Positions 1 through 64,000 of a DNA stretch of 64,000 nt are shown piece after piece. Position 1 is the first letter of the stretch, and each line of letters opens with the position of its first letter. This DNA comes from Streptomyces sp. NBC_01298 (GTDB lineage Bacteria; Actinomycetota; Actinomycetes; Streptomycetales; Streptomycetaceae): contig NZ_CP108414.1 in assembly GCF_035978755.1 (NCBI RefSeq), positions 7,812,001 through 7,876,000 on the forward strand, read 5' to 3'. Below the pieces are notes generated by a model that was not told where the DNA came from, ran no database searches, and worked only from the letters and a program-made list of their open reading frames with translations. A program made the translations under genes and the position numbers.

Positions 1-856
1 GGGTGACCGGTGACACCGACTCGTCCTCGTACAGGGCGATCGCCAGTTCCTCCCCCGACAGCCCCTCGGGGTGGTGCGCGAGCAGCGCCATGATCTCGCT
101 GTGCCGCCGCCCGAGCCGGAGCTCACGGCCCCCTCCGGTCAGCAGCGCCTCCTCACGGCCCAGTGCCGTGAGGCAGTCCCCGGGTGCCCCGGGCCGCGGA
201 TCCAGCAGGGCGAGCCGGGCCTCCGCCGCGCACGCCACCGCACGCACGAAGGCCAGGGAGTGCGGATGGGCCAGCCAGTCGCCACCGGTGACGTCGACGG
301 CGCCGAGCAGCCTTCCGGTGTGCGGATCGCGGACCGGAGCCGCCGCACAGGTCCACGGGTGCACCCGACGGCTGAAGTGCTCGGCGCCGAAGACCTGGAC
401 CGGCTCCCCGACCGCCACCGCCGTGCCGGGGGCGTTGGTGCCCATCGCCGTCTCCGCCCAGCGGGCCCCCGGCACGAAGCCGAGGCCCTCCGCACGCCGC
501 ATCGTGGCGGGTTCGCCCTCCACCCAGAGCAGGCTGCCCCGGGCGTCGCACACCGCCAGCAGGTGGGCCCCGTCCGAGGCGAAGGCGCCCACCAGGTCCC
601 GGAACAGCGGCAGCACCCGGGCCAGCGGATGCTGCTCCCGGTACGACCGCAGTTCCGCCCCGGCCAGCTCCAGACGGGGCGTGCACTCCGGGCTGACCCG
701 GGCCCGGGCGCAGCGGCGCCAGGACCTCGCGATGACCGCCCGCACCGGGGCCTCGAGCCGCCCGTCCCGGGTGAACGCGGCGTGCGCCGCCCGTAGTTCC
801 CGCGTCCGCTCGGCGGGGTCGGCCCCGCCCGGCAGAGCCACCGAAGGATCGTCCAT
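1..856 (-). CDS. GAF-domain transcriptional regulator (3' end outside window)
   Basis: Reading from the ATG at 856, the protein has an N-terminal helical region with a conserved ARSWRRC segment and then a GAF-like domain. That domain carries the AMGTNAPGTAVA and HPWTCAAAPVRDPHTG blocks typical of AcoR-type GAF sensors, followed by the start of a winged-helix-like region (RRHSEIMALLAHHPEGLSGEEL). The sigma-54 AAA+ domain of true AcoR is absent in the part seen, as in the short actinobacterial GAF regulators. The reading frame runs off base 1, so about 285 residues are visible and the C-terminus is missing. The likely role is a cytoplasmic small-molecule-responsive regulator; the ligand cannot be told. 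Family assignment is good, function inferred. Confidence 0.8.
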   Translation of the reverse strand, partial: MDDPSVALPGGADPAERTRELRAAHAAFTRDGRLEAPVRAVIARSWRRCARARVSPECTPRLELAGAELRSYREQHPLARVLPLFRDLVGAFASDGAHLLAVCDARGSLLWVEGEPATMRRAEGLGFVPGARWAETAMGTNAPGTAVAVGEPVQVFGAEHFSRRVHPWTCAAAPVRDPHTGRLLGAVDVTGGDWLAHPHSLAFVRAVACAAEARLALLDPRPGAPGDCLTALGREEALLTGGGRELRLGRRHSEIMALLAHHPEGLSGEELAIALYEDESVSPVT

Positions 857-991
857 GTCGCCCTCTCGCGGTGCCTTGGTACCCGGAGCGCCCCATCGTC
901 GTACCGGCCCGCCGCCCCGGCAAGCGGTGCGTCGGCCAGTGCGGGACGAACTCGGCCGGTCCCGATCGGTGCGAGCCCCGGGGAGGCCGCG

Positions 992-2383
992 CTAGGCCGT
1001 CTCCTCCGGGTCCAGCGCCGCCAGCGCGGCCGCGGGGTCCGGGGACGGTGGGCCCGCCGGGAGCCAGTGGTCCGCCGCGCAGCGGTACGGCCACCAGCGG
1101 CCGTCGCGGCCCAGGCGGAGCTGGCGGTCGCCGCCCGGTTCGGTCCAGCGGGACCGGATCCGGCGCAGCACCGGGGCGTCGACGTCGGGGCCGGCGTCCG
1201 CGGTGGCTTCCGCGGTGGCTTCCGCCCCGTCGGGCCATGCCGACGCCAGCGCGGCCCTGGCCCGGGCGAGCGACGCCCGGTCCGGGGTCCAGTCCTCCTC
1301 CAGTACCGCGACGGCCTGTGCCCCGCCGAAGCCCCAGGCGAGTACGGCCCGGTCCATGGCGGCCCGGTCCCTGTCGGAAGCCGCCGACAGGCGGGAGCGG
1401 ACCCGAAGGTCGTGAGCCTGCGCCGTGAGCCGTACGGCGTCCTGCGCGAGCGTGGGACCGGGCCGCGGGGCGCGCTCCGCGTGGGCCGGAGCGAGCGCCT
1501 CCGCGAGCAGCCCGTACGCCTGCGTCGCGGCCGCCTGCGCCAGGAACTCCACCCCGTCCACATCCAGGCCCGGCGGCTCCGTCCCCGACTCCGTGTCCAG
1601 CGTCGGAGGCTGGCCCGGCGCGTCCGGCAGCCGCGCGGGCGGGGGCAGCGGGGGCAGGGCGGAAGCCGCCGCGTAGACCTCGGAGGCGGGGACACCGGCG
1701 TCGGGCGCGGAGCCGGGGGATCCCGCGCCCGCTTCCGCGCCCGCTTCCGCGCCCGCTTCCGCTTCCGCCGTGCTGCGCTCCTCCAGCTCGGCCACCAGGC
1801 CGGCCTCCGCCCGCCCGCGGAGCAGCAGCAGCACGAAGGGGTCCTCGTCCAGCAGCCGCGCCACCTGGTAGCAGAGCGCCGCCGTGTGCGGGCAGTGGTC
1901 CCACTCCTCGCAGTCGCAGCGCGGGTCGAGGTCCCCTATCCCGGGCAACAGGTCCACCCCGGCCGCCGCCGCGTCCTCCGCCAGCTCCGGCGGAACCTCC
2001 CGGTCGAGCAGCGCAGCGATGTGGCCGGACTCGGCGGCGGCCATCCCGAGCAGCCGGTCCCATTCCGCTTCCGTGAACTCCTGCACCAGCACGTCGGTCC
2101 GGTGCGCCGTCCCGTCCGGGTCGCGCACCACGGCCGTCAGCCCGCCCGGGCGTACGGACACGGCCCCGACCGCGCCCGAACGCGCGTACCGGCGGCCCTG
2201 CTTGACCTGCTGACCGTCGATCGCGCTGTCCTCCAGGGCGCGCAGCCAGGCATGGCCCCACCAGGTATGGGCGAAGCCGCGGCCCGGGGAGGGCGGGAAC
2301 GGCGGGAAGGTCTTCTCGTACGGGTCCCGCTCGTACGGGTCCCGCTCGTAGGAGTTCCTCTCGTAGGAGTCCTGCGTGTTCAT
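992..2383 (-). CDS. SWIM zinc-finger protein
   Basis: 463 residues. A CxC...CxH SWIM signature (CDCEEWDHCPH) lies in the middle of the N-terminal half, with the conserved FAHTWWGHAWLRALE block near the start. SWIM domains bind zinc and are thought to contact DNA or protein. The ATG at 2383 lies 5 nt after the SNF2 helicase stop, so the two genes are surely co-transcribed and probably form a complex. Oddities are an N-terminal run of repeated YERDP units and an internal (GAEA)n tract, both from short tandem DNA repeats. The C-terminal half is Ala-rich and helical and has no recognised domain. Confidence 0.9.
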   Translation of the reverse strand: MNTQDSYERNSYERDPYERDPYEKTFPPFPPSPGRGFAHTWWGHAWLRALEDSAIDGQQVKQGRRYARSGAVGAVSVRPGGLTAVVRDPDGTAHRTDVLVQEFTEAEWDRLLGMAAAESGHIAALLDREVPPELAEDAAAAGVDLLPGIGDLDPRCDCEEWDHCPHTAALCYQVARLLDEDPFVLLLLRGRAEAGLVAELEERSTAEAEAGAEAGAEAGAGSPGSAPDAGVPASEVYAAASALPPLPPPARLPDAPGQPPTLDTESGTEPPGLDVDGVEFLAQAAATQAYGLLAEALAPAHAERAPRPGPTLAQDAVRLTAQAHDLRVRSRLSAASDRDRAAMDRAVLAWGFGGAQAVAVLEEDWTPDRASLARARAALASAWPDGAEATAEATADAGPDVDAPVLRRIRSRWTEPGGDRQLRLGRDGRWWPYRCAADHWLPAGPPSPDPAAALAALDPEETA

Positions 2384-2388
2384 CCGTG

Positions 2389-5361
<2,973 letters not shown>

Positions 5362-5673
5362 ACATTCCTCAAACTTGACTACCGAATACGGGGTGGCCGA
5401 GAGTAACCCACCCGCGGCCGCCCCGGCCCGTGGCGACACCGTGACCCGGGTCACGTCCTTTCTCCGTCCGTGCGAGCGGGAAGCGGGGAGCGGGGGGCAG
5501 GGGGCAGCGAGCAGCGAGCGAGAGGACGGGGACGGGGACGGGGACGGGGACGCGATACTGCGGGGCCGGGAAGCCGGGACGGAAAAGTGAGAGCGGGACG
5601 GTGGGGCGGGAACGCGGGGGTGGGAGCACGCGTTGTGTGGGGTAGTGGCCGACGGAGAAAGAGGGTGCCGCAG
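5362..5673. promoter_or_regulatory. Divergent intergenic region between SNF2 helicase and small membrane protein
   Basis: 312 nt with no supported gene. It should hold the promoters of the minus-strand SNF2-SWIM pair and the plus-strand small membrane protein. The part nearest the helicase start is relatively AT-rich. A G-rich tandem repeat (ACGGGG, about 4.5 copies) lies at 5526-5552. No -10/-35 pair was clear enough to place. Confidence 0.5.
5526..5552. repeat. ACGGGG hexanucleotide tandem repeat
   Basis: About 4.5 copies of a G-rich 6-bp unit in the intergenic region, flanked by other purine-rich near-repeats (5480-5520). The strand carries runs of four G at regular spacing and could in principle fold as a G-quadruplex. 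Confidence 0.85.
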
Positions 5674-5856
5674 ATGTCCACGAGCGGAAAGATCGCGGTT
5701 GCCGGTGTGGTGGCAGCCATCGTGCTGTTCTGGGCGGTCGGCTTCTGGGCCGGGTTGCTGGTCCTGATCGGCGTCCCCGTAGCCGCCTACCTGCTGTTGG
5801 ACTCCTCCCAGCGTCGTAGGCTGCGGGGTATATCCAGGAAACAGATCGGCCGCTGA
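5674..5856 (+). CDS. Small membrane protein
   Basis: 60 residues from the ATG at 5674 (MSTSGKIAVAG). A hydrophobic stretch covers residues 6-45 and probably forms a two-helix hairpin with a Gly-Phe-Trp-Ala-Gly turn. A short basic tail (RRRLRGISRKQ) suggests a cytoplasmic C-terminus. An AAAGAGGG purine stretch upstream is the likely ribosome site. It ends 20 nt before the MOSC gene and may share its transcript. Function unknown. Confidence 0.75.
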   Translation: MSTSGKIAVAGVVAAIVLFWAVGFWAGLLVLIGVPVAAYLLLDSSQRRRLRGISRKQIGR

Positions 5857-5876
5857 CGGCGGCAGGGGGGTCAACC

Positions 5877-6440
5877 ATGAGGACGGGGATTACGACCGGC
5901 GCGGCGCAGGTCGCGGCGGTCAGCAGCAACGGGGTCTATTCGTTCACCAAGCCCACGCGCGAGAGCATCACGCTCCTCGAAGGGCTCGGGGTCGAGGGAG
6001 ACGTCCATGCGGGAGTCACGGTCAAGCACCGTTCGCGTGTGGCCCAGGACCCCACGCAGCCGAACCTCCGTCAGGTGCACCTGATCCACCGGGAGCTCTT
6101 CGAGGAGGTGGCCGAGGCCGGCCACCAGGTCGAACCGGGCCAGCTCGGGGAGAACGTCACCACCGCGGGCATAGACCTGCTCGCCCTGCCGACCGGCACC
6201 TTGCTGCGCCTCGGTGCGGACGCGGTGGTCGAGGTCACCGGGCTGCGCAACCCGTGCCTGCAGATCGACAACTTCCAGCACGGGCTGCTCAAGCAGGTGG
6301 TGAGCAGGGACGACGAGGGCAACCTGCTCCGCAAGGCCGGAATCATGGGCGTGGTCCACCGGGGCGGCACCATCCACCCCGGCGACACCATCGAGGTCAC
6401 GCTCCCCCCGACCCCTCACATCCCGCTCGAACGGGTCTGA
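5877..6440 (+). CDS. MOSC domain-containing protein
   Basis: 187 residues. This is a stand-alone MOSC domain, the fold of the molybdenum cofactor sulfurase C-terminus. It shows the expected LGVEGDVHAG, GENVTT and LRNPC blocks; the Cys of the last is the conserved sulfur-carrying position of the family. The ATG is preceded by GGCAGGGGGGTCAACC. MOSC proteins such as YiiM move sulfur or process N-hydroxylated compounds with molybdenum cofactor; the substrate here is not determinable. Cytoplasmic. Confidence 0.88.
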   Translation: MRTGITTGAAQVAAVSSNGVYSFTKPTRESITLLEGLGVEGDVHAGVTVKHRSRVAQDPTQPNLRQVHLIHRELFEEVAEAGHQVEPGQLGENVTTAGIDLLALPTGTLLRLGADAVVEVTGLRNPCLQIDNFQHGLLKQVVSRDDEGNLLRKAGIMGVVHRGGTIHPGDTIEVTLPPTPHIPLERV

Positions 6441-6554
6441 CCCACCGGGCCAGGGGCCCGGCCCGGCCACACCATGGACCGGGCGGTCCCTCTCGGCCGG
6501 TCCTAGTTGGTCGCGGCCGGTCTCCGTCGGTATCGGTCGGTATCGGCGGGTGTC

Positions 6555-6941
6555 TCAGCCGATCCACGCTCGGAGACGCTCGCTGAGCACCACGTCATGG
6601 GGCAGCCGCTCCAGCTCGCGCGCGGGCACGTCCACCCCGTGCTGCCCCAGGACGCCGGCCAGGTAGCCCCAGTGCCCGGCCGCCATCTGGTCCCGTGTCC
6701 TGTCGCCGAAGGGCTCGTCCGGACCGACCACCGTCCGGGCCGTCTCCGCGATGTCCTCGGCGGAGGTGCACGCGGGGATGCCTGCCGGACCGGAGGTGCT
6801 CCAGCCGCGATCGTCGAGCAACACCACGTTGCGGCCGTCGGCGAGTACGGCCTCCAGCCGTGCCGACACGGCCAACTGCCGAGCGTCCGTATGGCCGGCG
6901 TCCAGATCGGTGTAAGTGACCAAGCGAGTCACCACGGTCAT
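6555..6941 (-). CDS. Hypothetical protein
   Basis: 128 residues from the ATG at 6941, chosen because AGGAG lies 6 nt upstream; a longer upstream start lacks this. It is a soluble mixed alpha/beta protein without signal peptide or membrane segment. I do not recognise a family. Its start region faces the 16-bp tandem repeats at 7010-7063, about 70 nt upstream, which therefore lie in or near its promoter. Confidence 0.7.
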   Translation of the reverse strand: MTVVTRLVTYTDLDAGHTDARQLAVSARLEAVLADGRNVVLLDDRGWSTSGPAGIPACTSAEDIAETARTVVGPDEPFGDRTRDQMAAGHWGYLAGVLGQHGVDVPARELERLPHDVVLSERLRAWIG

Positions 6942-7009
6942 GCCGCACTCCTGTCGGCTCGTCCCAAGCCCGGCCCTGTTCCTCGAGCGCCCCACTACGG
7001 TCTGCGGAC

Positions 7010-7063
7010 CTGCCGACGTACCGACCTGCCGACGTACCGACCTGCCGACGTACCGACCTGCCG
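7010..7063. repeat. 16-bp tandem repeat, 3.4 copies
   Basis: Three perfect copies of CTGCCGACGTACCGAC followed by a partial copy. Each unit contains the GACGTAC core, with the self-complementary GTAC inside. It lies between a hypothetical gene and the TrmO-like gene, both transcribed leftward, and could be a multi-site operator or simply a slippage-generated repeat. Confidence 0.9.
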
Positions 7064-7125
7064 CGCGTGCTCAGGGAATCCCGGAGCCTACACTCGGCGC
7101 CCCGCCCCGCCCCGCCCCGCGCGAC

Positions 7126-7620
7126 TCAGTAGTAGTCGCGCATCAGCTCCGTCGCCCACTCCGGCTGGCGGTGTTCGCCGCGCGGGCCGAATTCCGTCAT
7201 GTACGGCTTGAGGTCGAGCACCGGCGTGCCCGCGACCGCGTCCAGGCCCTCCACGTGCAACTCCGGGCCGTCCGCCGCCCGTACGTCCACCTTCAGGACG
7301 CGACAGCGCGAGAGCCCCAGCCGGTTGGGCCGGTTCTTGCCGCGCTGGGCGAAGATGCCGACGAGCGGCCAGTCGGGATTGCCCCGGGGGCGCCGCGCAC
7401 CCGTCTCGATCCTGTCCTCGGGCACCCGGTCGAAGTGGAAGACCACCTCGACGTGCGAGAAGTCCTCCAGTCCGTAGAGGGCTTCCGGACCGAACCGCTC
7501 CCGGTCCAGGCGGATCACCGCGACCTCCCGCCCCCAGTCGTCGTCGACGACCTCTACACGACCACCCACCACCGTGCCCACCGGGACCAGTTCCAACGGG
7601 ACCACTTCCACGGGATCCAT
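7126..7620 (-). CDS. trmO: tRNA m6t6A37 methyltransferase-like protein (TrmO/UPF0066 family)
   Basis: 164 residues from the ATG at 7620, with GAGGAAACGCTG upstream. Family blocks are the RPRGNPDWPLVGIFAQRG segment, NRPNRLGLSRC and the C-terminal LDLKPYMTEF, which match the TsaA/YaeB/VirR fold that methylates t6A37 of tRNA in E. coli TrmO. Actinobacterial members may act on other substrates, so the fold is certain and the reaction probable. It is followed 130 nt later by low-complexity GC sequence. Confidence 0.82.
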   Translation of the reverse strand: MDPVEVVPLELVPVGTVVGGRVEVVDDDWGREVAVIRLDRERFGPEALYGLEDFSHVEVVFHFDRVPEDRIETGARRPRGNPDWPLVGIFAQRGKNRPNRLGLSRCRVLKVDVRAADGPELHVEGLDAVAGTPVLDLKPYMTEFGPRGEHRQPEWATELMRDYY

Positions 7621-7686
7621 CAGCGTTTCCTCCCCCTCCAGCCCAGCCCAGCACCGCAAGCGCTCACCCGCGCGAGCAGACCCCGC

Positions 7687-8475
7687 TCAAGCAGGCCGCA
7701 CGGCGACCCGGTCCAGCGCCGCCAGCAGCTCCGACAGCTCCGGAAGCTCTCCGTGGGCCTCGTGCGGTACGGCCAGCACCTCGCTCGGCTCTTCGTCGAG
7801 CAGGACGAAGGCGGCCCCGTCCGTACGGGCCACCAGCGACCACCCCGGCCCGTCGACGCGCAGCGTCCGCGCCTCGTCGCCCGCGAAGGCCGACCGCACC
7901 CTGCCGGGTGGCGGCGGGCTCTGCGTGTACCCCAGGGCCTCCTCCAGGGCCCGCGCCAGCCCCGGGTGCGCGGCCGCCGCGGCCCCGCCGTCCGTCGCCA
8001 CGCGCTCGCTCCAGTCGGTCCACTCCCGGGCGATCTGGTCGGCTCCCATGCGCCGCTGCACCGGACCCCAGGCCTCGGCCGACGGCGGGGCCAGCGGCAC
8101 CCGCCCCGTGCCGTCCGCGCCCTGCTCGGGGTCGTGTGGATCGGGTATCCCGGCCGTGGCCACCGAGAGGTCCAGCGGCCAGCCCGCCAGCGAGACCACG
8201 ATGGACCGTTCGTCGGGGGACAGGTCGTATTCCATCCCGCAGTCCCACGAGGCGATGGCCACGGCCACGAGCGAGACGTCGTCGACCACGACCGTCCAGC
8301 GCGCGCCCTCCTCGTCCTGTCCCAGCACCAGGCCGTACCCGGCGGCCGTCGGCGACACGCCCAGCAGCGAGCAGGCCTCGGGGTAGTCGTCACCCAGGAT
8401 GCTCGGGAACTGCGCGGCGGTCAGCAGCACGGCGGTCAGCACGTACAGCGAACCGCCGTCCTCCTCTTCGGACAC
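7687..8475 (-). CDS. Hypothetical protein
   Basis: 262 residues from the ATG at 8475. It is acidic and soluble with no membrane segment. Two similar beta-rich stretches (ARWTVVVDDVSLVAVAIASW near residue 60 and DGPGWSLVARTDGAAFVLLDEEP near residue 210) suggest a repeated antiparallel fold. No family is recognised. It lies 66 nt upstream of the TrmO-like gene on the same strand and may be co-transcribed with it. Confidence 0.75.
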   Translation of the reverse strand: MSEEEDGGSLYVLTAVLLTAAQFPSILGDDYPEACSLLGVSPTAAGYGLVLGQDEEGARWTVVVDDVSLVAVAIASWDCGMEYDLSPDERSIVVSLAGWPLDLSVATAGIPDPHDPEQGADGTGRVPLAPPSAEAWGPVQRRMGADQIAREWTDWSERVATDGGAAAAAHPGLARALEEALGYTQSPPPPGRVRSAFAGDEARTLRVDGPGWSLVARTDGAAFVLLDEEPSEVLAVPHEAHGELPELSELLAALDRVAVRPA

Positions 8476-8657
8476 GTGGCCTCCCGGTCGTTCTCTCGTC
8501 GGCGCACCCTAACCAGCGAGTAACCACCGCGTCGAGAGCTGACGGGAGCCGATTTCCGAGCCCGCCACCTGCACGGAGGGCCGGCCGCCCCGGCACGGAC
8601 ACGGTTCGGCGCACCGGCGGCGGCGTGCCCCGGTGCTCGGGAGTCGTGCCGCGCCGC

Positions 8658-9377
8658 TCAGGGCGTACGGACCGCCAGCGCGAGGAAGCGGGTGTCCTCG
8701 TCGGCGTACGAGGTCAGCTGCCAGCCCGAACCGGCGAGCAGCGGGCCCAGGTTGTGCTCGGCACGCATGTCGTCCGGGGTCAGCTCGCGGCCGTGGCGCG
8801 CCGCGAGGGCGGCCCGGCCGATCGGGTGGAATAGTGCGAGCCGGCCGCCCGGGCGGACGACCCGGGCGAGCTCGCGCAAGTTGGCCCCGGGGTCGGGAAG
8901 ATGGGCGACGAGGCCGGCGGCGAACACGGCGTCCAGCACCCCGTCGCGCAACGGCAGCAGGGCCACGTCCGCCAGCAGCAGGGAGCCCTCCGCGTCCCGG
9001 CCGGCCTCGCGCGCGGCGGCGAGCATCTGCGGGGTGACATCGGCGCCGAGCACCGTTCCCGACGGACCGACGGCCGCGCGGAGCGCGGTCAGTGCCCGCC
9101 CGGTGCCGCAGCCCGCGTCGAGCACACGGTCCCCGGGACGCAGTCCGAACTCACCCACGGCGGTCGCGAAGGCGGGCCCGTCCCCGGGGAACTTGCGGTC
9201 CCAGGCGGCGGCGCGCGCCCCGAAGAACTCCTGGACGTGGCCGCGGTCCCGCGTCTGATCCCGGGGCCGGTCCCGAGCAGGGTCCTGAGTCCGATCCTGA
9301 GCCGGGTCCGGAGCGGGGCCCTGAGCCCGGTCCTGCGACCCGTTCCGGGTGTGGTCCTGTGTGCGGTCTTCGCTCAT
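8658..9377 (-). CDS. Class I SAM-dependent methyltransferase
   Basis: 239 residues from the ATG at 9377. The core is a Rossmann methyltransferase with motif I VLDAGCGTGRAL near residue 83, motif II around LGADVTPQML, and the LPLRDGVLDAVF and VRPGGRLALFHP blocks of the Methyltransf_11/UbiE-like group. Substrate unknown. The first 50 residues are a low-complexity run of DRTQDP-like units from imperfect tandem repeats (about 9235-9370). This tail is absent from ordinary members and is probably disordered. The longer open frame to 9524 has no plausible start signal. Confidence 0.85.
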   Translation of the reverse strand: MSEDRTQDHTRNGSQDRAQGPAPDPAQDRTQDPARDRPRDQTRDRGHVQEFFGARAAAWDRKFPGDGPAFATAVGEFGLRPGDRVLDAGCGTGRALTALRAAVGPSGTVLGADVTPQMLAAAREAGRDAEGSLLLADVALLPLRDGVLDAVFAAGLVAHLPDPGANLRELARVVRPGGRLALFHPIGRAALAARHGRELTPDDMRAEHNLGPLLAGSGWQLTSYADEDTRFLALAVRTP

Positions 9378-9544
9378 GTGCCCATGATCCCTCACCGACG
9401 CTCCGGCACTTGCCTGCGGAACGTGTGCAAGGTGGTACGTGGCGTGATCGAAGATGAACGTATCTCTGTCATATTCCAGCAGTTCCAGTGGCTTTCGAAA
9501 TGCGGCCCGTGTTCGCTCCCTCACCCGGACTAGCTTCCGTGGCC

Positions 9545-10354
9545 ATGGGACACCTGGACCACGCCGCCTACGGCTGGCTTACCCCCGCGCTGTCATACGT
9601 GATGGCTTCGATCGGCGCCGCCCTCGGCCTGCGCTGCACCGTTCGCGCGCTCGCCGCGACGACCGGAGCCTCCCGCCGCAACTGGCTCCTCACGGCGGCC
9701 TCGGCCATCGGCACGGGGATCTGGACGATGCACTTCGTCGCCATGCTCGGCTTCCACGTCACCGGGACCGAGATCCGCTACAACGTGCCGCTGACCATCC
9801 TCAGCCTCCTCGTCGCGATGATCGTCGTCGGCGCCGGGGTCTTCGCCGTCGGCTACGGGAAGGACCGCGGCCGGTCCCTCGTCGTCGGCGGCCTCACCAC
9901 CGGCCTCGGCGTCGCCAGCATGCACTACCTCGGCATGGCGGCCCTGCGCCTGCACGGCTCGGTCTCCTACGCGCCGCTCACCGTCGGGCTCTCCGTGGCC
10001 ATCGCCGTCGTCGCGGCCACGGCAGCCCTCTGGGCGGCCCTCAACATCAAGTCCCCGGTGGCCGTGGCCGTCGCCTCGCTCGTCATGGGCGCCGCCGTCA
10101 GCAGCATGCACTACACCGGCATGCTCGCCGTCGCCGTCGAGGTCACCCCCTCGGACGCGGCCCTGCCGGGCGCCACCGCCATGCAGTTCATCTTCCCGCT
10201 CGCCGTCGGCCTCGGCTCCTACCTCTTCATCACCTCCGCGTTCGTCGCTCTCTCACCGACCGCCGACGAGCGGGAGGCCTCGGCGGCGGCCTCCGCCGAC
10301 CTGCGCCTGAAAGAGCGGGCCGCCGCTGCCGCCGCCCCCGCGCCCACCGGCTGA
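9545..10354 (+). CDS. MHYT-domain membrane sensor protein
   Basis: 269 residues, almost entirely hydrophobic, with about seven membrane helices. Three MHYT-type motifs are present at residues 62 (MHFV), 126 (MHYL) and 188 (MHYT), the arrangement proposed in this family to bind copper and sense O2, CO or NO. There is no output domain; the protein ends in an Ala-rich cytoplasmic tail. It is followed 85 nt later by cvnA in the same direction, so it may supply a signal to the conservon. A TAGCTT hexamer at 9531-9536 sits 8 nt from the ATG and no ribosome site is evident, consistent with a leaderless mRNA. Confidence 0.88.
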   Translation: MGHLDHAAYGWLTPALSYVMASIGAALGLRCTVRALAATTGASRRNWLLTAASAIGTGIWTMHFVAMLGFHVTGTEIRYNVPLTILSLLVAMIVVGAGVFAVGYGKDRGRSLVVGGLTTGLGVASMHYLGMAALRLHGSVSYAPLTVGLSVAIAVVAATAALWAALNIKSPVAVAVASLVMGAAVSSMHYTGMLAVAVEVTPSDAALPGATAMQFIFPLAVGLGSYLFITSAFVALSPTADEREASAAASADLRLKERAAAAAAPAPTG

Positions 10355-10439
10355 GGCGCGGCCACCCCAGGCGCCGCCGCGCCGCACCACCGCCCCCGCG
10401 ACCGTCACGTACGTACGCACCGCCCGGAACGAGGAGCCC

Positions 10440-13157
10440 ATGCGCAGACCCCGCAGAACACCGGAAGCAGCGGCGTCGCGGCCGCCCGCGCCCGCGCCGG
10501 CGGGTGGCCGCGGCAAGGGTCCGGGCCGCCGGGCGCACGCCGGACCGCCCGCCGAGGAGCCGGCGGAGCGCGCGGCGTCCGACGCGCTCGCGGCGATATC
10601 CGGCGCCGCCGGGGGCGGTGGCGGCGGTCCGCGGCTCCGCCTGCGTCCCGCCACCGTCCGGGCGAAGATCGTCTCGCTGCTGATGGTGCCGGTGGTTTCG
10701 CTCCTCGCCCTCTGGGCCTTCGCCACCGTCGACGCGGCCCAGGACGTCGCCCGCCTCGGCCGGGTCCAGCGCGTCGACCGGGAGCTACGGGCACCGGTCG
10801 AGGCCGCCATCACCGCGTTGCAGGCCGAACGGCGCACGGCCGTACGGTTGCTGGCCGATCCCACCGGCGGTCAGGCGGCCGCCGCACAGGCCCCCGGTCA
10901 GGCCGCCGCCCTGGAGGAACAGGCGCGCCGGACCGACGGCTCGCTACGGGCCCTGCGGCTCGGCGACCGCAACACCGTGGCCGACTCCGGCGACTACCGC
11001 ACCGACATCGTGATCCGGATGCGCGCCTTCGTCGCCGGCGCCGAGGGACTGGGCCCGGTCCGCAAGGACGTCGCCGACCACCGGGCGACCCCGGAAGCGG
11101 CGTACGAGACGTACAGCCGGGTGATCGACGCGGCGCTGGAGGTCGGCGGAGCCCTCTCCGGAGGAGGCCAGGACGCCGAACTGGGCGTCGACGCCAGGAT
11201 CCTGCTGGAATTCGCGCGGGCCGCGGAGCAACTGTCGCGGGAGGACGCCCTGCTGACGGCGCCGGGGCCGCGCACCGCCGAAACGCTTCGCCGCCTGACC
11301 GGCGCGGTCGAGACCCGGCGGGCCCTGACCGCCTCCGCCGCCCGGGACCTGCCCGCCGCACAGCAGGACGCCTGGCAGTCCGTGGCCAAGAGCGCCGCCT
11401 ACGCCGACCTCACCGGTGCCGAGGACCGGGCGCTGGCCGCCGCGGCCGGTGCCGGGACCGCCGGCCCGCCCGCCGGCTGGGAGGCCGCGTACACCTCGGT
11501 CGCCGGTTCGATGCGGGAGATCGGGGACGCCGCCCACGCCGCCTCCGCGGACCGCGGCGACCCGTTCGGCGCGGGCGCGCTGAGTCCCGCCGGAGCGGCC
11601 GTCCTCCTGGGCCTGGCCGCCGTGGCCGCCTCGCTCGTCATCTCGGTCCGCATCGGCCGGGCCCTCGTCGTCGAACTGGTCTCGCTGCGCAACACCGCGC
11701 TGGAGATCGCGCACCGCAAACTCCCGCAGGCCATGGACCGGTTGCGGGCCGGACAGGACATCGACGTGGCTGCCGAAACCCCGCGGGGACCGGCCGCCGA
11801 CGACGAGATCGCCCAGGTCGGCGAGGCCCTGGACACGGTCCACCGGGCCGCCCTCAGCGCCGCCGTCGAACGCGCCGAACTGGCCAGCGGCGTGAGCGGG
11901 GTCTTCGTCAACCTCGCCCGGCGCAGCCAGGTCCTGGTGCACAAGCAGCTCACCCTGCTCGACTCGATGGAGCGGCGCGCCGACGACCCGAACGAGCTCG
12001 GCGACCTCTTCCGGCTGGACCACCTCACCACCCGGATGCGGCGGCACGCGGAAAGCCTGATCATCCTGTCGGGAGCCGCTCCCGGGCGCGCCTGGCGGAT
12101 GCCGATCCCGCTGACGAACGTCGTACGGGCCGCCGTCTCCGAGATCGAGGACTACCCGCGCGTCGAGGTCCGCCAGCTCGCCGAGGCGGCCGTCGTCGGC
12201 GGAGCGGTCGCCGACCTCACCCACCTGCTGGCCGAACTCATCGAGAACGCCACCCAGTTCTCCCCGCCCCACACCAAGGTCCGGGTCAGCGGAGAACCCG
12301 TCGGCGCCGGCTACGTCCTGGAGGTCGAGGACCGGGGGCTCGGCATGGGCCGCGAATCCCTCCAGGAGGCCAACCGGCGCATCGAGCAGTCCGAGGCCCT
12401 GGACCTCTTCGACAGCGACCGGCTCGGGCTCTTCGTGGTCAGCCGCCTCTCGGCCCGCCACGGTGTGAAGGTGCACCTGCGCATGTCACCGTACGGCGGC
12501 ACCACCGCCGTGGTACTCCTCCCCAACTCCCTGCTCCAGGGCGCCCTGACGGCCGCCTCCCCACAGCCCGAGGAGGAGCGCACCGCCGCTCCGGCCCCGA
12601 CCCCGGCTCCGGAGCCGGTCACCGAGCCGGTACGGGAGCGGTTCCGGGAGACGTCCCAGGTCATCAGCGTCGTACGGGACGACGCGCGCGGGGTGCCGGT
12701 CCCGGACCGGAGCCCCGTACGGGAGGAACCGCGGCCTTCCCCGGTGGCCCCGCTGCGGCCGCGCGGCTCCGCGGGGGCGGCCCCCCGTACGCCCGCCACG
12801 GCGGTCGCGCCCGCCCCGGCGGTCACGGCGGCGCCCTCGGGCCCGTCGGCATCCCCGGGCCCGGCCGCCTCGGTCACCGAACTGCCGCGCCGGGTCCGGC
12901 AGGCAAGCCTCGTCCCACAGCTGCGCGAGGCTCCCGCTCCCAAGGCCCCGGCCGGTGTCCGGGGGGCGGAGGGGCCGCCCGGCCGGAGCCCCGAGCAGGC
13001 GCGCGAGCGGATGGCGGCGTACCGGGCCGGCTGGGTGCGGGGCACGCAGGCGAGCGGCGAGTCCCGCGCGGACGGTCCGGGCGGCGAAGGCGCCGCGGGG
13101 TCCGCGGGCGGTACGGGCGGCACAGGCAGTACTGGCGAAGGTGAAGGAGCACGATGA
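10440..13157 (+). CDS. cvnA: Conservon sensor kinase-like ATPase CvnA
   Basis: 905 residues with GAGGAG upstream of the ATG. Order: Pro/Arg/Gly-rich cytoplasmic N-terminus (1-75), membrane helix (77-97), an extracytoplasmic helical sensor of about 280 residues resembling nitrate/nitrite-sensing (NIT) domains, a second helix (about 378-404), a HAMP-like linker, a dimerisation region with RLDHLTTRMRRH, and a HATPase domain (593-697; LLAELIENATQFSPP, EDRGLGMG, GLFVVSRL). The C-terminal 200 residues are Pro/Ala-rich and disordered. First gene of a cvnABCD unit. Such proteins form membrane signalling complexes with the roadblock, DUF742 and GTPase partners; the signal is unknown. Confidence 0.92.
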   Translation: MRRPRRTPEAAASRPPAPAPAGGRGKGPGRRAHAGPPAEEPAERAASDALAAISGAAGGGGGGPRLRLRPATVRAKIVSLLMVPVVSLLALWAFATVDAAQDVARLGRVQRVDRELRAPVEAAITALQAERRTAVRLLADPTGGQAAAAQAPGQAAALEEQARRTDGSLRALRLGDRNTVADSGDYRTDIVIRMRAFVAGAEGLGPVRKDVADHRATPEAAYETYSRVIDAALEVGGALSGGGQDAELGVDARILLEFARAAEQLSREDALLTAPGPRTAETLRRLTGAVETRRALTASAARDLPAAQQDAWQSVAKSAAYADLTGAEDRALAAAAGAGTAGPPAGWEAAYTSVAGSMREIGDAAHAASADRGDPFGAGALSPAGAAVLLGLAAVAASLVISVRIGRALVVELVSLRNTALEIAHRKLPQAMDRLRAGQDIDVAAETPRGPAADDEIAQVGEALDTVHRAALSAAVERAELASGVSGVFVNLARRSQVLVHKQLTLLDSMERRADDPNELGDLFRLDHLTTRMRRHAESLIILSGAAPGRAWRMPIPLTNVVRAAVSEIEDYPRVEVRQLAEAAVVGGAVADLTHLLAELIENATQFSPPHTKVRVSGEPVGAGYVLEVEDRGLGMGRESLQEANRRIEQSEALDLFDSDRLGLFVVSRLSARHGVKVHLRMSPYGGTTAVVLLPNSLLQGALTAASPQPEEERTAAPAPTPAPEPVTEPVRERFRETSQVISVVRDDARGVPVPDRSPVREEPRPSPVAPLRPRGSAGAAPRTPATAVAPAPAVTAAPSGPSASPGPAASVTELPRRVRQASLVPQLREAPAPKAPAGVRGAEGPPGRSPEQARERMAAYRAGWVRGTQASGESRADGPGGEGAAGSAGGTGGTGSTGEGEGAR

Positions 13158-13600
13158 TGATCGAACATCAGAGGATCGACCTCGACGGCGTCCGCAGGTC
13201 GGGCGAACTCGACTGGCTCCTGGACGACCTCGTGGTCCGGGTGCGCGAGGTCCGGCACGCCGTGGTCCTGTCCAACGACGGCCTGGCGGTGGGTGCCTCC
13301 AGCGCGCTCAGCCGGGAGGACGCCGAGCACCTGGCGGCAGTGGCCTCCGGCTTCCACAGCCTGGCCAAGGGCGCGGGCCGGCACTTCCACGCCGGAGGCG
13401 TGCGCCAGACGATGGTGGAGATGGACGAGGGCTACCTCTTCGTGGCGGCCGCCGGAGACGGCTCCTGCCTGGCCGTGCTCAGCGGGGCCGGCGCCGACAT
13501 GGGGCTGATCGCCTACGAGATGGCCAGGCTGGTCAAGCGGGTCGGCGAGCACCTGTACACCCCGGCCCGGTTCGCGGCGCGGCCGCCGGCCGCCGGTTGA
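13154..13600 (+). CDS. cvnB: Roadblock/LC7-domain protein CvnB
   Basis: 148 residues. The ATG at 13154 overlaps the cvnA stop by 4 nt; a second ATG follows at once. The whole protein is a roadblock/LC7 domain (LDWLLDDLVVRV, HAVVLSNDGLAVGAS, MVEMDEGYLFVAAAG), the fold that acts as a GTPase-regulating platform in MglB and in conservons. It is expected to bind CvnD and control its nucleotide state. A close paralogue lies at 15229-15627. Confidence 0.93.
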   Translation: MMIEHQRIDLDGVRRSGELDWLLDDLVVRVREVRHAVVLSNDGLAVGASSALSREDAEHLAAVASGFHSLAKGAGRHFHAGGVRQTMVEMDEGYLFVAAAGDGSCLAVLSGAGADMGLIAYEMARLVKRVGEHLYTPARFAARPPAAG

Positions 13601-13611
13601 GGGCGGCGGCC

Positions 13612-13998
13612 TTGAGCACGAACGGCCGGTGGTACGACGCCGACGCGGGCCCGCTCGTCCGTCCGTACGCCATGACGGGCGGGCGCACGAAGCCGGGACC
13701 CCACGGGGTCCGGTTCGACCTGATCGCGCTGGTCGCCGTGGACCCGGCGGGAACGGACGAGGCTGCCGAGTCGCTGCTGGGCCCGGAGCACCGGGCGCTC
13801 CTCGGCCTGTGCCGGGACGAGACCCAGTCGGTGGCCGAACTCGCGGCGGACGCGGACCTGCCCGTGGGCGTGGTGCGCGTGCTGCTCGGGGACCTGCTGG
13901 AGGCCGGGCACGTCAAGGTCAGCCGGCCGGTGCCGCCCGCACAGCTGCCGGACGAGCGGATTCTGCGTGAAGTCATCGAGGGATTGCGAGCGCTGTGA
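13612..13998 (+). CDS. cvnC: DUF742 protein CvnC
   Basis: 128 residues from a TTG at 13612, chosen because GAGGG lies 8 nt upstream. A TTG at 13597 in the same frame overlaps the cvnB stop and is the alternative. The DUF742 hallmark GPLVRPYAMTGGRT is at the N-terminus and is followed by a winged-helix-like region (SVAELAADADLPVGVVRVLLGDLLEAG). In S. coelicolor these proteins accompany CvnB and CvnD at the membrane. It ends in overlap with cvnD. Confidence 0.9.
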   Translation: MSTNGRWYDADAGPLVRPYAMTGGRTKPGPHGVRFDLIALVAVDPAGTDEAAESLLGPEHRALLGLCRDETQSVAELAADADLPVGVVRVLLGDLLEAGHVKVSRPVPPAQLPDERILREVIEGLRAL

Positions 13999-14636
13999 TG
14001 GGACTGCACGACAACGGGCCGGCGCCGGCCGCCGAAGGCGGCGAGGAACTGGCCGCGCTCGCCCTGAAGATACTCGTGGCGGGCGGCTTCGGAGTCGGGA
14101 AGACGACCCTCGTCGGCGCCGTCAGCGAGATCCGGCCGCTGCGGACCGAGGAACTGCTCAGCGAGGCCGGGGAGCTGGTCGACGACACGGGAGGGGTCGA
14201 CCAGAAGACGACGACCACCGTGGCCATGGACTTCGGGCGGATCACGATCAGGTCGGGGCTGTCGCTCTACCTGTTCGGGACCCCGGGGCAGGACCGGTTC
14301 TGGTTCCTGTGGGACGAGCTGTCACAGGGCGCGCTGGGCGCGGTGGTCCTCGCCGACACGCGACGGCTGGAGGACTGCTTCCCCGCGGTGGACTACTTCG
14401 AGCACCGCAAGATCCCGTTCGTCGTGGCCGTCAATTGCTGGGCCAACGCGCGGCGGTACGCCTCGAACGAGGTCGCGCGGGCGCTGGACCTGGATCAGGG
14501 GACGCCGGTGGTGCTGTGCGACGCGCGGGACAAGGACTCGGGGAAGGAAGTGCTGATCCGGCTCGTGGAGTACGCGGGGCGGGTGCACACGGCGCGGCTG
14601 CTGGAGTCGGTGGAGCCGCGGGCCGACTCGGTGTGA
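13998..14636 (+). CDS. cvnD: Small Ras-like GTPase CvnD
   Basis: 212 residues from the ATG at 13998, which shares one base with the cvnC stop; a GTG at 13995 is the alternative. P-loop GGFGVGKTT (residues 29-37), switch-region DQKTTTTVAMDFG, and the G3 motif GTPGQDRF. The canonical G4 NKxD is replaced by an N-C-W sequence (VAVNCWANAR), which matters for guanine specificity. It should be the GTPase output of the conservon. No downstream P450 (cvnE/F type) follows; a convergent PPOX gene comes next. Confidence 0.92.
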   Translation: MGLHDNGPAPAAEGGEELAALALKILVAGGFGVGKTTLVGAVSEIRPLRTEELLSEAGELVDDTGGVDQKTTTTVAMDFGRITIRSGLSLYLFGTPGQDRFWFLWDELSQGALGAVVLADTRRLEDCFPAVDYFEHRKIPFVVAVNCWANARRYASNEVARALDLDQGTPVVLCDARDKDSGKEVLIRLVEYAGRVHTARLLESVEPRADSV

Positions 14637-14693
14637 ACCGGCCCGCGGTGAAGGGGTGTTGCGGCTATGGGTCTGTGTGCAGACGGCGGAACG

Positions 14694-15122
14694 TCAGTCG
14701 GCCACGCCGGCGGCCGAGATCACCTTGTCGATGCGGACGCGCACGAGGAGCTCGCCGGGGACCGCGTTGCGGCGGCCGAAGGCCTCGCCGTGCTCCGCTC
14801 CCATGTAGCGGGCGCCGATCCGGGTCGACCAGGGGAGCATCGCGTCCAGGTCCTCGCTGATCTCCGCCCGGCCCTGGAGGACGACGTAGGAGAAGGGCGG
14901 CCGGTCGTCGTCCACGCAGAGGGCGACGCGGCCGTCGCGGGCCAGATTGCGCCCCTTGACGGTGTCCTTCCCGGTGTTGAACACGAAGGAGTCGCCGTCG
15001 AGAACGAACCAGATGGGAGCGATGTGCGGGCTTCCGTCCTCGCGGACGGTGGACAGCTTTCCGGTGCGGGTGGAGTGGGAGACGAACTCCCGCCATTCCT
15101 CTTGAGTCATCTTCTTCACCAT
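14694..15122 (-). CDS. Pyridoxamine-phosphate-oxidase-fold (PPOX, F420/FMN-type) protein
   Basis: 142 residues from the ATG at 15122, with GGAGG 8 nt upstream. A split-beta-barrel flavin-binding fold: TGKLSTVREDGSPHIAPIWFVLDG, then FNTGKDTVKGRNLARDGRVALCVDD and FSYVVLQGRAEI, all typical of F420-dependent PPOX reductases of actinomycetes. It likely reduces a small electrophilic substrate; the substrate is unknown. It diverges from the second roadblock gene. Confidence 0.88.
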   Translation of the reverse strand: MVKKMTQEEWREFVSHSTRTGKLSTVREDGSPHIAPIWFVLDGDSFVFNTGKDTVKGRNLARDGRVALCVDDDRPPFSYVVLQGRAEISEDLDAMLPWSTRIGARYMGAEHGEAFGRRNAVPGELLVRVRIDKVISAAGVAD

Positions 15123-15228
15123 GGGCCCATCCTCCTTGCCGGAAAGCCCCTGGTGGGGAAGGCTGGCGGCACGACCATGCGGGGTGGGGCGCGGCCGGAC
15201 CGGCCGCGTCGACGGGGAGGGACTGTAT

Positions 15229-15627
15229 ATGGCGCTGGACAAGCAGCTGGACTGGCTGCTGGACGACTTGACGCGGCGGGTGCAGCAGGTGCGGCACGCC
15301 GTGGTGCTCTCCAACGACGGCCTGGTGACGGGCGCGAGCGCGGGGCTGGCACGGGAGGACGCGGAGCACCTGGCGGCCGTCGCGGCGGGGCTGCAGAGCC
15401 TGGCGAAGGGCTCGGGGCGGCACTTCCGGGCGGGTGAGGTCCGCCAGACGATGGTCGAGTACGACGACGGGGTCCTCTTCGTCATGGCGGCGGGCGCGGG
15501 CAGTTGCCTGTGCGTGCTGAGCGCCTCCGAGGCCGATATCGGGCACGTGGCGTACGAGATGACGCTGCTGGTGAACCGGGTGGGGGAGCACCTCGGGGTC
15601 GCGGAGCGGCGGATCACCGGCGGCTGA
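15229..15627 (+). CDS. Orphan roadblock/LC7 protein, paralogue of CvnB
   Basis: 132 residues from the ATG at 15229, with GGGGAGG upstream. It aligns over its full length with the CvnB at 13154: LDWLLDDLTRRVQQVRHAVV, SREDAEHLAAVA-like, RHFRAGEVRQTMVEYDDG and EVGEHL blocks. It has no adjacent DUF742 or GTPase gene, so it may compete with or substitute for CvnB, or be a duplication remnant still intact. It ends 121 nt before the next gene. Confidence 0.9.
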   Translation: MALDKQLDWLLDDLTRRVQQVRHAVVLSNDGLVTGASAGLAREDAEHLAAVAAGLQSLAKGSGRHFRAGEVRQTMVEYDDGVLFVMAAGAGSCLCVLSASEADIGHVAYEMTLLVNRVGEHLGVAERRITGG

Positions 15628-15748
15628 GGTGGACGGCCAAGGCGGGCGGCGGGTTCGGCCTTTCCGGGTTGTCCACAGCCCCTGCGGGGTGTCGTAGCTC
15701 TGAGTTACGTTCTTCACACACAGTAATCACTCTGGTGGGGAGAGCGCG

Positions 15749-16627
15749 ATGACACAGACGGTTCAGGCGCCGTGGACGACGGCTACGACGGCTACGACGG
15801 CGGCGACGGAGGCGACGGAGGCGACGGCGACGGCGGAGTCCGTGGTGGCGGAGTGCGGCGAGGTCGCCGGACTGCTGGGCGGCGGGCGCGCCGCGGGGGA
15901 ACTGGGTCTGACCCGAGTCGAGTTCGCCCGCGCCGTGCAGCTGGGCCTCGTACGGGCCGGCCCCCCAGGGGTCGCCGGAGCGGCTCGGTACACCCGGACC
16001 GAGCTCGACCGGGTCCGGTCGGCCGAGGGGTTCCCGCAGACGCTGATCGAGCGCGTGGAGACGGTCGCGGGAGCGGAGGCCGCGGCGGCCGTCCTGGGGG
16101 TCGGCCCGAGCCGGTTCACCCGGCTCGCCCGCTGCGGACACCTCACCCCGGTGGGATATCGGATCAACCGCTACCGGGCGGTGGTGTGGCTCTATCTGAC
16201 CGCGGAGCTACGGGACTTCGCGGCCCGCGAGCCCGCGATGCTGACGGGGAGCGCGCCCCCGGCGGACCGGGAGCTGATGGCGGCCAGGGCCGACCTGCGC
16301 CCCCGGAAGTGGCGCGAGCGGCACGTCGGGCTGTTGCTGAGACGGACCGCCGACCCCTGGGAGCGGGCCGCCGTACTGGCCTCCGTGCTGCCCGGGGACG
16401 ACGTGCGCGCGACCGTGCCCGACCCCGCGGAGCGGATCCTGCTCTGCGCGCTGGCCCCGCCCCCGCCCTACGGGCACCCGCAGGTCCCGGCGGCCGCCGA
16501 GGTGGCGGCCCGGCTGCTGAGGGCCGGGCCACCGGACGAGATCGGGTGGTACCGCACCAGCCTCGACTTCGCCCTGACCGGAGCGAGGGGTCAGTCGAAG
16601 TCGACGGGGGAGAGGGGGCCGACGTAG
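15749..16627 (+). CDS. DUF6397-like protein with helix-turn-helix-like segments
   Basis: 292 residues; GGGGAG lies 6 nt before the ATG. After an Ala/Thr-Glu repeat tail encoded by ACGGCT/GGCGAC-type repeats (15778-15835), two similar helical segments follow (AAGELGLTRVEFARAVQLGLV and AAAAVLGVGPSRFTRLARCGHL). Each resembles a MerR/excisionase-like DNA-binding helix pair. The rest is soluble. I believe this matches a Streptomyces family annotated DUF6397, but I cannot check it. Its last 37 nt overlap the convergent YchJ gene. Confidence 0.72.
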   Translation: MTQTVQAPWTTATTATTAATEATEATATAESVVAECGEVAGLLGGGRAAGELGLTRVEFARAVQLGLVRAGPPGVAGAARYTRTELDRVRSAEGFPQTLIERVETVAGAEAAAAVLGVGPSRFTRLARCGHLTPVGYRINRYRAVVWLYLTAELRDFAAREPAMLTGSAPPADRELMAARADLRPRKWRERHVGLLLRRTADPWERAAVLASVLPGDDVRATVPDPAERILLCALAPPPPYGHPQVPAAAEVAARLLRAGPPDEIGWYRTSLDFALTGARGQSKSTGERGPT

Positions 16628-17004
16628 ACCCAGGCCCCGTTCTCCCGGGCGAAGGAACTGTGTTCGTGCAGCGAGCCGGTGTGCCGGCCCTCGCGGTAGT
16701 GGGCCCGGAACTCCACCGAGCCCTCCGTCTCGAACATCCCGCCGCGCTCGGTGGCCAGGATCTCCAGCCGTTCCCAGCGCTGCCCGGGATCCAGGTCGAG
16801 CACGCCCGGCCGGGTGGACGGGTGCCAGGAGCGCAGGAGATAGGCGGTGTCGCCGACGGCGAAGGCGCTGAACCGGGAGCGCATCAGCAGCTCGGCGGTG
16901 GGCGCCTGCCGCTCGCCGGAGTGGAAGCGGCCGCAGCACTCCGGGTAGGCGGCGGGCAGCCCGCAGGGGCAGGGAACGGCTGGAGCGGGAGCCGGGCTGG
17001 GCAT
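16591..17004 (-). CDS. YchJ family protein
   Basis: 137 residues from the ATG at 17004. An N-terminal SEC-C-like metal-binding motif (CPCG...YPECCGRFH) is followed by an NTF2-like domain (LMRSRFSAFAVGDTAYLLRSW; VEFRAHYREG). The YchJ/UPF0225 fold is clear; its biochemical role is unknown. It starts 33 nt after the tesB stop on the same strand, so the two are probably co-transcribed. Its 3' end overlaps the DUF6397-like gene tail to tail by 37 nt. Confidence 0.88.
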   Translation of the reverse strand: MPSPAPAPAVPCPCGLPAAYPECCGRFHSGERQAPTAELLMRSRFSAFAVGDTAYLLRSWHPSTRPGVLDLDPGQRWERLEILATERGGMFETEGSVEFRAHYREGRHTGSLHEHSSFARENGAWVYVGPLSPVDFD

Positions 17005-17036
17005 GGAAGCACTCAGTTCTTCGGGGAGGTGAGGGA

Positions 17037-17939
17037 CTACTGCGGGGAAACGGCCGGCTTGGAGGCCTTGGCGCCGTACGGGCGGAAGAGACCTTCCTGG
17101 ACCACCGACACCAGCAGCTTGCCTTCGAGGTCGTAGATGCGGCCGCGTGCCAGGCCCCGGCCGCCGTGCGCGATGGGCGACTCCTGGTCGTACAGGAACC
17201 ACTCGTCCGCCCGGAACGGCCGGTGGAACCACATGGCGTGGTCCAGGGAGGCCATGTCGAAACCGCGCATGCCCCACAGGGGCTCCACGGGGATGCGCAC
17301 GGCGTCGAGGAGGGTCATGTCACTGGCGTAGGTGAGGGCGCAGGTGTGCACGAGCGGGTCGTCGCCCAGCGGGCCGACGGCGCGCATCCACACCGCGCTG
17401 CGCGGATCGGCGTCCTTGAGCTCCTCGGGGGTCCAGCGGAGCCGGTCCACGTAGCGGATGTCGAAGGGCTGGCGGCGGGCCATCCGTTCCAGCGCCTCCG
17501 GCAGCGTGCCCAAGTGCTCGCGGATCTCGTCCACGACCTTCGGGAGCGTGTCCGGGTGCGGGAAGTCGAGGCGGGGAGGCAGCTGGTGCTCGATGCTGCC
17601 CTCCTCCGGCTGATGGAAGGAGGCGGTCAGATTGAAGATGGTCTTGCCCTGCTGGACCGCGGTGACCCGGCGGGTGGTGAAGGAGCGCCCGTCGCGCACC
17701 CGCTCCACCTGGTACACGATCGGCACTCCGGGGATGCCGGGGCGCAGGAAGTACGAGTGGAGGGAGTGGACGGGCCGGTCGCCCTCCGTGGTGCGGCCCG
17801 CCGCCACCAGCGCCTGGCCGGCGACCTGGCCGCCGAAGACGCGCTGGAGGGACTCCTGGGGGCTGGCGCCCCGGAAGATGTTGACCTCGATCTGCTCCAG
17901 GTCGAGCAGATCGACCAGCCTCTCGGCGGGGTTCGTCAT
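17037..17939 (-). CDS. tesB: Acyl-CoA thioesterase II
   Basis: 300 residues from the ATG at 17939. Double hot-dog thioesterase: NIFRGASPQESLQRVFGGQV, HSLHSYFLRPG (first hot dog), then YASDMTLLDAVRIP, FDMASLDHAMWFHRPFRADEWFLYDQESP (second, with the catalytic Asp region) and the C-terminal GRGLARGRIYDLEGKLLVSVVQEG. It hydrolyses medium/long acyl-CoA to free acid in the cytoplasm. The DUF3516 helicase ends 107 nt upstream on the same strand. Confidence 0.95.
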   Translation of the reverse strand: MTNPAERLVDLLDLEQIEVNIFRGASPQESLQRVFGGQVAGQALVAAGRTTEGDRPVHSLHSYFLRPGIPGVPIVYQVERVRDGRSFTTRRVTAVQQGKTIFNLTASFHQPEEGSIEHQLPPRLDFPHPDTLPKVVDEIREHLGTLPEALERMARRQPFDIRYVDRLRWTPEELKDADPRSAVWMRAVGPLGDDPLVHTCALTYASDMTLLDAVRIPVEPLWGMRGFDMASLDHAMWFHRPFRADEWFLYDQESPIAHGGRGLARGRIYDLEGKLLVSVVQEGLFRPYGAKASKPAVSPQ

Positions 17940-18045
17940 CAGAGGATCTCCACTGTCGGGCCCGGCCGCCGCGGCGGCGCCGGTCGGTTGCGGGTCGGGG
18001 TTCGGTGGCGGGTGGGGTGCCCGCCCGGGCGGAACCGGAGGGGGG

Positions 18046-20577
18046 TCAGAGCTGTCCGAGTTCGCCGACCGAGGTGACGCGCAGGACCGCGCGGCCCTCC
18101 TCGTCGGAGGCGGCGAGGTCCACCTCGGCGCTGATGCCCCAGCCATGGTCCCCGTTCGGGTCGGCGAAGGTCTGGCGGACGCGCCACAGGCCGTGCGCCG
18201 CGTCCTCCTCGATCTGGAGCAGCTTGGGGCCGCGCGCGTCGGGACCCGTGCCCAGGTCGTCGTACTCGTCCCAGTAGCCGTCCATGGCCTCGCCCCAGGC
18301 GTCGGCGTCCCAGCCGGAGTCGCCGTCCAGCTCGCCCAGGACGTTGACGTGGTCCAGGGCCGCCAGCTCCACCCGGCGGAACATGGCGTTGCGGACCAGG
18401 ACGCGGAAGGCGCGGGCGTTCGCGGTGACCGGCTTGACCTGGTCGGCCTTCTCCTGGGCCTGCTCCGCCGTCTCCACCTCCGGGTTCGCCAGTTGCTCCC
18501 ACTCGTCGAGCAGGCTGGAGTCGACCTGGCGGACCAGCTCGCCGAGCCACTCGATCAGGTCCTGGAGGTCCTCGGACTTGAGGTCGTCGGGGATGGTGTG
18601 GTCCAGCGCCTTGAAGGCGCCGGCCAGGTAGCGCAGCACGATGCCCTCGGTGCGCGCCAGCTCGTAGTACGAGGTGAACTCGGTGAAGGTCATCGCGCGC
18701 TCGTACATGTCGCGGATGATCGACTTCGGCGAGACCGGGTGGTCACGGACCCACGGGTGGCTCTTGCTGTACACGTCGTACGCGTGCAGGAGGAGCTCTT
18801 CGAGGGGCTTGGGATAGGTGATCTCCTGGAGCCGCTCCATCCGCTCCTCGTACTCGACCCCGTCGGCCTTCATCGCGCCCACGGCCATGCCGCGTTCCTT
18901 GTTCTGCTGGGCCGCGAGGATCTGGCGCGGGTCGTCCAGCGTGGACTCCACCACCGAGACCATGTCCAGCGCGTAGGAAGGGGACTCCGGGTCCAGCAGG
19001 TCGAAGGAGGCCAGCGCGAAGGTGGACAGCGGCTGGTTCAGCGCGAAGTCCTGCTGGAGGTCGACGGTCAGCCGGATCGTGCGGCCCTCGGCGTCCGGGG
19101 TGTCGAGCTTCTCGACGACACCGCCGTCCAGCAGCGAGCGGTAGATGGCGATGGCCCGGCGGATGTGGCGCAGCTGGGCCTTGCGCGGCTCGTGGTTGTC
19201 CTCCAGCAGGTGGCGCATCGCCTTGAAGGCGTCGCCGGGCCGGGCGATGACCGACAGGAGCATGATGTTGGTGACCTTGAAGCGCGAGGTCAGCGCCTCC
19301 GGGTCGGCGCCGATGAGCTTCTCGAAGGTGATGTCCGACCAGGCCACGAAGCCCTCGGGGGCCTTCTTGCGGACCACCTTGCGGCGCTTCTTCGGGTCGT
19401 CGCCGGCCTTGGCGAGGGCCTTCTCGTTCTCGATGACGTGCTCGGGCGCCTGGGCGACCACGTAGCCGGCGGTGTCGAAGCCGGCCCGGCCGGCGCGGCC
19501 GGCGATCTGGTGGAACTCGCGGGCGCGCAGCGTGCGGACCCGGGTGCCGTCGTACTTGGTCAGCGCCGTGAACAGCACGGTGCGGATCGGGACGTTGACG
19601 CCGACGCCGAGGGTGTCGGTGCCGCAGATGACCTTCAGCAGACCGGCCTGGGCCAGCTTCTCCACCAGGCGGCGGTACTTGGGCAGCATGCCCGCGTGGT
19701 GCACGCCGATGCCGTGGCGGACGTAACGGGAGAGGTTCTGGCCGAACTTGGTGGTGAAGCGGAAGTTGCCGATCAGCTCGGCGATCTTGTCCTTCTCCTC
19801 GCGGGTGCACATGTTGATGCTCATCAGCGACTGCGCCCGCTCGACCGCCTGGGCCTGGGTGAAGTGCACGATGTAGACCGGCGCCTGCCGGGTCTCCAGC
19901 AGCTCGGTGATGGTGTCGGTGATCGGCGTGGTGACGTACTCGTACGACAGCGGAACGGGCCGGGTCGCGGAGCGCACCATCGAGGTGGGCCGGCCGGTGC
20001 GCCGGGTCAGGTCCTCCTCGAACCGCTTCATGTCGCCGAGCGTCGCCGACATCAGGATGAACTGCGCCTGCGGCAGCTCCAGGATCGGGATCTGCCAGGC
20101 CCAGCCGCGGTCCGGCTCAGCGTAGAAGTGGAACTCGTCCATCACGACCTGGCCGATGTCGGCGTACTTGCCGTCGCGCAGCGCGATCGAGGCCAGCACC
20201 TCTGCGGTGCAGCAGATCACCGGGGCGTCCGAGTTCACCGATGCGTCGCCGGTCAGCATGCCGACGTTCTCGGTGCCGAAGAGCTTGCACAGGTCGAAGA
20301 ACTTCTCCGAGACCAGCGCCTTGATCGGCGCGGTGTAGAAGGTGACCTTGTCCTGCGCCAGGGCCGTGAAGTGCGCGCCGGCCGCCACCAGGCTCTTGCC
20401 GGAGCCGGTCGGGGTGGAAAGGATCACGTTCGCGCCGGTGACCACCTCCATCAGCGCTTCCTCCTGAGCCGGGTACAGGGTGATGCCCTGGTTCTCCGCC
20501 CACGAGGAGAAAGCCTCGAAGAGGGCGTCGGGGTCGGCGTTCGGCGGGAGCTGATCAATGAGGGTCACACCCCCCAT
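18046..20577 (-). CDS. Ski2-like DEAD/DEAH-box helicase with DUF3516
   Basis: 843 residues from the ATG at 20577; a GTG at 20568 is a possible start. Superfamily 2 motifs: Walker A STPTGSGKSL (about residue 54), TAPIKALVSEKFF, the DExH box as MDEFHFY, motif III LMSATLG, then VGVNVPIRTVLFTALTKYDG and QIAGRAGRAGFD. The C-terminal 400 residues are the DUF3516 accessory region of the actinobacterial Ski2/Mtr4-like proteins. It probably unwinds RNA in decay or ribosome-associated quality control; the target is not known. Confidence 0.93.
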   Translation of the reverse strand: MGGVTLIDQLPPNADPDALFEAFSSWAENQGITLYPAQEEALMEVVTGANVILSTPTGSGKSLVAAGAHFTALAQDKVTFYTAPIKALVSEKFFDLCKLFGTENVGMLTGDASVNSDAPVICCTAEVLASIALRDGKYADIGQVVMDEFHFYAEPDRGWAWQIPILELPQAQFILMSATLGDMKRFEEDLTRRTGRPTSMVRSATRPVPLSYEYVTTPITDTITELLETRQAPVYIVHFTQAQAVERAQSLMSINMCTREEKDKIAELIGNFRFTTKFGQNLSRYVRHGIGVHHAGMLPKYRRLVEKLAQAGLLKVICGTDTLGVGVNVPIRTVLFTALTKYDGTRVRTLRAREFHQIAGRAGRAGFDTAGYVVAQAPEHVIENEKALAKAGDDPKKRRKVVRKKAPEGFVAWSDITFEKLIGADPEALTSRFKVTNIMLLSVIARPGDAFKAMRHLLEDNHEPRKAQLRHIRRAIAIYRSLLDGGVVEKLDTPDAEGRTIRLTVDLQQDFALNQPLSTFALASFDLLDPESPSYALDMVSVVESTLDDPRQILAAQQNKERGMAVGAMKADGVEYEERMERLQEITYPKPLEELLLHAYDVYSKSHPWVRDHPVSPKSIIRDMYERAMTFTEFTSYYELARTEGIVLRYLAGAFKALDHTIPDDLKSEDLQDLIEWLGELVRQVDSSLLDEWEQLANPEVETAEQAQEKADQVKPVTANARAFRVLVRNAMFRRVELAALDHVNVLGELDGDSGWDADAWGEAMDGYWDEYDDLGTGPDARGPKLLQIEEDAAHGLWRVRQTFADPNGDHGWGISAEVDLAASDEEGRAVLRVTSVGELGQL

Positions 20578-20713
20578 CTTGCCTGGCTTCGCCCCGGATC
20601 AGGGAACCGGAGGACAGAAGGAAGATCATCGGCGGTACGCTGTGCCGTCGATGCGGCCCGAACGACACCGTCAACAGGGTCCGACCAGCACACCACCGGG
20701 GCGGGGAACGACC

Positions 20714-21505
20714 ATGATGGGTCCGGCGCACTCACTGTCCGGGGCGGCGGCCTGGCTGGGGGTGGGCGCCGCGGCTGCGGCCGCCGGGCACCCGATGCCC
20801 TGGCCCGTCCTCGTCGTCGGCGCGCTCATCTGCGCCGGAGCGGCCCTCGCCCCCGACCTGGACCACAAGTCGGCGACGATCTCCCGCGCCTTCGGCCCGC
20901 TCTCCCGGGTCCTGTGCGAGGTGGTCGACAAGATCTCCTACGGGGTCTACAAGGCGACCCGCTCGCCGCGCGACGCCCGCCGCACCGGAGGTCACCGCAC
21001 CCTGACCCACACCTGGGTCTGGGCCGTCCTGATCGGCGCCGGTTCCTCCGCGATCGCCGTCACCGCGGACCGGTGGGGCGTCCTCGCCCTCCTCTTCGTC
21101 CACCTGGTCCTCGCCGTCGAAGGCCTGCTGTGGCGGGCCGCCCGCATGTCCAGCGACATCCTGGTCTGGCTGCTCGGCGCGACCAGCGCCTGGATACTGG
21201 CCGGCGTGCTCGACCAGCCCGGCAACGGCTCCGACTGGCTCTTCACCGCCCCCGGCCAGGAATACCTGTGGCTCGGCATCCCGATCGTGCTCGGCGCACT
21301 GGTCCACGACATCGGCGACGCCCTGACCGTCTCCGGCTGCCCGATCCTGTGGCCCCTGCCCATCGGGGGCAAGCGCTGGTACCCGATCGGCCCGCCGAAG
21401 ATGATGCGCTTCCGTGCCGGCAGCTGGGTGGAGCTGAAGGTCCTCATGCCCGTCTTCATGCTCCTCGGCGGAGTGGGCGGAGCCTCGGCCCTCGGCTTCT
21501 TCTGA
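20714..21505 (+). CDS. Membrane-bound metal-dependent hydrolase (YdjM/DUF457 type)
   Basis: 263 residues from the ATG at 20714 (a second ATG at 20717), with CGGGGAACG upstream. Residues 2-10 (MGPAHSLSGAAAW), PDLDHK, and the GGHRTLTHTW and VHDIGDALT segments supply the His/Asp metal ligands of this family. At least four hydrophobic helices lie between and after them. The family is annotated as LexA-regulated or membrane-bound hydrolase; the substrate is unknown. It diverges from the DUF3516 helicase. Confidence 0.85.
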   Translation: MMGPAHSLSGAAAWLGVGAAAAAAGHPMPWPVLVVGALICAGAALAPDLDHKSATISRAFGPLSRVLCEVVDKISYGVYKATRSPRDARRTGGHRTLTHTWVWAVLIGAGSSAIAVTADRWGVLALLFVHLVLAVEGLLWRAARMSSDILVWLLGATSAWILAGVLDQPGNGSDWLFTAPGQEYLWLGIPIVLGALVHDIGDALTVSGCPILWPLPIGGKRWYPIGPPKMMRFRAGSWVELKVLMPVFMLLGGVGGASALGFF

Positions 21506-21556
21506 CAGGCGGGCCCGCTCGCCGGGCCGCCGGCCGATCCCGTTCCGGTCACCGGA

Positions 21557-21952
21557 CTACGTCAGGACGAGAGGCACGGTGATGGTGAGATGGCCGTCGC
21601 TGGTCGCCGCAGTGGCGGAAAGAGCGTTCATACGTGCCGCGAGGTGGCCGATCACCCGGCTGGTCAGCTCCTCGTCCCAATGCGCCGTGCCTTCCGGCGG
21701 CAGGCGCATCTCCTCCACGGCCGGCGGGCTGCCACCCAGATAGCGCGCGGTGTCCTTGTTGACGACCCAGCAGGACAGTGCGATCTTGACCTGCCCGGGT
21801 GCCGCCCACTGCGCCCGCACGTGGGCGCACATGCTGAAGTCGTCCCCGCCGAGTGAGACCGTGGTGGAGAACGACCTGCCCCGGGGGTATCGCCGCACCA
21901 GCTCGAGTACCGCTGGTTCCACAACGGCTCGCGCCATGGGTTCCGTGAACAC
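21557..21952 (-). CDS. Hypothetical protein
   Basis: 131 residues from a GTG at 21952, with GGGGGG 6 nt upstream; a TTG at 21982 is an alternative. It is a small soluble protein with a beta-rich middle (SFSTTVSLGGDDFSMCAHVRAQW, VKIALSCWVVN) and a C-terminal strand (HLTITVPLVLT). No family is recognised. It stands alone between the hydrolase and the ABC exporter pair. Confidence 0.65.
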   Translation of the reverse strand: MFTEPMARAVVEPAVLELVRRYPRGRSFSTTVSLGGDDFSMCAHVRAQWAAPGQVKIALSCWVVNKDTARYLGGSPPAVEEMRLPPEGTAHWDEELTSRVIGHLAARMNALSATAATSDGHLTITVPLVLT

Positions 21953-22138
21953 CGTCCGCCCCCCGTCCGACCCGGCCTTCAATATCCCAGATGGGTCCCG
22001 CGTCGGATAGACCCGGCCAGGAGCCCCCGGCAGGCCCCACGTGGGGCCAGTAGGTCCGGTTCCTCACCACGCGCAGCGGGGCCGTCCGCCGGCCCTGGAC
22101 CACGTAGGCGGGTCCAGGGCCAGGCGGCCCGGCGCCGG

Positions 22139-23920
22139 TCAGCCGTGCCAGGAGCGCCACAGAGCGGCGTACGCGCCGTCGGCCTCGACCAGGGCGTCGT
22201 GCGAGCCGAGCTCGGTGATGCGGCCGCCCTCGACCACCGCGATCACGTCCGCGTCGTGCGCGGTGTGCAGCCGGTGCGCGATCGCGATCACCGTCCGGCC
22301 GTCCAGCACCCGGGCCAGCGAGCGCTCCAAATGCCGTGCCGCACGCGGGTCCAGCAGCGAGGTGGCCTCGTCCAGCACCAGCGTGTGCGGATCGGCCAGC
22401 ACCAGCCGGGCCAGCGCGATCTGCTGCGCCTGCGCCGGGGTCAGCGCCGAGGCGCCCGAGCCGACCTCGGTGTCCAGACCGGCGTCCAGCGCCCGCGCCC
22501 AGCCCTCCGCGTCGACCGCGCCGAGCGCCGCCCACAGCTCGGCGTCACCCGCCTCCGTACGAGCCAGCCGCAGGTTGTCCCGCAGGGAGCCCACGAACAC
22601 GTGGTGCTCCTGGTTGACCAGGGCCACGTGCTCGCGCACCCGCTCCGCGGGCATCTGCGACAGTCGCGCCCCGCCGAGGGTGATCTCACCGGTCCGCGGC
22701 GCGTAGATGCCCGCCAGGAGCCGCCCCAGCGTGGACTTGCCCGCGCCCGAGGGCCCCACCAGCGCCATCCGGGTGCCCGGCGGCACCGACATCGACACCT
22801 GGTGCAGTACGTCGACGCCCTCCCGGTATCCGAAGTGCACCCGGTCGGCCCGGACGTCCCGGCCGTCGGGGGAGACGCCGGCGTCGCCCGCGTCGGGCTC
22901 GATCTCCCGCACGCCCACCAGCCGGGCCAGCGAGACCTGCGCGATCTGGAGCTCGTCGTACCAGCGCAGGATCAGACCGATCGGGTCGACCATCATCTGC
23001 GCGAGCAGGGCGCCCGTGGTCAGCTGCCCCACCGACATCCAGCCCTGGATCACGCAGTACCCGCCGATCATCAGGACGGAGCCGAGGATCGTCACGTAGG
23101 TGACGTTGACGACGGGGAAGAGGACCGTGCGCAGGAACAGCGTGTACCGCTCCCACGCCGTCCACTCCTTGATCCGCCGCTCCGACAGCTCGATCCGGCG
23201 CCCGCCCAGGCGGTGCGCCTCGATGGTGCGGCCCGCGTCCACCGTCTCGGTGAGCACGGCCGCGACCGCCGCGTACCCCGCCGCCTCGGACCGGTAGGCC
23301 CGGGGCGCCCGCTTGAAGTACCAGCGGCAGCCGATCACCAGCACCGGCAGCGCCACCAGCGCGGCGAGCGCCAGCGGCGGCGCGGTCAGGGCGAGCGCCC
23401 CGTAGAGCAGGCTCGCCCACACCACACCGATGGCCAGCTGCGGTACGGCCTCGCGCATGGCGTTGGCCAGCCGGTCGATGTCCGTGGTGATCCGCGACAG
23501 CAGGTCACCGGTTCCCGCGCGCTCCAGCACGCCCGGCGGCAGGCCCACCGACCGCACGAGGAAGTCCTCGCGCAGGTCGGCCAGCATCTCCTCGCCTAGC
23601 ATCGCCCCGCGCAGCCGGACCAGCCGCACGAACACGGTCTGGATCCCGAGCGCCAGGGCGAACAGCAGCCCCACCCGGCCCAGATGGAGGTCGCGCGCCC
23701 CTTCCGAGAGCCGGTCCACGACCTGGCCCAGCAGGTACGGGCCGACCATGGAAGCGATCACCGCGACCGTGTTGACCCCCACCAGGACCAGGAAGGCCCG
23801 CCGGTGGCGGCGGAACAGGCCGCGCACGTAGTCCCGTACCGTCGCGGAGCTGCCCACGGGCAGGGTCGCGGCCGTTTCCGGGGCGGCCGGATCGTAGTCC
23901 GGCGGCGCCACGCCGATCAT
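22139..23920 (-). CDS. ABC exporter half-transporter with catalytically complete Walker motifs
   Basis: 593 residues from the ATG at 23920; its ATGA overlaps the stop of the upstream partner. Six-helix type IV exporter domain (residues about 30-320), then the nucleotide-binding domain: Walker A GPSGAGKST (about 387), Q-loop NQEHHVF, Walker B HTLVLDEAT, H-loop IAHRL (about 548). The signature LSGGQ is changed to LTPAQ (about 497). This pairs with a partner that lacks Walker A but keeps LSGGQ, so only one composite ATP site can be complete. Export substrate unknown. Confidence 0.93.
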   Translation of the reverse strand: MIGVAPPDYDPAAPETAATLPVGSSATVRDYVRGLFRRHRRAFLVLVGVNTVAVIASMVGPYLLGQVVDRLSEGARDLHLGRVGLLFALALGIQTVFVRLVRLRGAMLGEEMLADLREDFLVRSVGLPPGVLERAGTGDLLSRITTDIDRLANAMREAVPQLAIGVVWASLLYGALALTAPPLALAALVALPVLVIGCRWYFKRAPRAYRSEAAGYAAVAAVLTETVDAGRTIEAHRLGGRRIELSERRIKEWTAWERYTLFLRTVLFPVVNVTYVTILGSVLMIGGYCVIQGWMSVGQLTTGALLAQMMVDPIGLILRWYDELQIAQVSLARLVGVREIEPDAGDAGVSPDGRDVRADRVHFGYREGVDVLHQVSMSVPPGTRMALVGPSGAGKSTLGRLLAGIYAPRTGEITLGGARLSQMPAERVREHVALVNQEHHVFVGSLRDNLRLARTEAGDAELWAALGAVDAEGWARALDAGLDTEVGSGASALTPAQAQQIALARLVLADPHTLVLDEATSLLDPRAARHLERSLARVLDGRTVIAIAHRLHTAHDADVIAVVEGGRITELGSHDALVEADGAYAALWRSWHG

Positions 23921-25815
23921 GCGGATTCCTCGATCTCTGTCAGTACGGATTCCAGCCGCGGGAGCCGCTGTTCTTCCTCGGTGCGCTGTTCTTCCTCGGT
24001 CTGGCGGGTGACGACCGACCGGTAGCGGGGGTCGCCGTGCAGCAGCTCGCGGTGCGTGCCGCTCGCCGCCGCCTTGCCCCCGTGGATCAGGACGACCAGG
24101 TCGGCGCGGTCCAGCAGCAGCGGCGAGGACGCCAGCACCACCGTCGTGCGACCGGAGCGCAGGGCGGAGATCCCGTCCGCGATCCGGGCCTCGGTGTGCG
24201 AGTCGACCGCCGAGGTCGGCTCGTCCAGCACCAGCACCTCGGGGTCGGTCACCAGGGACCGCGCCAGCGCCAGCCGCTGTCGCTGCCCGCCGGAGAGCGA
24301 GCGGCCGCGCTCGGTGATCCTGGCGTCCATCGGGTCGTCCACCCCGTCCGGGGCGGACTGCAGGAGGGCGTCCAGTACGTCCGCGCACTGGGCCGCCGCG
24401 AGCGCCGCCGGCGGTGCGACCGCACCGGACGCCGGTACGTCGAACAGCTCGCGCAGCGTCCCGGACAGCAGGACCGGATCCTTGTCCTGTACGAGGACCA
24501 GCTCGCGCGCGGTGGCGAGCGCGAGCTCGTCCAGCGCGACCCCGCCCAGCAGGACGGAGGGCCCGGTCGCGGCGTCCATCGGGTGCCCGCCCAGGCGCTC
24601 GGCGAGCCGGCCCGCCAGGTCGGGGTCCCCGCACACCACGGCGGTGAGCCGGCCCGCCGGGACCAGCAGCCCGGTCTCGGGGTCGTACAGGTCAGCGCCG
24701 GGGGCCGGGGCCCGCGGCACCTCGGTGGCGACGGCCGGCTCGGCGGCGACCACGGACTGCGCGCCGACCTCCGCCTCCGCACCGACTTCCGCCTCCGCAC
24801 CGGCATCCGCCATCGCGCCGGTCCGCGTCAGCGACAGCACCCGCGCCGCCCGCTTGGCGGAGGGGCGGGAGAAGGAGTACGCCATCGCGATCTCCTCGAA
24901 GTGCCGCAGCGGGTAGAGCATGGTCGCCACCGCGCTGAACGCGGCGACGAGTTCGCCGACGTCCAGCCGGCCGTCCAGCACGAGCGAGGATCCGTACCAG
25001 ACCACCGTGACCAGCAGGCCGCCCGGCAGCAGCACCTGGATCGCGGAGATCAGCGCCCACATCCGGGCGCTGTGCACGGCGGCCTCGCGGACCTGCTGCG
25101 AGGCCTCGCGATAGCGGCCGAGGAACAGTTCCTCGCCGCCGATGCCGCGCAGCACCCGCAGCCCCGCCACGGTGTCCGAGGCCAGCTCGGTGGCCTTGCC
25201 CGCCTTCTCCCGCTGGACGTCCGCGCGCCGGGTGGCGCGCGGCAGCAGGGGAAGGACGGCCAGGGCGAGCACCGGCATGCCGACGGCCACGACCACGCCG
25301 ATCGTCGGCGCGTAGAAGAGCAGGACGACACAGCCGATGACCAGGCTCAGCGCGGCGGCCAGGAAGCGGGAGACCGCCTCGACGAACCAGCCGATCTTCT
25401 CCACGTCGCCCGTGGACACCGCCACCACCTCGCCCGCCGCTACCCGCCGGGTCAGGGCGGAGCCCAGCTCGGCGGTCTTGCGGGCGAGCAGCTGCTGGAC
25501 CCGCGCGGCGGCGGTGATCCAGTTGGTGACGGCCGTACGGTGCAGCATCGCGTCGCCGAGCGAGATCGCGACGCCGAGCAGCGCGATCAGTCCGCCGACC
25601 CACAGCAGCCGGCGGCCGTCGCCGTCCACGACGGCGTCGATGCCCAGGCCCACGGTGTACGGCAGCCCCGCGATGCCGCCGAAGTGGAGCAGCCCCCAGC
25701 CCAGGCTTTTGGCCTGTCCGCCGAGTTGGCCCCGCCCCAGCCACCAGAGGAAGCGGGGGCCGGAGCGAGCATCGGGTACCCCTGGGTCCGGATACGGAAG
25801 ATCGCTGATCTGCAT
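23917..25815 (-). CDS. ABC exporter half-transporter lacking Walker A
   Basis: 632 residues from the ATG at 25815. The membrane domain is normal (residues about 20-320). A repeat-rich linker (GAEAEV units, about 345-370) joins it to a nucleotide-binding domain where Walker A is replaced by VVCGDPDLAGRL (about 392), with no GKS/T. The Q-loop (LVQDKD), signature LSGGQRQRLALAR (about 508) and Walker B VLVLDEPTSAVD are intact, but the H-loop His is lost (VVLASSP). It should form a heterodimer with the downstream gene, supplying the signature for the single working site. First gene of the two-gene operon. Confidence 0.92.
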   Translation of the reverse strand: MQISDLPYPDPGVPDARSGPRFLWWLGRGQLGGQAKSLGWGLLHFGGIAGLPYTVGLGIDAVVDGDGRRLLWVGGLIALLGVAISLGDAMLHRTAVTNWITAAARVQQLLARKTAELGSALTRRVAAGEVVAVSTGDVEKIGWFVEAVSRFLAAALSLVIGCVVLLFYAPTIGVVVAVGMPVLALAVLPLLPRATRRADVQREKAGKATELASDTVAGLRVLRGIGGEELFLGRYREASQQVREAAVHSARMWALISAIQVLLPGGLLVTVVWYGSSLVLDGRLDVGELVAAFSAVATMLYPLRHFEEIAMAYSFSRPSAKRAARVLSLTRTGAMADAGAEAEVGAEAEVGAQSVVAAEPAVATEVPRAPAPGADLYDPETGLLVPAGRLTAVVCGDPDLAGRLAERLGGHPMDAATGPSVLLGGVALDELALATARELVLVQDKDPVLLSGTLRELFDVPASGAVAPPAALAAAQCADVLDALLQSAPDGVDDPMDARITERGRSLSGGQRQRLALARSLVTDPEVLVLDEPTSAVDSHTEARIADGISALRSGRTTVVLASSPLLLDRADLVVLIHGGKAAASGTHRELLHGDPRYRSVVTRQTEEEQRTEEEQRLPRLESVLTEIEESA

Positions 25816-26056
25816 GACGCCCCATGACTGGTCGAGAGTTCCAAACCGTGCAAGGTTCGCGTTCCGGACCGGTACGGGGCAATCGATTTTCCGTCGGCCG
25901 GAGCTCTGCGCCGCAGGCTCTGCTCACCCGGCGAGCGCGAACCGTCCTTCATTGCGGCCGTGTTGCAGGTTCATGGCCATCCGGGCGAGGAGGTTCCCGC
26001 AGGTGGGGCCCGGCTTCTACGGTCCGTCGGGAATCACGACCAAGGAGTGTCCCGCC

Positions 26057-27370
26057 ATGCCCCTCGACCTGTCGGACGAGAGCCAGTACGACCGTGCGCG
26101 CCTGCGGCAGTGGGCGCGTGGCCGCGCCCGCTCCTCCGGGGTGGACCGCCGCGACCTGCTGAAGCTGTTCGCTGCGGGGGCCGCGGCCGGATCCCTGGGC
26201 CTGGGCGCCGCCGGAACCGCCGAAGCCTCCGCAACGGGCGCGGCCGAAAAGGGCGGAGCCGCCGGAGCCGCCGCCGCGCCGACCGCCGCCGCGCCCGGGA
26301 CCGTGAAGCCGCTGCCGCCGGAGCTGTTCACCATCCGGGGCACCAACGCGGAGACGAACTTCGCCGCCCTGCGCGACACGGGCCCCCTGACCCCCATCGA
26401 CCGGTTCTTCGTACGCAACCACACCGTCACCCCGCGCCTCGACGCGCACGACTGGCGGCTGAAGGTGTGGGGCGACGCCCTGACCGGCGGGCCGGTCGAG
26501 TTCTCCTACGACCAGCTGCGCGCGCTGCCTGCCGTCGAGCGGACCCTGTTCATCGAGTGCGCGGGCAACGGCCGGAGCTTCTACACCACCCAGCAGGGGC
26601 AGCAGGTGACCGGGACCGCGTGGACCCTCGGCGCGATCGGCGTGGCGCGCTGGCGCGGCGCCCGGCTGTCCGACGTCCTCAGGCGCGCGGGCCTGGCCCG
26701 CGGGGCCGTGGACGTACTGCCCCGCGGGCTGGACGACGAGGTTGTTACGAACGGGGTGAACCTGGGCCGGGTGCGGCGCCCGCTGCCCGTGTCCAAGGCC
26801 CTCGACGACGTGATCCTCGCGTACGAGATGAACGGCGAGCCGCTGCCGCCCGACCACGGCGGTCCGGTCCGGGTGGTCGTACCGAGCTGGATCGGGATCT
26901 CCTCGATCAAGTGGGTCGGGGACATCGAGGTGAGCGGGCAGCCCCTCTACACACCGTGGAACACCGACCTGTACCGGCTCTTCGGGCCCGACCAGCCTCC
27001 GCAGGGCAGCGCCCCGCTGACCCGCCAGACCCTCAAGAGCGCCTTCGAGCTGGAGCACGGTGCGACCGTCCCGGCCCACCGGACGCGGCTGCTGACCGGG
27101 CGCTCGTGGTCGGGCGCGGCGGCCGTGCACCGGGTGGAGGTCAGTACCGACGGCGGGGTCCGCTGGCAGCGGGCCCGGCTGCACGATGCCCCGCACCGGG
27201 GCGGCTGGGTGCGCTGGTCACTGCCGTGGACCCCGCGGGCCACCGGTCCGACCGCGCTGCTCGCACGGGCCACCGACACCACCGGACGGACGCAGCCGGC
27301 GACCACGCCCCACAACACGCAGGGCTACCTGTTCGACGCGGTGGTGCACCACCAGGTCACCGTGGTCTGA
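26057..27370 (+). CDS. Tat-exported molybdopterin-dependent sulfite-oxidase-like enzyme
   Basis: 437 residues from the ATG at 26057, with AAGGAG 9 nt upstream. The Tat signal has the twin Arg at residues 31-32 (DRRDLLKLFAAGAA) and an Ala/Gly hydrophobic core, so export of the folded cofactor-loaded protein is expected. The oxidoreductase molybdopterin-binding domain carries the Mo-ligand Cys in ECAGNGRS (Cys168) and the GGPVRVVVPSWIGISSIKW block. A C-terminal Mo-co dimerisation domain follows. No heme domain is present. It could oxidise sulfite or a related oxoanion outside the membrane; the electron acceptor is unknown. Confidence 0.92.
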   Translation: MPLDLSDESQYDRARLRQWARGRARSSGVDRRDLLKLFAAGAAAGSLGLGAAGTAEASATGAAEKGGAAGAAAAPTAAAPGTVKPLPPELFTIRGTNAETNFAALRDTGPLTPIDRFFVRNHTVTPRLDAHDWRLKVWGDALTGGPVEFSYDQLRALPAVERTLFIECAGNGRSFYTTQQGQQVTGTAWTLGAIGVARWRGARLSDVLRRAGLARGAVDVLPRGLDDEVVTNGVNLGRVRRPLPVSKALDDVILAYEMNGEPLPPDHGGPVRVVVPSWIGISSIKWVGDIEVSGQPLYTPWNTDLYRLFGPDQPPQGSAPLTRQTLKSAFELEHGATVPAHRTRLLTGRSWSGAAAVHRVEVSTDGGVRWQRARLHDAPHRGGWVRWSLPWTPRATGPTALLARATDTTGRTQPATTPHNTQGYLFDAVVHHQVTVV

Positions 27371-27403
27371 CCGGAACGGCCGAGCGGGCCGCGCCACCCG
27401 CCC

Positions 27404-30340
27404 CTACGGGCGGGTGGCGCGTTCCAGTTCCAGCAGCGCCGAGTAGTAGCTGCGGCCCGTGGCCCGGTCCATGCCCACCTCGCACATCCGGTTCGCCGAC
27501 AGGTGCGCGTCGAACTCCCGCGCCGTCACCTCGGCGGCCTCGCGCGCCGTCGCCGACTCCGTCAGCTCCGGGTGCAGCATCCCGCGGTCGCCGGCGAAGG
27601 CGCAGCACCCCGCGTCGTACGGGACCACCACCTCGTCGGCGCAGGCCTCGGCCACCGCCCGCAGTTGCGCCTCGTCGTCCAGGTGCCGCATCGAGCAGGT
27701 GGGGTGGAGCACCGCCGAGCCGACCGTCCGCCGTACCTCCAGGTGCGGCAGCAGCTCCTCGGCGGCCCAGACGATGGAGTCGACGATCCGCAGCTCGGAG
27801 TGGAGCGAGCGGTTGTCGTCCGTCAGGTAGGGGACCACCTCGTGCGCGATGCCCAGGGTGCAGGAGGACGCGTCGACCACCAGCGGCAGCCGCCCGCCGG
27901 CCGTCCAGCCCCAGGCCGCCTCCACGATCCGGTTGGCCATCACGCGGTTGCCGGCGTCGTACCCCTTGGAGTGCCAGATCGTCGCGCAGCAGGTGCCCCG
28001 GACGTCCCCGGGGATCCACACCGGCCTGCCGGCCCGCTCCGACACCGCCACCACCGCCTCGGGCAGGGAGGGCCCGGACCCACCGTCGGGGCCGCCGAAG
28101 ATCCGGTTGACGCAGGCCGGGTAGTAGACCGCGGCGGCGCCCACGCGCCGGGTGTCGGGGAGCTCGCGGGCCGCCGCGCCCGGGATCTGCGCAAGCCACT
28201 CCGGAACCAGGTCGGGCCGTACGGCCTTGCGCGCGGCCCCCGTCACGGCCCGCAGGATCCCGTCCCCGACGGCGTCGGTGATCTTGTCGGCGGCGGCCAC
28301 GGCCAGCCGCGCGGCCACCTCGACCGCGCCGAACCGCAGGGCGGCGAGCTCGGCGGCGCGCTCCTCGCGCGGGCTGTGCCGGCGGTGGCGGAAGTCCTTC
28401 ATCAGGGCGCCGGTGTCGATGCCGACGGGACACGCGAGCTTGCAGGTGGAGTCGCCGGCGCAGGTGTCCACGGCGTCGTACCCGTAGGCGTCGAGCAGGC
28501 CGTCGAGCACCGGGGAGCCGGGCTGCTGGCGCATCATCTCCCGGCGCAGCACGATCCGCTGGCGCGGGGTGGTCGTCAGGTCCTCGCTGGGGCAGGTCGG
28601 TTCGCAGAACCCGCACTCGATGCAGGGGTCGGCGACGGCCTCCACCTGCGGGATCGTCTTGAGGCCGCGCAGGTGTGCCTTCGGGTCGCGGTCCAGGAGG
28701 ATCCGCGGGGCGAGGACCAGGTCGGGGTCGATGACCCGCTTGGTGCGCCACATCATCTCGGTGGCCCGGGGCCCCCACTCCAGTTCCAGGAAGGGGGCCA
28801 TGTTGCGGCCGGTGGAGTGCTCGGCCTTCAGCGAGCCGTCGAACCGCTCCACGGTGAGCCGGCAGAAGGCGTCCATGAACGCGGCGTACCGTTCCACGTC
28901 CGCGGGCCGGGCGGCGTCGAAGGCGAGCAGGAAGTGCAGGTTGCCGTGGGAGGCGTGGCCCGCGACGGCGGCGTCGAAGCCGTGCTCCGCCTGGAGTTCG
29001 AGGAGGGCCTCGCAGGCCTCGGCCAGCCGGGACGGGGGGACGGCGAAGTCCTCGGTGATCAGGGTGGTGCCGGAGGCGCGGGCGCCGCCGACAGCCGTGA
29101 CGAAGGCCTTGCGGGCCTTCCAGTAGCCGGAGATGGTCTTGGCGTCGCGGGTGAAGGCATTGGTCACCGAGGCCACCGGGGCCACCAGGTCCAGCCCGGC
29201 CAGCACCCCGGCGGCCAGCCGCTCGTACTCCGCGCGGCCGGCCTCGTCGGGGGCCCGGAACTCCACCAGCAGCGCGGTGGTGTCCTTGGGCAGCTCGGCC
29301 CAGTCGGCGGGGACGCCCGCGACGCTCACCGAGGCGCGCAGGGTGTTGCCGTCCATCAGCTCGACGGCCAGCGCCCCCGCGTCGTTGAAGAGCGGTACGG
29401 CGGCGGCCGCGGCGGGCAGCGAGGGGAAGAAGAGCAGGGCGCTGGTGAGCTCGCGGTCCAGCGGCAGGGTGTCGAAGACGACCTCGGCGATGAAGCCGAG
29501 CGTGCCCTCGGAGCCGACCATCAGCCCGCGCAGGATCTCCACCGGGGTGGCGCCGTCGAGGTAGGCGTCGAGTCGGTAGCCGGTGGTGTTCTTGATCTCG
29601 TACTTGGCCCGGATGCGGGCGACGAGTTCCGGATCCGCCTCGATCTCCTTCTTGATCTCCATCAGTCCGTGGCAGAGGGAGGGCTCGGCGTGCGCCAGCT
29701 CCTCGTCGGCGAGCGGGTCGGCGGTGTCCACGACGGTGCCGCTCGGCAGGACGAAGGTGAGGGAGGACAGGGTGCGGTACGAGTTCCTCGTGGTGCCCGC
29801 CGTCATGCCCGAGGCGTTGTTCGCGACGACTCCGCCGAGGGTGCAGGCGATGGCACTGGCCGGGTCCGGGCCGAGGACGCGGCCGTGCCGGGCGAGCGCG
29901 GCATTGGCGCGCACGACGGTGGTGCCGGGCTGGATCCGGGCCCGCAGGCCCTCCTCCAGCACCTCGACCCCGGCCCAGTGGCGGCGGACGTCGACGAGGA
30001 TGTCCTCGCCCTGGGCCTGACCGTTGAGGGAGGTCCCGGCGGCCCGGAAGACCACCTCGCGCTGTTTGCCGTGGGCGTAGGACAGGACGGCGGAGACGTC
30101 GTCGATGTCCTCGGCGATCACGACGACCTGCGGCAGGAACCGGTACGGGGACGCGTCGGAGGCGTAGCGGACCAGGTCGGAGACGCCCGAGAGCACCTTG
30201 CCGGCGCCCAGCAGTTCGGCCAGCTCGCTCCGCAGCGGCTCGGGGGTGCCCGTGGACCTGCGGTCCGGCACCCGGTCGGGGGCGGGACCGCTGATGGTGC
30301 GCGGGCGCAGGGCCCCCGGCTTCGGTTCCAGCAGTGGCAT
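27404..30340 (-). CDS. FAD-linked oxidase fused to Fe-S/CCG domains (D-lactate dehydrogenase-like)
   Basis: 978 residues from the ATG at 30340 (GAGGGG 6 nt upstream); the frame is open to 30379. Order: FAD-binding type 4 domain (FRAAGTSLNGQAQGEDILVD; LGGVVANNASGMTAGT), the FAD-oxidase C-terminal domain, two 4Fe-4S motifs (CIECGFCEPTCP about residue 572; CAGDSTCKLACP about 630), then CCG-type cysteine domains (CCATIWHSKG; PTCSMRHL; CCAFAGDRG). It matches the Dld/YdiJ 2-hydroxyacid dehydrogenases feeding electrons to quinone. The substrate is probably D-lactate or another 2-hydroxyacid. Confidence 0.92.
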   Translation of the reverse strand: MPLLEPKPGALRPRTISGPAPDRVPDRRSTGTPEPLRSELAELLGAGKVLSGVSDLVRYASDASPYRFLPQVVVIAEDIDDVSAVLSYAHGKQREVVFRAAGTSLNGQAQGEDILVDVRRHWAGVEVLEEGLRARIQPGTTVVRANAALARHGRVLGPDPASAIACTLGGVVANNASGMTAGTTRNSYRTLSSLTFVLPSGTVVDTADPLADEELAHAEPSLCHGLMEIKKEIEADPELVARIRAKYEIKNTTGYRLDAYLDGATPVEILRGLMVGSEGTLGFIAEVVFDTLPLDRELTSALLFFPSLPAAAAAVPLFNDAGALAVELMDGNTLRASVSVAGVPADWAELPKDTTALLVEFRAPDEAGRAEYERLAAGVLAGLDLVAPVASVTNAFTRDAKTISGYWKARKAFVTAVGGARASGTTLITEDFAVPPSRLAEACEALLELQAEHGFDAAVAGHASHGNLHFLLAFDAARPADVERYAAFMDAFCRLTVERFDGSLKAEHSTGRNMAPFLELEWGPRATEMMWRTKRVIDPDLVLAPRILLDRDPKAHLRGLKTIPQVEAVADPCIECGFCEPTCPSEDLTTTPRQRIVLRREMMRQQPGSPVLDGLLDAYGYDAVDTCAGDSTCKLACPVGIDTGALMKDFRHRRHSPREERAAELAALRFGAVEVAARLAVAAADKITDAVGDGILRAVTGAARKAVRPDLVPEWLAQIPGAAARELPDTRRVGAAAVYYPACVNRIFGGPDGGSGPSLPEAVVAVSERAGRPVWIPGDVRGTCCATIWHSKGYDAGNRVMANRIVEAAWGWTAGGRLPLVVDASSCTLGIAHEVVPYLTDDNRSLHSELRIVDSIVWAAEELLPHLEVRRTVGSAVLHPTCSMRHLDDEAQLRAVAEACADEVVVPYDAGCCAFAGDRGMLHPELTESATAREAAEVTAREFDAHLSANRMCEVGMDRATGRSYYSALLELERATRP

Positions 30341-30424
30341 CTGCAGCCCCTCAACTCGCGCCGTGTCGGTCGTTCTCACTCGTTCGGCGCAGCCCCGGCC
30401 CGGTCCCGGCCGGACCGTCGCCCG

Positions 30425-30919
30425 TCAGCAGCCGTGCTCCGCCGGAGCGTCCGCCAGAGCGTTCAGCAGCCCGCCGAGCACCTCGCGCTGATCGGCGGTC
30501 AATGGAGCCAGGATCTCCTCTGCGGCGCCGGTTCGCGCGTTGCGCAGACGGCGCAGCGTGGCGCGGCCGGTGTCGGTGAGCTCGATCCTTATGACGCGGC
30601 GGTTCTCCGGGTCGGGCACGCGGCGGACGCAGTCTGCGCTCTCCAGGCCGTCGACCAGCGTGGTCACGGCGCGGGGCACCACCTCCAGGCGGGCGGCGAG
30701 ATCCGCCATCCGGGGCGGCCGCACCGCGGAGAGGTGGGCGACGGTGCGCAGCAGCCGGGACTGGGCCGGGGTGATGCCGAGCGGCTCCAGATGGCGCTTC
30801 TGGATGCGGTGCAGCCGCCGGGTCAGGCGGAGCAGCTGCTCGGCGAGCACGCCGTCCGTGGTGTCGGTGCCATCGGCGCCGGCGCCCTGGCTGCTGTCGG
30901 TCTCGGAAGCGGTGCTCAT
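30425..30919 (-). CDS. MarR-family transcriptional regulator
   Basis: 164 residues from the ATG at 30919. Winged helix: MADLAARLEVVPRAVTTLVDGLESADCVRRVPDPENRRVIRIELTDTGR, the canonical MarR recognition helix and wing. It diverges from an ABC exporter, and the 107-nt gap carries palindromes (30961-30995) over the likely promoter. The simplest model is ligand-relieved repression of the exporter and of itself. The ligand is not visible from sequence. Confidence 0.94.
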   Translation of the reverse strand: MSTASETDSSQGAGADGTDTTDGVLAEQLLRLTRRLHRIQKRHLEPLGITPAQSRLLRTVAHLSAVRPPRMADLAARLEVVPRAVTTLVDGLESADCVRRVPDPENRRVIRIELTDTGRATLRRLRNARTGAAEEILAPLTADQREVLGGLLNALADAPAEHGC

Positions 30920-30960
30920 GCTGCGGTCCTCATAATGGGAACGATATCAGGACCAGATTC

Positions 30961-30995
30961 ATTGTGAGTATAGGTAACAATGAGCTATGCTCATT
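30961..30995. promoter_or_regulatory. Candidate MarR operator and exporter promoter
   Basis: Two palindromes in an unusually AT-rich stretch: ATTGT/ACAAT (30961-30965 with 30977-30981) and a perfect 7-bp inverted repeat AATGAGC-TAT-GCTCATT at 30979-30995. A TTGTGA at 30962-30967 and TATGCT at 30986-30991, 18 nt apart, could be the -35 and -10 of the exporter gene starting at 31027. If so, the operator overlaps the promoter completely. Confidence 0.65.
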
Positions 30996-31026
30996 CGAGT
31001 CTCGTCACCTGTCATGAAGGAGGCCC

Positions 31027-32979
31027 ATGCGCCCCAAGGAACCCGAGTGGGAGCCCTCGAAGGAATCCCTGGACCCCAGCGGTCCCGCCCCGGACGAGCG
31101 GCCGCGCGAGCTGCGCCGCATCGTCGGCCTGTTCCGGCCCTACCGGGGCCGCCTCGCCGTCGTCGGCGTACTGGTCGCCGCCTCCTCGCTGGTCGGGGTC
31201 GCCACCCCCTTCCTGCTGAAGGAGATCCTCGACGTCGCGATCCCGCAGGGCCGTACCGGGCTGCTCAGCCTGCTCGCCCTCGGCATGATCGCGACCGCCG
31301 TCGTCACCAGCATCTTCGGCGTGCTCCAGACCCTGATATCCACCACCGTCGGCCAGCGCGTCATGCACGATCTGCGCACCGCCGTCTACGCACAGCTCCA
31401 GCGGATGCCGCTGGCCTTCTTCACCCGTACGCGCACCGGCGAGGTGCAGTCCCGCATCGCCAATGACATCGGCGGCATGCAGGCCACGGTCACCTCCACG
31501 GCGACCTCCCTCGTCTCGAACGCGACGGCCGTCATCGCCTCCGTCGTCGCGATGCTCGCGCTCGACTGGCGGCTCACGCTCGTCTCGCTCGCCCTGCTGC
31601 CCGTCTTCGTGTGGATCAGCCGCCGCGTCGGCGGCGAGCGCAAGAAGATCACCGCGCAGCGTCAGAAGCAGATGGCCGCGATGGCCGCGACGGTCACCGA
31701 GTCCCTGTCGGTCAGCGGCATCCTGCTCGGCCGCACCATGGGCCGCGCCGATTCGCTCACCAGCTCCTTCGCGGAGGAGTCCGAGAAGCTCGTCGACCTC
31801 GAAGTGCGCTCCAGCATGGCCGGACGCTGGCGGATGTCCACCATCGGCATCGTCATGGCCGCCATGCCCGCGCTCATCTACTGGGCGGCCGGCATAGCCT
31901 TGCAGACCGGAGCCCCTTCGCTCTCGGTCGGCACCCTCGTCGCCTTCGTCACCCTCCAGCAGGGCCTGTTCCGGCCCGCCGTGAGCCTGTTGTCGACCGG
32001 CGTCCAGATCCAGACCTCCCTGGCGCTCTTCGCCCGCATCTTCGAGTACCTCGACCTGCCGGTGGACATCACCGAGCGCGAGGATCCCGTCCGCCTCGAC
32101 CGCGCCAAGGGCGAGGTCCGCCTGGAGGACGTCCACTTCGCCTACGACGCCAAGAGCGGCCCCACCCTCACCGGCATCGACATCACGGTCCCGGCCGGCG
32201 GTTCCCTCGCGGTGGTCGGCCCGACCGGATCAGGCAAGAGCACGCTGAGCTACCTCGTGCCCCGGCTCTACGACGTCACCGGCGGCCGGGTCGTCCTCGA
32301 CGGCGTGGACGTGCGCGACCTCGACTTCGACTCCCTGGCCCGCTCCATCGGCGTGGTGTCCCAGGAGACCTACCTCTTCCACGCCTCCGTCGCCGACAAC
32401 CTGCGCTTCGCCAAGCCGGACGCCACCGACGAGGAGATAGCGGAGGCGGCCCGCGCGGCCCAGATCCACGACCACATCGAGTCCCTGCCCGACGGATACG
32501 ACACCCTCGTCGGCGAGCGGGGCTACCGGTTCTCCGGCGGAGAGAAGCAGCGCCTGGCCATCGCGCGCACCATCCTGCGCGACCCGCCGGTGCTGATCCT
32601 CGACGAGGCCACCAGCGCGCTGGACACCCGCACCGAGCACGCCGTGCAGCGGGCCATCGACAATCTCTCCGAGGGTCGCACCACCATCACCATCGCCCAC
32701 CGTCTCTCCACCGTCCGCGACGCCGACCAGATCGTCGTCCTCGACGGCGGCCGGATAGCGGAGCGCGGCACCCATGAGGAACTGCTGAAGGCCGACGGCC
32801 GCTACGCCGCCCTCGTGCGCCGCGACCGGGAGACCACGCTCAAGCCGGAGACCCCCGCGTCCGGAGGGCTGCTGTCCGGGGCGCCCGGTTCCGCGTTGCG
32901 CACGGCCGGCCTGCTCAAGCCCGGGACGTTCAAGCCGGACACCCTGCGCGGCACCGAGCCGACCCCGGTGAACGTGTGA
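31027..32979 (+). CDS. ABC exporter (type IV, MsbA/LmrA-like), MarR-linked
   Basis: 650 residues with GGAGG 4 nt before the ATG. Six-helix membrane domain (about 35-325), then an NBD with Walker A GPTGSGKST, Q-loop SQETYLF, signature FSGGEKQRLAIAR, Walker B LILDEATSALD and H-loop IAHRLST. All catalytic residues are present, so a homodimer could work. Divergent from the MarR gene, which suggests a drug or lipid exporter induced by its substrate. The C-terminal 50 residues are a Pro-rich tail. Confidence 0.95.
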   Translation: MRPKEPEWEPSKESLDPSGPAPDERPRELRRIVGLFRPYRGRLAVVGVLVAASSLVGVATPFLLKEILDVAIPQGRTGLLSLLALGMIATAVVTSIFGVLQTLISTTVGQRVMHDLRTAVYAQLQRMPLAFFTRTRTGEVQSRIANDIGGMQATVTSTATSLVSNATAVIASVVAMLALDWRLTLVSLALLPVFVWISRRVGGERKKITAQRQKQMAAMAATVTESLSVSGILLGRTMGRADSLTSSFAEESEKLVDLEVRSSMAGRWRMSTIGIVMAAMPALIYWAAGIALQTGAPSLSVGTLVAFVTLQQGLFRPAVSLLSTGVQIQTSLALFARIFEYLDLPVDITEREDPVRLDRAKGEVRLEDVHFAYDAKSGPTLTGIDITVPAGGSLAVVGPTGSGKSTLSYLVPRLYDVTGGRVVLDGVDVRDLDFDSLARSIGVVSQETYLFHASVADNLRFAKPDATDEEIAEAARAAQIHDHIESLPDGYDTLVGERGYRFSGGEKQRLAIARTILRDPPVLILDEATSALDTRTEHAVQRAIDNLSEGRTTITIAHRLSTVRDADQIVVLDGGRIAERGTHEELLKADGRYAALVRRDRETTLKPETPASGGLLSGAPGSALRTAGLLKPGTFKPDTLRGTEPTPVNV

Positions 32980-33030
32980 TCGTATGACCGGCACACGGGT
33001 CGGATGTCGGGAATCCGACGGTTCGCGGGT

Positions 33031-33036
33031 TAGCGT
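33031..33036 (+). promoter_or_regulatory. Candidate -10 hexamer for leaderless mltG mRNA
   Basis: TAGCGT lies 6 nt before the ATG at 33043, and no ribosome-binding site precedes the ATG. This spacing puts the transcription start at or next to the A of the start codon. A convincing -35 was not found. Confidence 0.4.
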
Positions 33037-33042
33037 GCCCGC

Positions 33043-33882
33043 ATGCGTCATGAGAACCGGCCGCCGTCACCGCGCCGTTCCCGGCTCACCCGCCGGGGCA
33101 GGCTGGCGCTCTTCCTCGGAACCGTCCTGGGGCTCGGGGCAGCCCTCCTGATCCCCCTGATCCCCGGGGAGCAAGCGCCCGAGAAGCCGCGCCAGTTGCT
33201 GATCCCCGAGGGCTGGCGGGCCCCACAGGTCTACGCCGCCATCGACCGCGAACTGAAGCTCCCCGCCGGCTCCGCCAAGGCCGCGGCCGCCACGACCGCC
33301 CTGCCGCTGCCCGCCGAGGCGAAGGGCAACCCGGAGGGGTACCTCTTCCCGGCCACCTACCCGGTGACCTCGAAGTCCACCCCGGCAGCACTGCTCACCT
33401 ACATGGTCGAGACGGCCAACAAGAGCCTCGCCACCCAGGCCGTCGCGGACGGCGGCAAGGCCCACGGAATGACCCCGTACCAGACGGCCACCCTCGCCAG
33501 CATCATCGAGGCGGAGGCCGAGACCCGCGGGGACATGGGCAAGGTCGCCCGGGTGGTGCACAACCGGCTGGCGAAATCGATGCCGCTCCAGATGGACTCC
33601 ACCATCAACTACGCGCTGAACCGTTCCACGGTGGACACCAAGCTGAGCGAGACGAAGATCGACAGCCCCTTCAACACGTACGAGCGCCAGGGCCTGCCGC
33701 CCACCCCGATCGACAGTCCCGGCCTGCAGGCCATGGCCGCCGCGGTGGCCCCGACGCCCGGAAACTGGCTCTTCTTCGTCACGGTGAAGCAGGGGGATAC
33801 CCGCTTCTCGGCGACGTACGAGGAACACAAGCGGCACGTGGCCGAGTTCAACCGGCTCCGGTCGGCCTCGCGCGCGACTTGA
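33043..33882 (+). CDS. mltG: Endolytic murein transglycosylase MltG-like protein
   Basis: 279 residues. N-terminal basic segment and one membrane anchor (residues 22-42), a short LysM-like part, then the YceG/MltG catalytic domain: NPEGYLFPATYPV, SIIEAEAETR (catalytic Glu about residue 156), ARVVHNRLAKSMPLQMDSTINYAL, FNTYERQGLPPTPIDSPGLQAM. It cleaves nascent glycan strands at the membrane face. It is shorter than the long actinobacterial MltG next to aroE and is probably a second copy. Confidence 0.9.
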   Translation: MRHENRPPSPRRSRLTRRGRLALFLGTVLGLGAALLIPLIPGEQAPEKPRQLLIPEGWRAPQVYAAIDRELKLPAGSAKAAAATTALPLPAEAKGNPEGYLFPATYPVTSKSTPAALLTYMVETANKSLATQAVADGGKAHGMTPYQTATLASIIEAEAETRGDMGKVARVVHNRLAKSMPLQMDSTINYALNRSTVDTKLSETKIDSPFNTYERQGLPPTPIDSPGLQAMAAAVAPTPGNWLFFVTVKQGDTRFSATYEEHKRHVAEFNRLRSASRAT

Positions 33883-33916
33883 GCAGGCCGCGCGCTCCGG
33901 CCCGGGGCAGGCCGGC

Positions 33917-34999
33917 CTAGCGGATACCGGCCCCGGTGCGGGCGAGCAGGCGGCGGATCTCACGGACCGCGGCGCCGCCGGCCCGGTTGGCGCCGATGGT
34001 GGAGGCCGAGGGGCCGTATCCGACCAGGTGGATCCGCTCGTCGCGGACCGCCCGGGTGCCGTCGAGGCGGATGCCGCCGCCCGGCTCGCGCAGGCGCAGC
34101 GGAGCCAGGTGGTCGATGGCGGGCCGGAAGCCGGTGGCCCACAGGATCACGTCGGCCTCCACCCGGCTGCCGTCCGACCAGGCGACCCCCGTGCTCGTGA
34201 GGTGGTCGAACATCGGGAGGCGGTCCAGGACCCCCGACTCCAGCCCGCCCCGGACGGCCTCGTTCAGCGGCAGCCCGGTGACGCTGACCACGCTCCGGGG
34301 CGGCAGGCCCTGCCGTACCCGGTCCTCCACCAGGGCCACCGCCGCACGGCCCTGCTCCTCGCCGAAGCTCCCGTCGCGGAAGACCGGAGGCCGGCGGGTG
34401 ACCCAGGTGGTGCGCGCCGCCACCTCGGCGATCTCCAGCAGGTGCTGCACCGCCGAGGTGCCTCCGCCCACCACGACGACCCGTGCTCCGGCGAATTCCG
34501 CCGGGCCCGGGTAGTTCGCCGTGTGCAGCTGGCGGCCCCGGAAGAGCTCCTGTCCCGGGTAGCGCGGCCAGAACGGTCGGTCCCAGGTCCCGGTGGCGTT
34601 GATCAGCGCCCGCGCCGACCAGGTCCCCGACCGGGATTCCACCAGGAGCCGGCCGTCCTGCCCGTCGCGTACGGCGGTGACGTCCACGGGTCGGCGTACG
34701 CGCAGGTCGAAGCGGTCCTCGTAGGCGGCGAAGTACTCCGCGATCACCTCCGAGGACGGCCGCAGGGGATCGGCGCCGGTCAGTTCCATCCCGGGCAGGG
34801 CGTGCATCCCGTGGACCTTGCCGTAGGTGAGCGAGGGCCAGCGGAACTGCCACGCACCGCCCGGGCGCGGCGCATGGTCCAGGACCGCGTGGCCGATGCC
34901 CGCCCGCGCCAGGTGGTAGGCGCTGGACAGTCCCGCCTGTCCCGCGCCCACGACCACCACGTCCACCACGTTCAGGTCCTGCACCGCGAATTCGTTCAC
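33917..34999 (-). CDS. Flavin-containing monooxygenase-like NAD(P)H oxidoreductase
   Basis: 360 residues. FAD site VVVVGAGQAGLSSAYHLARAG at residue 14, NADPH site VVVVGGGTSAVQHLLEIAE around 172, and the ATGFRPAIDHL motif near the C-terminus, as in CzcO/FMO-type enzymes. It follows ssuD by 45 nt on the same strand, so it is the last gene of the sulfonate operon. A role in oxidising an organosulfur compound or in flavin chemistry for SsuD is inferred, not shown. Confidence 0.88.
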   Translation of the reverse strand: MNEFAVQDLNVVDVVVVGAGQAGLSSAYHLARAGIGHAVLDHAPRPGGAWQFRWPSLTYGKVHGMHALPGMELTGADPLRPSSEVIAEYFAAYEDRFDLRVRRPVDVTAVRDGQDGRLLVESRSGTWSARALINATGTWDRPFWPRYPGQELFRGRQLHTANYPGPAEFAGARVVVVGGGTSAVQHLLEIAEVAARTTWVTRRPPVFRDGSFGEEQGRAAVALVEDRVRQGLPPRSVVSVTGLPLNEAVRGGLESGVLDRLPMFDHLTSTGVAWSDGSRVEADVILWATGFRPAIDHLAPLRLREPGGGIRLDGTRAVRDERIHLVGYGPSASTIGANRAGGAAVREIRRLLARTGAGIR

Positions 35000-35044
35000 G
35001 GTTCTACCAACTGGGAGCGGCGCCGAGATCTTCCCGTCCCCGGC

Positions 35045-36139
35045 TCAGCGCGCGAGCAGGCCGCGCGCCGCGAGCTCCGGGGTCACCCCCTCGCCGAACC
35101 AGTACGCCTCCTCCAGGTGCGGATAGCCCGACAGCACGAAGTTCTCGATCCCGAGCGCGTGGTACTCCTCGATCCGGTCCGCCACGTCCCCGTGGCTGCC
35201 GACCAGGGCGGTGCCGGCGCCCCCGCGTACCAGGCCGACCCCGGCCCACAGGTTCGGCGAAATCTCCAGCTTGTCGCGCGAGCCGCCGTGCAGGGCCAGC
35301 ATCCGCTGCTGGCCGACCGACTCGCTCGCGCCCAGCGCCGTCTGCGCCGCGGCGATGGACGCGTCGTCCAGGTCGCCGAGCAGCCGGTCCGCCGCCGCCC
35401 AGGCCTCCTTCGCCGAATCCCGGGAGATGGTGTGCAGCCGGATGCCGAACTTCACCGTCCGGCCCCGCTCCTCGGCCAGCGAACGGATCCAGTCGATCTT
35501 CTCCTTCACCTCCTGCGGCCGCTCGCCCCACGTCAGGTACACGTCCGCGTGCTCGGCGGCCACCGGACCCGCCGCCGCCGAGGACCCGCCGAAGAAGATC
35601 TCCGGCAGCGGGTCGGGCGGCAGCGCCGTCAGTCCGCCGTCGATCCGGTAGTGCTCGCCGTGGAAGTCGAAGGGCTGCCCGCCCCAGACGCCGCGGACGA
35701 CCGAGAGGAACTCGGCCGTGCGCGCGTAGCGCAGATCGTGGCCGAGGTGGTCGCCGAAGCGCCGCTGCTCCGCCGAGTCGCCGCCCGTCACCACGTTGAG
35801 CAGCAGCCGGCCGCGCGTGATCCGCTGGTACGTCGCCGCCATCTGCGCGGCCAGCGTCGGCGAGATCACCCCCGGCCGGAAGGCCACCAGGAACTTCAGC
35901 CGCTCGGTGTGCTGCGCCAGCGCCACCGTCGTCAGCCAGGCGTCCTCGCACCAGGTGCCGGTCGGGGTCAGCACCGCCTCGAAGCCGAGCCGCTCGGCCG
36001 CCTTCGCGATCTGGGCGAGGTACTCGATGTCGGGCTCGCGCACCCCGGCCGCGGCGTGGTTGTTGGCGTAGGCGTGCCGGTCGACCAGGGTGCGGCCGTC
36101 GCCACCGGTCGGCAGGAACCAGTGCAGTCGTACCGTCAT
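35045..36139 (-). CDS. ssuD: FMNH2-dependent alkanesulfonate monooxygenase (LLM class)
   Basis: 364 residues. Bacterial luciferase-like TIM barrel close to E. coli SsuD: LHWFLPTGGDGR, LTPTGTWCEDAWLT, VAFRPGVISPTLAAQMAATYQR, RLLLNVVTGGD, EIFFGGSSAAA, KFGIRLHTISRD and SGYPHLEEAYWFGEGVTP. It releases sulfite from alkanesulfonates using O2 and reduced FMN. The ATG shares one base with the ssuA stop. No ssuE flavin reductase gene is in the window. Confidence 0.94.
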   Translation of the reverse strand: MTVRLHWFLPTGGDGRTLVDRHAYANNHAAAGVREPDIEYLAQIAKAAERLGFEAVLTPTGTWCEDAWLTTVALAQHTERLKFLVAFRPGVISPTLAAQMAATYQRITRGRLLLNVVTGGDSAEQRRFGDHLGHDLRYARTAEFLSVVRGVWGGQPFDFHGEHYRIDGGLTALPPDPLPEIFFGGSSAAAGPVAAEHADVYLTWGERPQEVKEKIDWIRSLAEERGRTVKFGIRLHTISRDSAKEAWAAADRLLGDLDDASIAAAQTALGASESVGQQRMLALHGGSRDKLEISPNLWAGVGLVRGGAGTALVGSHGDVADRIEEYHALGIENFVLSGYPHLEEAYWFGEGVTPELAARGLLAR

Positions 36140-37179
36140 CAGGAGTCCTTCCCGTACGTGCGCGCGGGGGTGGTGGAGGGCGGCAGGTTCTTGTTGAAGC
36201 GGGTGTCGACGAAGTCCTTGAAGACGACCTTGCCCGGGATCAGCTTCAGCTCGGTGAAGGTGTCGGCGATCTTCTGCTCGGAGGCCACGGCCGCGTCGTC
36301 CACGGCGACCGGCACCCGGGTGCCGTTGCTCCGCTTCACCGCGTCGAAGGCCACCTCGTACGGCAGTCCCGTCTCCTTCGACCAGACCTTGGCCCACTCC
36401 TCCGGGTGCTTGAACACCCAGTCCTGGGCGCGCTGGAGACGCTCGAGGTAGTCCCCGATGGCCGTGCTCTTGGCCTCGTCGGCCAGCGCGCCGGGCGCCG
36501 CCACCTGGAAGCCGAGCCCGTTGACGATTCCCTCGCCGCTGGTCAGGACGCGGGCGCCGGAACGCAGCACCTGGGAGGTGTACGGGTCCCAGACCGCCCA
36601 GGCGTCGACCTTGCCGCTGTTGAAGGCGGCCAGCGCGTCGGCCGGCTGGAGCAGGGTGATCTGGACGTCGGCCGGGGTCAGGCCGGCCTGCTGGAGGCTC
36701 GCGATCAGCTGGAAGTGGGCCGAACTGCCCTGCGCCACAGCGATCTTCTTGCCGCGCAGCTCGGCGGGGGTCTGGAGGGCGGAGCCCTTGGGTACGAGGA
36801 TCGCCTCGCCGGTGGAGGACCCGTGGGTGGCGCCCACCACCACGATCTTCGACTTGGCGGCGGCGGCGAAGACGGGCGGGGTGTTGCCTACGCCGCCGAT
36901 GTCGACGGCCTTGGCGTTGACGGCCTCCAGCAGCGGCGGCCCGGAGGTGAAGGTGGACCACTTGATCTGGTAGTCGAGCCTGTCCAGTTCACCGGCGGCC
37001 CGCAGCAGCGACTCGTAACCGCCCTTCTGGTCACCCACGTTGAGGGTGACCTTGGCGCCGCTCTTGGCGCCGTCCTTCGAACCGGAACCGGTGTCGGCGG
37101 CCGAACTGCCGCCGCAGGCGGTCAGGACCAGCGACAGCGGAAGCAGCGCGGCGAGCAGGGGCAGGGTGTGACGTCTCAT
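36139..37179 (-). CDS. ssuA: Aliphatic sulfonate ABC transporter, substrate-binding lipoprotein
   Basis: 346 residues. The lipoprotein signal ends in a lipobox LVLTAC (Cys22), so it is anchored outside the membrane. Periplasmic-binding type II fold of the SsuA/TauA group: NVGDQKGGYESLLRAAGELD, VGATHGSSTGEAILVPKGSA, VDAWAVWDPYTSQVL. It delivers sulfonates to SsuBC. Codons flanking the lipobox are normal and the length is usual. Confidence 0.94.
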   Translation of the reverse strand: MRRHTLPLLAALLPLSLVLTACGGSSAADTGSGSKDGAKSGAKVTLNVGDQKGGYESLLRAAGELDRLDYQIKWSTFTSGPPLLEAVNAKAVDIGGVGNTPPVFAAAAKSKIVVVGATHGSSTGEAILVPKGSALQTPAELRGKKIAVAQGSSAHFQLIASLQQAGLTPADVQITLLQPADALAAFNSGKVDAWAVWDPYTSQVLRSGARVLTSGEGIVNGLGFQVAAPGALADEAKSTAIGDYLERLQRAQDWVFKHPEEWAKVWSKETGLPYEVAFDAVKRSNGTRVPVAVDDAAVASEQKIADTFTELKLIPGKVVFKDFVDTRFNKNLPPSTTPARTYGKDS

Positions 37180-37244
37180 GTCGCTTCTCTTCGATCTCTC
37201 GTACGGGAATCAGGGCGGGGAAGGCGGAGGGGGTCGGTCGGAGC

Positions 37245-38030
37245 TCAGCTGACGCCGAGCTCGGCCAGCAGCCGGGCCCGCAGCGCGGCGAACCCGGGGT
37301 CGCCGACCGAGCGCGGCCGCTCCAGCTGGACCTCGGTGTCGTGGGCGATGCGGCCCTCGTCCATCACGAGCACGCGGTCGGCCAGCAGCACCGCCTCGTC
37401 GACGTCGTGCGTGACCAGCAGCACCGCGCAGCCGCGCCGCTGCCACAGCTCGGCGACCAGTCGCTGGGCATTGATCCGGGTCAGCGCGTCGAGCGCGCCG
37501 AACGGCTCGTCCAGCAGCAGCAGATCGGGCTCCCGGACCAGGGCGCGGGCCAGGGAGGCCCGCTGCGCCTCGCCGCCGGACAGGGTCTTCGGCCAGGCAT
37601 CGGTCCGGTGTTCCAGCCCGACCTCGGCCAACGCCCGCTCCGCTCGGTCCCGTTCGGGGCGCCCGGGCAGGCCGAGCAGTACATTGCGCCAGACCTTCTT
37701 CCAGGGCATCAGCCGGGGAGCCTGGAAGGCCACCGCCCGGCGCTCGGGCACCAGGACCTCGCCCTCGATCTCCCGGTCCAGACCGGCGAGCACCCGCAGC
37801 AGGGTGGACTTCCCGCAGCCGCTGCGGCCGAGGAGCACGGTGAACTGACCGGCCCGCAAGGTCAGATCGAGTCCGTCGATGGCGGCCCGGCCGTCGAAGG
37901 ACCGGGTCAGGCCCCGGACCCGTACGGCGGTATCGGCCGGGTCGCTCGGGTTGGTCGGGTCGGTCGGGTCCGCCGTGACGGTGCCGGTGGCGGCGGCAGC
38001 GGTCACTGGCCGGTGAAGGTCGGTCGCCAT
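37245..38030 (-). CDS. ssuB: Aliphatic sulfonate ABC transporter, ATPase
   Basis: 261 residues from the ATG at 38030, weak AAAGG upstream. A GTG at 38006 (253 residues) overlaps the ssuC stop as GTGA and is an equally good start. Walker A LLGRSGCGKST, Q-loop VAFQAPRLMPWKKVWRN, signature LSGGEAQRASLARAL, Walker B LLLLDEPFGALD, H-loop VTHDVDEA: a complete importer ATPase of the SsuB/TauB type. It energises sulfonate uptake. Confidence 0.93.
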   Translation of the reverse strand: MATDLHRPVTAAAATGTVTADPTDPTNPSDPADTAVRVRGLTRSFDGRAAIDGLDLTLRAGQFTVLLGRSGCGKSTLLRVLAGLDREIEGEVLVPERRAVAFQAPRLMPWKKVWRNVLLGLPGRPERDRAERALAEVGLEHRTDAWPKTLSGGEAQRASLARALVREPDLLLLDEPFGALDALTRINAQRLVAELWQRRGCAVLLVTHDVDEAVLLADRVLVMDEGRIAHDTEVQLERPRSVGDPGFAALRARLLAELGVS

Positions 38031-38878
38031 TGCAGCAGCAGCCTTTCGAGAGCGCGGACGATGAGGTCGGCGGTGAGGCCGAGGAAGGCGTAGACGACGA
38101 GGCAGACGACGATGACGTCCGTGCGGAAGAACTCGCGGGCCTGGTTCATCAGGAACCCGATCCCGGCATCGGCGTTGATGGACTCCCCGAACACCAGGGC
38201 CAGCCAGCCGGTGGCGAGGGAGTACCGCAGCCCGGTCATGAACCCGGGCAGCGCGCCGGGCAGCACCACGTGCCGTACCAGGCCCCAACGGCCCAGCCCC
38301 AATGCCCTGCCCGCTTCGATGAGTTGCTCGTCCACTCCGCGGATTCCGGCGTACACGTTCAGGTACAGGTGGAAGGCCGTTCCGAGGGCGATGAGCGCCA
38401 CCTTCGGCGCCTCCCCGATGCCCATCCAGATGATGAACAGCGGGATGAGCCCCACCCAGGGCACGGTGCGCAGCATCTGCACGCTCGCGTCGATCAGGTC
38501 CTCGCCCAGCCGCGAGAGCCCGGACAGCAGCGCCAGTACCGTCCCCACCGTGCCGCCCAGGACCAGGCCGATCGCCACGCGCTGGAGCGACACCCCCATC
38601 GCGGCGGGTAGGGTGCCGTCCCCGATCAGGCCGGCGGCGGCGCGCGCGATGGTCGAGGGCGGTGCGAGCACGTCGGCGGGCAACCAGCCCAGGCTGCTGG
38701 CCAGTTGCCACGCGGCCAGGAGCAGGAGCGGTCCGATGGTGCGCCGTACCCAGCGGGGCGGGGAGCGCCGTTTCGCCGAGGCGGGTACGACGGGTACGAG
38801 TACGGGGGCGGCGCCGACCGAGTGCACGGATGCTCTTTTGACGGATATATCCGGTCGAGCATGGCTGGTGAGAGTCAT
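38003..38878 (-). CDS. ssuC: Aliphatic sulfonate ABC transporter, permease
   Basis: 291 residues from the ATG at 38878, with GGAG 6 nt upstream (GGAGCACCC). About six membrane helices and the cytoplasmic EAA loop (EAGRALGLGRWGLVRHVVLPGALPGF) that docks to SsuB. First structural gene after the leader peptide; the order is ssuC-ssuB-ssuA-ssuD-monooxygenase. The 257-nt gap to the leader ORF is a structured 5' untranslated region. Confidence 0.92.
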   Translation of the reverse strand: MTLTSHARPDISVKRASVHSVGAAPVLVPVVPASAKRRSPPRWVRRTIGPLLLLAAWQLASSLGWLPADVLAPPSTIARAAAGLIGDGTLPAAMGVSLQRVAIGLVLGGTVGTVLALLSGLSRLGEDLIDASVQMLRTVPWVGLIPLFIIWMGIGEAPKVALIALGTAFHLYLNVYAGIRGVDEQLIEAGRALGLGRWGLVRHVVLPGALPGFMTGLRYSLATGWLALVFGESINADAGIGFLMNQAREFFRTDVIVVCLVVYAFLGLTADLIVRALERLLLQWRPTFTGQ

Positions 38879-38971
38879 GGGTGCTCCACGGAAGGGGAGA
38901 GGGAGGGGAGGTCCGGGGGGTGGGGCAGGAGGAAGCGCACGCCCGTCGGCCTCCACGCCCATCGGCCCCAC

Positions 38972-38987
38972 CCGCCGTGTACGGCGG
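38972..38987 (-). promoter_or_regulatory. Hairpin in ssu 5' UTR
   Basis: Perfect 6-bp stem CCGCCG/CGGCGG with a 4-nt loop, about 94 nt upstream of the ssuC start. No U-run follows it in the transcript, so a terminator role is uncertain. Confidence 0.45.
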
Positions 38988-39100
38988 CGGAGTTCGTGGG
39001 GCAGCGGGGGTACGGAGGGCCGGAGCCGCCGGAGGCGCCGGAGCCCGGGCCGCGGAGGGCCGGGGCTCAGGGGATCAGCGGATCAGGGCGTGCGAAAGGA

Positions 39101-39115
39101 GAGCGCGGAGCGCTC
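39101..39115 (-). terminator. Candidate attenuator hairpin of the ssu leader
   Basis: Perfect inverted repeat GAGCGC-TCC-GCGCTC on the minus strand, 20 nt after the leader ORF stop, followed by a short pyrimidine run (TCCTTT). It contains a CCGCG that is complementary to the 3' arm of the upstream hairpin, which allows a mutually exclusive pairing as in amino acid attenuators. The short U-run makes termination strength uncertain. Confidence 0.5.
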
Positions 39116-39135
39116 GTGTCACAGGTGAAAGGGCG

Positions 39136-39219
39136 TCAGCAGCCGCGACAACACGCGGCGGAGGCCACCCGCAGCAGGTCGATGTGACCGCGCGTGGTGA
39201 GCATGACTGAACGCAACAT
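39136..39219 (-). CDS. Cysteine-containing leader peptide of the ssu operon
   Basis: 27 residues, MLRSVMLTTRGHIDLLRVASA then ACCRGC and stop. The H-[IV]-D-L-x-R-V-x-S-A-x-C pattern is that of the leader peptides found before sulfur-assimilation operons in Streptomyces. Adjacent Cys codons (TGT TGT) and a last Cys codon precede the stop. The ATG at 39219 lies exactly 7 nt after a TAAGTT -10 box and has no ribosome site, so translation is probably leaderless. The expected role is sensing Cys-tRNA supply by ribosome stalling to control ssuCBAD. In-frame ATGs at 39237 and 39204 are less likely starts. Confidence 0.75.
   Translation of the reverse strand: MLRSVMLTTRGHIDLLRVASAACCRGC
39142..39159 (-). 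promoter_or_regulatory. Hairpin with the Cys codons as its loop
   Basis: Perfect 6-bp stem GCCGCG/CGCGGC whose 6-nt loop is exactly the TGTTGT Cys-Cys codon pair of the leader peptide. A ribosome stalled there would melt the stem and free its 3' arm (CGCGG) to pair with CCGCG in the downstream hairpin at 39101-39115. Confidence 0.6.
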
Positions 39220-39226
39220 GCGGCGA

Positions 39227-39255
39227 AACTTAGCCATTCGCCCGCGCCGGGTCAA
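39227..39255 (-). promoter_or_regulatory. Promoter of the ssu leader/operon
   Basis: On the minus strand, TTGACC (39250-39255) is separated by exactly 17 nt from TAAGTT (39227-39232), a near-consensus housekeeping sigma promoter. The predicted start is 7-8 nt downstream, at the leader ATG. Confidence 0.75.
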
Positions 39256-39305
39256 TGGCGTCTCGCGCTCTGGGACGGCGATCTCTCCCGCCGGGACGAG
39301 ATCGG

Positions 39306-40673
39306 TCAGGGGCGGTGTGCGCGGAGGGTGGCCAGGACCGGGTCGCGGGGCTGGAGGGTGAGGCCCGGGAGGACCCTCGCGCGGGTCGGGCCGCTGTCCA
39401 GGTGGAAGCGCTGGGCCACGACGGCCAGCACCAGAGCGGCCTCGACGAGGGCGAAGCGGGCGCCCAGGCAGGCGCGCGGGCCGCCGCCGAAGGGGAACCA
39501 GGCGTGCTCCGGGATCTGGTGGGCGGCGGTCCCTTCGGCGGACCACCGCTCGGGGCGGAAGGCCTCCGGCTCCGGGAACCAGCGCGCGTCCCGGTGCATC
39601 GACCACGGGCTGATCCACACCGACAGGCCGGCCGGGATCGGACGGCCGCCGAGCGTGGCGCCTTCCCCGGCCACCGCGGAGAGCAGCCAGATCGGCGGGT
39701 AGATCCGCAGCGCTTCCTTGACCACCTGCTGGGTCCAGGGCAGCCGCGCGTAGTCCTCGTACGTCGGCAGCCGGCCGCCGAGCACCCGGTCCAGCTCCTC
39801 CGTCAGCCGCGCGCGGGCCTCCGGTGCCCCCGAGAGCAACTGCCAGGCCCAGGTCAAGGTGGTCGACGTGGTCTCGTGGCCGCCGATGTAGAGGGTGATC
39901 GACTCGTCCCGCAGCTCCGTGCGCGACAGTGGCGCGCCGTTCTCGTCGCGGGCGGAGAGAAGCCTGCTGAGGAGGTCGTCCCGCTCCTCGGCGGCCGCCG
40001 AGGCCGCCTCGTGCTCCCGTATGACGTGCTCGATCTCGCGGTCGAGCACGTCCACGGCCGCCCGCATCCGGCGCCGGCCCGGAGTCTGGACCCAGGGCGG
40101 CAGGAACATCGTCACGCCCCGGAACTCGGCGCTGAGTTCGCGCTGCGCGGTGGCCATGGCCGCGCTGATGGGCGCCTCCCGGCCGGCGGCGTCGCTCCCG
40201 AACAGGGTCCGCACCGCGATGCGTTGGGTGAGTCCGGCCATCTCCCGGTGCACATCGATCCGCGCGCCGTCGCTCCAGCGGGAGACCAGCGCGTCGGTGC
40301 ACTCCACCATCGTGCCGGCGTACGAGCGCACTTGGCGCGGGCGTACCGAGGGCTGGACCAGGGCCCGCTTGCGCCGCCAGTCCTCGCCGGTGGCCACGAC
40401 CACCCCATTGCCCAGCAACTGACGGAACGCCCAGCCCAGTTCGGTCGGGCTGAAGGTGGACTCCACCGCGCCGAGCAGCTCGCCGGCGTGCTCCGGCCGC
40501 GAGACCAGGACGTTGCGCTGCGGGCCGAGTGCCCAGGGCACCCAGTCCCCGTACTCGTCGCGCAGCGACTCGAAGAAGGCCAGCGGATCGCGGGCGAAGG
40601 CGGGCAGGTTCCCCACCAGGGGCCAGCGGCGCGGTCCGCGCTCGGAGCCCGGGGGCGTCAGGGTGGCGGTCAC
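39306..40673 (-). CDS. Cytochrome P450
   Basis: 455 residues from a GTG at 40673; the ribosome site is weak. I-helix IGGHETTSTTL, K-helix ExxR in VVKEALRIYPP, PERW block FRPERWSAE, and the heme loop FGGGPRACLGAR with the Cys ligand near residue 400. All catalytic elements are intact. The sequence type is nearer to the CYP4/CYP102-like fatty-acid hydroxylase group than to macrolide P450s, so lipid hydroxylation is a reasonable guess. No ferredoxin gene is adjacent. It ends 50 nt before the ssu promoter. Confidence 0.93.
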   Translation of the reverse strand: MTATLTPPGSERGPRRWPLVGNLPAFARDPLAFFESLRDEYGDWVPWALGPQRNVLVSRPEHAGELLGAVESTFSPTELGWAFRQLLGNGVVVATGEDWRRKRALVQPSVRPRQVRSYAGTMVECTDALVSRWSDGARIDVHREMAGLTQRIAVRTLFGSDAAGREAPISAAMATAQRELSAEFRGVTMFLPPWVQTPGRRRMRAAVDVLDREIEHVIREHEAASAAAEERDDLLSRLLSARDENGAPLSRTELRDESITLYIGGHETTSTTLTWAWQLLSGAPEARARLTEELDRVLGGRLPTYEDYARLPWTQQVVKEALRIYPPIWLLSAVAGEGATLGGRPIPAGLSVWISPWSMHRDARWFPEPEAFRPERWSAEGTAAHQIPEHAWFPFGGGPRACLGARFALVEAALVLAVVAQRFHLDSGPTRARVLPGLTLQPRDPVLATLRAHRP

Positions 40674-40814
40674 CCCGGCATGGTGACAGCGCCGCCGCCA
40701 GGACGCCAGAGCACGTCAGGGCGCGCCGAAGCGTGCCGGGCCCCGGGCCGTCGGCGAAGACCGTCGGCGACGACTGGCGGCGAAGACCCCCGGGCCCGGG
40801 GCCGTCCGGACGGC

Positions 40815-41492
40815 TCAGGCCGCCTGCGCGGCGGTCAGCCAGCTGTAGGCGCTCTCCGCGCTGAACTCCGCCTGCCCGGAGGGGAAGAGCAGTCCGGCCG
40901 CCGCGAAGGCCGGGTCGTCGGCCATGGCCGCCACGTACGGGATCGCCACGCACCGCATGCCCGCCGCCCGGGCGGCCAGAGCGCCCGGCGCCGCGTCCTC
41001 CACGACCACGCAGTCGGCGGGCTCCGCGCCCAGCCGGCGCGCCGCCTCCAGGAACACGTCCGGGGCGGGCTTGCCCTGCGCGACCTCCTCGGCGGAGACC
41101 ACCGTGGTCAGCAGCGCGTCCAGCCCGGTGCCCGCCAGGACCGCGTCGATCGCCTCGAGCGAGGAACCCGAGGCCACCGCCATCGGGACGCCCTCGGAGT
41201 GCAGCCGCCGCACGAACGCGCGCATCTCGGGGTAGGCCTCGGTGTGGGTCCGGGCCAGCTCCAGATAGGCGGCGTTCTGCTCGGCGAGCAGCTGCTCCAC
41301 CGGCGCCGTGATCCCGTACTCGTCCCGGAGGATCTCCAGGGTTTCCAGGGTGCCGATGCCGATGTACCGGGCGTGCTGCTCCCAGGTGAAATCGGGGACG
41401 CCGTGGCGCTCGAGGGTGCGCCGCCCGGACTCGTAGTAGTTCGGCTCGCTGTCCACGAGGGTGCCGTCGAGATCGAATATGACGGAGATCAT
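40815..41492 (-). CDS. HAD-superfamily hydrolase (beta-phosphoglucomutase/phosphatase-like)
   Basis: 225 residues from the ATG at 41492. Motif I FDLDGTLVDSE (Asp7, Asp9), a helical cap, motif II VASGSSLEAI, motif III Lys in AQGKPAPDVFLEAA and motif IV VVEDAAPGALAARAAGM. This is a typical sugar-phosphate phosphatase or phosphoglucomutase of the subfamily IA. The substrate is not predictable. It lies 76 nt downstream of the Lrp gene on the same strand. Confidence 0.9.
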   Translation of the reverse strand: MISVIFDLDGTLVDSEPNYYESGRRTLERHGVPDFTWEQHARYIGIGTLETLEILRDEYGITAPVEQLLAEQNAAYLELARTHTEAYPEMRAFVRRLHSEGVPMAVASGSSLEAIDAVLAGTGLDALLTTVVSAEEVAQGKPAPDVFLEAARRLGAEPADCVVVEDAAPGALAARAAGMRCVAIPYVAAMADDPAFAAAGLLFPSGQAEFSAESAYSWLTAAQAA

Positions 41493-41568
41493 CCGTTGTG
41501 CCCGTCCTGCCGGTGCCGGTCCTGCCGGTGCCTGTCCTGTTCCTGTCCCGTCCATCTTGTCAGCATTT

Positions 41569-42048
41569 CTAGCGTTTCCGCGCCGCCCGTCCCACGGACT
41601 CGACCAGGGGGAGGAGCCGGTGCGGGACCCGCTCGCGCAGTGCGACCTCGGTACGGGTGCGCACCACGCCGGGCAGCCGGATCAGCCGCTGGATGACGTC
41701 CTCCAGATGCGCGTTGTCCCGCGCGGCCACCCGGGTCAGCAGGTCCCCGCCGCCGGTGATGGAGAAGGCCTCGATGATCTCCGGTACGGAGGCCAGCGCG
41801 TCGCCGACCTCGTCCAGGTGCCCCTGGGTGACCTCGATGTGCACGAAGGCCAGGACCGGATGCCCGAGGGCGGCGGGGGAGAGCGCCGGCCCGGTCCCGG
41901 TGATCACCCCGGTGCGCTCCAGCCGGTCGATCCGGGCCTGGAGGGTGCCGCGCGCGACGCCGAGGATCCGGGCGTACTCCCGGACGCTGGTGCGCGGCTG
42001 CTCGATCAGCAGGCGCAGGATCCGTGTGTCGAGCTCGTCCACCGCCAT
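41569..42048 (-). CDS. Lrp/AsnC-family transcriptional regulator
   Basis: 159 residues from the ATG at 42048. N-terminal AsnC helix-turn-helix (LDTRILRLLIEQPRTSVREYARILGVARGTLQARIDRLERTGVI) and a C-terminal RAM ligand-binding domain (VLAFVHIEVTQG; AFSITGGGDLLTRVAARD). It likely binds an amino acid and regulates nearby or amino acid genes. The lipid operon ends 44 nt upstream on the same strand, so read-through is possible. Confidence 0.93.
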   Translation of the reverse strand: MAVDELDTRILRLLIEQPRTSVREYARILGVARGTLQARIDRLERTGVITGTGPALSPAALGHPVLAFVHIEVTQGHLDEVGDALASVPEIIEAFSITGGGDLLTRVAARDNAHLEDVIQRLIRLPGVVRTRTEVALRERVPHRLLPLVESVGRAARKR

Positions 42049-42091
42049 GCCGCGACTGTACCAACGCGTCCCGATATCGGTAGGTGGCCGA

Positions 42092-42898
42092 TCACACCCG
42101 CTCCGACCCGCCATGACGGCGCGGCCGGCGGGGCGGCAGCGGCAGGAAACCGCTGGTACGGGCCCGGTAGGCGGCGTAGCCGGGCCGGTCCGCCATGTGC
42201 CGCTCCAGCAGCCGCTTCCCGCTGCCGCCGATCAGCAGGTACGACATCACGAGCGGGGAGACCACCGACACCGCCACCGCGCCGCCCGAGGTCCAGGCGG
42301 TCAGCGACAGCCCCCACCACACGCAGAAGTCGCCGAAGTAGTTCGGGTGCCGGGTCCAGGACCACAGGCCCCGGTCCATGATCCGCTCCCGGTTCGCGGG
42401 ATCGGCCTTGAAGCGGGCCAGCTGGTGGTCGCCGACCGCCTCGAAGAGCAGCCCGCACAGCCACAGCGCCGTGCCCGCCACCGCCAGGGCCCCGGGCCGC
42501 CCGGTCGCGTACGCGGCCGCCTGCACGGGCAGCGAGACCAGCCAGACCAGGCCCGCCTGGAGCAGGTAGACCATGCGCAGCGCGTACAGGTCGCGGCGGC
42601 CCGGAGCCTTGGCGAGCATCCGTTGGTAGCGCGGGTCCTCGCCGTGGCCCCGGCCCCGCCACGCGATGTGCCCGGCCAGCCGCAGGCCCCACACCACCGC
42701 CAGGACCGCCGGGAGCGGGTGCCGGCCGCCCGACTGCGCGTACGTGGCCACCGCGACGGCCACGAAGCCCAGGCCCCAGGCCACGTCCACCCCGCGGTGC
42801 CGGCGCAGCCGGACCCCGACGGCGAAGGCGGCCAGCATCACGGCGAGGGCCGCCCCCGCCGAGACGGCCAGGTTGAGCCCGAAGGCGCCCCAGTTCAC
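42092..42898 (-). CDS. DUF1295 membrane protein (steroid 5-alpha-reductase/isoprenylcysteine methyltransferase-like)
   Basis: 268 residues from a GTG at 42898 that overlaps the fatty acid methylase stop as GTGA. Six to seven membrane helices. The C-terminal NRERIMDRGLWSWTRHPNYFGDFCVWWGL block is the DUF1295/ICMT-like signature that binds NADPH or SAM. Last gene of a four-gene operon with overlapping ends, so it probably acts on the same lipid as the others, for example as a reductase. Reaction not established. Confidence 0.88.
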   Translation of the reverse strand: MNWGAFGLNLAVSAGAALAVMLAAFAVGVRLRRHRGVDVAWGLGFVAVAVATYAQSGGRHPLPAVLAVVWGLRLAGHIAWRGRGHGEDPRYQRMLAKAPGRRDLYALRMVYLLQAGLVWLVSLPVQAAAYATGRPGALAVAGTALWLCGLLFEAVGDHQLARFKADPANRERIMDRGLWSWTRHPNYFGDFCVWWGLSLTAWTSGGAVAVSVVSPLVMSYLLIGGSGKRLLERHMADRPGYAAYRARTSGFLPLPPRRPRRHGGSERV

Positions 42899-44154
42899 CG
42901 GGCACCACCGCCCGCGGCGAGCCCCTCCGGGGCCGAGCGCGTCAGCAGGAACTGGTGCACGTCCAGGTAGCCCGAGGCGAAGCCGGCCTCGCAGTAGGCC
43001 AGGTAGAAGGTCCACATCCGCCGGAACGTGGCGTCGAAGCCCAGCTCCGCCACCCGGTCCGCCCGCTCGGCGAAGCGCTCCCGCCACAGCCGCAGCGTCT
43101 GCGCGTAGTGGGCCCCGTAGGCCGTGGAGCGGGTCACGCGCAGTCCGGTGTGCGAGCGCGCCGTCTCCTCCACCACCCGCACCGACGGCAGCATGCCGCC
43201 GGGGAAGATGTACTTGTGGATCCAGGTGTACGTGTCCCTGGTGGCGAGCATCCGCTCGTGCGGCATGGTGATCGCCTGGAGCGCGACCCGCCCGCCGGGC
43301 GCCAGCAGCCGGTCCAGCGTGGCGAAGTACACCGGCCAGTACTCGGCGCCGACCGCCTCGATCATCTCGACGCTCACGATGGCGTCGTAGCTCCCCTCGG
43401 CCTCCCGGTAGTCGCACAGCCGCACCTCGACGCGGTCGGACAGCCCGGCGGCCGCGATCCGGCGCAGGGCCAGCTCCCGCTGCTCCCGGGAGAGGGTCAG
43501 GGTGACCACGTGCGCACCGCGCCGGGCGGCCCGGACGGCCAGCTCGCCCCAGCCCGTGCCGATCTCCAGCAGCCGGGTCCCCGGACCGGTCTCCGCCAGG
43601 TCCAGCAGCATGTCGATCTTGCGGTGCTGGGCCTCGGCGAGCAGCTCCGGGGAGGCGGGCAGGGCGGCGAACACCGCCGAGGAGTAGGTCATCGTCGAGT
43701 CGAGGAACTCGGCGAAGAGCTCGTTCGACAGGTCGTAGTGGCGCTGGATGTTCGTCCGCGAGCCGTCCGGGGTGTTGCGGTCCGAGGCCGGGTGCCGGGA
43801 GGCCCACAGGCCGCGCAGCCGCTGGAGCGGAGCCGGCACCAGCCCCGTCACGTGCCCGGCCAGGACCGTCAGGACGGCCACCGGGTCGCGTGCGTCCCAC
43901 TCCCCGGCCAGGTACGACTCGCCGAACCCGATCAGCCCCTCGGCCGCGATCCGGCGCTCGAACGCGTCGGGGTCGTACACCGCCATCGCGGGGCCGCCCC
44001 GCCCCAGGGTCCCGTCGGGGCCCATCCGGACCTGGAGCGGCAGCCGGTCCAGGGCCCGGCGGATCAGCAGCCGCCCGACGGCGGCCCTGGCCCGGGAACA
44101 GGGCGGCACCGCCGGTGCGGTGGCGGTGGTGGTGCTGGTGGTCGACGTGCTCAC
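42895..44154 (-). CDS. Cyclopropane-fatty-acyl-phospholipid synthase-family methyltransferase
   Basis: 419 residues from a GTG at 44154 overlapping the DUF1365 stop (GTGA; GGAGGG upstream). N-terminal CFA lipid-binding domain, then the SAM domain: IQRHYDLSNELFAEFLDSTMTYSSAVF, LLEIGTGWGELAVRAARRG (about residue 190), LCDYREAEGSYDAIVSVEMIEAVG. It transfers a methyl(ene) group to double bonds of phospholipid acyl chains at the membrane. In this operon context a methylated or furan-type fatty acid product is as likely as a cyclopropane. Confidence 0.92.
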   Translation of the reverse strand: MSTSTTSTTTATAPAVPPCSRARAAVGRLLIRRALDRLPLQVRMGPDGTLGRGGPAMAVYDPDAFERRIAAEGLIGFGESYLAGEWDARDPVAVLTVLAGHVTGLVPAPLQRLRGLWASRHPASDRNTPDGSRTNIQRHYDLSNELFAEFLDSTMTYSSAVFAALPASPELLAEAQHRKIDMLLDLAETGPGTRLLEIGTGWGELAVRAARRGAHVVTLTLSREQRELALRRIAAAGLSDRVEVRLCDYREAEGSYDAIVSVEMIEAVGAEYWPVYFATLDRLLAPGGRVALQAITMPHERMLATRDTYTWIHKYIFPGGMLPSVRVVEETARSHTGLRVTRSTAYGAHYAQTLRLWRERFAERADRVAELGFDATFRRMWTFYLAYCEAGFASGYLDVHQFLLTRSAPEGLAAGGGAR

Positions 44155-45014
44155 TTCAAGCCCTCCTGGGGTACGTGTATGGGGCGCGGCCGGACGGGCT
44201 GACCGCGCAGCCACAGCCGGACGCCGTGGAAACGGATGCCGACGCTGACGGCGGCGGTGGACCAGGGCCGGCGCAGCGCGGCGCGCAGCAGCCCGCGGGC
44301 GCCGGCGGGGCGGCGGTCGCCGCGGACGGTCGCGGTCAGGCGGGCACCGTCGGTCCCGCCGGCCAGCCGGACGGTCAGTGCGAGGTGTTCGCCCGGTTCG
44401 GGCAGCCGCATGCGGTAGGCGCCTTCCACGGCGAGGAAGGGGGAGACGTAGAACTCCTTGGCGACGGGGGACACTTCGAGATCGCCGCGGTCGCCGCGCT
44501 CGCTGAGGTCACCGCGCTCGCCCCTGTCGCCCCTGGCGGTCTCCGGCGGGAGCAGGTAGCAGTGCCGTTCGCCGTAGGTGTTGTGCACCTCGGCGACCAC
44601 TTGGCGCAGGGAGCCGTCCGGGCCGCGGCACCAGTACACGGTCAGCGGGTTGAAGACGTGGCCGAGGACGCGGGCGTGCGCCAGCATCAACACCCGGGAA
44701 CCCGGCGGGAGTCCGGCGCCGCGCGCCGCCAGGAACGCGTCCAGTCCGGCCCGGATCGAGGGGGCGCCGCCGCCGAAGTGGTCACGCGCGTCGAACCGGG
44801 CGAGCGACCGCAGCGGTCGGGGGAGGTCGGGCAGCCGGTCGAGGTCGACCAGCCACAGGTACGTACGGTGCCGCAGCCGGTAGCGGCTCCCGCCCGACCG
44901 GACGTGCCGGATGTCGGCCAGGTAGAGGCAGGGCTCTGCCGGACGGGGCTCTGCCGGACGGGGCTCCGCCGGACGGGGCTCTGTCGGACGCGGGTCCGCC
45001 GGGTCGGGGCTCAC
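44151..45014 (-). CDS. DUF1365 protein
   Basis: 287 residues from a GTG at 45014, which overlaps the upstream stop. DUF1365 blocks: LYLADIRHVR, YRLRHRTYLWLVDLDRLP, VLMLAHARVLGHVFNPLTVYWC, EVHNTYGERHCYLLPP, EFYVSPFLAVEGAYRMRLPEPG. The biochemical role is unknown; the family nearly always sits between a CFA-type methylase and an amine-oxidase-like protein. Oddities: an N-terminal PRPAE repeat from a 15-bp DNA repeat (44933-44997) and an internal run of GDRGER-type repeats (44480-44530). Confidence 0.9.
   Translation of the reverse strand: MSPDPADPRPTEPRPAEPRPAEPRPAEPCLYLADIRHVRSGGSRYRLRHRTYLWLVDLDRLPDLPRPLRSLARFDARDHFGGGAPSIRAGLDAFLAARGAGLPPGSRVLMLAHARVLGHVFNPLTVYWCRGPDGSLRQVVAEVHNTYGERHCYLLPPETARGDRGERGDLSERGDRGDLEVSPVAKEFYVSPFLAVEGAYRMRLPEPGEHLALTVRLAGGTDGARLTATVRGDRRPAGARGLLRAALRRPWSTAAVSVGIRFHGVRLWLRGQPVRPRPIHVPQEGLK
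44933..44997. repeat. 15-bp tandem repeat in DUF1365 gene
   Basis: About four imperfect copies of a GCCGGACGGGGCTCT-like unit, read as the PRPAE pentapeptide repeat on the minus strand. The length keeps frame. Confidence 0.8.
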
Positions 45015-46330
45015 CACGACACCCCCAGCGCGGCGGCGGCTTCCACGCCCGAACGGCAGCCGTCCTCGTGGAACCCCCACCCGTGATAGGCCCCGGCGAA
45101 GGCCGTCACCGGCCCCGACAGGGCCGGCAGGAGCCGCTGGGCCGCCACCGACTCCGTGGTGTAGACGGGATGTTCGTACTCCATCTCGGCCAGGACCGAC
45201 CCCGGCCGTACGGCCTCGCCCGCGTTCAGCGTGACCACGTACGGCTCCGGCCCGTCCAGCCCCTGGAGCCGGTTCATGTCGTAGCTGACCCGTACGTGCG
45301 CGTCGTCCGGCCGGCACCCCGACAGCCGGTAGTTCCAGCAGCCCCGGGCGCCGGGCGCGCTCGGCAGCACCGAGGCGTCGGTGTGCAGCACGGTCCGGTT
45401 GCGGGAGTAGCGGAAGGCGCCGAGCGCGGCGCGCTCCGCGTCCGTCGGATCGGCCAGCAGGCGCAGCGCCTGATCGGCGTGGACGGCGACGACCACCGCG
45501 TCGTAGAGATCGGTGGCCCCGCCGGCGGTGGTGACCGACACGCCCCGCGGGGTGCGCGCGAGGGCCCGTACGGGCGTGGCCGTGTACACGGCGTCCAGCC
45601 GCTCGCGGACCCGCTCCACGTAGCGCGCCGAGCCGCCCTCGACCGTACGCCAGGCCGGCGAGCCGCCCACCGACAGCAGGCCGTGGTGGTCCAGGAACCG
45701 GAACAGGTACCGGGCCGGGTACCCGAGCGCCGTGTCCGGCGGGCAGGACCACACCGAGGCGACCAGCGGGATCGCGAAGTGGGCGGTGAAGTAGGCCCCG
45801 AAGCGGCCCTGTTCGAGGAACTCGGCGAGGGTGATCTCGCCGCCGCCCGCCGCTTCCGTTCCGGCGGTGCCGGCGGTGCCGACGGTGCCGGCCGTGGCCA
45901 GCAGCCGCCTCGCCCGCCGGTGGAACGCCGGGATCCGTGCCAGCATCCGCAGGTACCGCGGGTTCACGGCGGACCGGCTCCCGGCGAAGAGCCCGCGCGG
46001 CCCGCGCGCACCCGCGTACTCCAGCCCGCACCCCTCGCAGTGGACCGACAGGCTCATCGTCGTCGGCCGGGTGGCCACCCCCAGCTCGCCGAAGAGCCGC
46101 AGGAGATGCGGGTAGGTGCGGTCGTTGTGCACGATGAACCCCGAATCCACCGCCCGCACCACCCCGTCCGGCCCTTTGACCTCGTGGGTGTGCGCGTGCC
46201 CGCCCAGCCGGTCGTCCGCCTCGTAGACGGTCACCTCGTGCGAGCGCGCCAGCACGTACGCCGCCGTCAGCCCCGATACGCCCCCGCCGATCACGGCCGT
46301 CCGCGGGCGCGGCGCCCCTCGCTCGGTCAT
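45011..46330 (-). CDS. FAD-dependent amine-oxidase-like oxidoreductase (COG2907 type)
   Basis: 439 residues from the ATG at 46330 with GAGGGG about 8 nt upstream. FAD dinucleotide motif AVIGGGVSGLTAAYVLA, then YEADDRLGGHAHTHEV, DSGFIVHNDRTYPHLLRLF, VWSCPPDTALGYPARYLFRFLDHHGLL and the C-terminal AYHGWGFHEDGCRSG. This is the flavoprotein that accompanies DUF1365 and CFA-type genes in light- or singlet-oxygen-induced clusters. In R. sphaeroides furan fatty acid synthesis a related flavoprotein desaturates a methylated acyl chain, so fatty-acyl oxidation is plausible here. First gene of the operon. Confidence 0.92.
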   Translation of the reverse strand: MTERGAPRPRTAVIGGGVSGLTAAYVLARSHEVTVYEADDRLGGHAHTHEVKGPDGVVRAVDSGFIVHNDRTYPHLLRLFGELGVATRPTTMSLSVHCEGCGLEYAGARGPRGLFAGSRSAVNPRYLRMLARIPAFHRRARRLLATAGTVGTAGTAGTEAAGGGEITLAEFLEQGRFGAYFTAHFAIPLVASVWSCPPDTALGYPARYLFRFLDHHGLLSVGGSPAWRTVEGGSARYVERVRERLDAVYTATPVRALARTPRGVSVTTAGGATDLYDAVVVAVHADQALRLLADPTDAERAALGAFRYSRNRTVLHTDASVLPSAPGARGCWNYRLSGCRPDDAHVRVSYDMNRLQGLDGPEPYVVTLNAGEAVRPGSVLAEMEYEHPVYTTESVAAQRLLPALSGPVTAFAGAYHGWGFHEDGCRSGVEAAAALGVSW

Positions 46331-46496
46331 CGTGTTCCCCTCTCGTCGCCCGCCACCCGTCACCCCCTCTTCGGAGCCGAGGGGGGTCTTGGATGTGCCG
46401 TACGGGGGAATCCCGCATCCGATCCGGCGCGCCGCGGGGAACCGGAGGCAGGGGGTCGGGGTACCGAAGGACAGGGATCGAGGAGCGGAGACAGCC
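46331..46496. promoter_or_regulatory. Divergent control region of the lipid and photolyase transcripts
   Basis: 166 nt between two divergent genes. A partly symmetric element, GGATG...CATCC, spans 46391-46420 and is a possible site for the MerR-type regulator. GGGAACC at about 46437 resembles an ECF-type -35 (GGAAC). Neither was confirmed by a matching partner element, so both are suggestions. Confidence 0.4.
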
Positions 46497-48002
46497 ATGA
46501 CGGGCAAGAACTGCCTGGTCACCGGGGCCAGCGGATACATCGGCGGACGCCTCGTACCGGACCTCCTGGAGGCCGGGCACCGGGTCCGCTGCCTGGCCCG
46601 CACCCCGGAAAAACTGCGCGACCACCCCTGGGCCGGGGACACCGAGATCGTCCGGGGAGACGTCACCGACCGCGCGTCCCTCGCCGCCGCGATGGACGGC
46701 ATCGACGTCGCCTACTACCTCGTGCACTCCCTGGGCACCGGATCCCGCTTCGAGGAACGCGACCGGGAAGCCGCCCGGGCCTTCGCGGACGAGGCCCGCG
46801 CCGCCGGGGTCGGCCGCATCGTCTACCTCGGCGGGCTCACCCCCGTGGACGTCCCGCCGCGGAACCTCTCACCGCACCTGCGCTCCCGCGCCGAGGTCGG
46901 GGAGATCTTCCTCGCGGGCGCCGTTCCGGCCACCGTGCTGCGCGCCGCCGTGGTCATCGGGTCCGGGTCCGCGTCCTTCGAGATGCTGCGCTACCTGACC
47001 GAACGCCTGCCCGTCATGGTCACCCCCAGCTGGGTCGGCACCCGCTGCCAGCCGATCGCCGTCCGCGACGTGCTGCGCTACCTCGTCGGCAGCGCCGGCA
47101 TGCCGCCCGAGGTGAACCGGCCCTTCGACATCGGCGGGCCCGACGTGCTCACGTACGAGGAGATGATGCGCCGCTACGCCACCGTCGCGCACCTCCCCGC
47201 CCGCCTCATCCTGCGGGTCCCGATGCTCACCCCGAGGCTGTCCAGCCACTGGATCGGCCTGGTCACCCCCGTGCCGAGGGCGCTGGCCCGGCCGCTCGCG
47301 GAATCCCTGCGGCACGAGGTGGTGTGCGCGGAGCACGACATCGCCGCCCACGTCCCGGACCCGCCGGGCGCGCCCATCGGCTTCGACGAGGCCCTCGCGC
47401 TGGCCCTCCGGCGGATCCGCGAGGCCAAGGTGACCACCCGCTGGTCCTCCGCCGCCGTCCCCGGCGCGCCGAGCGACCCGCTGCCCACCGACCCCGACTG
47501 GGCGGGCGGCAGCCTCTACACCGACAGCCGGGAGCTGGCGGTCGAGGCCCCGGCCGCGGAGCTGTGGCGGGTGGTGGAGGGCATCGGCGGGGAGAACGGC
47601 TGGTACTCCTTCCCGCTGGCCTGGGCCGTACGGGGCTGGCTGGACCGGCTCGTCGGCGGAGTCGGCATCCGGCGCGGCCGCCGGGACGCGGCGCGGCTGC
47701 GGGTGGGGGACTCCCTGGACTTCTGGCGGGTGGAGGAGATCGAACCGGGCCGGCTGCTGCGGCTGCGCGCCGAGATGCGGCTGCCGGGGCTGGCCTGGCT
47801 GGAACTCCACGCCGATCCGCCGGCCCCCGGGGAGACCGGATCTCGCTACCGCCAGCGGGCCCTCTTCCATCCGCACGGCCTGCTGGGCCACCTGTACTGG
47901 TGGAGCGTGTCACCGTTCCACGCCGTCGTCTTCGGCGGCATGGCCCGCAACATCGCCCGCGCGGCGAAGCGAGCGGACACCGAGCGCACGGGTGCGACGT
48001 AG
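46497..48002 (+). CDS. SDR-type NAD(P)-binding protein with DUF2867 domain
   Basis: 501 residues from the ATG at 46497, with GGAG 9 nt upstream. N-terminal atypical SDR (TGASGYIGGRLVPDLLEAGH; RGDVTDRASLAAAMDGIDVAYYLVHSLG) followed by a DUF2867/SRPBCC-like C-terminal half (residues about 340-490; WRVVEGIGGENGWYSFPLAWAVRG; FHPHGLLGHLYWW). The C-terminal half may bind a hydrophobic ligand. Homologues occur in lit/phr gene clusters. Start of the plus-strand side of the light module. Confidence 0.88.
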   Translation: MTGKNCLVTGASGYIGGRLVPDLLEAGHRVRCLARTPEKLRDHPWAGDTEIVRGDVTDRASLAAAMDGIDVAYYLVHSLGTGSRFEERDREAARAFADEARAAGVGRIVYLGGLTPVDVPPRNLSPHLRSRAEVGEIFLAGAVPATVLRAAVVIGSGSASFEMLRYLTERLPVMVTPSWVGTRCQPIAVRDVLRYLVGSAGMPPEVNRPFDIGGPDVLTYEEMMRRYATVAHLPARLILRVPMLTPRLSSHWIGLVTPVPRALARPLAESLRHEVVCAEHDIAAHVPDPPGAPIGFDEALALALRRIREAKVTTRWSSAAVPGAPSDPLPTDPDWAGGSLYTDSRELAVEAPAAELWRVVEGIGGENGWYSFPLAWAVRGWLDRLVGGVGIRRGRRDAARLRVGDSLDFWRVEEIEPGRLLRLRAEMRLPGLAWLELHADPPAPGETGSRYRQRALFHPHGLLGHLYWWSVSPFHAVVFGGMARNIARAAKRADTERTGAT

Positions 48003-48497
48003 CCTCCGTCGGGCGGGGGACCCCCGCCGCCGACCGCCCTGCCGGCGGTAGCCGGTGAGGTCGGGGCGAAGCCCCGGGGGCTCGCCACTACCCGGGCGCC
48101 GCGCGCCGGCGCCACCGCATCCAGGACGGTGCGGCGTCGGTGACCCCTCGGGGGGCGAGGCGCGCCCGCCGCGCCGGGCCCCGGGCGGCCCAGGCGGCCC
48201 CCGTGCGGGACCCCGGAGCCCCACCGCATACGGCCCCCGGGCGGCCCCCGGGAGCCCCACCGCATACGGTCCCGGGTGGCCGAGCCCGTGCGGCCCGGGG
48301 CCCAACCCCGTACGCCCCCCGGGCCGAACCCCGGTGCCATCCCCGCGGCGGAGCCGGTGCGGTCGGGGCGAAGCCGGGGGGTTCCCGGCGGCTCCCGGGC
48401 ACTGCGCGGCAGTGTCATCGCATCCGGGACGGGGTCCGGGGGCGAAGTAGCTCGTGAGACCCAGCCCGTACCCCCATCCCCACGCGGAGCGAACCCC
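48003..48497. other. Gene-free, repeat-rich 495-nt gap between SDR and photolyase genes
   Basis: No supported gene. Both ends carry a related GGTCGGGGCGAAGCC element with similar following sequence (about 48057-48132 and 48357-48433, roughly 70% alike by eye). Between them a CCCCACCGCATACGG motif is repeated directly at about 48220 and 48256, amid C/G-rich near-repeats. Open frames across it on both strands are low-complexity and lack start signals. The photolyase promoter presumably lies near its right end. Confidence 0.6.
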
Positions 48498-49877
48498 ATG
48501 AACGTCGCGGTGGTCCTCTACACCTCCGACCTCCGGCTGCACGACCATCCGCCGCTGCGGGCCGCCCTGTCCTCCTCCGGGCAGGTCGTGCCGCTCTTCG
48601 TGCGCGATCCGGCCGTCGACGCCCCGCCCAACCGGCTCGCCTTCCTCGCCGACTGCCTCGCCGGCCTCGACGACGGGCTGCGCGCCCGCGGCGGCCGTCT
48701 CGTCGTACGGTCCGGCGATCCGGTCGCCGCGGTCATGGCGGTCGTACGGGAGGCCGACGCCGACGAGGTGCACATGGCGGCCGGGGTGAGCGCCTACGCC
48801 CACGCACGCGAGGCGCGGCTGCGCGAGGCCCTCGAAGCGGAGGGCCGGCGGTTCCACGTCCACGACGCGGTGATCACCGCGGTCGCCCCCGGGGCCGTCA
48901 CCCCCTCCGGGTCGGGCGCCGACCACTTCGCCGTCTTCACCCCGTACCACCGCCACTGGTCGGAGCACCCCCTGCGGGCCGCCGCACCCGCGCCCCGCGG
49001 CGTCCCGGTGCCCGACGCGATCCGCTCCGAGCCCCTGCCCGAGCGCGCCGCCGTCACCGGTACCTCCCCGGGCCTCGCCCCGGGCGGCGAGCCCGAGGCG
49101 CGCCGGCTGCTCGCCCGGTGGCTGCGCTCCGGCATCGACCGCTATTCCGAGACCCACGACGACATGGTCGGCGACGCCACCTCCCGGCTCTCCCCGCACC
49201 TGCACTTCGGCACGCTCTCGCCCACCGAGGCCGTCCACCGGGCCCGCGCCGCCGGTGGTCCCGGTGCGGAGGCCTTCGTACGGCAGCTGTGCTGGCGCGA
49301 CTTCCACCACCAGGTGCTCGCCGCCCGGCCGGCCGCCGCCGCCGCGGACTACCGGGACCGGGGCGACCGCTGGCGCACCGGCGCCGCCGCCGAGGAGGAG
49401 ACCCGGGCCTGGAAGGAGGGCCGCACCGGCTACCCGGTCGTGGACGCGGCCATGCGCCAACTGGCCCACGAGGGCTGGATGCACAACCGCGGCCGACTGC
49501 TGGTCGCGAGCTTCCTCACCAAGACCCTGTACGTCGACTGGCGCGTCGGAGCCCGCCACTTCATGGACCTCCTCGTCGACGGGGACCTCGCCAACAACCA
49601 GCTCAACTGGCAGTGGGCGGCGGGCACCGGCACCGACACCCGCCCCAACCGGGTCCTCAACCCCGTGCGCCAGGGCCTGCGTTACGACCCCGACGGCGGA
49701 TACGTCCACCGCTGGGTCCCCGAACTGGCCGGACTGCCCGCGCCGCGCGTGCACGAGCCCTGGCGGCTCCCCGGCCTGGAACGGGCCCGCTACGACTATC
49801 CCGACCCGGTGGTCGGCCTCGCCGACGGGCTGGACCGCTTCCGCCGGGGCCGCGAGGCGGGCGAGGGGCCCGGGTGA
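48498..49877 (+). CDS. phr: Deoxyribodipyrimidine photolyase (class I)
   Basis: 459 residues from the ATG at 48498. N-terminal photolyase antenna domain (LYTSDLRLHDHPPL) and FAD-binding C-terminal domain: LSPHLHFGTLSPTEAV, RQLCWRDFHHQVLA, WKEGRTGYPVVDAAMRQLAHEGWMHNRGRLLVASFLTK, DGDLANNQLNWQWAAGTGTDTRPNRVLNPVRQ. The Trp and Asn positions of CPD photolyases are kept. It repairs UV-induced pyrimidine dimers with blue light. The stop overlaps the litR start, so repair and light sensing are co-expressed. Confidence 0.96.
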   Translation: MNVAVVLYTSDLRLHDHPPLRAALSSSGQVVPLFVRDPAVDAPPNRLAFLADCLAGLDDGLRARGGRLVVRSGDPVAAVMAVVREADADEVHMAAGVSAYAHAREARLREALEAEGRRFHVHDAVITAVAPGAVTPSGSGADHFAVFTPYHRHWSEHPLRAAAPAPRGVPVPDAIRSEPLPERAAVTGTSPGLAPGGEPEARRLLARWLRSGIDRYSETHDDMVGDATSRLSPHLHFGTLSPTEAVHRARAAGGPGAEAFVRQLCWRDFHHQVLAARPAAAAADYRDRGDRWRTGAAAEEETRAWKEGRTGYPVVDAAMRQLAHEGWMHNRGRLLVASFLTKTLYVDWRVGARHFMDLLVDGDLANNQLNWQWAAGTGTDTRPNRVLNPVRQGLRYDPDGGYVHRWVPELAGLPAPRVHEPWRLPGLERARYDYPDPVVGLADGLDRFRRGREAGEGPG

Positions 49878-50950
49878 CCCCCCGACGGCCCGCCGCGCCG
49901 TACGGTGGAACGGTGGAGTCCGGACCCCCGCAGCCCCAGACGCAGCGCCAGCCCCAGCAGCCCCAGCCCCAGCCCGAGCCCGAGCCCGTCGCCCTCGGCA
50001 CCGGGGCGGTCGCCCGGCGCCTCGGGGTCTCGCCGACCACGCTGCGCTCCTGGGAGCGCCGCTACGCCATCGGCCCGGAGGACCGCCGCCAAGCGGGCCG
50101 CCACCGGCGCTGGACGCCCGCCGACATCGCCCGCCTGGAGCTGATGTGCCGGCTCACCGCCCAGGGCGCACCCCCGTCGGAAGCCGCCCGGGTGGCCCGG
50201 GGAGCCCCCGCGGACGGCCCGGCCGCTTCGGCCGCCCCGACCCCCGGAGGGCCCCGCGAGCTGCGCCTCGGGGACGTCCGCCCGGAGTGCCGGGGGCTCG
50301 CGCGGGCCGCCGTACGACTGGACGCGGCGGCCGTGGAGGACCTGCTGGCGTCCGTGCTCGCCGAGCTGGGCCCGGTCACCGCCTGGGAGGAGGTCATCGC
50401 GCCGACGCTGCACGCCGTGGGCCGCAAGTGGGCTTCGGCGGGCGAGCGTTACGTTGAGGTCGAGCATCTCCTGTCCTGGTACGTCTCCGCGGCCCTGCAC
50501 CGGATCCGGCCCGCTACTCGTCCGCTCCCGGCCCCGCCCGTGCTGCTGGCCTGTGCGCCCGGCGAGCAACACAGCCTGCCGATGGAGGCGTTGGCCGCGG
50601 CCCTCGGCGAACGGGCCCTGCCCGTACGGATGTTCGGAGCGGCCCTACCCGCCGACGCCCTGTGCGAGGCCGTCCGGCGGACGGGTCCGCGGGCCGTCGT
50701 CCTGTGGGCGCAGTCCCGTACCACCGCGGACGCCGCGCTCGCCAGGGCGGTTGCGGGCATCGAGTGGGGTCCGCGCGGCGCCCGCGGCCACTCGGCGCTG
50801 CTGCTCGCGGGACCCGGATGGGGCGCGGGAGCCGCCGCCCCGCCCGCCCGCGCCGAGCGGCTGTTCGGGCTCCGCTCGGGGCTGGCCGTCATCGAATCGG
50901 TTGTGGCACGGCCCCGGCCTCCCGGGACTGCTCCAGGGAATGCCGCATGA
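49874..50950 (+). CDS. litR: MerR-family B12-binding light-responsive regulator (LitR/CarH type)
   Basis: 358 residues from a GTG at 49874 (GTGA overlap with phr, GAGGGG 5 nt upstream); a GTG at 49913 is the alternative. A Gln/Pro-rich N-terminus precedes a MerR helix-turn-helix (GAVARRLGVSPTTLRSWERRYAIG). The helical domain has WASAGERYVEVEH (Trp186 to Glu197-His198), close to the CarH Wx9EH signature but with one extra residue. The Rossmann domain has GEQH with His233 as the likely cobalt ligand. In CarH/LitR, adenosylcobalamin photolysis relieves repression. Likely represses itself and nearby light genes. Its 3' end overlaps the sigma gene. Confidence 0.88.
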   Translation: MTPRRPAAPYGGTVESGPPQPQTQRQPQQPQPQPEPEPVALGTGAVARRLGVSPTTLRSWERRYAIGPEDRRQAGRHRRWTPADIARLELMCRLTAQGAPPSEAARVARGAPADGPAASAAPTPGGPRELRLGDVRPECRGLARAAVRLDAAAVEDLLASVLAELGPVTAWEEVIAPTLHAVGRKWASAGERYVEVEHLLSWYVSAALHRIRPATRPLPAPPVLLACAPGEQHSLPMEALAAALGERALPVRMFGAALPADALCEAVRRTGPRAVVLWAQSRTTADAALARAVAGIEWGPRGARGHSALLLAGPGWGAGAAAPPARAERLFGLRSGLAVIESVVARPRPPGTAPGNAA

Positions 50951-51467
50951 CGTGCAGCGCCCGCCGCATGTGGCTCTTGACCGTGCCCAGCGGGAGCCCC
51001 GTGCGGTCCGCGATCTGCGACTGGGTCAGGTCCGCGTAGAAGGCCAGCCGCAGCACCCGCTGCTGCGCCGACGGCAGCCGGGCCAGCTCGCCGAGCAGCA
51101 CCACCCGTTCCACGGCCCGCTCCGGTCCCGGCTCCGGTTCCGGCCGGACCTGGGCGCAGACCCGTACGGCGGCCTCGACCGCCCGGGCCCGCCGGGTGCG
51201 GGCCTCCAGGGCATCGGCCACCTTGTGCCGGGTGATGCCGGTCAGCCAGGCCCCGAGGCCACCCGGCCCGGGCCGGTACCCGCCGCGGCCCCGCCACGCG
51301 GCGAGGAAGACCTGCTGGGTCACGTCCTCGGCCTCCCGCTCGTCGCCGAGCGAGCGCCGCGCGAGCGCGTGCACCAGCGGCCGCCAGCGCCGGTAGACCG
51401 CCGCCACGCACTCCTCGTCGCCCGCCGCGAAATCCGCCGCCAGCCGGGCGTCGTCCTGGTCGTCCAT
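50889..51467 (-). CDS. ECF RNA polymerase sigma factor (LitS-like by context)
   Basis: 192 residues from the ATG at 51467. Region 2 (YRRWRPLVHALARRSLGDEREAEDVTQQVFLAAWRGR) and region 4 (LPSAQQRVLRLAFYADLTQSQIADRTGLPLGTVKSHMRRAL) are both complete. No anti-sigma gene is adjacent. It converges on litR, and the last 62 nt of the two genes overlap antisense. By analogy with S. coelicolor litR-litS, LitR may control it and it may drive phr and the lipid operon. Confidence 0.9.
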   Translation of the reverse strand: MDDQDDARLAADFAAGDEECVAAVYRRWRPLVHALARRSLGDEREAEDVTQQVFLAAWRGRGGYRPGPGGLGAWLTGITRHKVADALEARTRRARAVEAAVRVCAQVRPEPEPGPERAVERVVLLGELARLPSAQQRVLRLAFYADLTQSQIADRTGLPLGTVKSHMRRALHVMRHSLEQSREAGAVPQPIR

Positions 51468-51518
51468 GCCCCGAGCCTCGCGAGCGCGCGGGCGCCGGCC
51501 AAGTTGCACCGCTTCCGC

Positions 51519-51549
51519 ATCGATTCGACACCGACGCGTCGATCGATTC
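51519..51549. promoter_or_regulatory. Repeat element upstream of the ECF sigma gene
   Basis: Two direct copies of ATCGATTC (51519-51526 and 51542-51549) flank a perfect palindrome CGACGCGTCG (51532-51541), about 52 nt upstream of the sigma start. A good candidate operator; whether for LitR is unknown. Confidence 0.45.
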
Positions 51550-51623
51550 CACGGCACGGTCCGCGGGGCCCCGCGGACCGCGCCGCGATGCCGCGCGGAC
51601 GTGCAGGGACTAGGGTCCGGAGA

Positions 51624-52313
51624 GTGAGCGATCTGCTGCTGGTGAGGCACGGCGAGACCGCCTGGAGCGCGACCGGACGGCACACCGGGCGCACCGACGT
51701 CCCGTTGACCCCGCACGGGGTCGAAGAGGCCATCTCCCTCTTCCCGTACTTCCAGGACAAGCACCCCGCCCTGGTGCTGACCAGCCCGCTCCGCCGGGCC
51801 GCCGCCACCGCCGAGCTGGCCGGCCTGAGCGGGGGCGTCACGGACCCCGACCTGTACGAGTGGGACTACGGCGGCTACGAGGGCGTCACCACCGTCGAGA
51901 TCCAGCGCGAGCACCCCACCTGGTCCCTGTGGACCGACGGGGTACCGCCCGGGGACGCGGAGCACCCCGGCGAGAACGCCGCCCAGGTCGGCGCCCGCGC
52001 GGACCGGGTGCTCGCCCGGGTGGCCGGAGTGCTGGGCGAAGACCGGGGCAATGTCGTCCTCGTCGCCCACGGGCACCTGCTGCGCGTGCTGACCGCCCGC
52101 TACCTCGGTCTGCCGCCCGAGGCCGGACGGCTCTTCATGCTCCGGACGGGCACCTTCAGCGCGTTGTCCACGGAGCACGGCCTGCCGGTCATCGCGAGCT
52201 GGAACTCCCGCCCCTGGGGCACGCGGCCCGCGCCCGTCCCTCCCGCCTCGCCTGCCCTGTCGCCTCCCGCCTCGCCTCCCGCCTCGCCTCGCGCGCGGCC
52301 GCCTTCTGCGTGA
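51624..52313 (+). CDS. Histidine phosphatase family protein (phosphoglycerate mutase-like)
   Basis: 229 residues from a GTG at 51624. Catalytic LVRHGETAWSATGRHTGRTDVPLTPHG with the RHG motif near residue 8, LTSPLRRAAATAELAG, YEWDYGGYEG, and the second catalytic His in VVLVAHGHLLRVL. Likely a cytoplasmic phosphatase on a small phosphate ester. The C-terminal PPASP repeat tail comes from a 52250-52300 DNA repeat and is probably disordered. The permease starts 10 nt downstream. Confidence 0.9.
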   Translation: MSDLLLVRHGETAWSATGRHTGRTDVPLTPHGVEEAISLFPYFQDKHPALVLTSPLRRAAATAELAGLSGGVTDPDLYEWDYGGYEGVTTVEIQREHPTWSLWTDGVPPGDAEHPGENAAQVGARADRVLARVAGVLGEDRGNVVLVAHGHLLRVLTARYLGLPPEAGRLFMLRTGTFSALSTEHGLPVIASWNSRPWGTRPAPVPPASPALSPPASPPASPRARPPSA

Positions 52314-52323
52314 CGATGCGTAC

Positions 52324-53883
52324 ATGGCGCACCATGGCTCGGACGGCGTGCCCCCTGAGCCCCCGGAACCGGTTCCGGGAGCGAGGGCCGTCACGGACCC
52401 CGCCGACGCCGCGGGGGAACCCGGGCTCAAGGCCAACGCGATCGGCTTCCTCGACGCGCTCGTCATCGGCCTGAACTCGACCTCGCCCGCCTACTCCCTG
52501 GCCGCGGTCATCGGGCCGATCGTCGCGCTCGCCGGCATCTACGCCCCCGGCGTCATGCTGGCCTCCTTCGTCCCGATGCTGCTGATCGCCGCCGCCTTCT
52601 ACTACCTGAACAAGGTCGACCAGGACTGCGGGACCACCTTCTCCTGGGTGACGCGCGCCATGGGCCCCTGGGCGGGCTGGCTCGGCGGCTGGGCCATCGC
52701 GATGACCGGCGTCCTCGTCATCGGCTCGCTGGCCGACGTGGCCGTCCACTTCGGACTGCTGGCCGCCGGACTCGACGGCTGGGCGGCGAACGAGGCACTG
52801 CGCCAGACCCTGACCGTCGTCGTGATCCTGGCCATGACCGCCGTCTGCGTCATCGGCACCGAGATGTCGGCGCGGCTCCAGGACGTCCTGATCCTCGCCC
52901 AGGTCTTCTTCCTGCTGGTCTTCGCCGTGGTCGCCCTCTACCGCGTCTACGCCGGCACCAGCAGCCTCGACGGCACCAGACCGGCGATCGAGTGGCTCAA
53001 CCCCTTCGGCGCCGGCGGCGCCGCCCTCACCGGCGGACTGCTGCTCGGCGTGTTCATCTACTGGGGCTGGGAGTCGGCGGTCAACCTCACCGAGGAGGTC
53101 GAGAACTCGGCCACCGCACCCGGCAAGGCCGGCATCTGGTCCACCGTCGTCCTGCTGGTCACGTACCTGTCCGTCGGCTTCGCGGTCGTCGCCTACGCCG
53201 GTACGGAGTTCCTCGCCGCGAACGCCGGCGAGGAGGAGGCCGTCTTCGCGGTCCTCGCCCACGAGGTCATGGGCGGCTGGGACTGGATCGTCCTGCTCGC
53301 CGTCTGCACCTCCGCCCTCGCCTCCACCCAGACCACGATCATCCCCGCCTCCCGTACCGCCCTGTCGATGGCCCGCCGGCACGCGCTGCCGCCGAAGCTC
53401 TCGCACATCCACCCCCGGTTCCGGACCCCGGACGTGAGCACCTGGTGGGTGGCCGCCATCGCGATCGTCTGGTACCTCGCCGTCAACCAGATCAGCGAGA
53501 ACGCCCTCCTGGACTCCCTGACCGCCCTGTCCCTGCTGATCTCCTTCTACTACGCGCTCACGGGCCTGGCCTGCGCCGTCTACTACCGCCGCCACCTGCT
53601 GGAGAGCGTGCACAACTTCCTGTTGATCGGACTCGGTCCGGTGCTCGGCGCCGGTCTGCTGACCTGGCTGCTCGTGCAGTCGGTCGGTGACATGTCCGAC
53701 CCGGAGAACTCGGCCGGCGGCGTCTCCTGGTTCGGACTCGGCCCGCCGCTGGTCATCGGGATCGGCATCGCCGTCGTCGGCGTGCTCGTCATGTGCTTCT
53801 GGCGGATCAGGGACGGCCGCTTCTGGCTGGAGCGCCGCGGCGTCGCCGACCCGGCCCTCGTGCACGCGGTCAGGAAGCCCTGA
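52324..53883 (+). CDS. APC-family amino acid/amine permease
   Basis: 519 residues with about twelve membrane helices after a 40-residue Pro-rich cytoplasmic N-terminus. APC signatures: GLNSTSPAYSLAAVIGPIVALAG (helix 1), WVTRAMGPWAGWLGGWAIAMTGV, WGWESAVNLTEEVENSATAPG and ASRTALSMARRHALP. It is an amino-acid-like transporter; the substrate is unknown. It is followed 27 nt later by a universal stress protein, a pairing often seen with transporters. Confidence 0.9.
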   Translation: MAHHGSDGVPPEPPEPVPGARAVTDPADAAGEPGLKANAIGFLDALVIGLNSTSPAYSLAAVIGPIVALAGIYAPGVMLASFVPMLLIAAAFYYLNKVDQDCGTTFSWVTRAMGPWAGWLGGWAIAMTGVLVIGSLADVAVHFGLLAAGLDGWAANEALRQTLTVVVILAMTAVCVIGTEMSARLQDVLILAQVFFLLVFAVVALYRVYAGTSSLDGTRPAIEWLNPFGAGGAALTGGLLLGVFIYWGWESAVNLTEEVENSATAPGKAGIWSTVVLLVTYLSVGFAVVAYAGTEFLAANAGEEEAVFAVLAHEVMGGWDWIVLLAVCTSALASTQTTIIPASRTALSMARRHALPPKLSHIHPRFRTPDVSTWWVAAIAIVWYLAVNQISENALLDSLTALSLLISFYYALTGLACAVYYRRHLLESVHNFLLIGLGPVLGAGLLTWLLVQSVGDMSDPENSAGGVSWFGLGPPLVIGIGIAVVGVLVMCFWRIRDGRFWLERRGVADPALVHAVRKP

Positions 53884-53910
53884 CCCACGGAATCACCGAG
53901 AGGAGCCCCG

Positions 53911-54339
53911 ATGTCCGTCGTCCTCGGGTACGACGAGTCGCCCGGCGCCGAGCGCGCCCTGCGCGTGGCCCTGGAGGTGGCCACCGCCTTCGGCGAGCCG
54001 CTCGTCCTCGTCTACGGGGCCGCCGCCCCGGGCCTCACCGGCGAGGAGTACCGCGCGCACCAGGCGGCCGTCCGGGAGGCCGGCCGCAGCGCGCTCGCCC
54101 GGGCGGTGGAGGCCGCCGACGAGGCGGGCGTGCCGTCCATGGTCGAGGTGGCCGACGCGAAACCGGCCCAGGCGCTCCTGGACGCCGCCGAACGGCACGA
54201 CGCCCGGGTGATCATCGTGGGGAGCTGGGGCGACAGCCCGATCCGCGGCGCCCTGCTCGGATCCACCCCGCACAAACTCCTGCACCTCTCCCCGGTCCCG
54301 GTCCTGTGCGTCCCGACGGAGCACGCTCCCGGGGACTGA
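53911..54339 (+). CDS. Universal stress protein (UspA family)
   Basis: 142 residues with GAGAGGAG before the ATG. UspA fold: VVLGYDESPGAERALRVALEVA at the N-terminus and a C-terminal nucleotide-binding loop GSWGDSPIRGALLGSTPHKLLHLSPVPVLCV, close to the Gly-rich ATP-binding pattern. It may bind ATP and regulate or tag the co-transcribed permease. Confidence 0.92.
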   Translation: MSVVLGYDESPGAERALRVALEVATAFGEPLVLVYGAAAPGLTGEEYRAHQAAVREAGRSALARAVEAADEAGVPSMVEVADAKPAQALLDAAERHDARVIIVGSWGDSPIRGALLGSTPHKLLHLSPVPVLCVPTEHAPGD

Positions 54340-54608
54340 GCCGCCGCGGCGGGTCCGTTGGCCTCCCCGTGGCCGAAGATCGCCGTTTCCTCCTGTACCA
54401 ATGGCCCACTCAGTACGGCCCGAGTTGAGCCATTGCCCCTGTGGATGCTTATCTGTGTCCTATCCATGTATCTACGGCGCCACGCAGCGCCGGACGGCAA
54501 CGAGGCCGCTCCGGACCGTGGCGCCTTCGCCGTGCCCGTGTGCCGCCCACCACCCCCGGGCGGACGCGGGTCCGGCGTGCTCCATCGCAAGGGGGGCGGC
54601 ACACCGCC

Positions 54609-56123
54609 GTGAAGAGGATGTTCGTGGCTCCGGATCCGGGGCGGGCAAGACTCAGGAACGCGTCGCGGGCCGTCATCGGCGTCGCCCTCGCGGTGGCCGT
54701 GGCCGAGCTCTGCGGGCTTTCGCTCGTCGCGTCGATCACCGGGGGACTGGCGGCCCTGCTCGCCCTGTTCACGGTGACCGACTCGACCGTGCGCGCCCAG
54801 CGGGTGACCACCCTCCTGCTGCCGGCCGCCGGTTTCCCCGTACTGGCCCTGGCCACCACCCTGCACGGCGTACCGCTCGCCCGTGACGCGGTGTTCGTCG
54901 CGGTGGTGTTCGCCGGCGTCTACGCCCGCCGGTGGGGGGTGCGCGGCCACGCCCTCGGCATCTTCGCGTTCATGAACTTCTTCATCACGCAGTTCCTGCA
55001 CGCCCGGCCCGCGCAGCTGCCCGAGCTCTACGCGGCCGTCGGACTGGCCCTCCTGTCGGCCGGCGCCGTGCGGTTCGTGCTGTGGCCGATCGAGCGCCGC
55101 GTACCGCCCGCCGCCGTACCGCCCGCGCCGCCCGGGACCGGGCTGGCCCGGCCGACCACCCGCCAGGCCTTCCAGGCCACCGCGGCCTGCGCGGTCGCGC
55201 TGGGCATCGGCCAGAGCCTGTCGGAGGACCGCTGGTACTGGGCGGTCGGCACCGCCTGGTGGATCTTCGTCAACACCGCCTCGCGCGGCGAGACCCTGGT
55301 CCGCGGCTTCCGCCGGGTCCTCGGCACGGTGTTCGGGATCGGCGCGGGCCTGCTGATCGCCATCCCGCTGAACGGGGCGCCGGCGCCCACGGCCGTCCTC
55401 GTGGCGCTCTGCGTCTTCGGGATCTTCTACACCGCCGCCGTGTCCTACAGCTGGATGATGCTGGCCGTGACGGTGATGGCCGGCCTGCTCTACGGACTGC
55501 TGGGCGTGCTCGACCCCGGTCTGCTCGTGCTGCGCCTGGAGCAGACGGCCGTCGGCGCGGTGTGCGCCGGGCTGGCCGTGATCCTGGTGCTCCCGGTGAC
55601 CACCCACGCGACCAACGACATGTGGATCCAGCGCGCCCTGCGCTGCGTGCGGACCTGCACCGCCGAGGCCGCGGCCCGGCTGGCGGGCTCCCCGGTCGCC
55701 GACCCGGCGCCGCACGCCGCGGAACTGGAGCTGTTCCTGGGCCGGGTACGGCTCTCCCTGGCTCCGCTGGTCCACCCGCTGAGCCCCTACCGGGGCCGCA
55801 AGGCCAGGGCCCGCCGGGTGCTCGCGCTGCTCGACGAGTGCGCCGTGGAGGTCCGCGGGCTGGTCTCGGTGGCGGCGGACCCGGACGCGAGCCACGACGC
55901 CCGGCTCGCGGCGGCGTGCTGGCGCGTGGAGGCCGCCGTGGAAGCCCTGCTGGCACCGGAAGCGGAGCGCGACACGGAGCACCGCCCGGCCGCTCCGTCG
56001 GTGAACCCGGCGCGGGCCGCCGCGGAGCCCGCGCTGGCGCACCTGCACGGTCTGGAGCGGCTCCTCGCACAGCTCGACGGACCGCTGCGCAGTGCGTCAC
56101 GCTCTTCGCTGGTCGGCGCCTGA
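54609..56123 (+). CDS. FUSC-family membrane protein
   Basis: 504 residues from a GTG at 54609; an ATG at 54618 is the alternative. Two blocks of about five membrane helices (residues 20-165 and 205-340) are separated and followed by cytoplasmic helical regions. The second block carries the SEDRWYWAVGTAWWIFVNTASRGETLVRGFRRVLGT FUSC signature. It resembles the AaeB/YccS aromatic-acid efflux group, but no partner protein is nearby. The last 27 nt overlap the convergent LuxR gene. Confidence 0.85.
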   Translation: MKRMFVAPDPGRARLRNASRAVIGVALAVAVAELCGLSLVASITGGLAALLALFTVTDSTVRAQRVTTLLLPAAGFPVLALATTLHGVPLARDAVFVAVVFAGVYARRWGVRGHALGIFAFMNFFITQFLHARPAQLPELYAAVGLALLSAGAVRFVLWPIERRVPPAAVPPAPPGTGLARPTTRQAFQATAACAVALGIGQSLSEDRWYWAVGTAWWIFVNTASRGETLVRGFRRVLGTVFGIGAGLLIAIPLNGAPAPTAVLVALCVFGIFYTAAVSYSWMMLAVTVMAGLLYGLLGVLDPGLLVLRLEQTAVGAVCAGLAVILVLPVTTHATNDMWIQRALRCVRTCTAEAAARLAGSPVADPAPHAAELELFLGRVRLSLAPLVHPLSPYRGRKARARRVLALLDECAVEVRGLVSVAADPDASHDARLAAACWRVEAAVEALLAPEAERDTEHRPAAPSVNPARAAAEPALAHLHGLERLLAQLDGPLRSASRSSLVGA

Positions 56124-57122
56124 CCCCGGCGTTCCGGGCACGTCCCGGCCGCCGTCGAGGACCCCGGCCTTCGCGAGGCTGAAACCGAGTTCGGCCCGGC
56201 TGCGGCTTCCCAAGCGGGTCGAAGCGCGTTTGATGTGCGCACCGATGGTGCGGGTGCTCAGGCCGAGCCGTTTGGAAATGGCCTCGTCCGTATGCCCCCT
56301 CACCATGAGTTCGAGAATCGCGTACTGGATTTCGTCGGTGAGCCGGGGAGGACGTTGTCCCGTCGTGTCGAACTCGACGGGGACCGCCCGTTCCCACACG
56401 GCCTCGAAGGTTTTCGTGAGGTATTGGATCAGGCCGGGTTCGCGGATTTCCAGGGCGTACGCCTCCTTTCCGCTCTCGGTGAGCACCGCGATGAACGCCG
56501 CCGACCGATCGCACACGATCAGCCGCTCGAACCTCTCGCCCACCGTCCGCACCTCGGCGCCCTCCTGGGTGACCCGCTCGATGTGGGCGAGCGTCGGGCC
56601 GTGCGCGCGGACGGTGTGTCCGTAGACCGTGCGCTGGCGAACTCCCCGGCCGGCCAGGGCGAGGTCGCGGGGCAGCGCGTCCGCCAGCGCCCCGGAGGGG
56701 CGGCCGCCCTCGGGGTGCGCGCTGAGCAGCTCCTGCGAGCAGGTCTCCAGGGCTCCCTGGACGGCGGTGTCGATGACCTCGCGGCCGATCAGCGGCTGTA
56801 CGTGGGCCTTGTGGCGCTGGCGTTCGTGCCGGTAGACGGCGTCCAGCGGGGAGAGGGAGGCGATCAGCGTGTCGAGCGCCGCCCGCTGGTCCAGGATGGC
56901 CTGCTTGATCGGCCGCGCGAGGGTGATCGCGGCGACCGAGGGCGGTACCGGGAGGTGTTCGGGGGAGCCCTCCAGTTTCCGCAACAGCCCGAAAGCGACC
57001 AGGCACTTCGGAACGGTCCCCGATAAGCCGCCTTCGCGCAATGCCCTGCGGTAAGCGGCCGCGCAGTCGCCGCAGACCGACGTGCAGCCGTCCATGTCGG
57101 GATGTGCGGTGTTGGTGTTCAT
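56097..57122 (-). CDS. LuxR-type helix-turn-helix regulator with Cys-rich N-terminus
   Basis: 341 residues from the ATG at 57122; AAGGGGG lies 6 nt upstream. A CxxxCxxC segment (CTSVCGDC, residues 14-21) at the N-terminus could bind metal. The middle is a helical sensor-like region. The C-terminal LuxR domain is DEIQYAILELMVRGHTDEAISKRLGLSTRTIGAHIKRASTRLGSRSRAELG. It is a solo regulator; the target is possibly the divergent gene at 57259, via the palindrome at 57194-57211. Confidence 0.88.
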   Translation of the reverse strand: MNTNTAHPDMDGCTSVCGDCAAAYRRALREGGLSGTVPKCLVAFGLLRKLEGSPEHLPVPPSVAAITLARPIKQAILDQRAALDTLIASLSPLDAVYRHERQRHKAHVQPLIGREVIDTAVQGALETCSQELLSAHPEGGRPSGALADALPRDLALAGRGVRQRTVYGHTVRAHGPTLAHIERVTQEGAEVRTVGERFERLIVCDRSAAFIAVLTESGKEAYALEIREPGLIQYLTKTFEAVWERAVPVEFDTTGQRPPRLTDEIQYAILELMVRGHTDEAISKRLGLSTRTIGAHIKRASTRLGSRSRAELGFSLAKAGVLDGGRDVPGTPGSGADQRRA

Positions 57123-57193
57123 CTGGACCCCCTTCTTGTTCCGGCAATGCAAGATCAGGATGCCCCGGCCCGTTGGTCGCGGGGGAGGGGAAC

Positions 57194-57211
57194 GGCAGGA
57201 TCCTTCCTGCC
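57194..57211. promoter_or_regulatory. Palindrome in LuxR/unknown divergent promoter
   Basis: Perfect 7-bp arms GGCAGGA-TCCT-TCCTGCC in the 136-nt gap between the LuxR regulator and the divergent small gene. A likely binding site for a dimeric regulator. Confidence 0.5.
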
Positions 57212-57258
57212 TGGTGATCGCGAAATGACCTACATGACCGGTGGCGGGAGTGGCGACG

Positions 57259-57603
57259 GTGAAGCGAAACATTCGTTCCGAGCGCAGGGTTCCGCCGGCG
57301 GGACTGACCGAGGCGCTGGACATGCTGGCCCGGGCGCGCAAAGCCGTGGACGACGCGTACGGCTCCGAGGAGCAACTCGCCCGGGTGGCATTGCACTTGA
57401 TCGACTGCGCCGCCGACGCCTCGGCCCTGCTCTCCGGCGAAGGCGGCCTGGAGGCGGCCCGCGAGGCGCTGGGCTCCGCCCGCTCCGCGGTGGTCGCCGC
57501 CACCGCCGCGGTCCACGTGATCCACGACGCGACGCGCGTCGTCGTGCCCACGGAAGCCGTCGGTGAGGCACAGGGCCCCACTGGTGCAAACTCCAAGTTT
57601 TAG
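57259..57603 (+). CDS. Hypothetical helical protein
   Basis: 114 residues from a GTG at 57259, chosen because GGGAG lies 9 nt upstream; GTGs at 57241 and 57250 are in frame. An all-helical, Ala-rich soluble protein (LTEALDMLARARKAVDDAYGSEEQLARVALHLID). No family is recognised. Divergent from the LuxR gene and so a likely target. Confidence 0.65.
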   Translation: MKRNIRSERRVPPAGLTEALDMLARARKAVDDAYGSEEQLARVALHLIDCAADASALLSGEGGLEAAREALGSARSAVVAATAAVHVIHDATRVVVPTEAVGEAQGPTGANSKF

Positions 57604-57630
57604 GCATGGGTTGTAGGCGAGCATAGGGAT

Positions 57631-57798
57631 ATGGCGGGATGGGCGAGAGCGTGCTGGTGGGGCCTGTCGGTCGTCGAGGTCGTCGCGGCGGTGGGGTTGG
57701 TGGTGTGGGCGTCGGTCGGACACCCTGAGGGGTCCGATCAGGGCTGGGGCATCGCCGGGGGCGACGTCGATGGATCCGGCGCCCACCGGGGCCCGTGA
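57631..57798 (+). CDS. Possible small membrane protein
   Basis: 55 residues from the ATG at 57631. One likely membrane helix (CWWGLSVVEVVAAVGLVVWASV, residues 8-29) and a Gly/Asp-rich tail. AGGGA is close upstream, with very short spacing. It overlaps the displaced NB-ARC N-terminus by 29 nt. It could be a real small membrane protein or chance; no family known. Confidence 0.35.
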   Translation: MAGWARACWWGLSVVEVVAAVGLVVWASVGHPEGSDQGWGIAGGDVDGSGAHRGP

Positions 57799-57948
57799 AG
57801 CCCCGCTGGTGGCGGCGCGCGGCCGGCTCTGCCGACGCCGTCCCGACACCCCCCGAAGTCGATGGGCCTCCCCGGGCCGACGGCCTCCCAGGGGTCGATC
57901 TCGGCGAGCCGCGACGTCGTCAACTCGGTCGCGGTGTAGGCGGAGCGG
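57770..57948 (+). pseudogene. Displaced N-terminal remnant of the NB-ARC gene
   Basis: An ATG at 57770 opens MDPAPTGAREAPLVAARG, which looks like the usual N-terminus of Streptomyces NB-ARC proteins. It then loses protein-like character, and the frame used from 57949 is blocked by an in-frame TAG at 57937. About 115 nt of foreign-looking sequence separates the remnant from the intact NTPase part. On the minus strand this insert reads as a protein-like stretch (YTATELTTSRLAEIDPWEAV). Confidence 0.5.
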
Positions 57949-59211
57949 GTGCTGCCGGCCGAGGCGTACGGGCCGATCCCCGCGAACGCCGAGGGCCACG
58001 GGGTGTCGAACATTCCGGCGGCCGCCGGGTTCGTCGGCCGCGGCGCGGCGCTGGACGCGTTGGACGCGGCATTCGCAGACGGTGCGGGCGGCGTGGTGCT
58101 GCACGCCGTGCACGGGCTGGGCGGGGTCGGGAAGTCCGCGCTGGCCGCGCACTGGGCCGCGCACCGGGCGACCGAACGCGTGCGGTGGTGGATCACCGCG
58201 GACGGACCGGACGCGGTCACCGCAGGACTGGCCTCACTGGCACGTGCGCTCCAGCCGGGGCTGGAAGAGCTGTCCGCCGAGCTCCAGACCGAGCGCGCGG
58301 TGCAATGGCTGGCCGCGCACGGCGACTGGCTGGTCGTCCTGGACAACGTCGACCGGATCGACGACATCGGCGCGGTTCTCGACCGGGTCGCGGACCGGGG
58401 CCGGTTCCTGGTCACCACGCGACGTGCGACCGGATGGCACCGTTACGCGGCCACCGTCCGCCTGGACGTCTTCGAGCCGGCCGAATCGCTCGCGCTGTTC
58501 ACCCGGGTCCTGACCCACCACGGTCCGCGCGACACCGACGGCGCCGACGCGCTGTGCGCGGAGCTGGGGCACCTGGCCCTCGCCGTCGAGCAGGCCGCCG
58601 CGTACTGCGCGGAGACCGGCACCAGCGCCCGTACCTACCTCGACATGCTGGCCCGATGGCCCGCCGCGATGTTCGCCGCGACCGCGGAAGGCGGCGACTT
58701 CGAACGCACCGTCGCGAGGATCTGGCGTCTGACCCTCGACCGGCTGACCGATACGCCGCCCGCCGGCAACCTCCTGCGGATCCTGACCTGGTACGCCCCC
58801 ACCGGCATCCCCCGCAATCTGCTGTACGGCACGGCCACGCCTGATCTGGCGGCCGCGCTCGGAAGGCTCGTCGCCTACAGCATGGTCACCGACCACCACG
58901 ACGGCACCCTGGCCGTGCACCGCCTCGTCCAGGCCCTGGCCCGCACCCCCGACCCGGAGGGCGCGCTCGCTCCGGCCATCGAGTCCTGCGAACGCGTACG
59001 CGCGACCCGGGAGCGGGTATTGGGCGTCGACCATCCCAACACCCTGGTCGCCGTCAACAACCTCGCGTACGCGTACGCGACGGCCGGGGACCTCGGCCGG
59101 GCGGTACGTCTGTACGAGCGGACCCTCAACGGCTGCGAGCGGGTGCTCAGTCCAGGTCATCCGCTGACGGCGAAGGTGCGGAAGAATCTGGAACGGGCGC
59201 GGTCCTCGTAG
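57949..59211 (+). CDS. NB-ARC/STAND NTPase with short TPR tail
   Basis: 420 residues from a GTG at 57949. P-loop GLGGVGKSALAAHWA (residues 56-70), Walker B-like WLVVLDNVD (about 131), a helical lid region (LCAELGHLALAVEQAAAYCAETG), then a C-terminal TPR of about two repeats (RERVLGVDHPNTLVAVNNLAYAYATAGDL). Usual members have longer TPR arrays and an N-terminal effector or leader. The N-terminus here is displaced (57770-57948), so the present start may be secondary. Signalling or defence-type NTPase; ligand unknown. Confidence 0.78.
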   Translation: MLPAEAYGPIPANAEGHGVSNIPAAAGFVGRGAALDALDAAFADGAGGVVLHAVHGLGGVGKSALAAHWAAHRATERVRWWITADGPDAVTAGLASLARALQPGLEELSAELQTERAVQWLAAHGDWLVVLDNVDRIDDIGAVLDRVADRGRFLVTTRRATGWHRYAATVRLDVFEPAESLALFTRVLTHHGPRDTDGADALCAELGHLALAVEQAAAYCAETGTSARTYLDMLARWPAAMFAATAEGGDFERTVARIWRLTLDRLTDTPPAGNLLRILTWYAPTGIPRNLLYGTATPDLAAALGRLVAYSMVTDHHDGTLAVHRLVQALARTPDPEGALAPAIESCERVRATRERVLGVDHPNTLVAVNNLAYAYATAGDLGRAVRLYERTLNGCERVLSPGHPLTAKVRKNLERARSS

Positions 59212-59425
59212 CCTCCCGGCGCTGCCGCGGATGGTACGACCCCTCAAGTCCCCTCCGCAGGCAGATCGATGAAGATCACACGGAGGAGTGTTCCGGGCGC
59301 GCCTTCCGTACGCCGCTGACCTGCGACGTGTACAACGGGTGATTGTTCATTGCACATTCATCCGGCAGGGCGCCGCTTCCCGGCGCGCGGGGTGGACCTG
59401 GTCGGACAGGGGGTAACCGCCCGGA
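59212..59425. promoter_or_regulatory. Upstream region of the nitric oxide synthase gene
   Basis: 214 nt. An unusually AT-rich segment (about 59339-59365, with TTGTTC and ACATTCAT) lies 60-85 nt before the NOS start and probably carries the promoter. No -10/-35 pair with good spacing and no recognisable regulator site could be assigned. Confidence 0.4.
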
Positions 59426-60574
59426 ATGGAAATACTTCAAGAGCGTTCCAGCACCGCTCAGGTGTGGGAAGCGGCCGAGGAGTTCATCCGCCTGTTCCAC
59501 AGGGAGAATCCGGCCGCGGGTGATCCGCGCGAGCGGCTCGCCGCCGTACGGGCCGAGCTCGCCGGGACGGACACGTACCGGCACACTCCCGAGGAACTGG
59601 AGCACGGCGCCCGCGTCGCGTGGCGCAACAGCAACCGCTGCATAGGCAGGCTGTACTGGAACTCGCTGCGCGTCCGCGACCGCCGCGGGCTCACCGACGC
59701 CGACGGGATCGCCGAGGAGTGCTTCGAGCACCTCCGGGAGGCCACCAACGGCGGCCGGGTCCGGCCCACCATCACGGTCTTCGCCCCCGACACCCCGGAC
59801 CGCCCCGGCCCGGTCATCTGGAGCGAGCAGCTGGTCCGGTACGCCGGGTACGGAGACCACCACTCGATAACCGTCGGCGATGCCCGCAACGCCGAGCTCA
59901 CGAGCGCGTTGCTCGCGCTGGGCTGGTCCCGCGGCCCCGGCACCCCCTTCGACCTCCTTCCGCTGGTCGTGCAGGGGGTAGACGACAAACCCCGCTGGTT
60001 CGACGTCCCCCCGGACGCCGTCCTGGAGGTGCCCATCGAGCACCCCGACGGAGCGGCCGGCGGTGACGGCTGGTCGGACTGGGGCCTGCGCTGGCACGCC
60101 GTACCCGCGATCTCCAACATGTGCCTGGAGATCGGCGGCATCCACTATCCGGCGGCCCCCTTCAACGGCTGGTACATGGGCACCGAGATCGGCGCCCGCA
60201 ACCTCGCCGACACCGACCGCTACAACCTCCTCCCCGCGGTCGCCCGCCGCATGGGCCTCGACACCGCCAGCGACCGTTCCCTCTGGAAGGACCGCGCCCT
60301 CGTCGAGCTCAACCGGGCGGTGCTGCACTCCTTCGACCGCGCCAAGGTCACCATCGCCGACCACCACACGGAGTCCCGGCGCTTCCTGACCCACCTGGAG
60401 AAGGAGGAGCGCAAGGGCCGTGACGTGGGCGCGGACTGGTCCTGGATCGTGCCGCCCATCTCCGGGTCCGCGACCCCGGTCTTCCACCGCACCTTCGAGG
60501 ACCGGCCGAGCTCGACCGCCTACGTCCACCATCCCGGCGCCCAGGAACGGGCCCAGGGGCGGGACTTGGTCTAG
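59426..60574 (+). CDS. nos: Bacterial nitric oxide synthase (oxygenase domain only)
   Basis: 382 residues from the ATG at 59426. Clear NOS oxygenase: heme Cys72 in WRNSNRCIGRLYW, then WHAVPAISNMCLEIGGIHYPAAPFNGWYMGTEIGARNL with the arginine-binding Glu, YNLLPAVARRMGLD, DHHTESRRF and the C-terminal DWSWIVPPISGSATPVFH. Converts L-arginine to citrulline and NO using electrons from a general flavodoxin/reductase, as no reductase domain is attached. It is not in a thaxtomin-type cluster. A lone gene flanked by an NB-ARC gene and a lactonase. Confidence 0.95.
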   Translation: MEILQERSSTAQVWEAAEEFIRLFHRENPAAGDPRERLAAVRAELAGTDTYRHTPEELEHGARVAWRNSNRCIGRLYWNSLRVRDRRGLTDADGIAEECFEHLREATNGGRVRPTITVFAPDTPDRPGPVIWSEQLVRYAGYGDHHSITVGDARNAELTSALLALGWSRGPGTPFDLLPLVVQGVDDKPRWFDVPPDAVLEVPIEHPDGAAGGDGWSDWGLRWHAVPAISNMCLEIGGIHYPAAPFNGWYMGTEIGARNLADTDRYNLLPAVARRMGLDTASDRSLWKDRALVELNRAVLHSFDRAKVTIADHHTESRRFLTHLEKEERKGRDVGADWSWIVPPISGSATPVFHRTFEDRPSSTAYVHHPGAQERAQGRDLV

Positions 60575-60604
60575 ACCTTCTGCTACCGTCGCTCACAGGG
60601 GGTA

Positions 60605-60629
60605 CCTCCCAGCGTTAGCTGGGGGAGGA
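60605..60629. repeat. Palindromic intergenic element (hairpin)
   Basis: CCTCCCAGC-GTTA-GCTGGGGGAGG, an imperfect palindrome with a 4-nt loop, between nos and the lactonase gene. I recall this GGTACCTCCCAGCGTTAGCTGG-type element as a recurrent intergenic repeat in Streptomyces. It may act as a weak terminator for nos. Confidence 0.65.
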
Positions 60630-60655
60630 TCCGGAACGGCGGAGAGGGGCCTCCC

Positions 60656-61744
60656 GTGGGCGACGCGGACAGTGGTGTGGGCGGTACGGACCGTACGGCC
60701 GACAGCGGCGGACACCTGGCCTGGATCGGCTCGTTCACCTCGGGGGGCGGCCGCGGTGTCACCACCGCGGCCGTGGATCCGGCCACCGGAGCGCTGACCC
60801 CGCTCTCGGCCACCGACGCCGTCGCGGAGCCCTCGTACCTGGCCCGCGACCCCGCGACCGGCGTGCTGTACGCCGTGAGCGAGGCCGAACAGGGCGCCGT
60901 GGGCGCCTTCCGGACCACCGTCGCGGGGCTCGTCCCCCTCGGGGCGGCCGTCCGCGTCGGCGGCGCCGGCCCCACCCACCTCAGCGTGGCCGGGCGCAGG
61001 CTGCTGACCGCCAACTACACCTCCGGCAGCGTCAGCAGCCTGCCGCTCGCCGCCGACGGCTCGATCGGGGAGCCCGCCGCCGTCCTGGCCCACCGGGGCT
61101 CCGGCCCCGACTCCGGCCGCCAGAAGGGCCCGCACGCCCACCAGGTGCTGCCCGCCCCCGGCGGCCGCTGGGTGCTCAGCGTCGACCTCGGCACCGACTC
61201 GGTACGGGTCTGCGCGCTCGACCCCGCCACCGGAGCCCCGGTGCTCCACGCCGAGACCGCGCTGCGCGCCGGGACCGGGCCCCGGCACCTCGCCTTCCAC
61301 CCCTCCGGCGAGGTGGTCTACGTCCTGCACGAGCTGGAGCCGCAGCTGACCGTCTGCCGCTGGAACGGGGAGTCGGGTGACCTGGAACCGGTCGCCGAGG
61401 TTCCGGTCGCTCCCACGGGCGCTCCAGGGGCTCCGACGCCCTACCCCTCGGCGATCGTGGCTTCCCCGGACGGCCGTTTCGTCTGGGCGGCCGTCCGCGG
61501 AGCCGACACGATCGTCACCCTCTCCCTCGCCGACGGGGCGGAGAAACCGCAGCTCACGGGCACCGTGCCGTGCGGGGGCAGTTGGCCGCGCGATCTCGCC
61601 GCCGACCCGTCGGGCCGCCGGCTGTACGCGGCCAACGAGCGCTCCGGCGACGTCACCTGGTTCGACGTGGACCCCCTGACCGGCGAACCGCGCCGGGCCG
61701 GCGCGGTGTCCGTCCCCGCCGCCACCTGCGTGGTCTTCGGCTGA
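60656..61744 (+). CDS. Lactonase family protein (beta-propeller, 6-phosphogluconolactonase-like)
   Basis: 362 residues from a GTG at 60656 with GGAGAGGGG upstream. Repeated propeller blades (AVDPATGALTPLSA, YLARDPATGVLYAVSE, PTHLSVAGRRLLTANYTSGSVS, HLAFHPSGEVVYVLHE, SAIVASPDGRFVWAAVRG, LAADPSGRRLYAANERS). GPHAHQVLPAPGGRWVLSVDLG is the YbhE/Pgl-type active region. Likely hydrolyses a sugar lactone in the cytoplasm. Ends at a strong terminator. Confidence 0.92.
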   Translation: MGDADSGVGGTDRTADSGGHLAWIGSFTSGGGRGVTTAAVDPATGALTPLSATDAVAEPSYLARDPATGVLYAVSEAEQGAVGAFRTTVAGLVPLGAAVRVGGAGPTHLSVAGRRLLTANYTSGSVSSLPLAADGSIGEPAAVLAHRGSGPDSGRQKGPHAHQVLPAPGGRWVLSVDLGTDSVRVCALDPATGAPVLHAETALRAGTGPRHLAFHPSGEVVYVLHELEPQLTVCRWNGESGDLEPVAEVPVAPTGAPGAPTPYPSAIVASPDGRFVWAAVRGADTIVTLSLADGAEKPQLTGTVPCGGSWPRDLAADPSGRRLYAANERSGDVTWFDVDPLTGEPRRAGAVSVPAATCVVFG

Positions 61745-61768
61745 CACCGGGGCCGCCCCCGTTCCGGC

Positions 61769-61844
61769 GCCGTACGTACGAGGGCCCGCGCCCCGGACCG
61801 TTCCGAATCGAACGAGCCGGGGCGCGGGCCCTCGTACGTACGGC
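61769..61844. terminator. Bidirectional hairpin terminator, 28-bp perfect arms
   Basis: Arms 61769-61796 and 61817-61844 are perfect reverse complements over 28 bp (GCCGTACGTACGAGGG...). The 20-nt loop itself has a CGTTC/GAACG mini-stem. It sits between convergent genes (stops at 61744 and 61859) and can serve both. Confidence 0.9.
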
Positions 61845-61858
61845 ATGAGCCGGGGAGG

Positions 61859-62773
61859 TCAGTGGGCGGCGGCGCCCTGGGTGATGCCGAGGGCGGCGGA
61901 GTACTGCGCGACGGCCAGCTTGCCGAGCGCGGAGTACGCGCCGAGCACGTCGGCGGAGCTGCAGCCGGCCTCCTTGCAGGCGGTGTCGAGGAGCCCCTCG
62001 GCGGCCTCCGGCCCGACCAGGTACGGGGCCAGCGCGAGCTGCGTCGAACCCTCGCGGCGGAGCTGGTCGGCGATGGCGGCCACCGAACCCTCCTCGTCCA
62101 GCGCGGCGGCCATCACCGGCACCGCGAGGCGGGCGGCCAGCAGCATGCCGGTGATGCCCGCGGCCTGCACGGCCTCCTCGCCGCCGGTGGTGACCAGGAC
62201 GATGCCGTCGGCGGCCGTGGTCACGCTGAAGAGCCTGGCCCGGTCGGCGCGGGCGAGACCGGCCTCGGACAGCCGCACGTGCAGGCCCTCGGCGAGCAGC
62301 GGGTGCGGACCCAGCGGGTCGGCGAGCTCGGCGGCGGCCGAGGAGTCCATGAGGGCCTGGCGCATGCGGCGCAGCAGGTCCCCGTCGGGGCCGGCCAGCA
62401 GCGGAACGACCACGGCGTCCGGGCCGGTCGGCGCGGGCACCTCCTGCCCGGCGGCGCGGGCGGACTCCGCGCGCGCGGCGCGGTCCTGGGCGACGGTGGT
62501 CAGCACGCCCGACAGGGACGGGAACTCGGTGGCGTCGTCACCGTCGAGGAAACCGACCCGGGCGTCCAGGCCGGGCAGCTCGGAGCGGCCGATGCTGATG
62601 ATCTCTTCCGCGACTCCCCGCGAGGCGGCCGAAGGGGCACCGGGCACGGCGAGCACCAGCGCGGGCGCGCCCTCGGGCGCCACCGCGGGCTCGGGCCGGC
62701 GGTGCCGTCCGGTCTGGCGGGGTCGCGGCATTCGTACGGGCAGGCCATTTGCGGGCCCAGTGGGGGAGCTCAT
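61859..62773 (-). CDS. Sirohydrochlorin chelatase/CbiX-like protein
   Basis: 304 residues from the ATG at 62773. Basic N-terminus (residues 14-27) then a tandem chelatase-like fold: ALVLAVPGAPSAASRGVAEEIISIGR, VVVPLLAGPDGDLLRRMRQAL, VTTAADGIVLVTTGGEEAVQAAG, STQLALAPYLVGPEA. It lacks the canonical N-terminal HGS of active CbiX/SirB (here VPGAPS), so catalytic chelation is doubtful. A regulatory or degenerate role is possible. Often found next to ung in Streptomyces, to my recollection. Confidence 0.65.
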   Translation of the reverse strand: MSSPTGPANGLPVRMPRPRQTGRHRRPEPAVAPEGAPALVLAVPGAPSAASRGVAEEIISIGRSELPGLDARVGFLDGDDATEFPSLSGVLTTVAQDRAARAESARAAGQEVPAPTGPDAVVVPLLAGPDGDLLRRMRQALMDSSAAAELADPLGPHPLLAEGLHVRLSEAGLARADRARLFSVTTAADGIVLVTTGGEEAVQAAGITGMLLAARLAVPVMAAALDEEGSVAAIADQLRREGSTQLALAPYLVGPEAAEGLLDTACKEAGCSSADVLGAYSALGKLAVAQYSAALGITQGAAAH

Positions 62774-62881
62774 GGCGCCGCATGCTACTGGTTTATCGAA
62801 ACCGGGTGTTCGGGCAGGGCCTTCTCCGGCGGCATCTGTCCGTATTTATCCGGTGAATGTCAGATACCGTTCGGCTCTCCG

Positions 62882-62898
62882 GTCACCCGGTCGGTGAC
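62882..62898 (-). terminator. Hairpin downstream of ung
   Basis: GTCACC-CGGTC-GGTGAC, a 6-bp stem with a 5-nt loop, 9 nt past the ung stop, with a second overlapping inverted copy reaching 62911. Plausible terminator without a U-run. Confidence 0.5.
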
Positions 62899-62906
62899 GC
62901 GGCCGG

Positions 62907-63593
62907 TCACCCCGTGGCGGGAAGCCGCCAGTCCACGGGCTGCGCGCCCTGGCGGACCAGTAGGTCGTTGGCCTTGCTGAACGGCCGTGACCCGAAGAAC
63001 CCGTTGTCCGCGGACATCGGGGACGGATGCACCGATTCCACGGCCGGCAGATCGCCCAGCAGCGGTCGCAGGTTGCGCGCCTCGCGCCCCCACAGCACCG
63101 ACACCAGGGGCTTGCCGCGGGCGGCGAGCGCGCGGATGGCCTGCTCCGTCACGGCCTCCCAGCCCTTGCCGCGATGGGCGTTGGGCTTGCGCGGGGCCGT
63201 GGTGAGCGAGCGGTTCAGCAGCAGGACGCCCTGCCGCGTCCACGGGGTCAGGTCCCCGTTCAGGGGCTTGCCCGTGCCGAGATCGGCGTGCAGTTCGCGG
63301 AAGATGTTGTCGAGGCTCGGCGGCCACGGACTGACGTCGGGGGCGACGGAGAAGGACAGGCCGATCGCGTGCCCCGGCGTCGGGTACGGATCCTGCCCGA
63401 CGATCAGCACCTTGACCTCGTCGAAGGGCTGTTGGAACGCGCGCAGCACGTTCGCCCCCGCGGGTACGTAGGTCCTGCCCGCCGCGATCTCCGCGCGCAG
63501 GAAGTCGCCCATGGCGGCGATGTGCGCCGCCACCGGCTCCAGAGCCCGGGCCCAGCCCGGCTCGACGATCTCGTTCAACGGTCGTGCTGCCAC
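62907..63593 (-). CDS. ung: Uracil-DNA glycosylase
   Basis: 228 residues from a GTG at 63593. Family I Ung: the water-activating loop [18 protein letters not shown] (Asp68), [37 protein letters not shown], and the HPSPMS leucine-loop motif with its His. It removes uracil from DNA at the start of base excision repair. Confidence 0.97.
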
Positions 63594-63651
63594 GGTGGAT
63601 CACTCTACTGGCCCAGTCCGCCGCCCGCCGCCACCCGTCACGGGACCGGCC

Positions 63652-64000
63652 TCAGGCGTTCTCGACGCCGCGGCCGGGGGCGCGCATGTCGCCTGTTCCG
63701 GGAGTGCCGTCGGCGAGCCCGTAGCGCAGGTACACCGTTCCCTTGGCGCCGGTGGCCGGGGGTGCGAGCAGCGCGAGGTTGGTGGGCACGGCGCCGTCGT
63801 CGAACACCTTCTTCCCGACACCGAGCACGATCGGGTGCACCCACAGGTCGAGGCGGTCGAAGAGCTTCTCCCGCAGCAGCGTCTGGACGAGGTTCAGGCT
63901 GCCGACGACCTTCACGTGCTCGTGCCGGTCACGGATCTCGCGCACCGCGCCGGCCAGGTCCGGGCCGAGGTGGGTGGACCCGGCCCACGCGAGGTCGGGC
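63652..64000 (-). CDS. Dihydrofolate reductase/RibD-C-type reductase (5' end outside window)
   Basis: The visible C-terminal part of about 115 residues contains the VKVVGSLNLVQTLLREKLFDRLDLWVHPIVLGVGKKVFDDG block of RibD C-terminal/DHFR-like NADPH reductases. The frame continues past base 64000. A stand-alone reductase; the substrate is unknown. Confidence 0.82.
   Translation of the reverse strand, partial: PDLAWAGSTHLGPDLAGAVREIRDRHEHVKVVGSLNLVQTLLREKLFDRLDLWVHPIVLGVGKKVFDDGAVPTNLALLAPPATGAKGTVYLRYGLADGTPGTGDMRAPGRGVENA

Follow-up and report, generated by a model that had tools for sequence, protein, structure and literature searches.

A probable LitR-LitS light switch over a furan-type lipid operon in Streptomyces sp. 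NBC_01298

In Streptomyces coelicolor, carotenoid genes are placed under a switch made of the B12-dependent MerR photoregulator LitR and the light-induced ECF sigma factor LitS (Takano et al. 2005, 2016), with crtE as a published LitS target (PMC12705666, PMC5401885). In the portions of these two articles available to us, LitR is worded as promoting litS transcription in light (PMC12705666) and its action on litS as derepression (PMC5401885). CarH operators are 11-bp tandem repeats overlapping promoter elements (PMC9304148), and four light-response motifs have been listed for the CarH/LitR class (PMC11796333). Furan fatty acids are made in Rhodobacter sphaeroides and Rhodopseudomonas palustris by the methylase UfaM, the FAD desaturase UfaD and the DUF1365 protein UfaO, the last being the furan-forming step of the characterised pathway (PMC7380195). 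Light or singlet-oxygen control of such a lipid cassette is already known, through sigmaE-ChrR in Rhodobacter and through LitR homologues in Pseudomonas, where light-inducible pmlR1/pplR clusters hold a LitR homologue beside phrB, an SDR, an FAD oxidoreductase and ufaM (PMC9758184; the P. putida pplR work is represented here by its citation in that article). In the blue-light response of Vibrio cholerae, a MerR-phr operon is present and the CFA-type gene VC1122 is light-induced, according to the accessible part of PMC5241685.

The 64,000-nt stretch of Streptomyces sp. NBC_01298 DNA analysed here (the window) contains a module of eight genes (Table 1), each an open reading frame with the Pfam domains and position that an earlier note on this DNA had given. 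The layout described in that note also held. Successive genes of the lipid operon share 4 nt at each of their junctions, as do phr and litR, and the ECF sigma gene converges on the MerR/B12 regulator gene with a tail-to-tail overlap of 62 nt.

Table 1. Genes and candidate regulatory sites of the module, in window coordinates.
Feature	Position	Strand	Evidence or remark
DUF1295 membrane oxidoreductase-like protein, weakly steroid-reductase-like	42092..42898	-	last lipid-operon gene; PF06966 E 9.7e-66, PF02544 1.1e-7
UfaM-type SAM-dependent fatty-acyl methylase, CFA/CMAS family	42895..44154	-	PF02353 2.1e-88; YSSA/LQAIT signature
UfaO-type DUF1365 protein	44151..45014	-	PF07103 8.8e-62
UfaD-type FAD/NAD-binding amine-oxidase/desaturase-like protein	45011..46330	-	first lipid-operon gene; PF01593 8.9e-26
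Candidate LitS promoter of lipid operon, CATCC-N17-CGAAG	46369..46395	-	motif search of upstream regions
Candidate LitS promoter of SDR gene, CATCC-N17-GGAA	46416..46441	+	motif search of upstream regions
SDR/NmrA-like + DUF2867 protein	46497..48002	+	PF13460 4.1e-20, PF11066 2.9e-45
Candidate LitS promoter of phr-litR, CATCC-N17-CGAAG	48421..48447	+	motif search of upstream regions
DNA photolyase (phr)	48498..49877	+	PF03441 3e-70, PF00875 2.9e-39
LitR/CarH-type MerR regulator, B12-binding domains	49874..50950	+	PF13411, PF02607; alignment to CarH 3whp/5c8d
LitS-type ECF sigma factor	50889..51467	-	PF04542, PF04545; convergent with litR
Putative LitR operator (tandem direct repeat of 11 bp) upstream of litS	51500..51522	-	ends in TTG (possible -35, by eye)

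This gene set is no chance grouping, since it recurs in the same order in the genomes L033, L034, L036 and L037 and in the named loci L066, L069, L071, L073 and L076. As it recurs in other Streptomyces, the set joins genes for a B12 regulator of CarH/LitR type and for a LitS-like ECF sigma factor, linked to litR in the window and in the relatives' loci, with those for a photolyase and an SDR and with an operon encoding UfaD-, UfaO- and UfaM-like proteins plus DUF1295. Eighty loci were kept of 402, a sample without the S. coelicolor record; the 80 rows read comprise the window and the named loci, L084 being excluded as too short. The FAD-DUF1365-methylase trio was found in only 18 of these rows, part of it in 7 and none within the fetched flank in 55. 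Among type A loci, the clade that supplied the promoter motif discussed below, 6 of 19 have a complete set of the four lipid genes, and the lipid operon is therefore dispensable. DUF1365 and LitR tend to occur together: of 36 genomes that carry DUF1365, 30 have LitR and six lack it, vs 22 of 65 with LitR among the genomes lacking DUF1365 (Fisher p 2.7e-6, uncorrected for phylogeny).

Altogether, the module is probably a light-controlled photoprotection regulon, in which a LitR-LitS switch governs a furan-type lipid operon, the SDR gene and phr-litR. We infer a response to light in which, in the dark, AdoB12-bound LitR would occupy the 11-bp tandem repeat at the litS promoter and keep the sigma factor off. 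Blue-green light would destroy the B12 chromophore and litS would be expressed, allowing LitS-RNA polymerase to read three CATCC-N17-[C/G]GAA promoters, those of the lipid operon, the SDR gene and phr-litR. Because phr-litR would itself be read from a LitS promoter, LitR may also reset its own switch. The lipid operon is predicted to methylate an unsaturated phospholipid acyl chain, desaturate it and insert oxygen, yielding a fatty acid of furan type (or one that is methylated and conjugated), which would react with singlet oxygen, in the place that carotenoids hold in related streptomycetes.

For the furan-type lipid proposed in the earlier note, what stood is that all three protein types, UfaD, UfaO and UfaM, are present by Pfam domain and residue signature; the product itself is a prediction from these genes. 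The comparison was made with Paracoccaceae, Azospirillum and Salinivibrio homologues, and the UfaD-like FAD protein is 36-43% identical to four proteobacterial homologues. In proteobacteria, the FAD-DUF1365 core lies beside sigma-ChrR or MerR-phr (four loci), and ufaM, ufaD and ufaO are consecutive in Halomonas. A point against such a product is that Streptomyces membranes consist mostly of saturated branched chains, though six desaturase-family genes are present. The same switch could govern a product short of the furan, either a mid-chain methyl-branched chain, a methylated conjugated diene, or a saturated methyl-branched chain reduced by the DUF1295 protein and altering fluidity. This outcome, which we regard as possible yet unlikely, would suit the weak steroid-reductase likeness of that protein and its presence in the Streptomyces operons, a DUF1295 annotation being absent from the four proteobacterial loci read. 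Against it, a DUF1365/UfaO-type gene is found in 18/18 rows with FAD and methylase genes, a row test that requires all three (the only row outside those 18 with a methylase longer than 250 aa is L130), and in the characterised pathway it is UfaO that forms the furan.

As the earlier note had supposed from its CarH-like motifs, the MerR/B12 regulator keeps the cofactor residues and the four motifs expected of a B12 photoreceptor. Its MerR helix-turn-helix (PF13411 5.4e-14) is followed by a B12-binding four-helix domain (PF02607 9.9e-12) and by a candidate C-terminal Rossmann-type B12-binding domain, which scores 21.5 bits with PF02310, below the cut-off of 32.1, and is spanned by the CarH alignment. 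In the alignment to CarH (3whp/5c8d), W131, E141, H142 and H177 correspond to LitR W186, E197, H198 and H233, and the cofactor residues are invariant in 14 LitRs; GxxW, EH, GxxH and GxxxP appear as GRKW, EH, GEQH and GAALP. The score of LitR against the NCBIfam CarH model, 74.8 bits, is far below the cut-off of 400, but this model is an equivalog, so that the low score touches the name CarH more than the class. A LitR that has given up light sensing and answers B12 status or another signal would fit this low score, the weak second B12 domain and the proline that replaces glycine after the histidine motif; with the four published motifs and four cofactor residues kept, however, it seems quite improbable.

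Upstream of litS, the sigma-type motif is absent and the 11-bp tandem repeat is found instead. The repeat is present within 2 mismatches in 71/74 sigma upstream regions, and its core is only partly TnnACA (by eye). Matches to the exact pattern number 26, one each in 26 of 101 genomes (reversed control 0), and all lie on the litR contig, 25 of them within 6 kb and one at 12.8 kb; the exact pattern is absent from 26 of 52 LitR-bearing genomes, including the window's own, which has one mismatch. The earlier note had proposed 46331-46496 as a LitR footprint region. In that interval lies a divergent pair of sigma-type promoters. It contains no LitR-type repeat, the one found being at 51500-51522, upstream of the sigma gene.

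The sigma factor could also answer singlet oxygen through an anti-sigma factor, as in R. sphaeroides sigmaE-ChrR, with LitR as a mere modulator. Its nearest solved chain by sequence is R. sphaeroides RpoE (2q1z, 2.5e-16). In Qingshengfaniella and Azospirillum, moreover, the FAD-DUF1365 core adjoins sigma-ChrR, and in Paracoccus it has a sigma/anti-sigma pair as its neighbour. However, the CarH-type repeat before litS argues against this arrangement, as do the searches for a partner: the best ChrR match in the window's whole genome reaches 25.1 bits against a cut-off of 124.5 and lies far from the module, and Pfam showed no anti-sigma in the genes flanking the sigma gene. We therefore judge it very unlikely. 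The earlier note had reported that a ChrR-type anti-sigma and carotenoid genes are absent, and at the cut-offs used both absences extend to the whole genome. Profile search found no CrtI over the family cut-off, so control of carotenoid genes by LitR-LitS does not hold in this genome, and no CrtB, the two phytoene/squalene-synthase (SQS_PSY) matches scoring as HpnC and HpnD.

The putative LitS promoters were counted as CATC[CG]-N17-[ACG]GAA on the sense strand of upstream regions. This motif was found upstream of the SDR gene in 54/59, of phr in 55/67 and of the lipid operon in 8/20 regions, with 7/8 among type A loci that have a long FAD gene. Comparison sets gave 0/74 for sigma, 1/80 for litR, 1/19 for methylase and 0/21 each for DUF1365 and DUF1295, and shuffling gave means below 0.5 per set. 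With a spacer of 16 or 18 instead of 17, phr gave 0/67 and SDR 2/59 each. A G, which the motif does not require, stands just before it in all 109 phr and SDR sites, and an A at the type A lipid-operon sites. On the antisense strand, the N17 motif was counted in 9/59 SDR, 5/20 FAD and 2/67 phr regions (N18, 7/67 phr), the SDR and FAD counts being partly expected because in type A these two genes are separated by a single intergenic region. Outside type A, the motif occurs at phr in 36/48 and at SDR in 35/40; in other Streptomyces groups it precedes 1/12 lipid operons, with 4 more having a 16-base spacer, and six lipid operons outside type A follow litS in the same orientation at a distance of 123-239 nt. 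The window's whole genome has 20 matches vs 19 for the reversed control, and the motif is therefore meaningful by position only. Where relatives carry CrtI, the motif stands ahead of the gene preceding crtI in 6/6 loci, and each of the four genes scanned from these six loci encodes a polyprenyl synthase (crtE-like). The third sigma-type promoter in the window, at 48421-48447 before phr-litR, is absent from the earlier note.

The methylase scores 236.3 bits against the Cfa equivalog, below the cut-off of 400, and differs from solved cyclopropane-type synthases at two conserved positions, where it has Ser and Gln. Cys and His occupy these positions in 5/5 solved chains displayed (of 10 listed), and Ser/Ala and Gln in 19/19 module methylases and in 4/4 methylases of further ufa-type operons, of which three are proteobacterial and one is on a Streptomyces plasmid. 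That it makes ordinary cyclopropane fatty acids, in a general envelope-stress operon merely beside phr-litR-litS, is most improbable given this exchange and the sigma-type promoter ahead of the type A operons, even though the fold family is that of CFA, the operon is missing in many relatives and VC1122 is called a putative CFA synthase in the part of PMC5241685 available to us.

For a LitR-LitS switch over a furan-type lipid, a wider reading can be offered tentatively: the B12 light switch of this lineage may have been re-aimed from carotenoids to a furan fatty acid pathway, a light-induced membrane lipid that scavenges singlet oxygen replacing the pigment as photoprotectant, and across bacteria the lipid cassette may have been joined separately to three sensors (LitR-LitS, LitR-LOV and sigmaE-ChrR). 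The module itself suggests that sensors of light or of singlet oxygen, differing from phylum to phylum, were coupled to one lipid cassette. It offers a direct test of the purpose of furan fatty acids, as this bacterium, which is Gram-positive, non-photosynthetic and devoid of carotenoid genes, may produce them under the control of an established light switch, and the sequences proposed here as LitS promoter and LitR operator in Streptomyces would help LitR-LitS optogenetic tools.

Compared with CarH of Thermus and Bacillus (PMC9304148, PMC11796333), the cofactor residues, motifs and tandem 11-bp repeats are alike, whereas the window LitR is one residue longer from W to EH and would act via a sigma factor. 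In V. cholerae, MerR and sigmaE-ChrR both act, and LitS is not described in the accessible part of the source (PMC5241685). The Pseudomonas clusters use a class II LitR whose B12 domain is incomplete, together with a LOV protein, a sigma70-type promoter and TGTACA repeats (PMC9758184). With the Rhodobacter and Rhodopseudomonas pathway (PMC7380195), the window shares the same three protein types, with UfaD and UfaO adjacent, and its methylase shows the residue signature seen in proteobacterial operons that have the same set of genes; the Rhodobacter pathway is under sigmaE-ChrR, whereas the window operon, whose furan-type product is a prediction, adds DUF1295. The earlier note had concluded that the wiring differs from both of its models; its picture was largely right, except that the wiring looks like that already published for Streptomyces. 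As far as the available text of PMC12705666 and PMC5401885 and of the Takano et al. work goes, the window resembles S. coelicolor LitR-LitS in its B12 MerR photoregulator and ECF sigma factor, in the sigma-type motif shared with relatives' crtE-like genes and in the 11-bp repeat before the sigma gene. However, litR and litS are convergent in the window and divergent in many other Streptomyces, and the likely targets, in a genome that lacks the carotenoid genes, are a furan-fatty-acid-type operon, the SDR gene and phr-litR. The parts, and apparently the Streptomyces wiring, are known, and the new element is the likely target, a lipid and not a pigment.

The promoter evidence centres on the element CATC[CG]-N17-[ACG]GAA, found in the sense orientation upstream of the SDR gene in 54/59 regions, of phr in 55/67 and of the lipid operon in 8/20. 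The motif was derived by aligning the window to four relatives, as the block common to the upstream regions of the lipid operon and phr; its -10 part was broadened from [CA]GAA to [ACG]GAA after the window's SDR site had been seen, and matches in further loci, some from the same strains as counted ones, were seen before the main count. It was scored on the sense strand, no more than 320 nt upstream, in the window and 80 named loci. These were the best 80 of 402 when ranked by similarity to the LitR of the window, and their gene content was read. Matches were excluded if their identity was <45%, if they began beyond residue 60 or if they lay too near a contig end, and for this reason n differs between genes. 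Shuffled sequence (50 first-order Markov samples per set) gave a mean count of <0.5 per set, and the antisense strand gave 9, 2 and 5 matches in the 59 SDR, 67 phr and 20 FAD regions; in type A, the arrangement of the window, the SDR and FAD genes have a common intergenic region. The motif was nearly absent upstream of litR (1/80), the methylase (1/19), DUF1365 (0/21) and DUF1295 (0/21). Autoregulation of litS by the same promoter form was rejected, the sigma gene having the 17-base spacer in 0/74 regions and a 16-base spacer in 2/74. Spacers of 16 or 18 bases were found at phr in 0/67 regions each and at SDR in 2/59 each. Outside type A, from which the motif was taken, it is present at phr in 36/48 and at SDR in 35/40 regions, and a G that the pattern does not require stands directly before all 109 of the 109 phr and SDR sites, the type A lipid-operon sites having an A at that position.

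In the loci bearing CrtI, the motif lies upstream of the gene preceding crtI in 6/6, and the four such genes scanned, of the six loci, are all polyprenyl synthases, as crtE is. Accessible passages of PMC12705666 and PMC5401885 describe the crtE promoter as read by LitS-RNA polymerase, and litS as light-induced via LitR. Because crtE is a published LitS target and the motif precedes crtE-like genes, CATC[CG]-N17-[ACG]GAA is likely the LitS promoter, and this sequence evidence would make one sigma factor common to the lipid operon, phr and, in relatives, crtE. In the window the candidate sites end at 46369 (-) before the lipid operon, 46441 (+) before SDR and 48447 (+) before phr-litR. Five of 20 lipid operons have a 16-base spacer instead (in type A that of L072, in other groups those of L124, L131, L133 and L142), so in these operons the promoter may accept the shorter length, or the site may mark another control. 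Decay at L072 was rejected as its explanation, since the other four loci share the spacer and have complete operons. A large LitS regulon could not be read from the genome-wide pattern, which gave 20 matches in the window's genome vs 19 for the reversed control and is uninformative by itself.

A candidate LitR operator, an 11-bp tandem repeat, lies upstream of litS and by eye runs into a TTG that is a possible -35 element. Its consensus is matched within 2 mismatches in 71/74 litS upstream regions, the same regions from which it was derived; the wider test was an exact search of 101 whole genomes, which overlap the named loci in species. This search returned 26 matches, one each in 26 genomes, and the reversed control returned 0. 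Every match shares its contig with a LitR gene, at a distance of up to 6 kb in 25 cases and of 12.8 kb in one. No exact match was found in 26 other LitR-bearing genomes, including that of the window, whose repeat has one mismatch. Within 2 mismatches the repeat is absent from the phr, SDR and lipid-operon upstream regions, and litR upstream regions match it antisense in loci with divergent litR and litS. The idea of a LitR repeat between the FAD and SDR genes was rejected, as no upstream region of either gene matched within 2 mismatches on either strand; on the sense strand, looser matching gave 0/20 FAD regions within 5 mismatches and 2/59 SDR regions within 3. CarH operators are described in the available text of PMC9304148 as tandem 11-bp repeats including or overlapping promoter elements, and the published core TnnACA is, by eye, met by only some of the first repeats here.

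For LitR itself, alignment with CarH gives W186, E197, H198 and H233 as the cofactor residues, which are invariant in 14 LitRs, with a W-to-EH gap one residue longer in the window's protein than in CarH. The light-response signature proposed in the accessible part of PMC11796333 (GxxW, EH, GxxH, GxxxP) is present at 4/4 elements, and the protein falls below the cut-offs of both the curated model for CarH and Pfam's second B12 domain. The excerpts of PMC12705666 and PMC5401885 differ in their wording on the sign of LitR action, repression or promotion of litS.

Open reading frames and domain searches bore out the positions and domains of the eight genes named in the earlier note. Coordinates give a 4-nt overlap at every junction of the four-gene lipid operon and one of 4 nt between phr and litR. 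As litR and litS also overlap on opposite strands, their transcript ends would be complementary, and similar tail overlaps are suggested in close relatives. An Lrp/AsnC regulator gene adjoins the operon; its identity across the 18 named type A loci is 94-99%, and it marks the site where the operon stands or is missing (see table).

Positions of features in the window and in LitR loci of relatives (L-numbers)
Feature	Sequence	Position	Strand	Remark
Lrp/AsnC regulator gene	window	41569-42048		adjoins lipid operon
Long SDR-phr gap	window	48003-48420		very GC-rich; repeated pieces around CCCACCGCATACGG (by eye)
litR/litS overlap	window	50889-50950	opposite strands	62 nt, tail to tail
11-bp tandem repeat upstream of litS	window	51500-51522	(-)	CGATGCGGAAG-CGGTGCAACTT
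Second ECF sigma region	L128	7165-7917	(-)	RskA-type anti-sigma adjoining (Pfam RskA_C)
DPRP (photolyase-related) gene	L082 (S. wuyuanensis)	10958-12475	(+)	between litR and crtE-like gene
Partial lipid operon in type A	L068, L072, L074, L075, L085			short FAD remnants; losses of methylase and of DUF1295

The genome of the window (9.7 Mb, of Streptomyces type) has a single DUF1365 gene, the window's own, and the one LitR match reported, with 20 of 76 candidates scored, is likewise that of the window. Hidden carotenoid synthesis was rejected: no CrtI in the genome exceeded the cut-off of its family (the best scored 139 vs 238 bits), and the genome's two genes for squalene/phytoene synthases are HpnC and HpnD by score, with HpnH nearby. 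The earlier note's statement that carotenoid genes are missing thus holds genome-wide, as does the one on ChrR-type anti-sigma factors, none being found above cut-off in a search of the genome; control of the module by ChrR was accordingly rejected. Six desaturase-family genes, four membrane-type and two acyl-ACP-type, could be a source of unsaturated chains.

The lipid operon encodes UfaD-, UfaO- and UfaM-like proteins (FAD, DUF1365 and CFA-family methylase). As far as the accessible text of PMC7380195 goes, R. sphaeroides UfaM methylates vaccenate, the phytoene-desaturase-like FAD protein UfaD adds a second double bond, the DUF1365 protein UfaO forms the furan with O2, and the R. palustris homologues carry out the same steps. 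Solved members of the methylase family have YSCA and a His in a later motif (5 displayed of 10 listed), positions presumed here to be the bicarbonate/active site. In the Streptomyces modules, 19/19 methylases (window and 18 others) carry YSSA or YSAA together with Gln, as do the four other methylases of ufa-type operons compared (three proteobacterial, one from a Streptomyces plasmid). No motif was obtained from the weaker second methylase copies of L116 and L126, and an acidic active-site pattern, with 0 matches even in the window, was left out of the comparison. Ordinary cyclopropane synthesis was rejected on these residue differences together with the Cfa-model score. The second CFA-like methylase, 33-35% identical to that of the window, lies inside or adjoining the lipid operon in L116 (near 5.8 kb), L126 (near 5.7 kb), L058 and L061, and could provide a second, FufM-like methylation step.

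Relatives of LitR at E < ~1e-20, a cut-off of the analyst's choice with 20 candidates scored per genome, occur in 52/101 Streptomyces genomes and DUF1365 in 36/101; both occur in 30 (Fisher p 2.7e-6 over the 101 genomes, uncorrected for kinship). Among 80 rows, comprising the window and the named loci with L084 left out, the FAD-DUF1365-methylase trio is full in 18, partial in 7 and missing in 55 within the fetched flank. The type A layout, SDR-phr-litR facing litS, is found in 19 rows, including the window, S. lavendulae, S. cirratus, S. katrae and S. xanthophaeus; no litS match was found in one of them, L078. The 18 type A rows of sufficient length form one group in the tree (support 98/82), from which L084 was excluded as too short. 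Of the 19 type A rows, 6 have the four lipid genes complete, 5 have parts and 8 have none, and the operon looks partly lost in the five. The set is complete in S. lavendulae (L076). In Streptomyces groups outside type A these genes are arranged differently, often with divergent litR and litS, and in L119, L120, L124, L131, L133 and L142 the lipid operon follows litS by 123-239 nt on the same strand (tblastn ends). S. xanthophaeus NRRL B-5414 has two LitR genes, L070 (type A, without lipid operon) and the distant copy L087. A linear plasmid of Streptomyces sp. NBC_00158 (L168), classed as non-mobilizable, also carries the lipid operon and a LitR gene; an MpaB-type oxygenase and an SRPBCC protein are encoded nearby. 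A second ECF sigma gene (30-32% identity) lies between lipid operon and litS in L109, L112, L116, L126, L128 and L129; given the anti-sigma gene adjoining it in L128, a second regulator may act there.

Judged from gene content and motifs, the regulatory half of the module belongs to the LitR-LitS type known from Streptomyces and the effector half to the known furan-fatty-acid type. Each half has already been published, and so has the general connection of light with this lipid: the accessible parts of PMC9758184 and PMC5241685 describe LitR control of ufaM in Pseudomonas and a CFA-type gene induced by blue light in V. cholerae. What appears new is the union of a LitR-LitS switch with a furan-type operon in a streptomycete without carotenoid genes, a combination of which no description in Streptomyces was found in the open-access literature. 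The L082 DPRP gene recalls CryB of the Pseudomonas light regulon. As in the window, the three ufa genes are consecutive in Halomonas (available text of PMC12089945). In Qingshengfaniella and Azospirillum the FAD-DUF1365 core adjoins sigma-factor and ChrR genes, in Paracoccus it adjoins sigma and anti-sigma genes, and in Salinivibrio it belongs to a run that includes MerR and phrB genes; fasciclin genes occur near two proteobacterial versions of the cassette. The methylase adjoins this core in Azospirillum, Paracoccus and Salinivibrio but not in Qingshengfaniella, and that of the window is 37-45% identical to these three.
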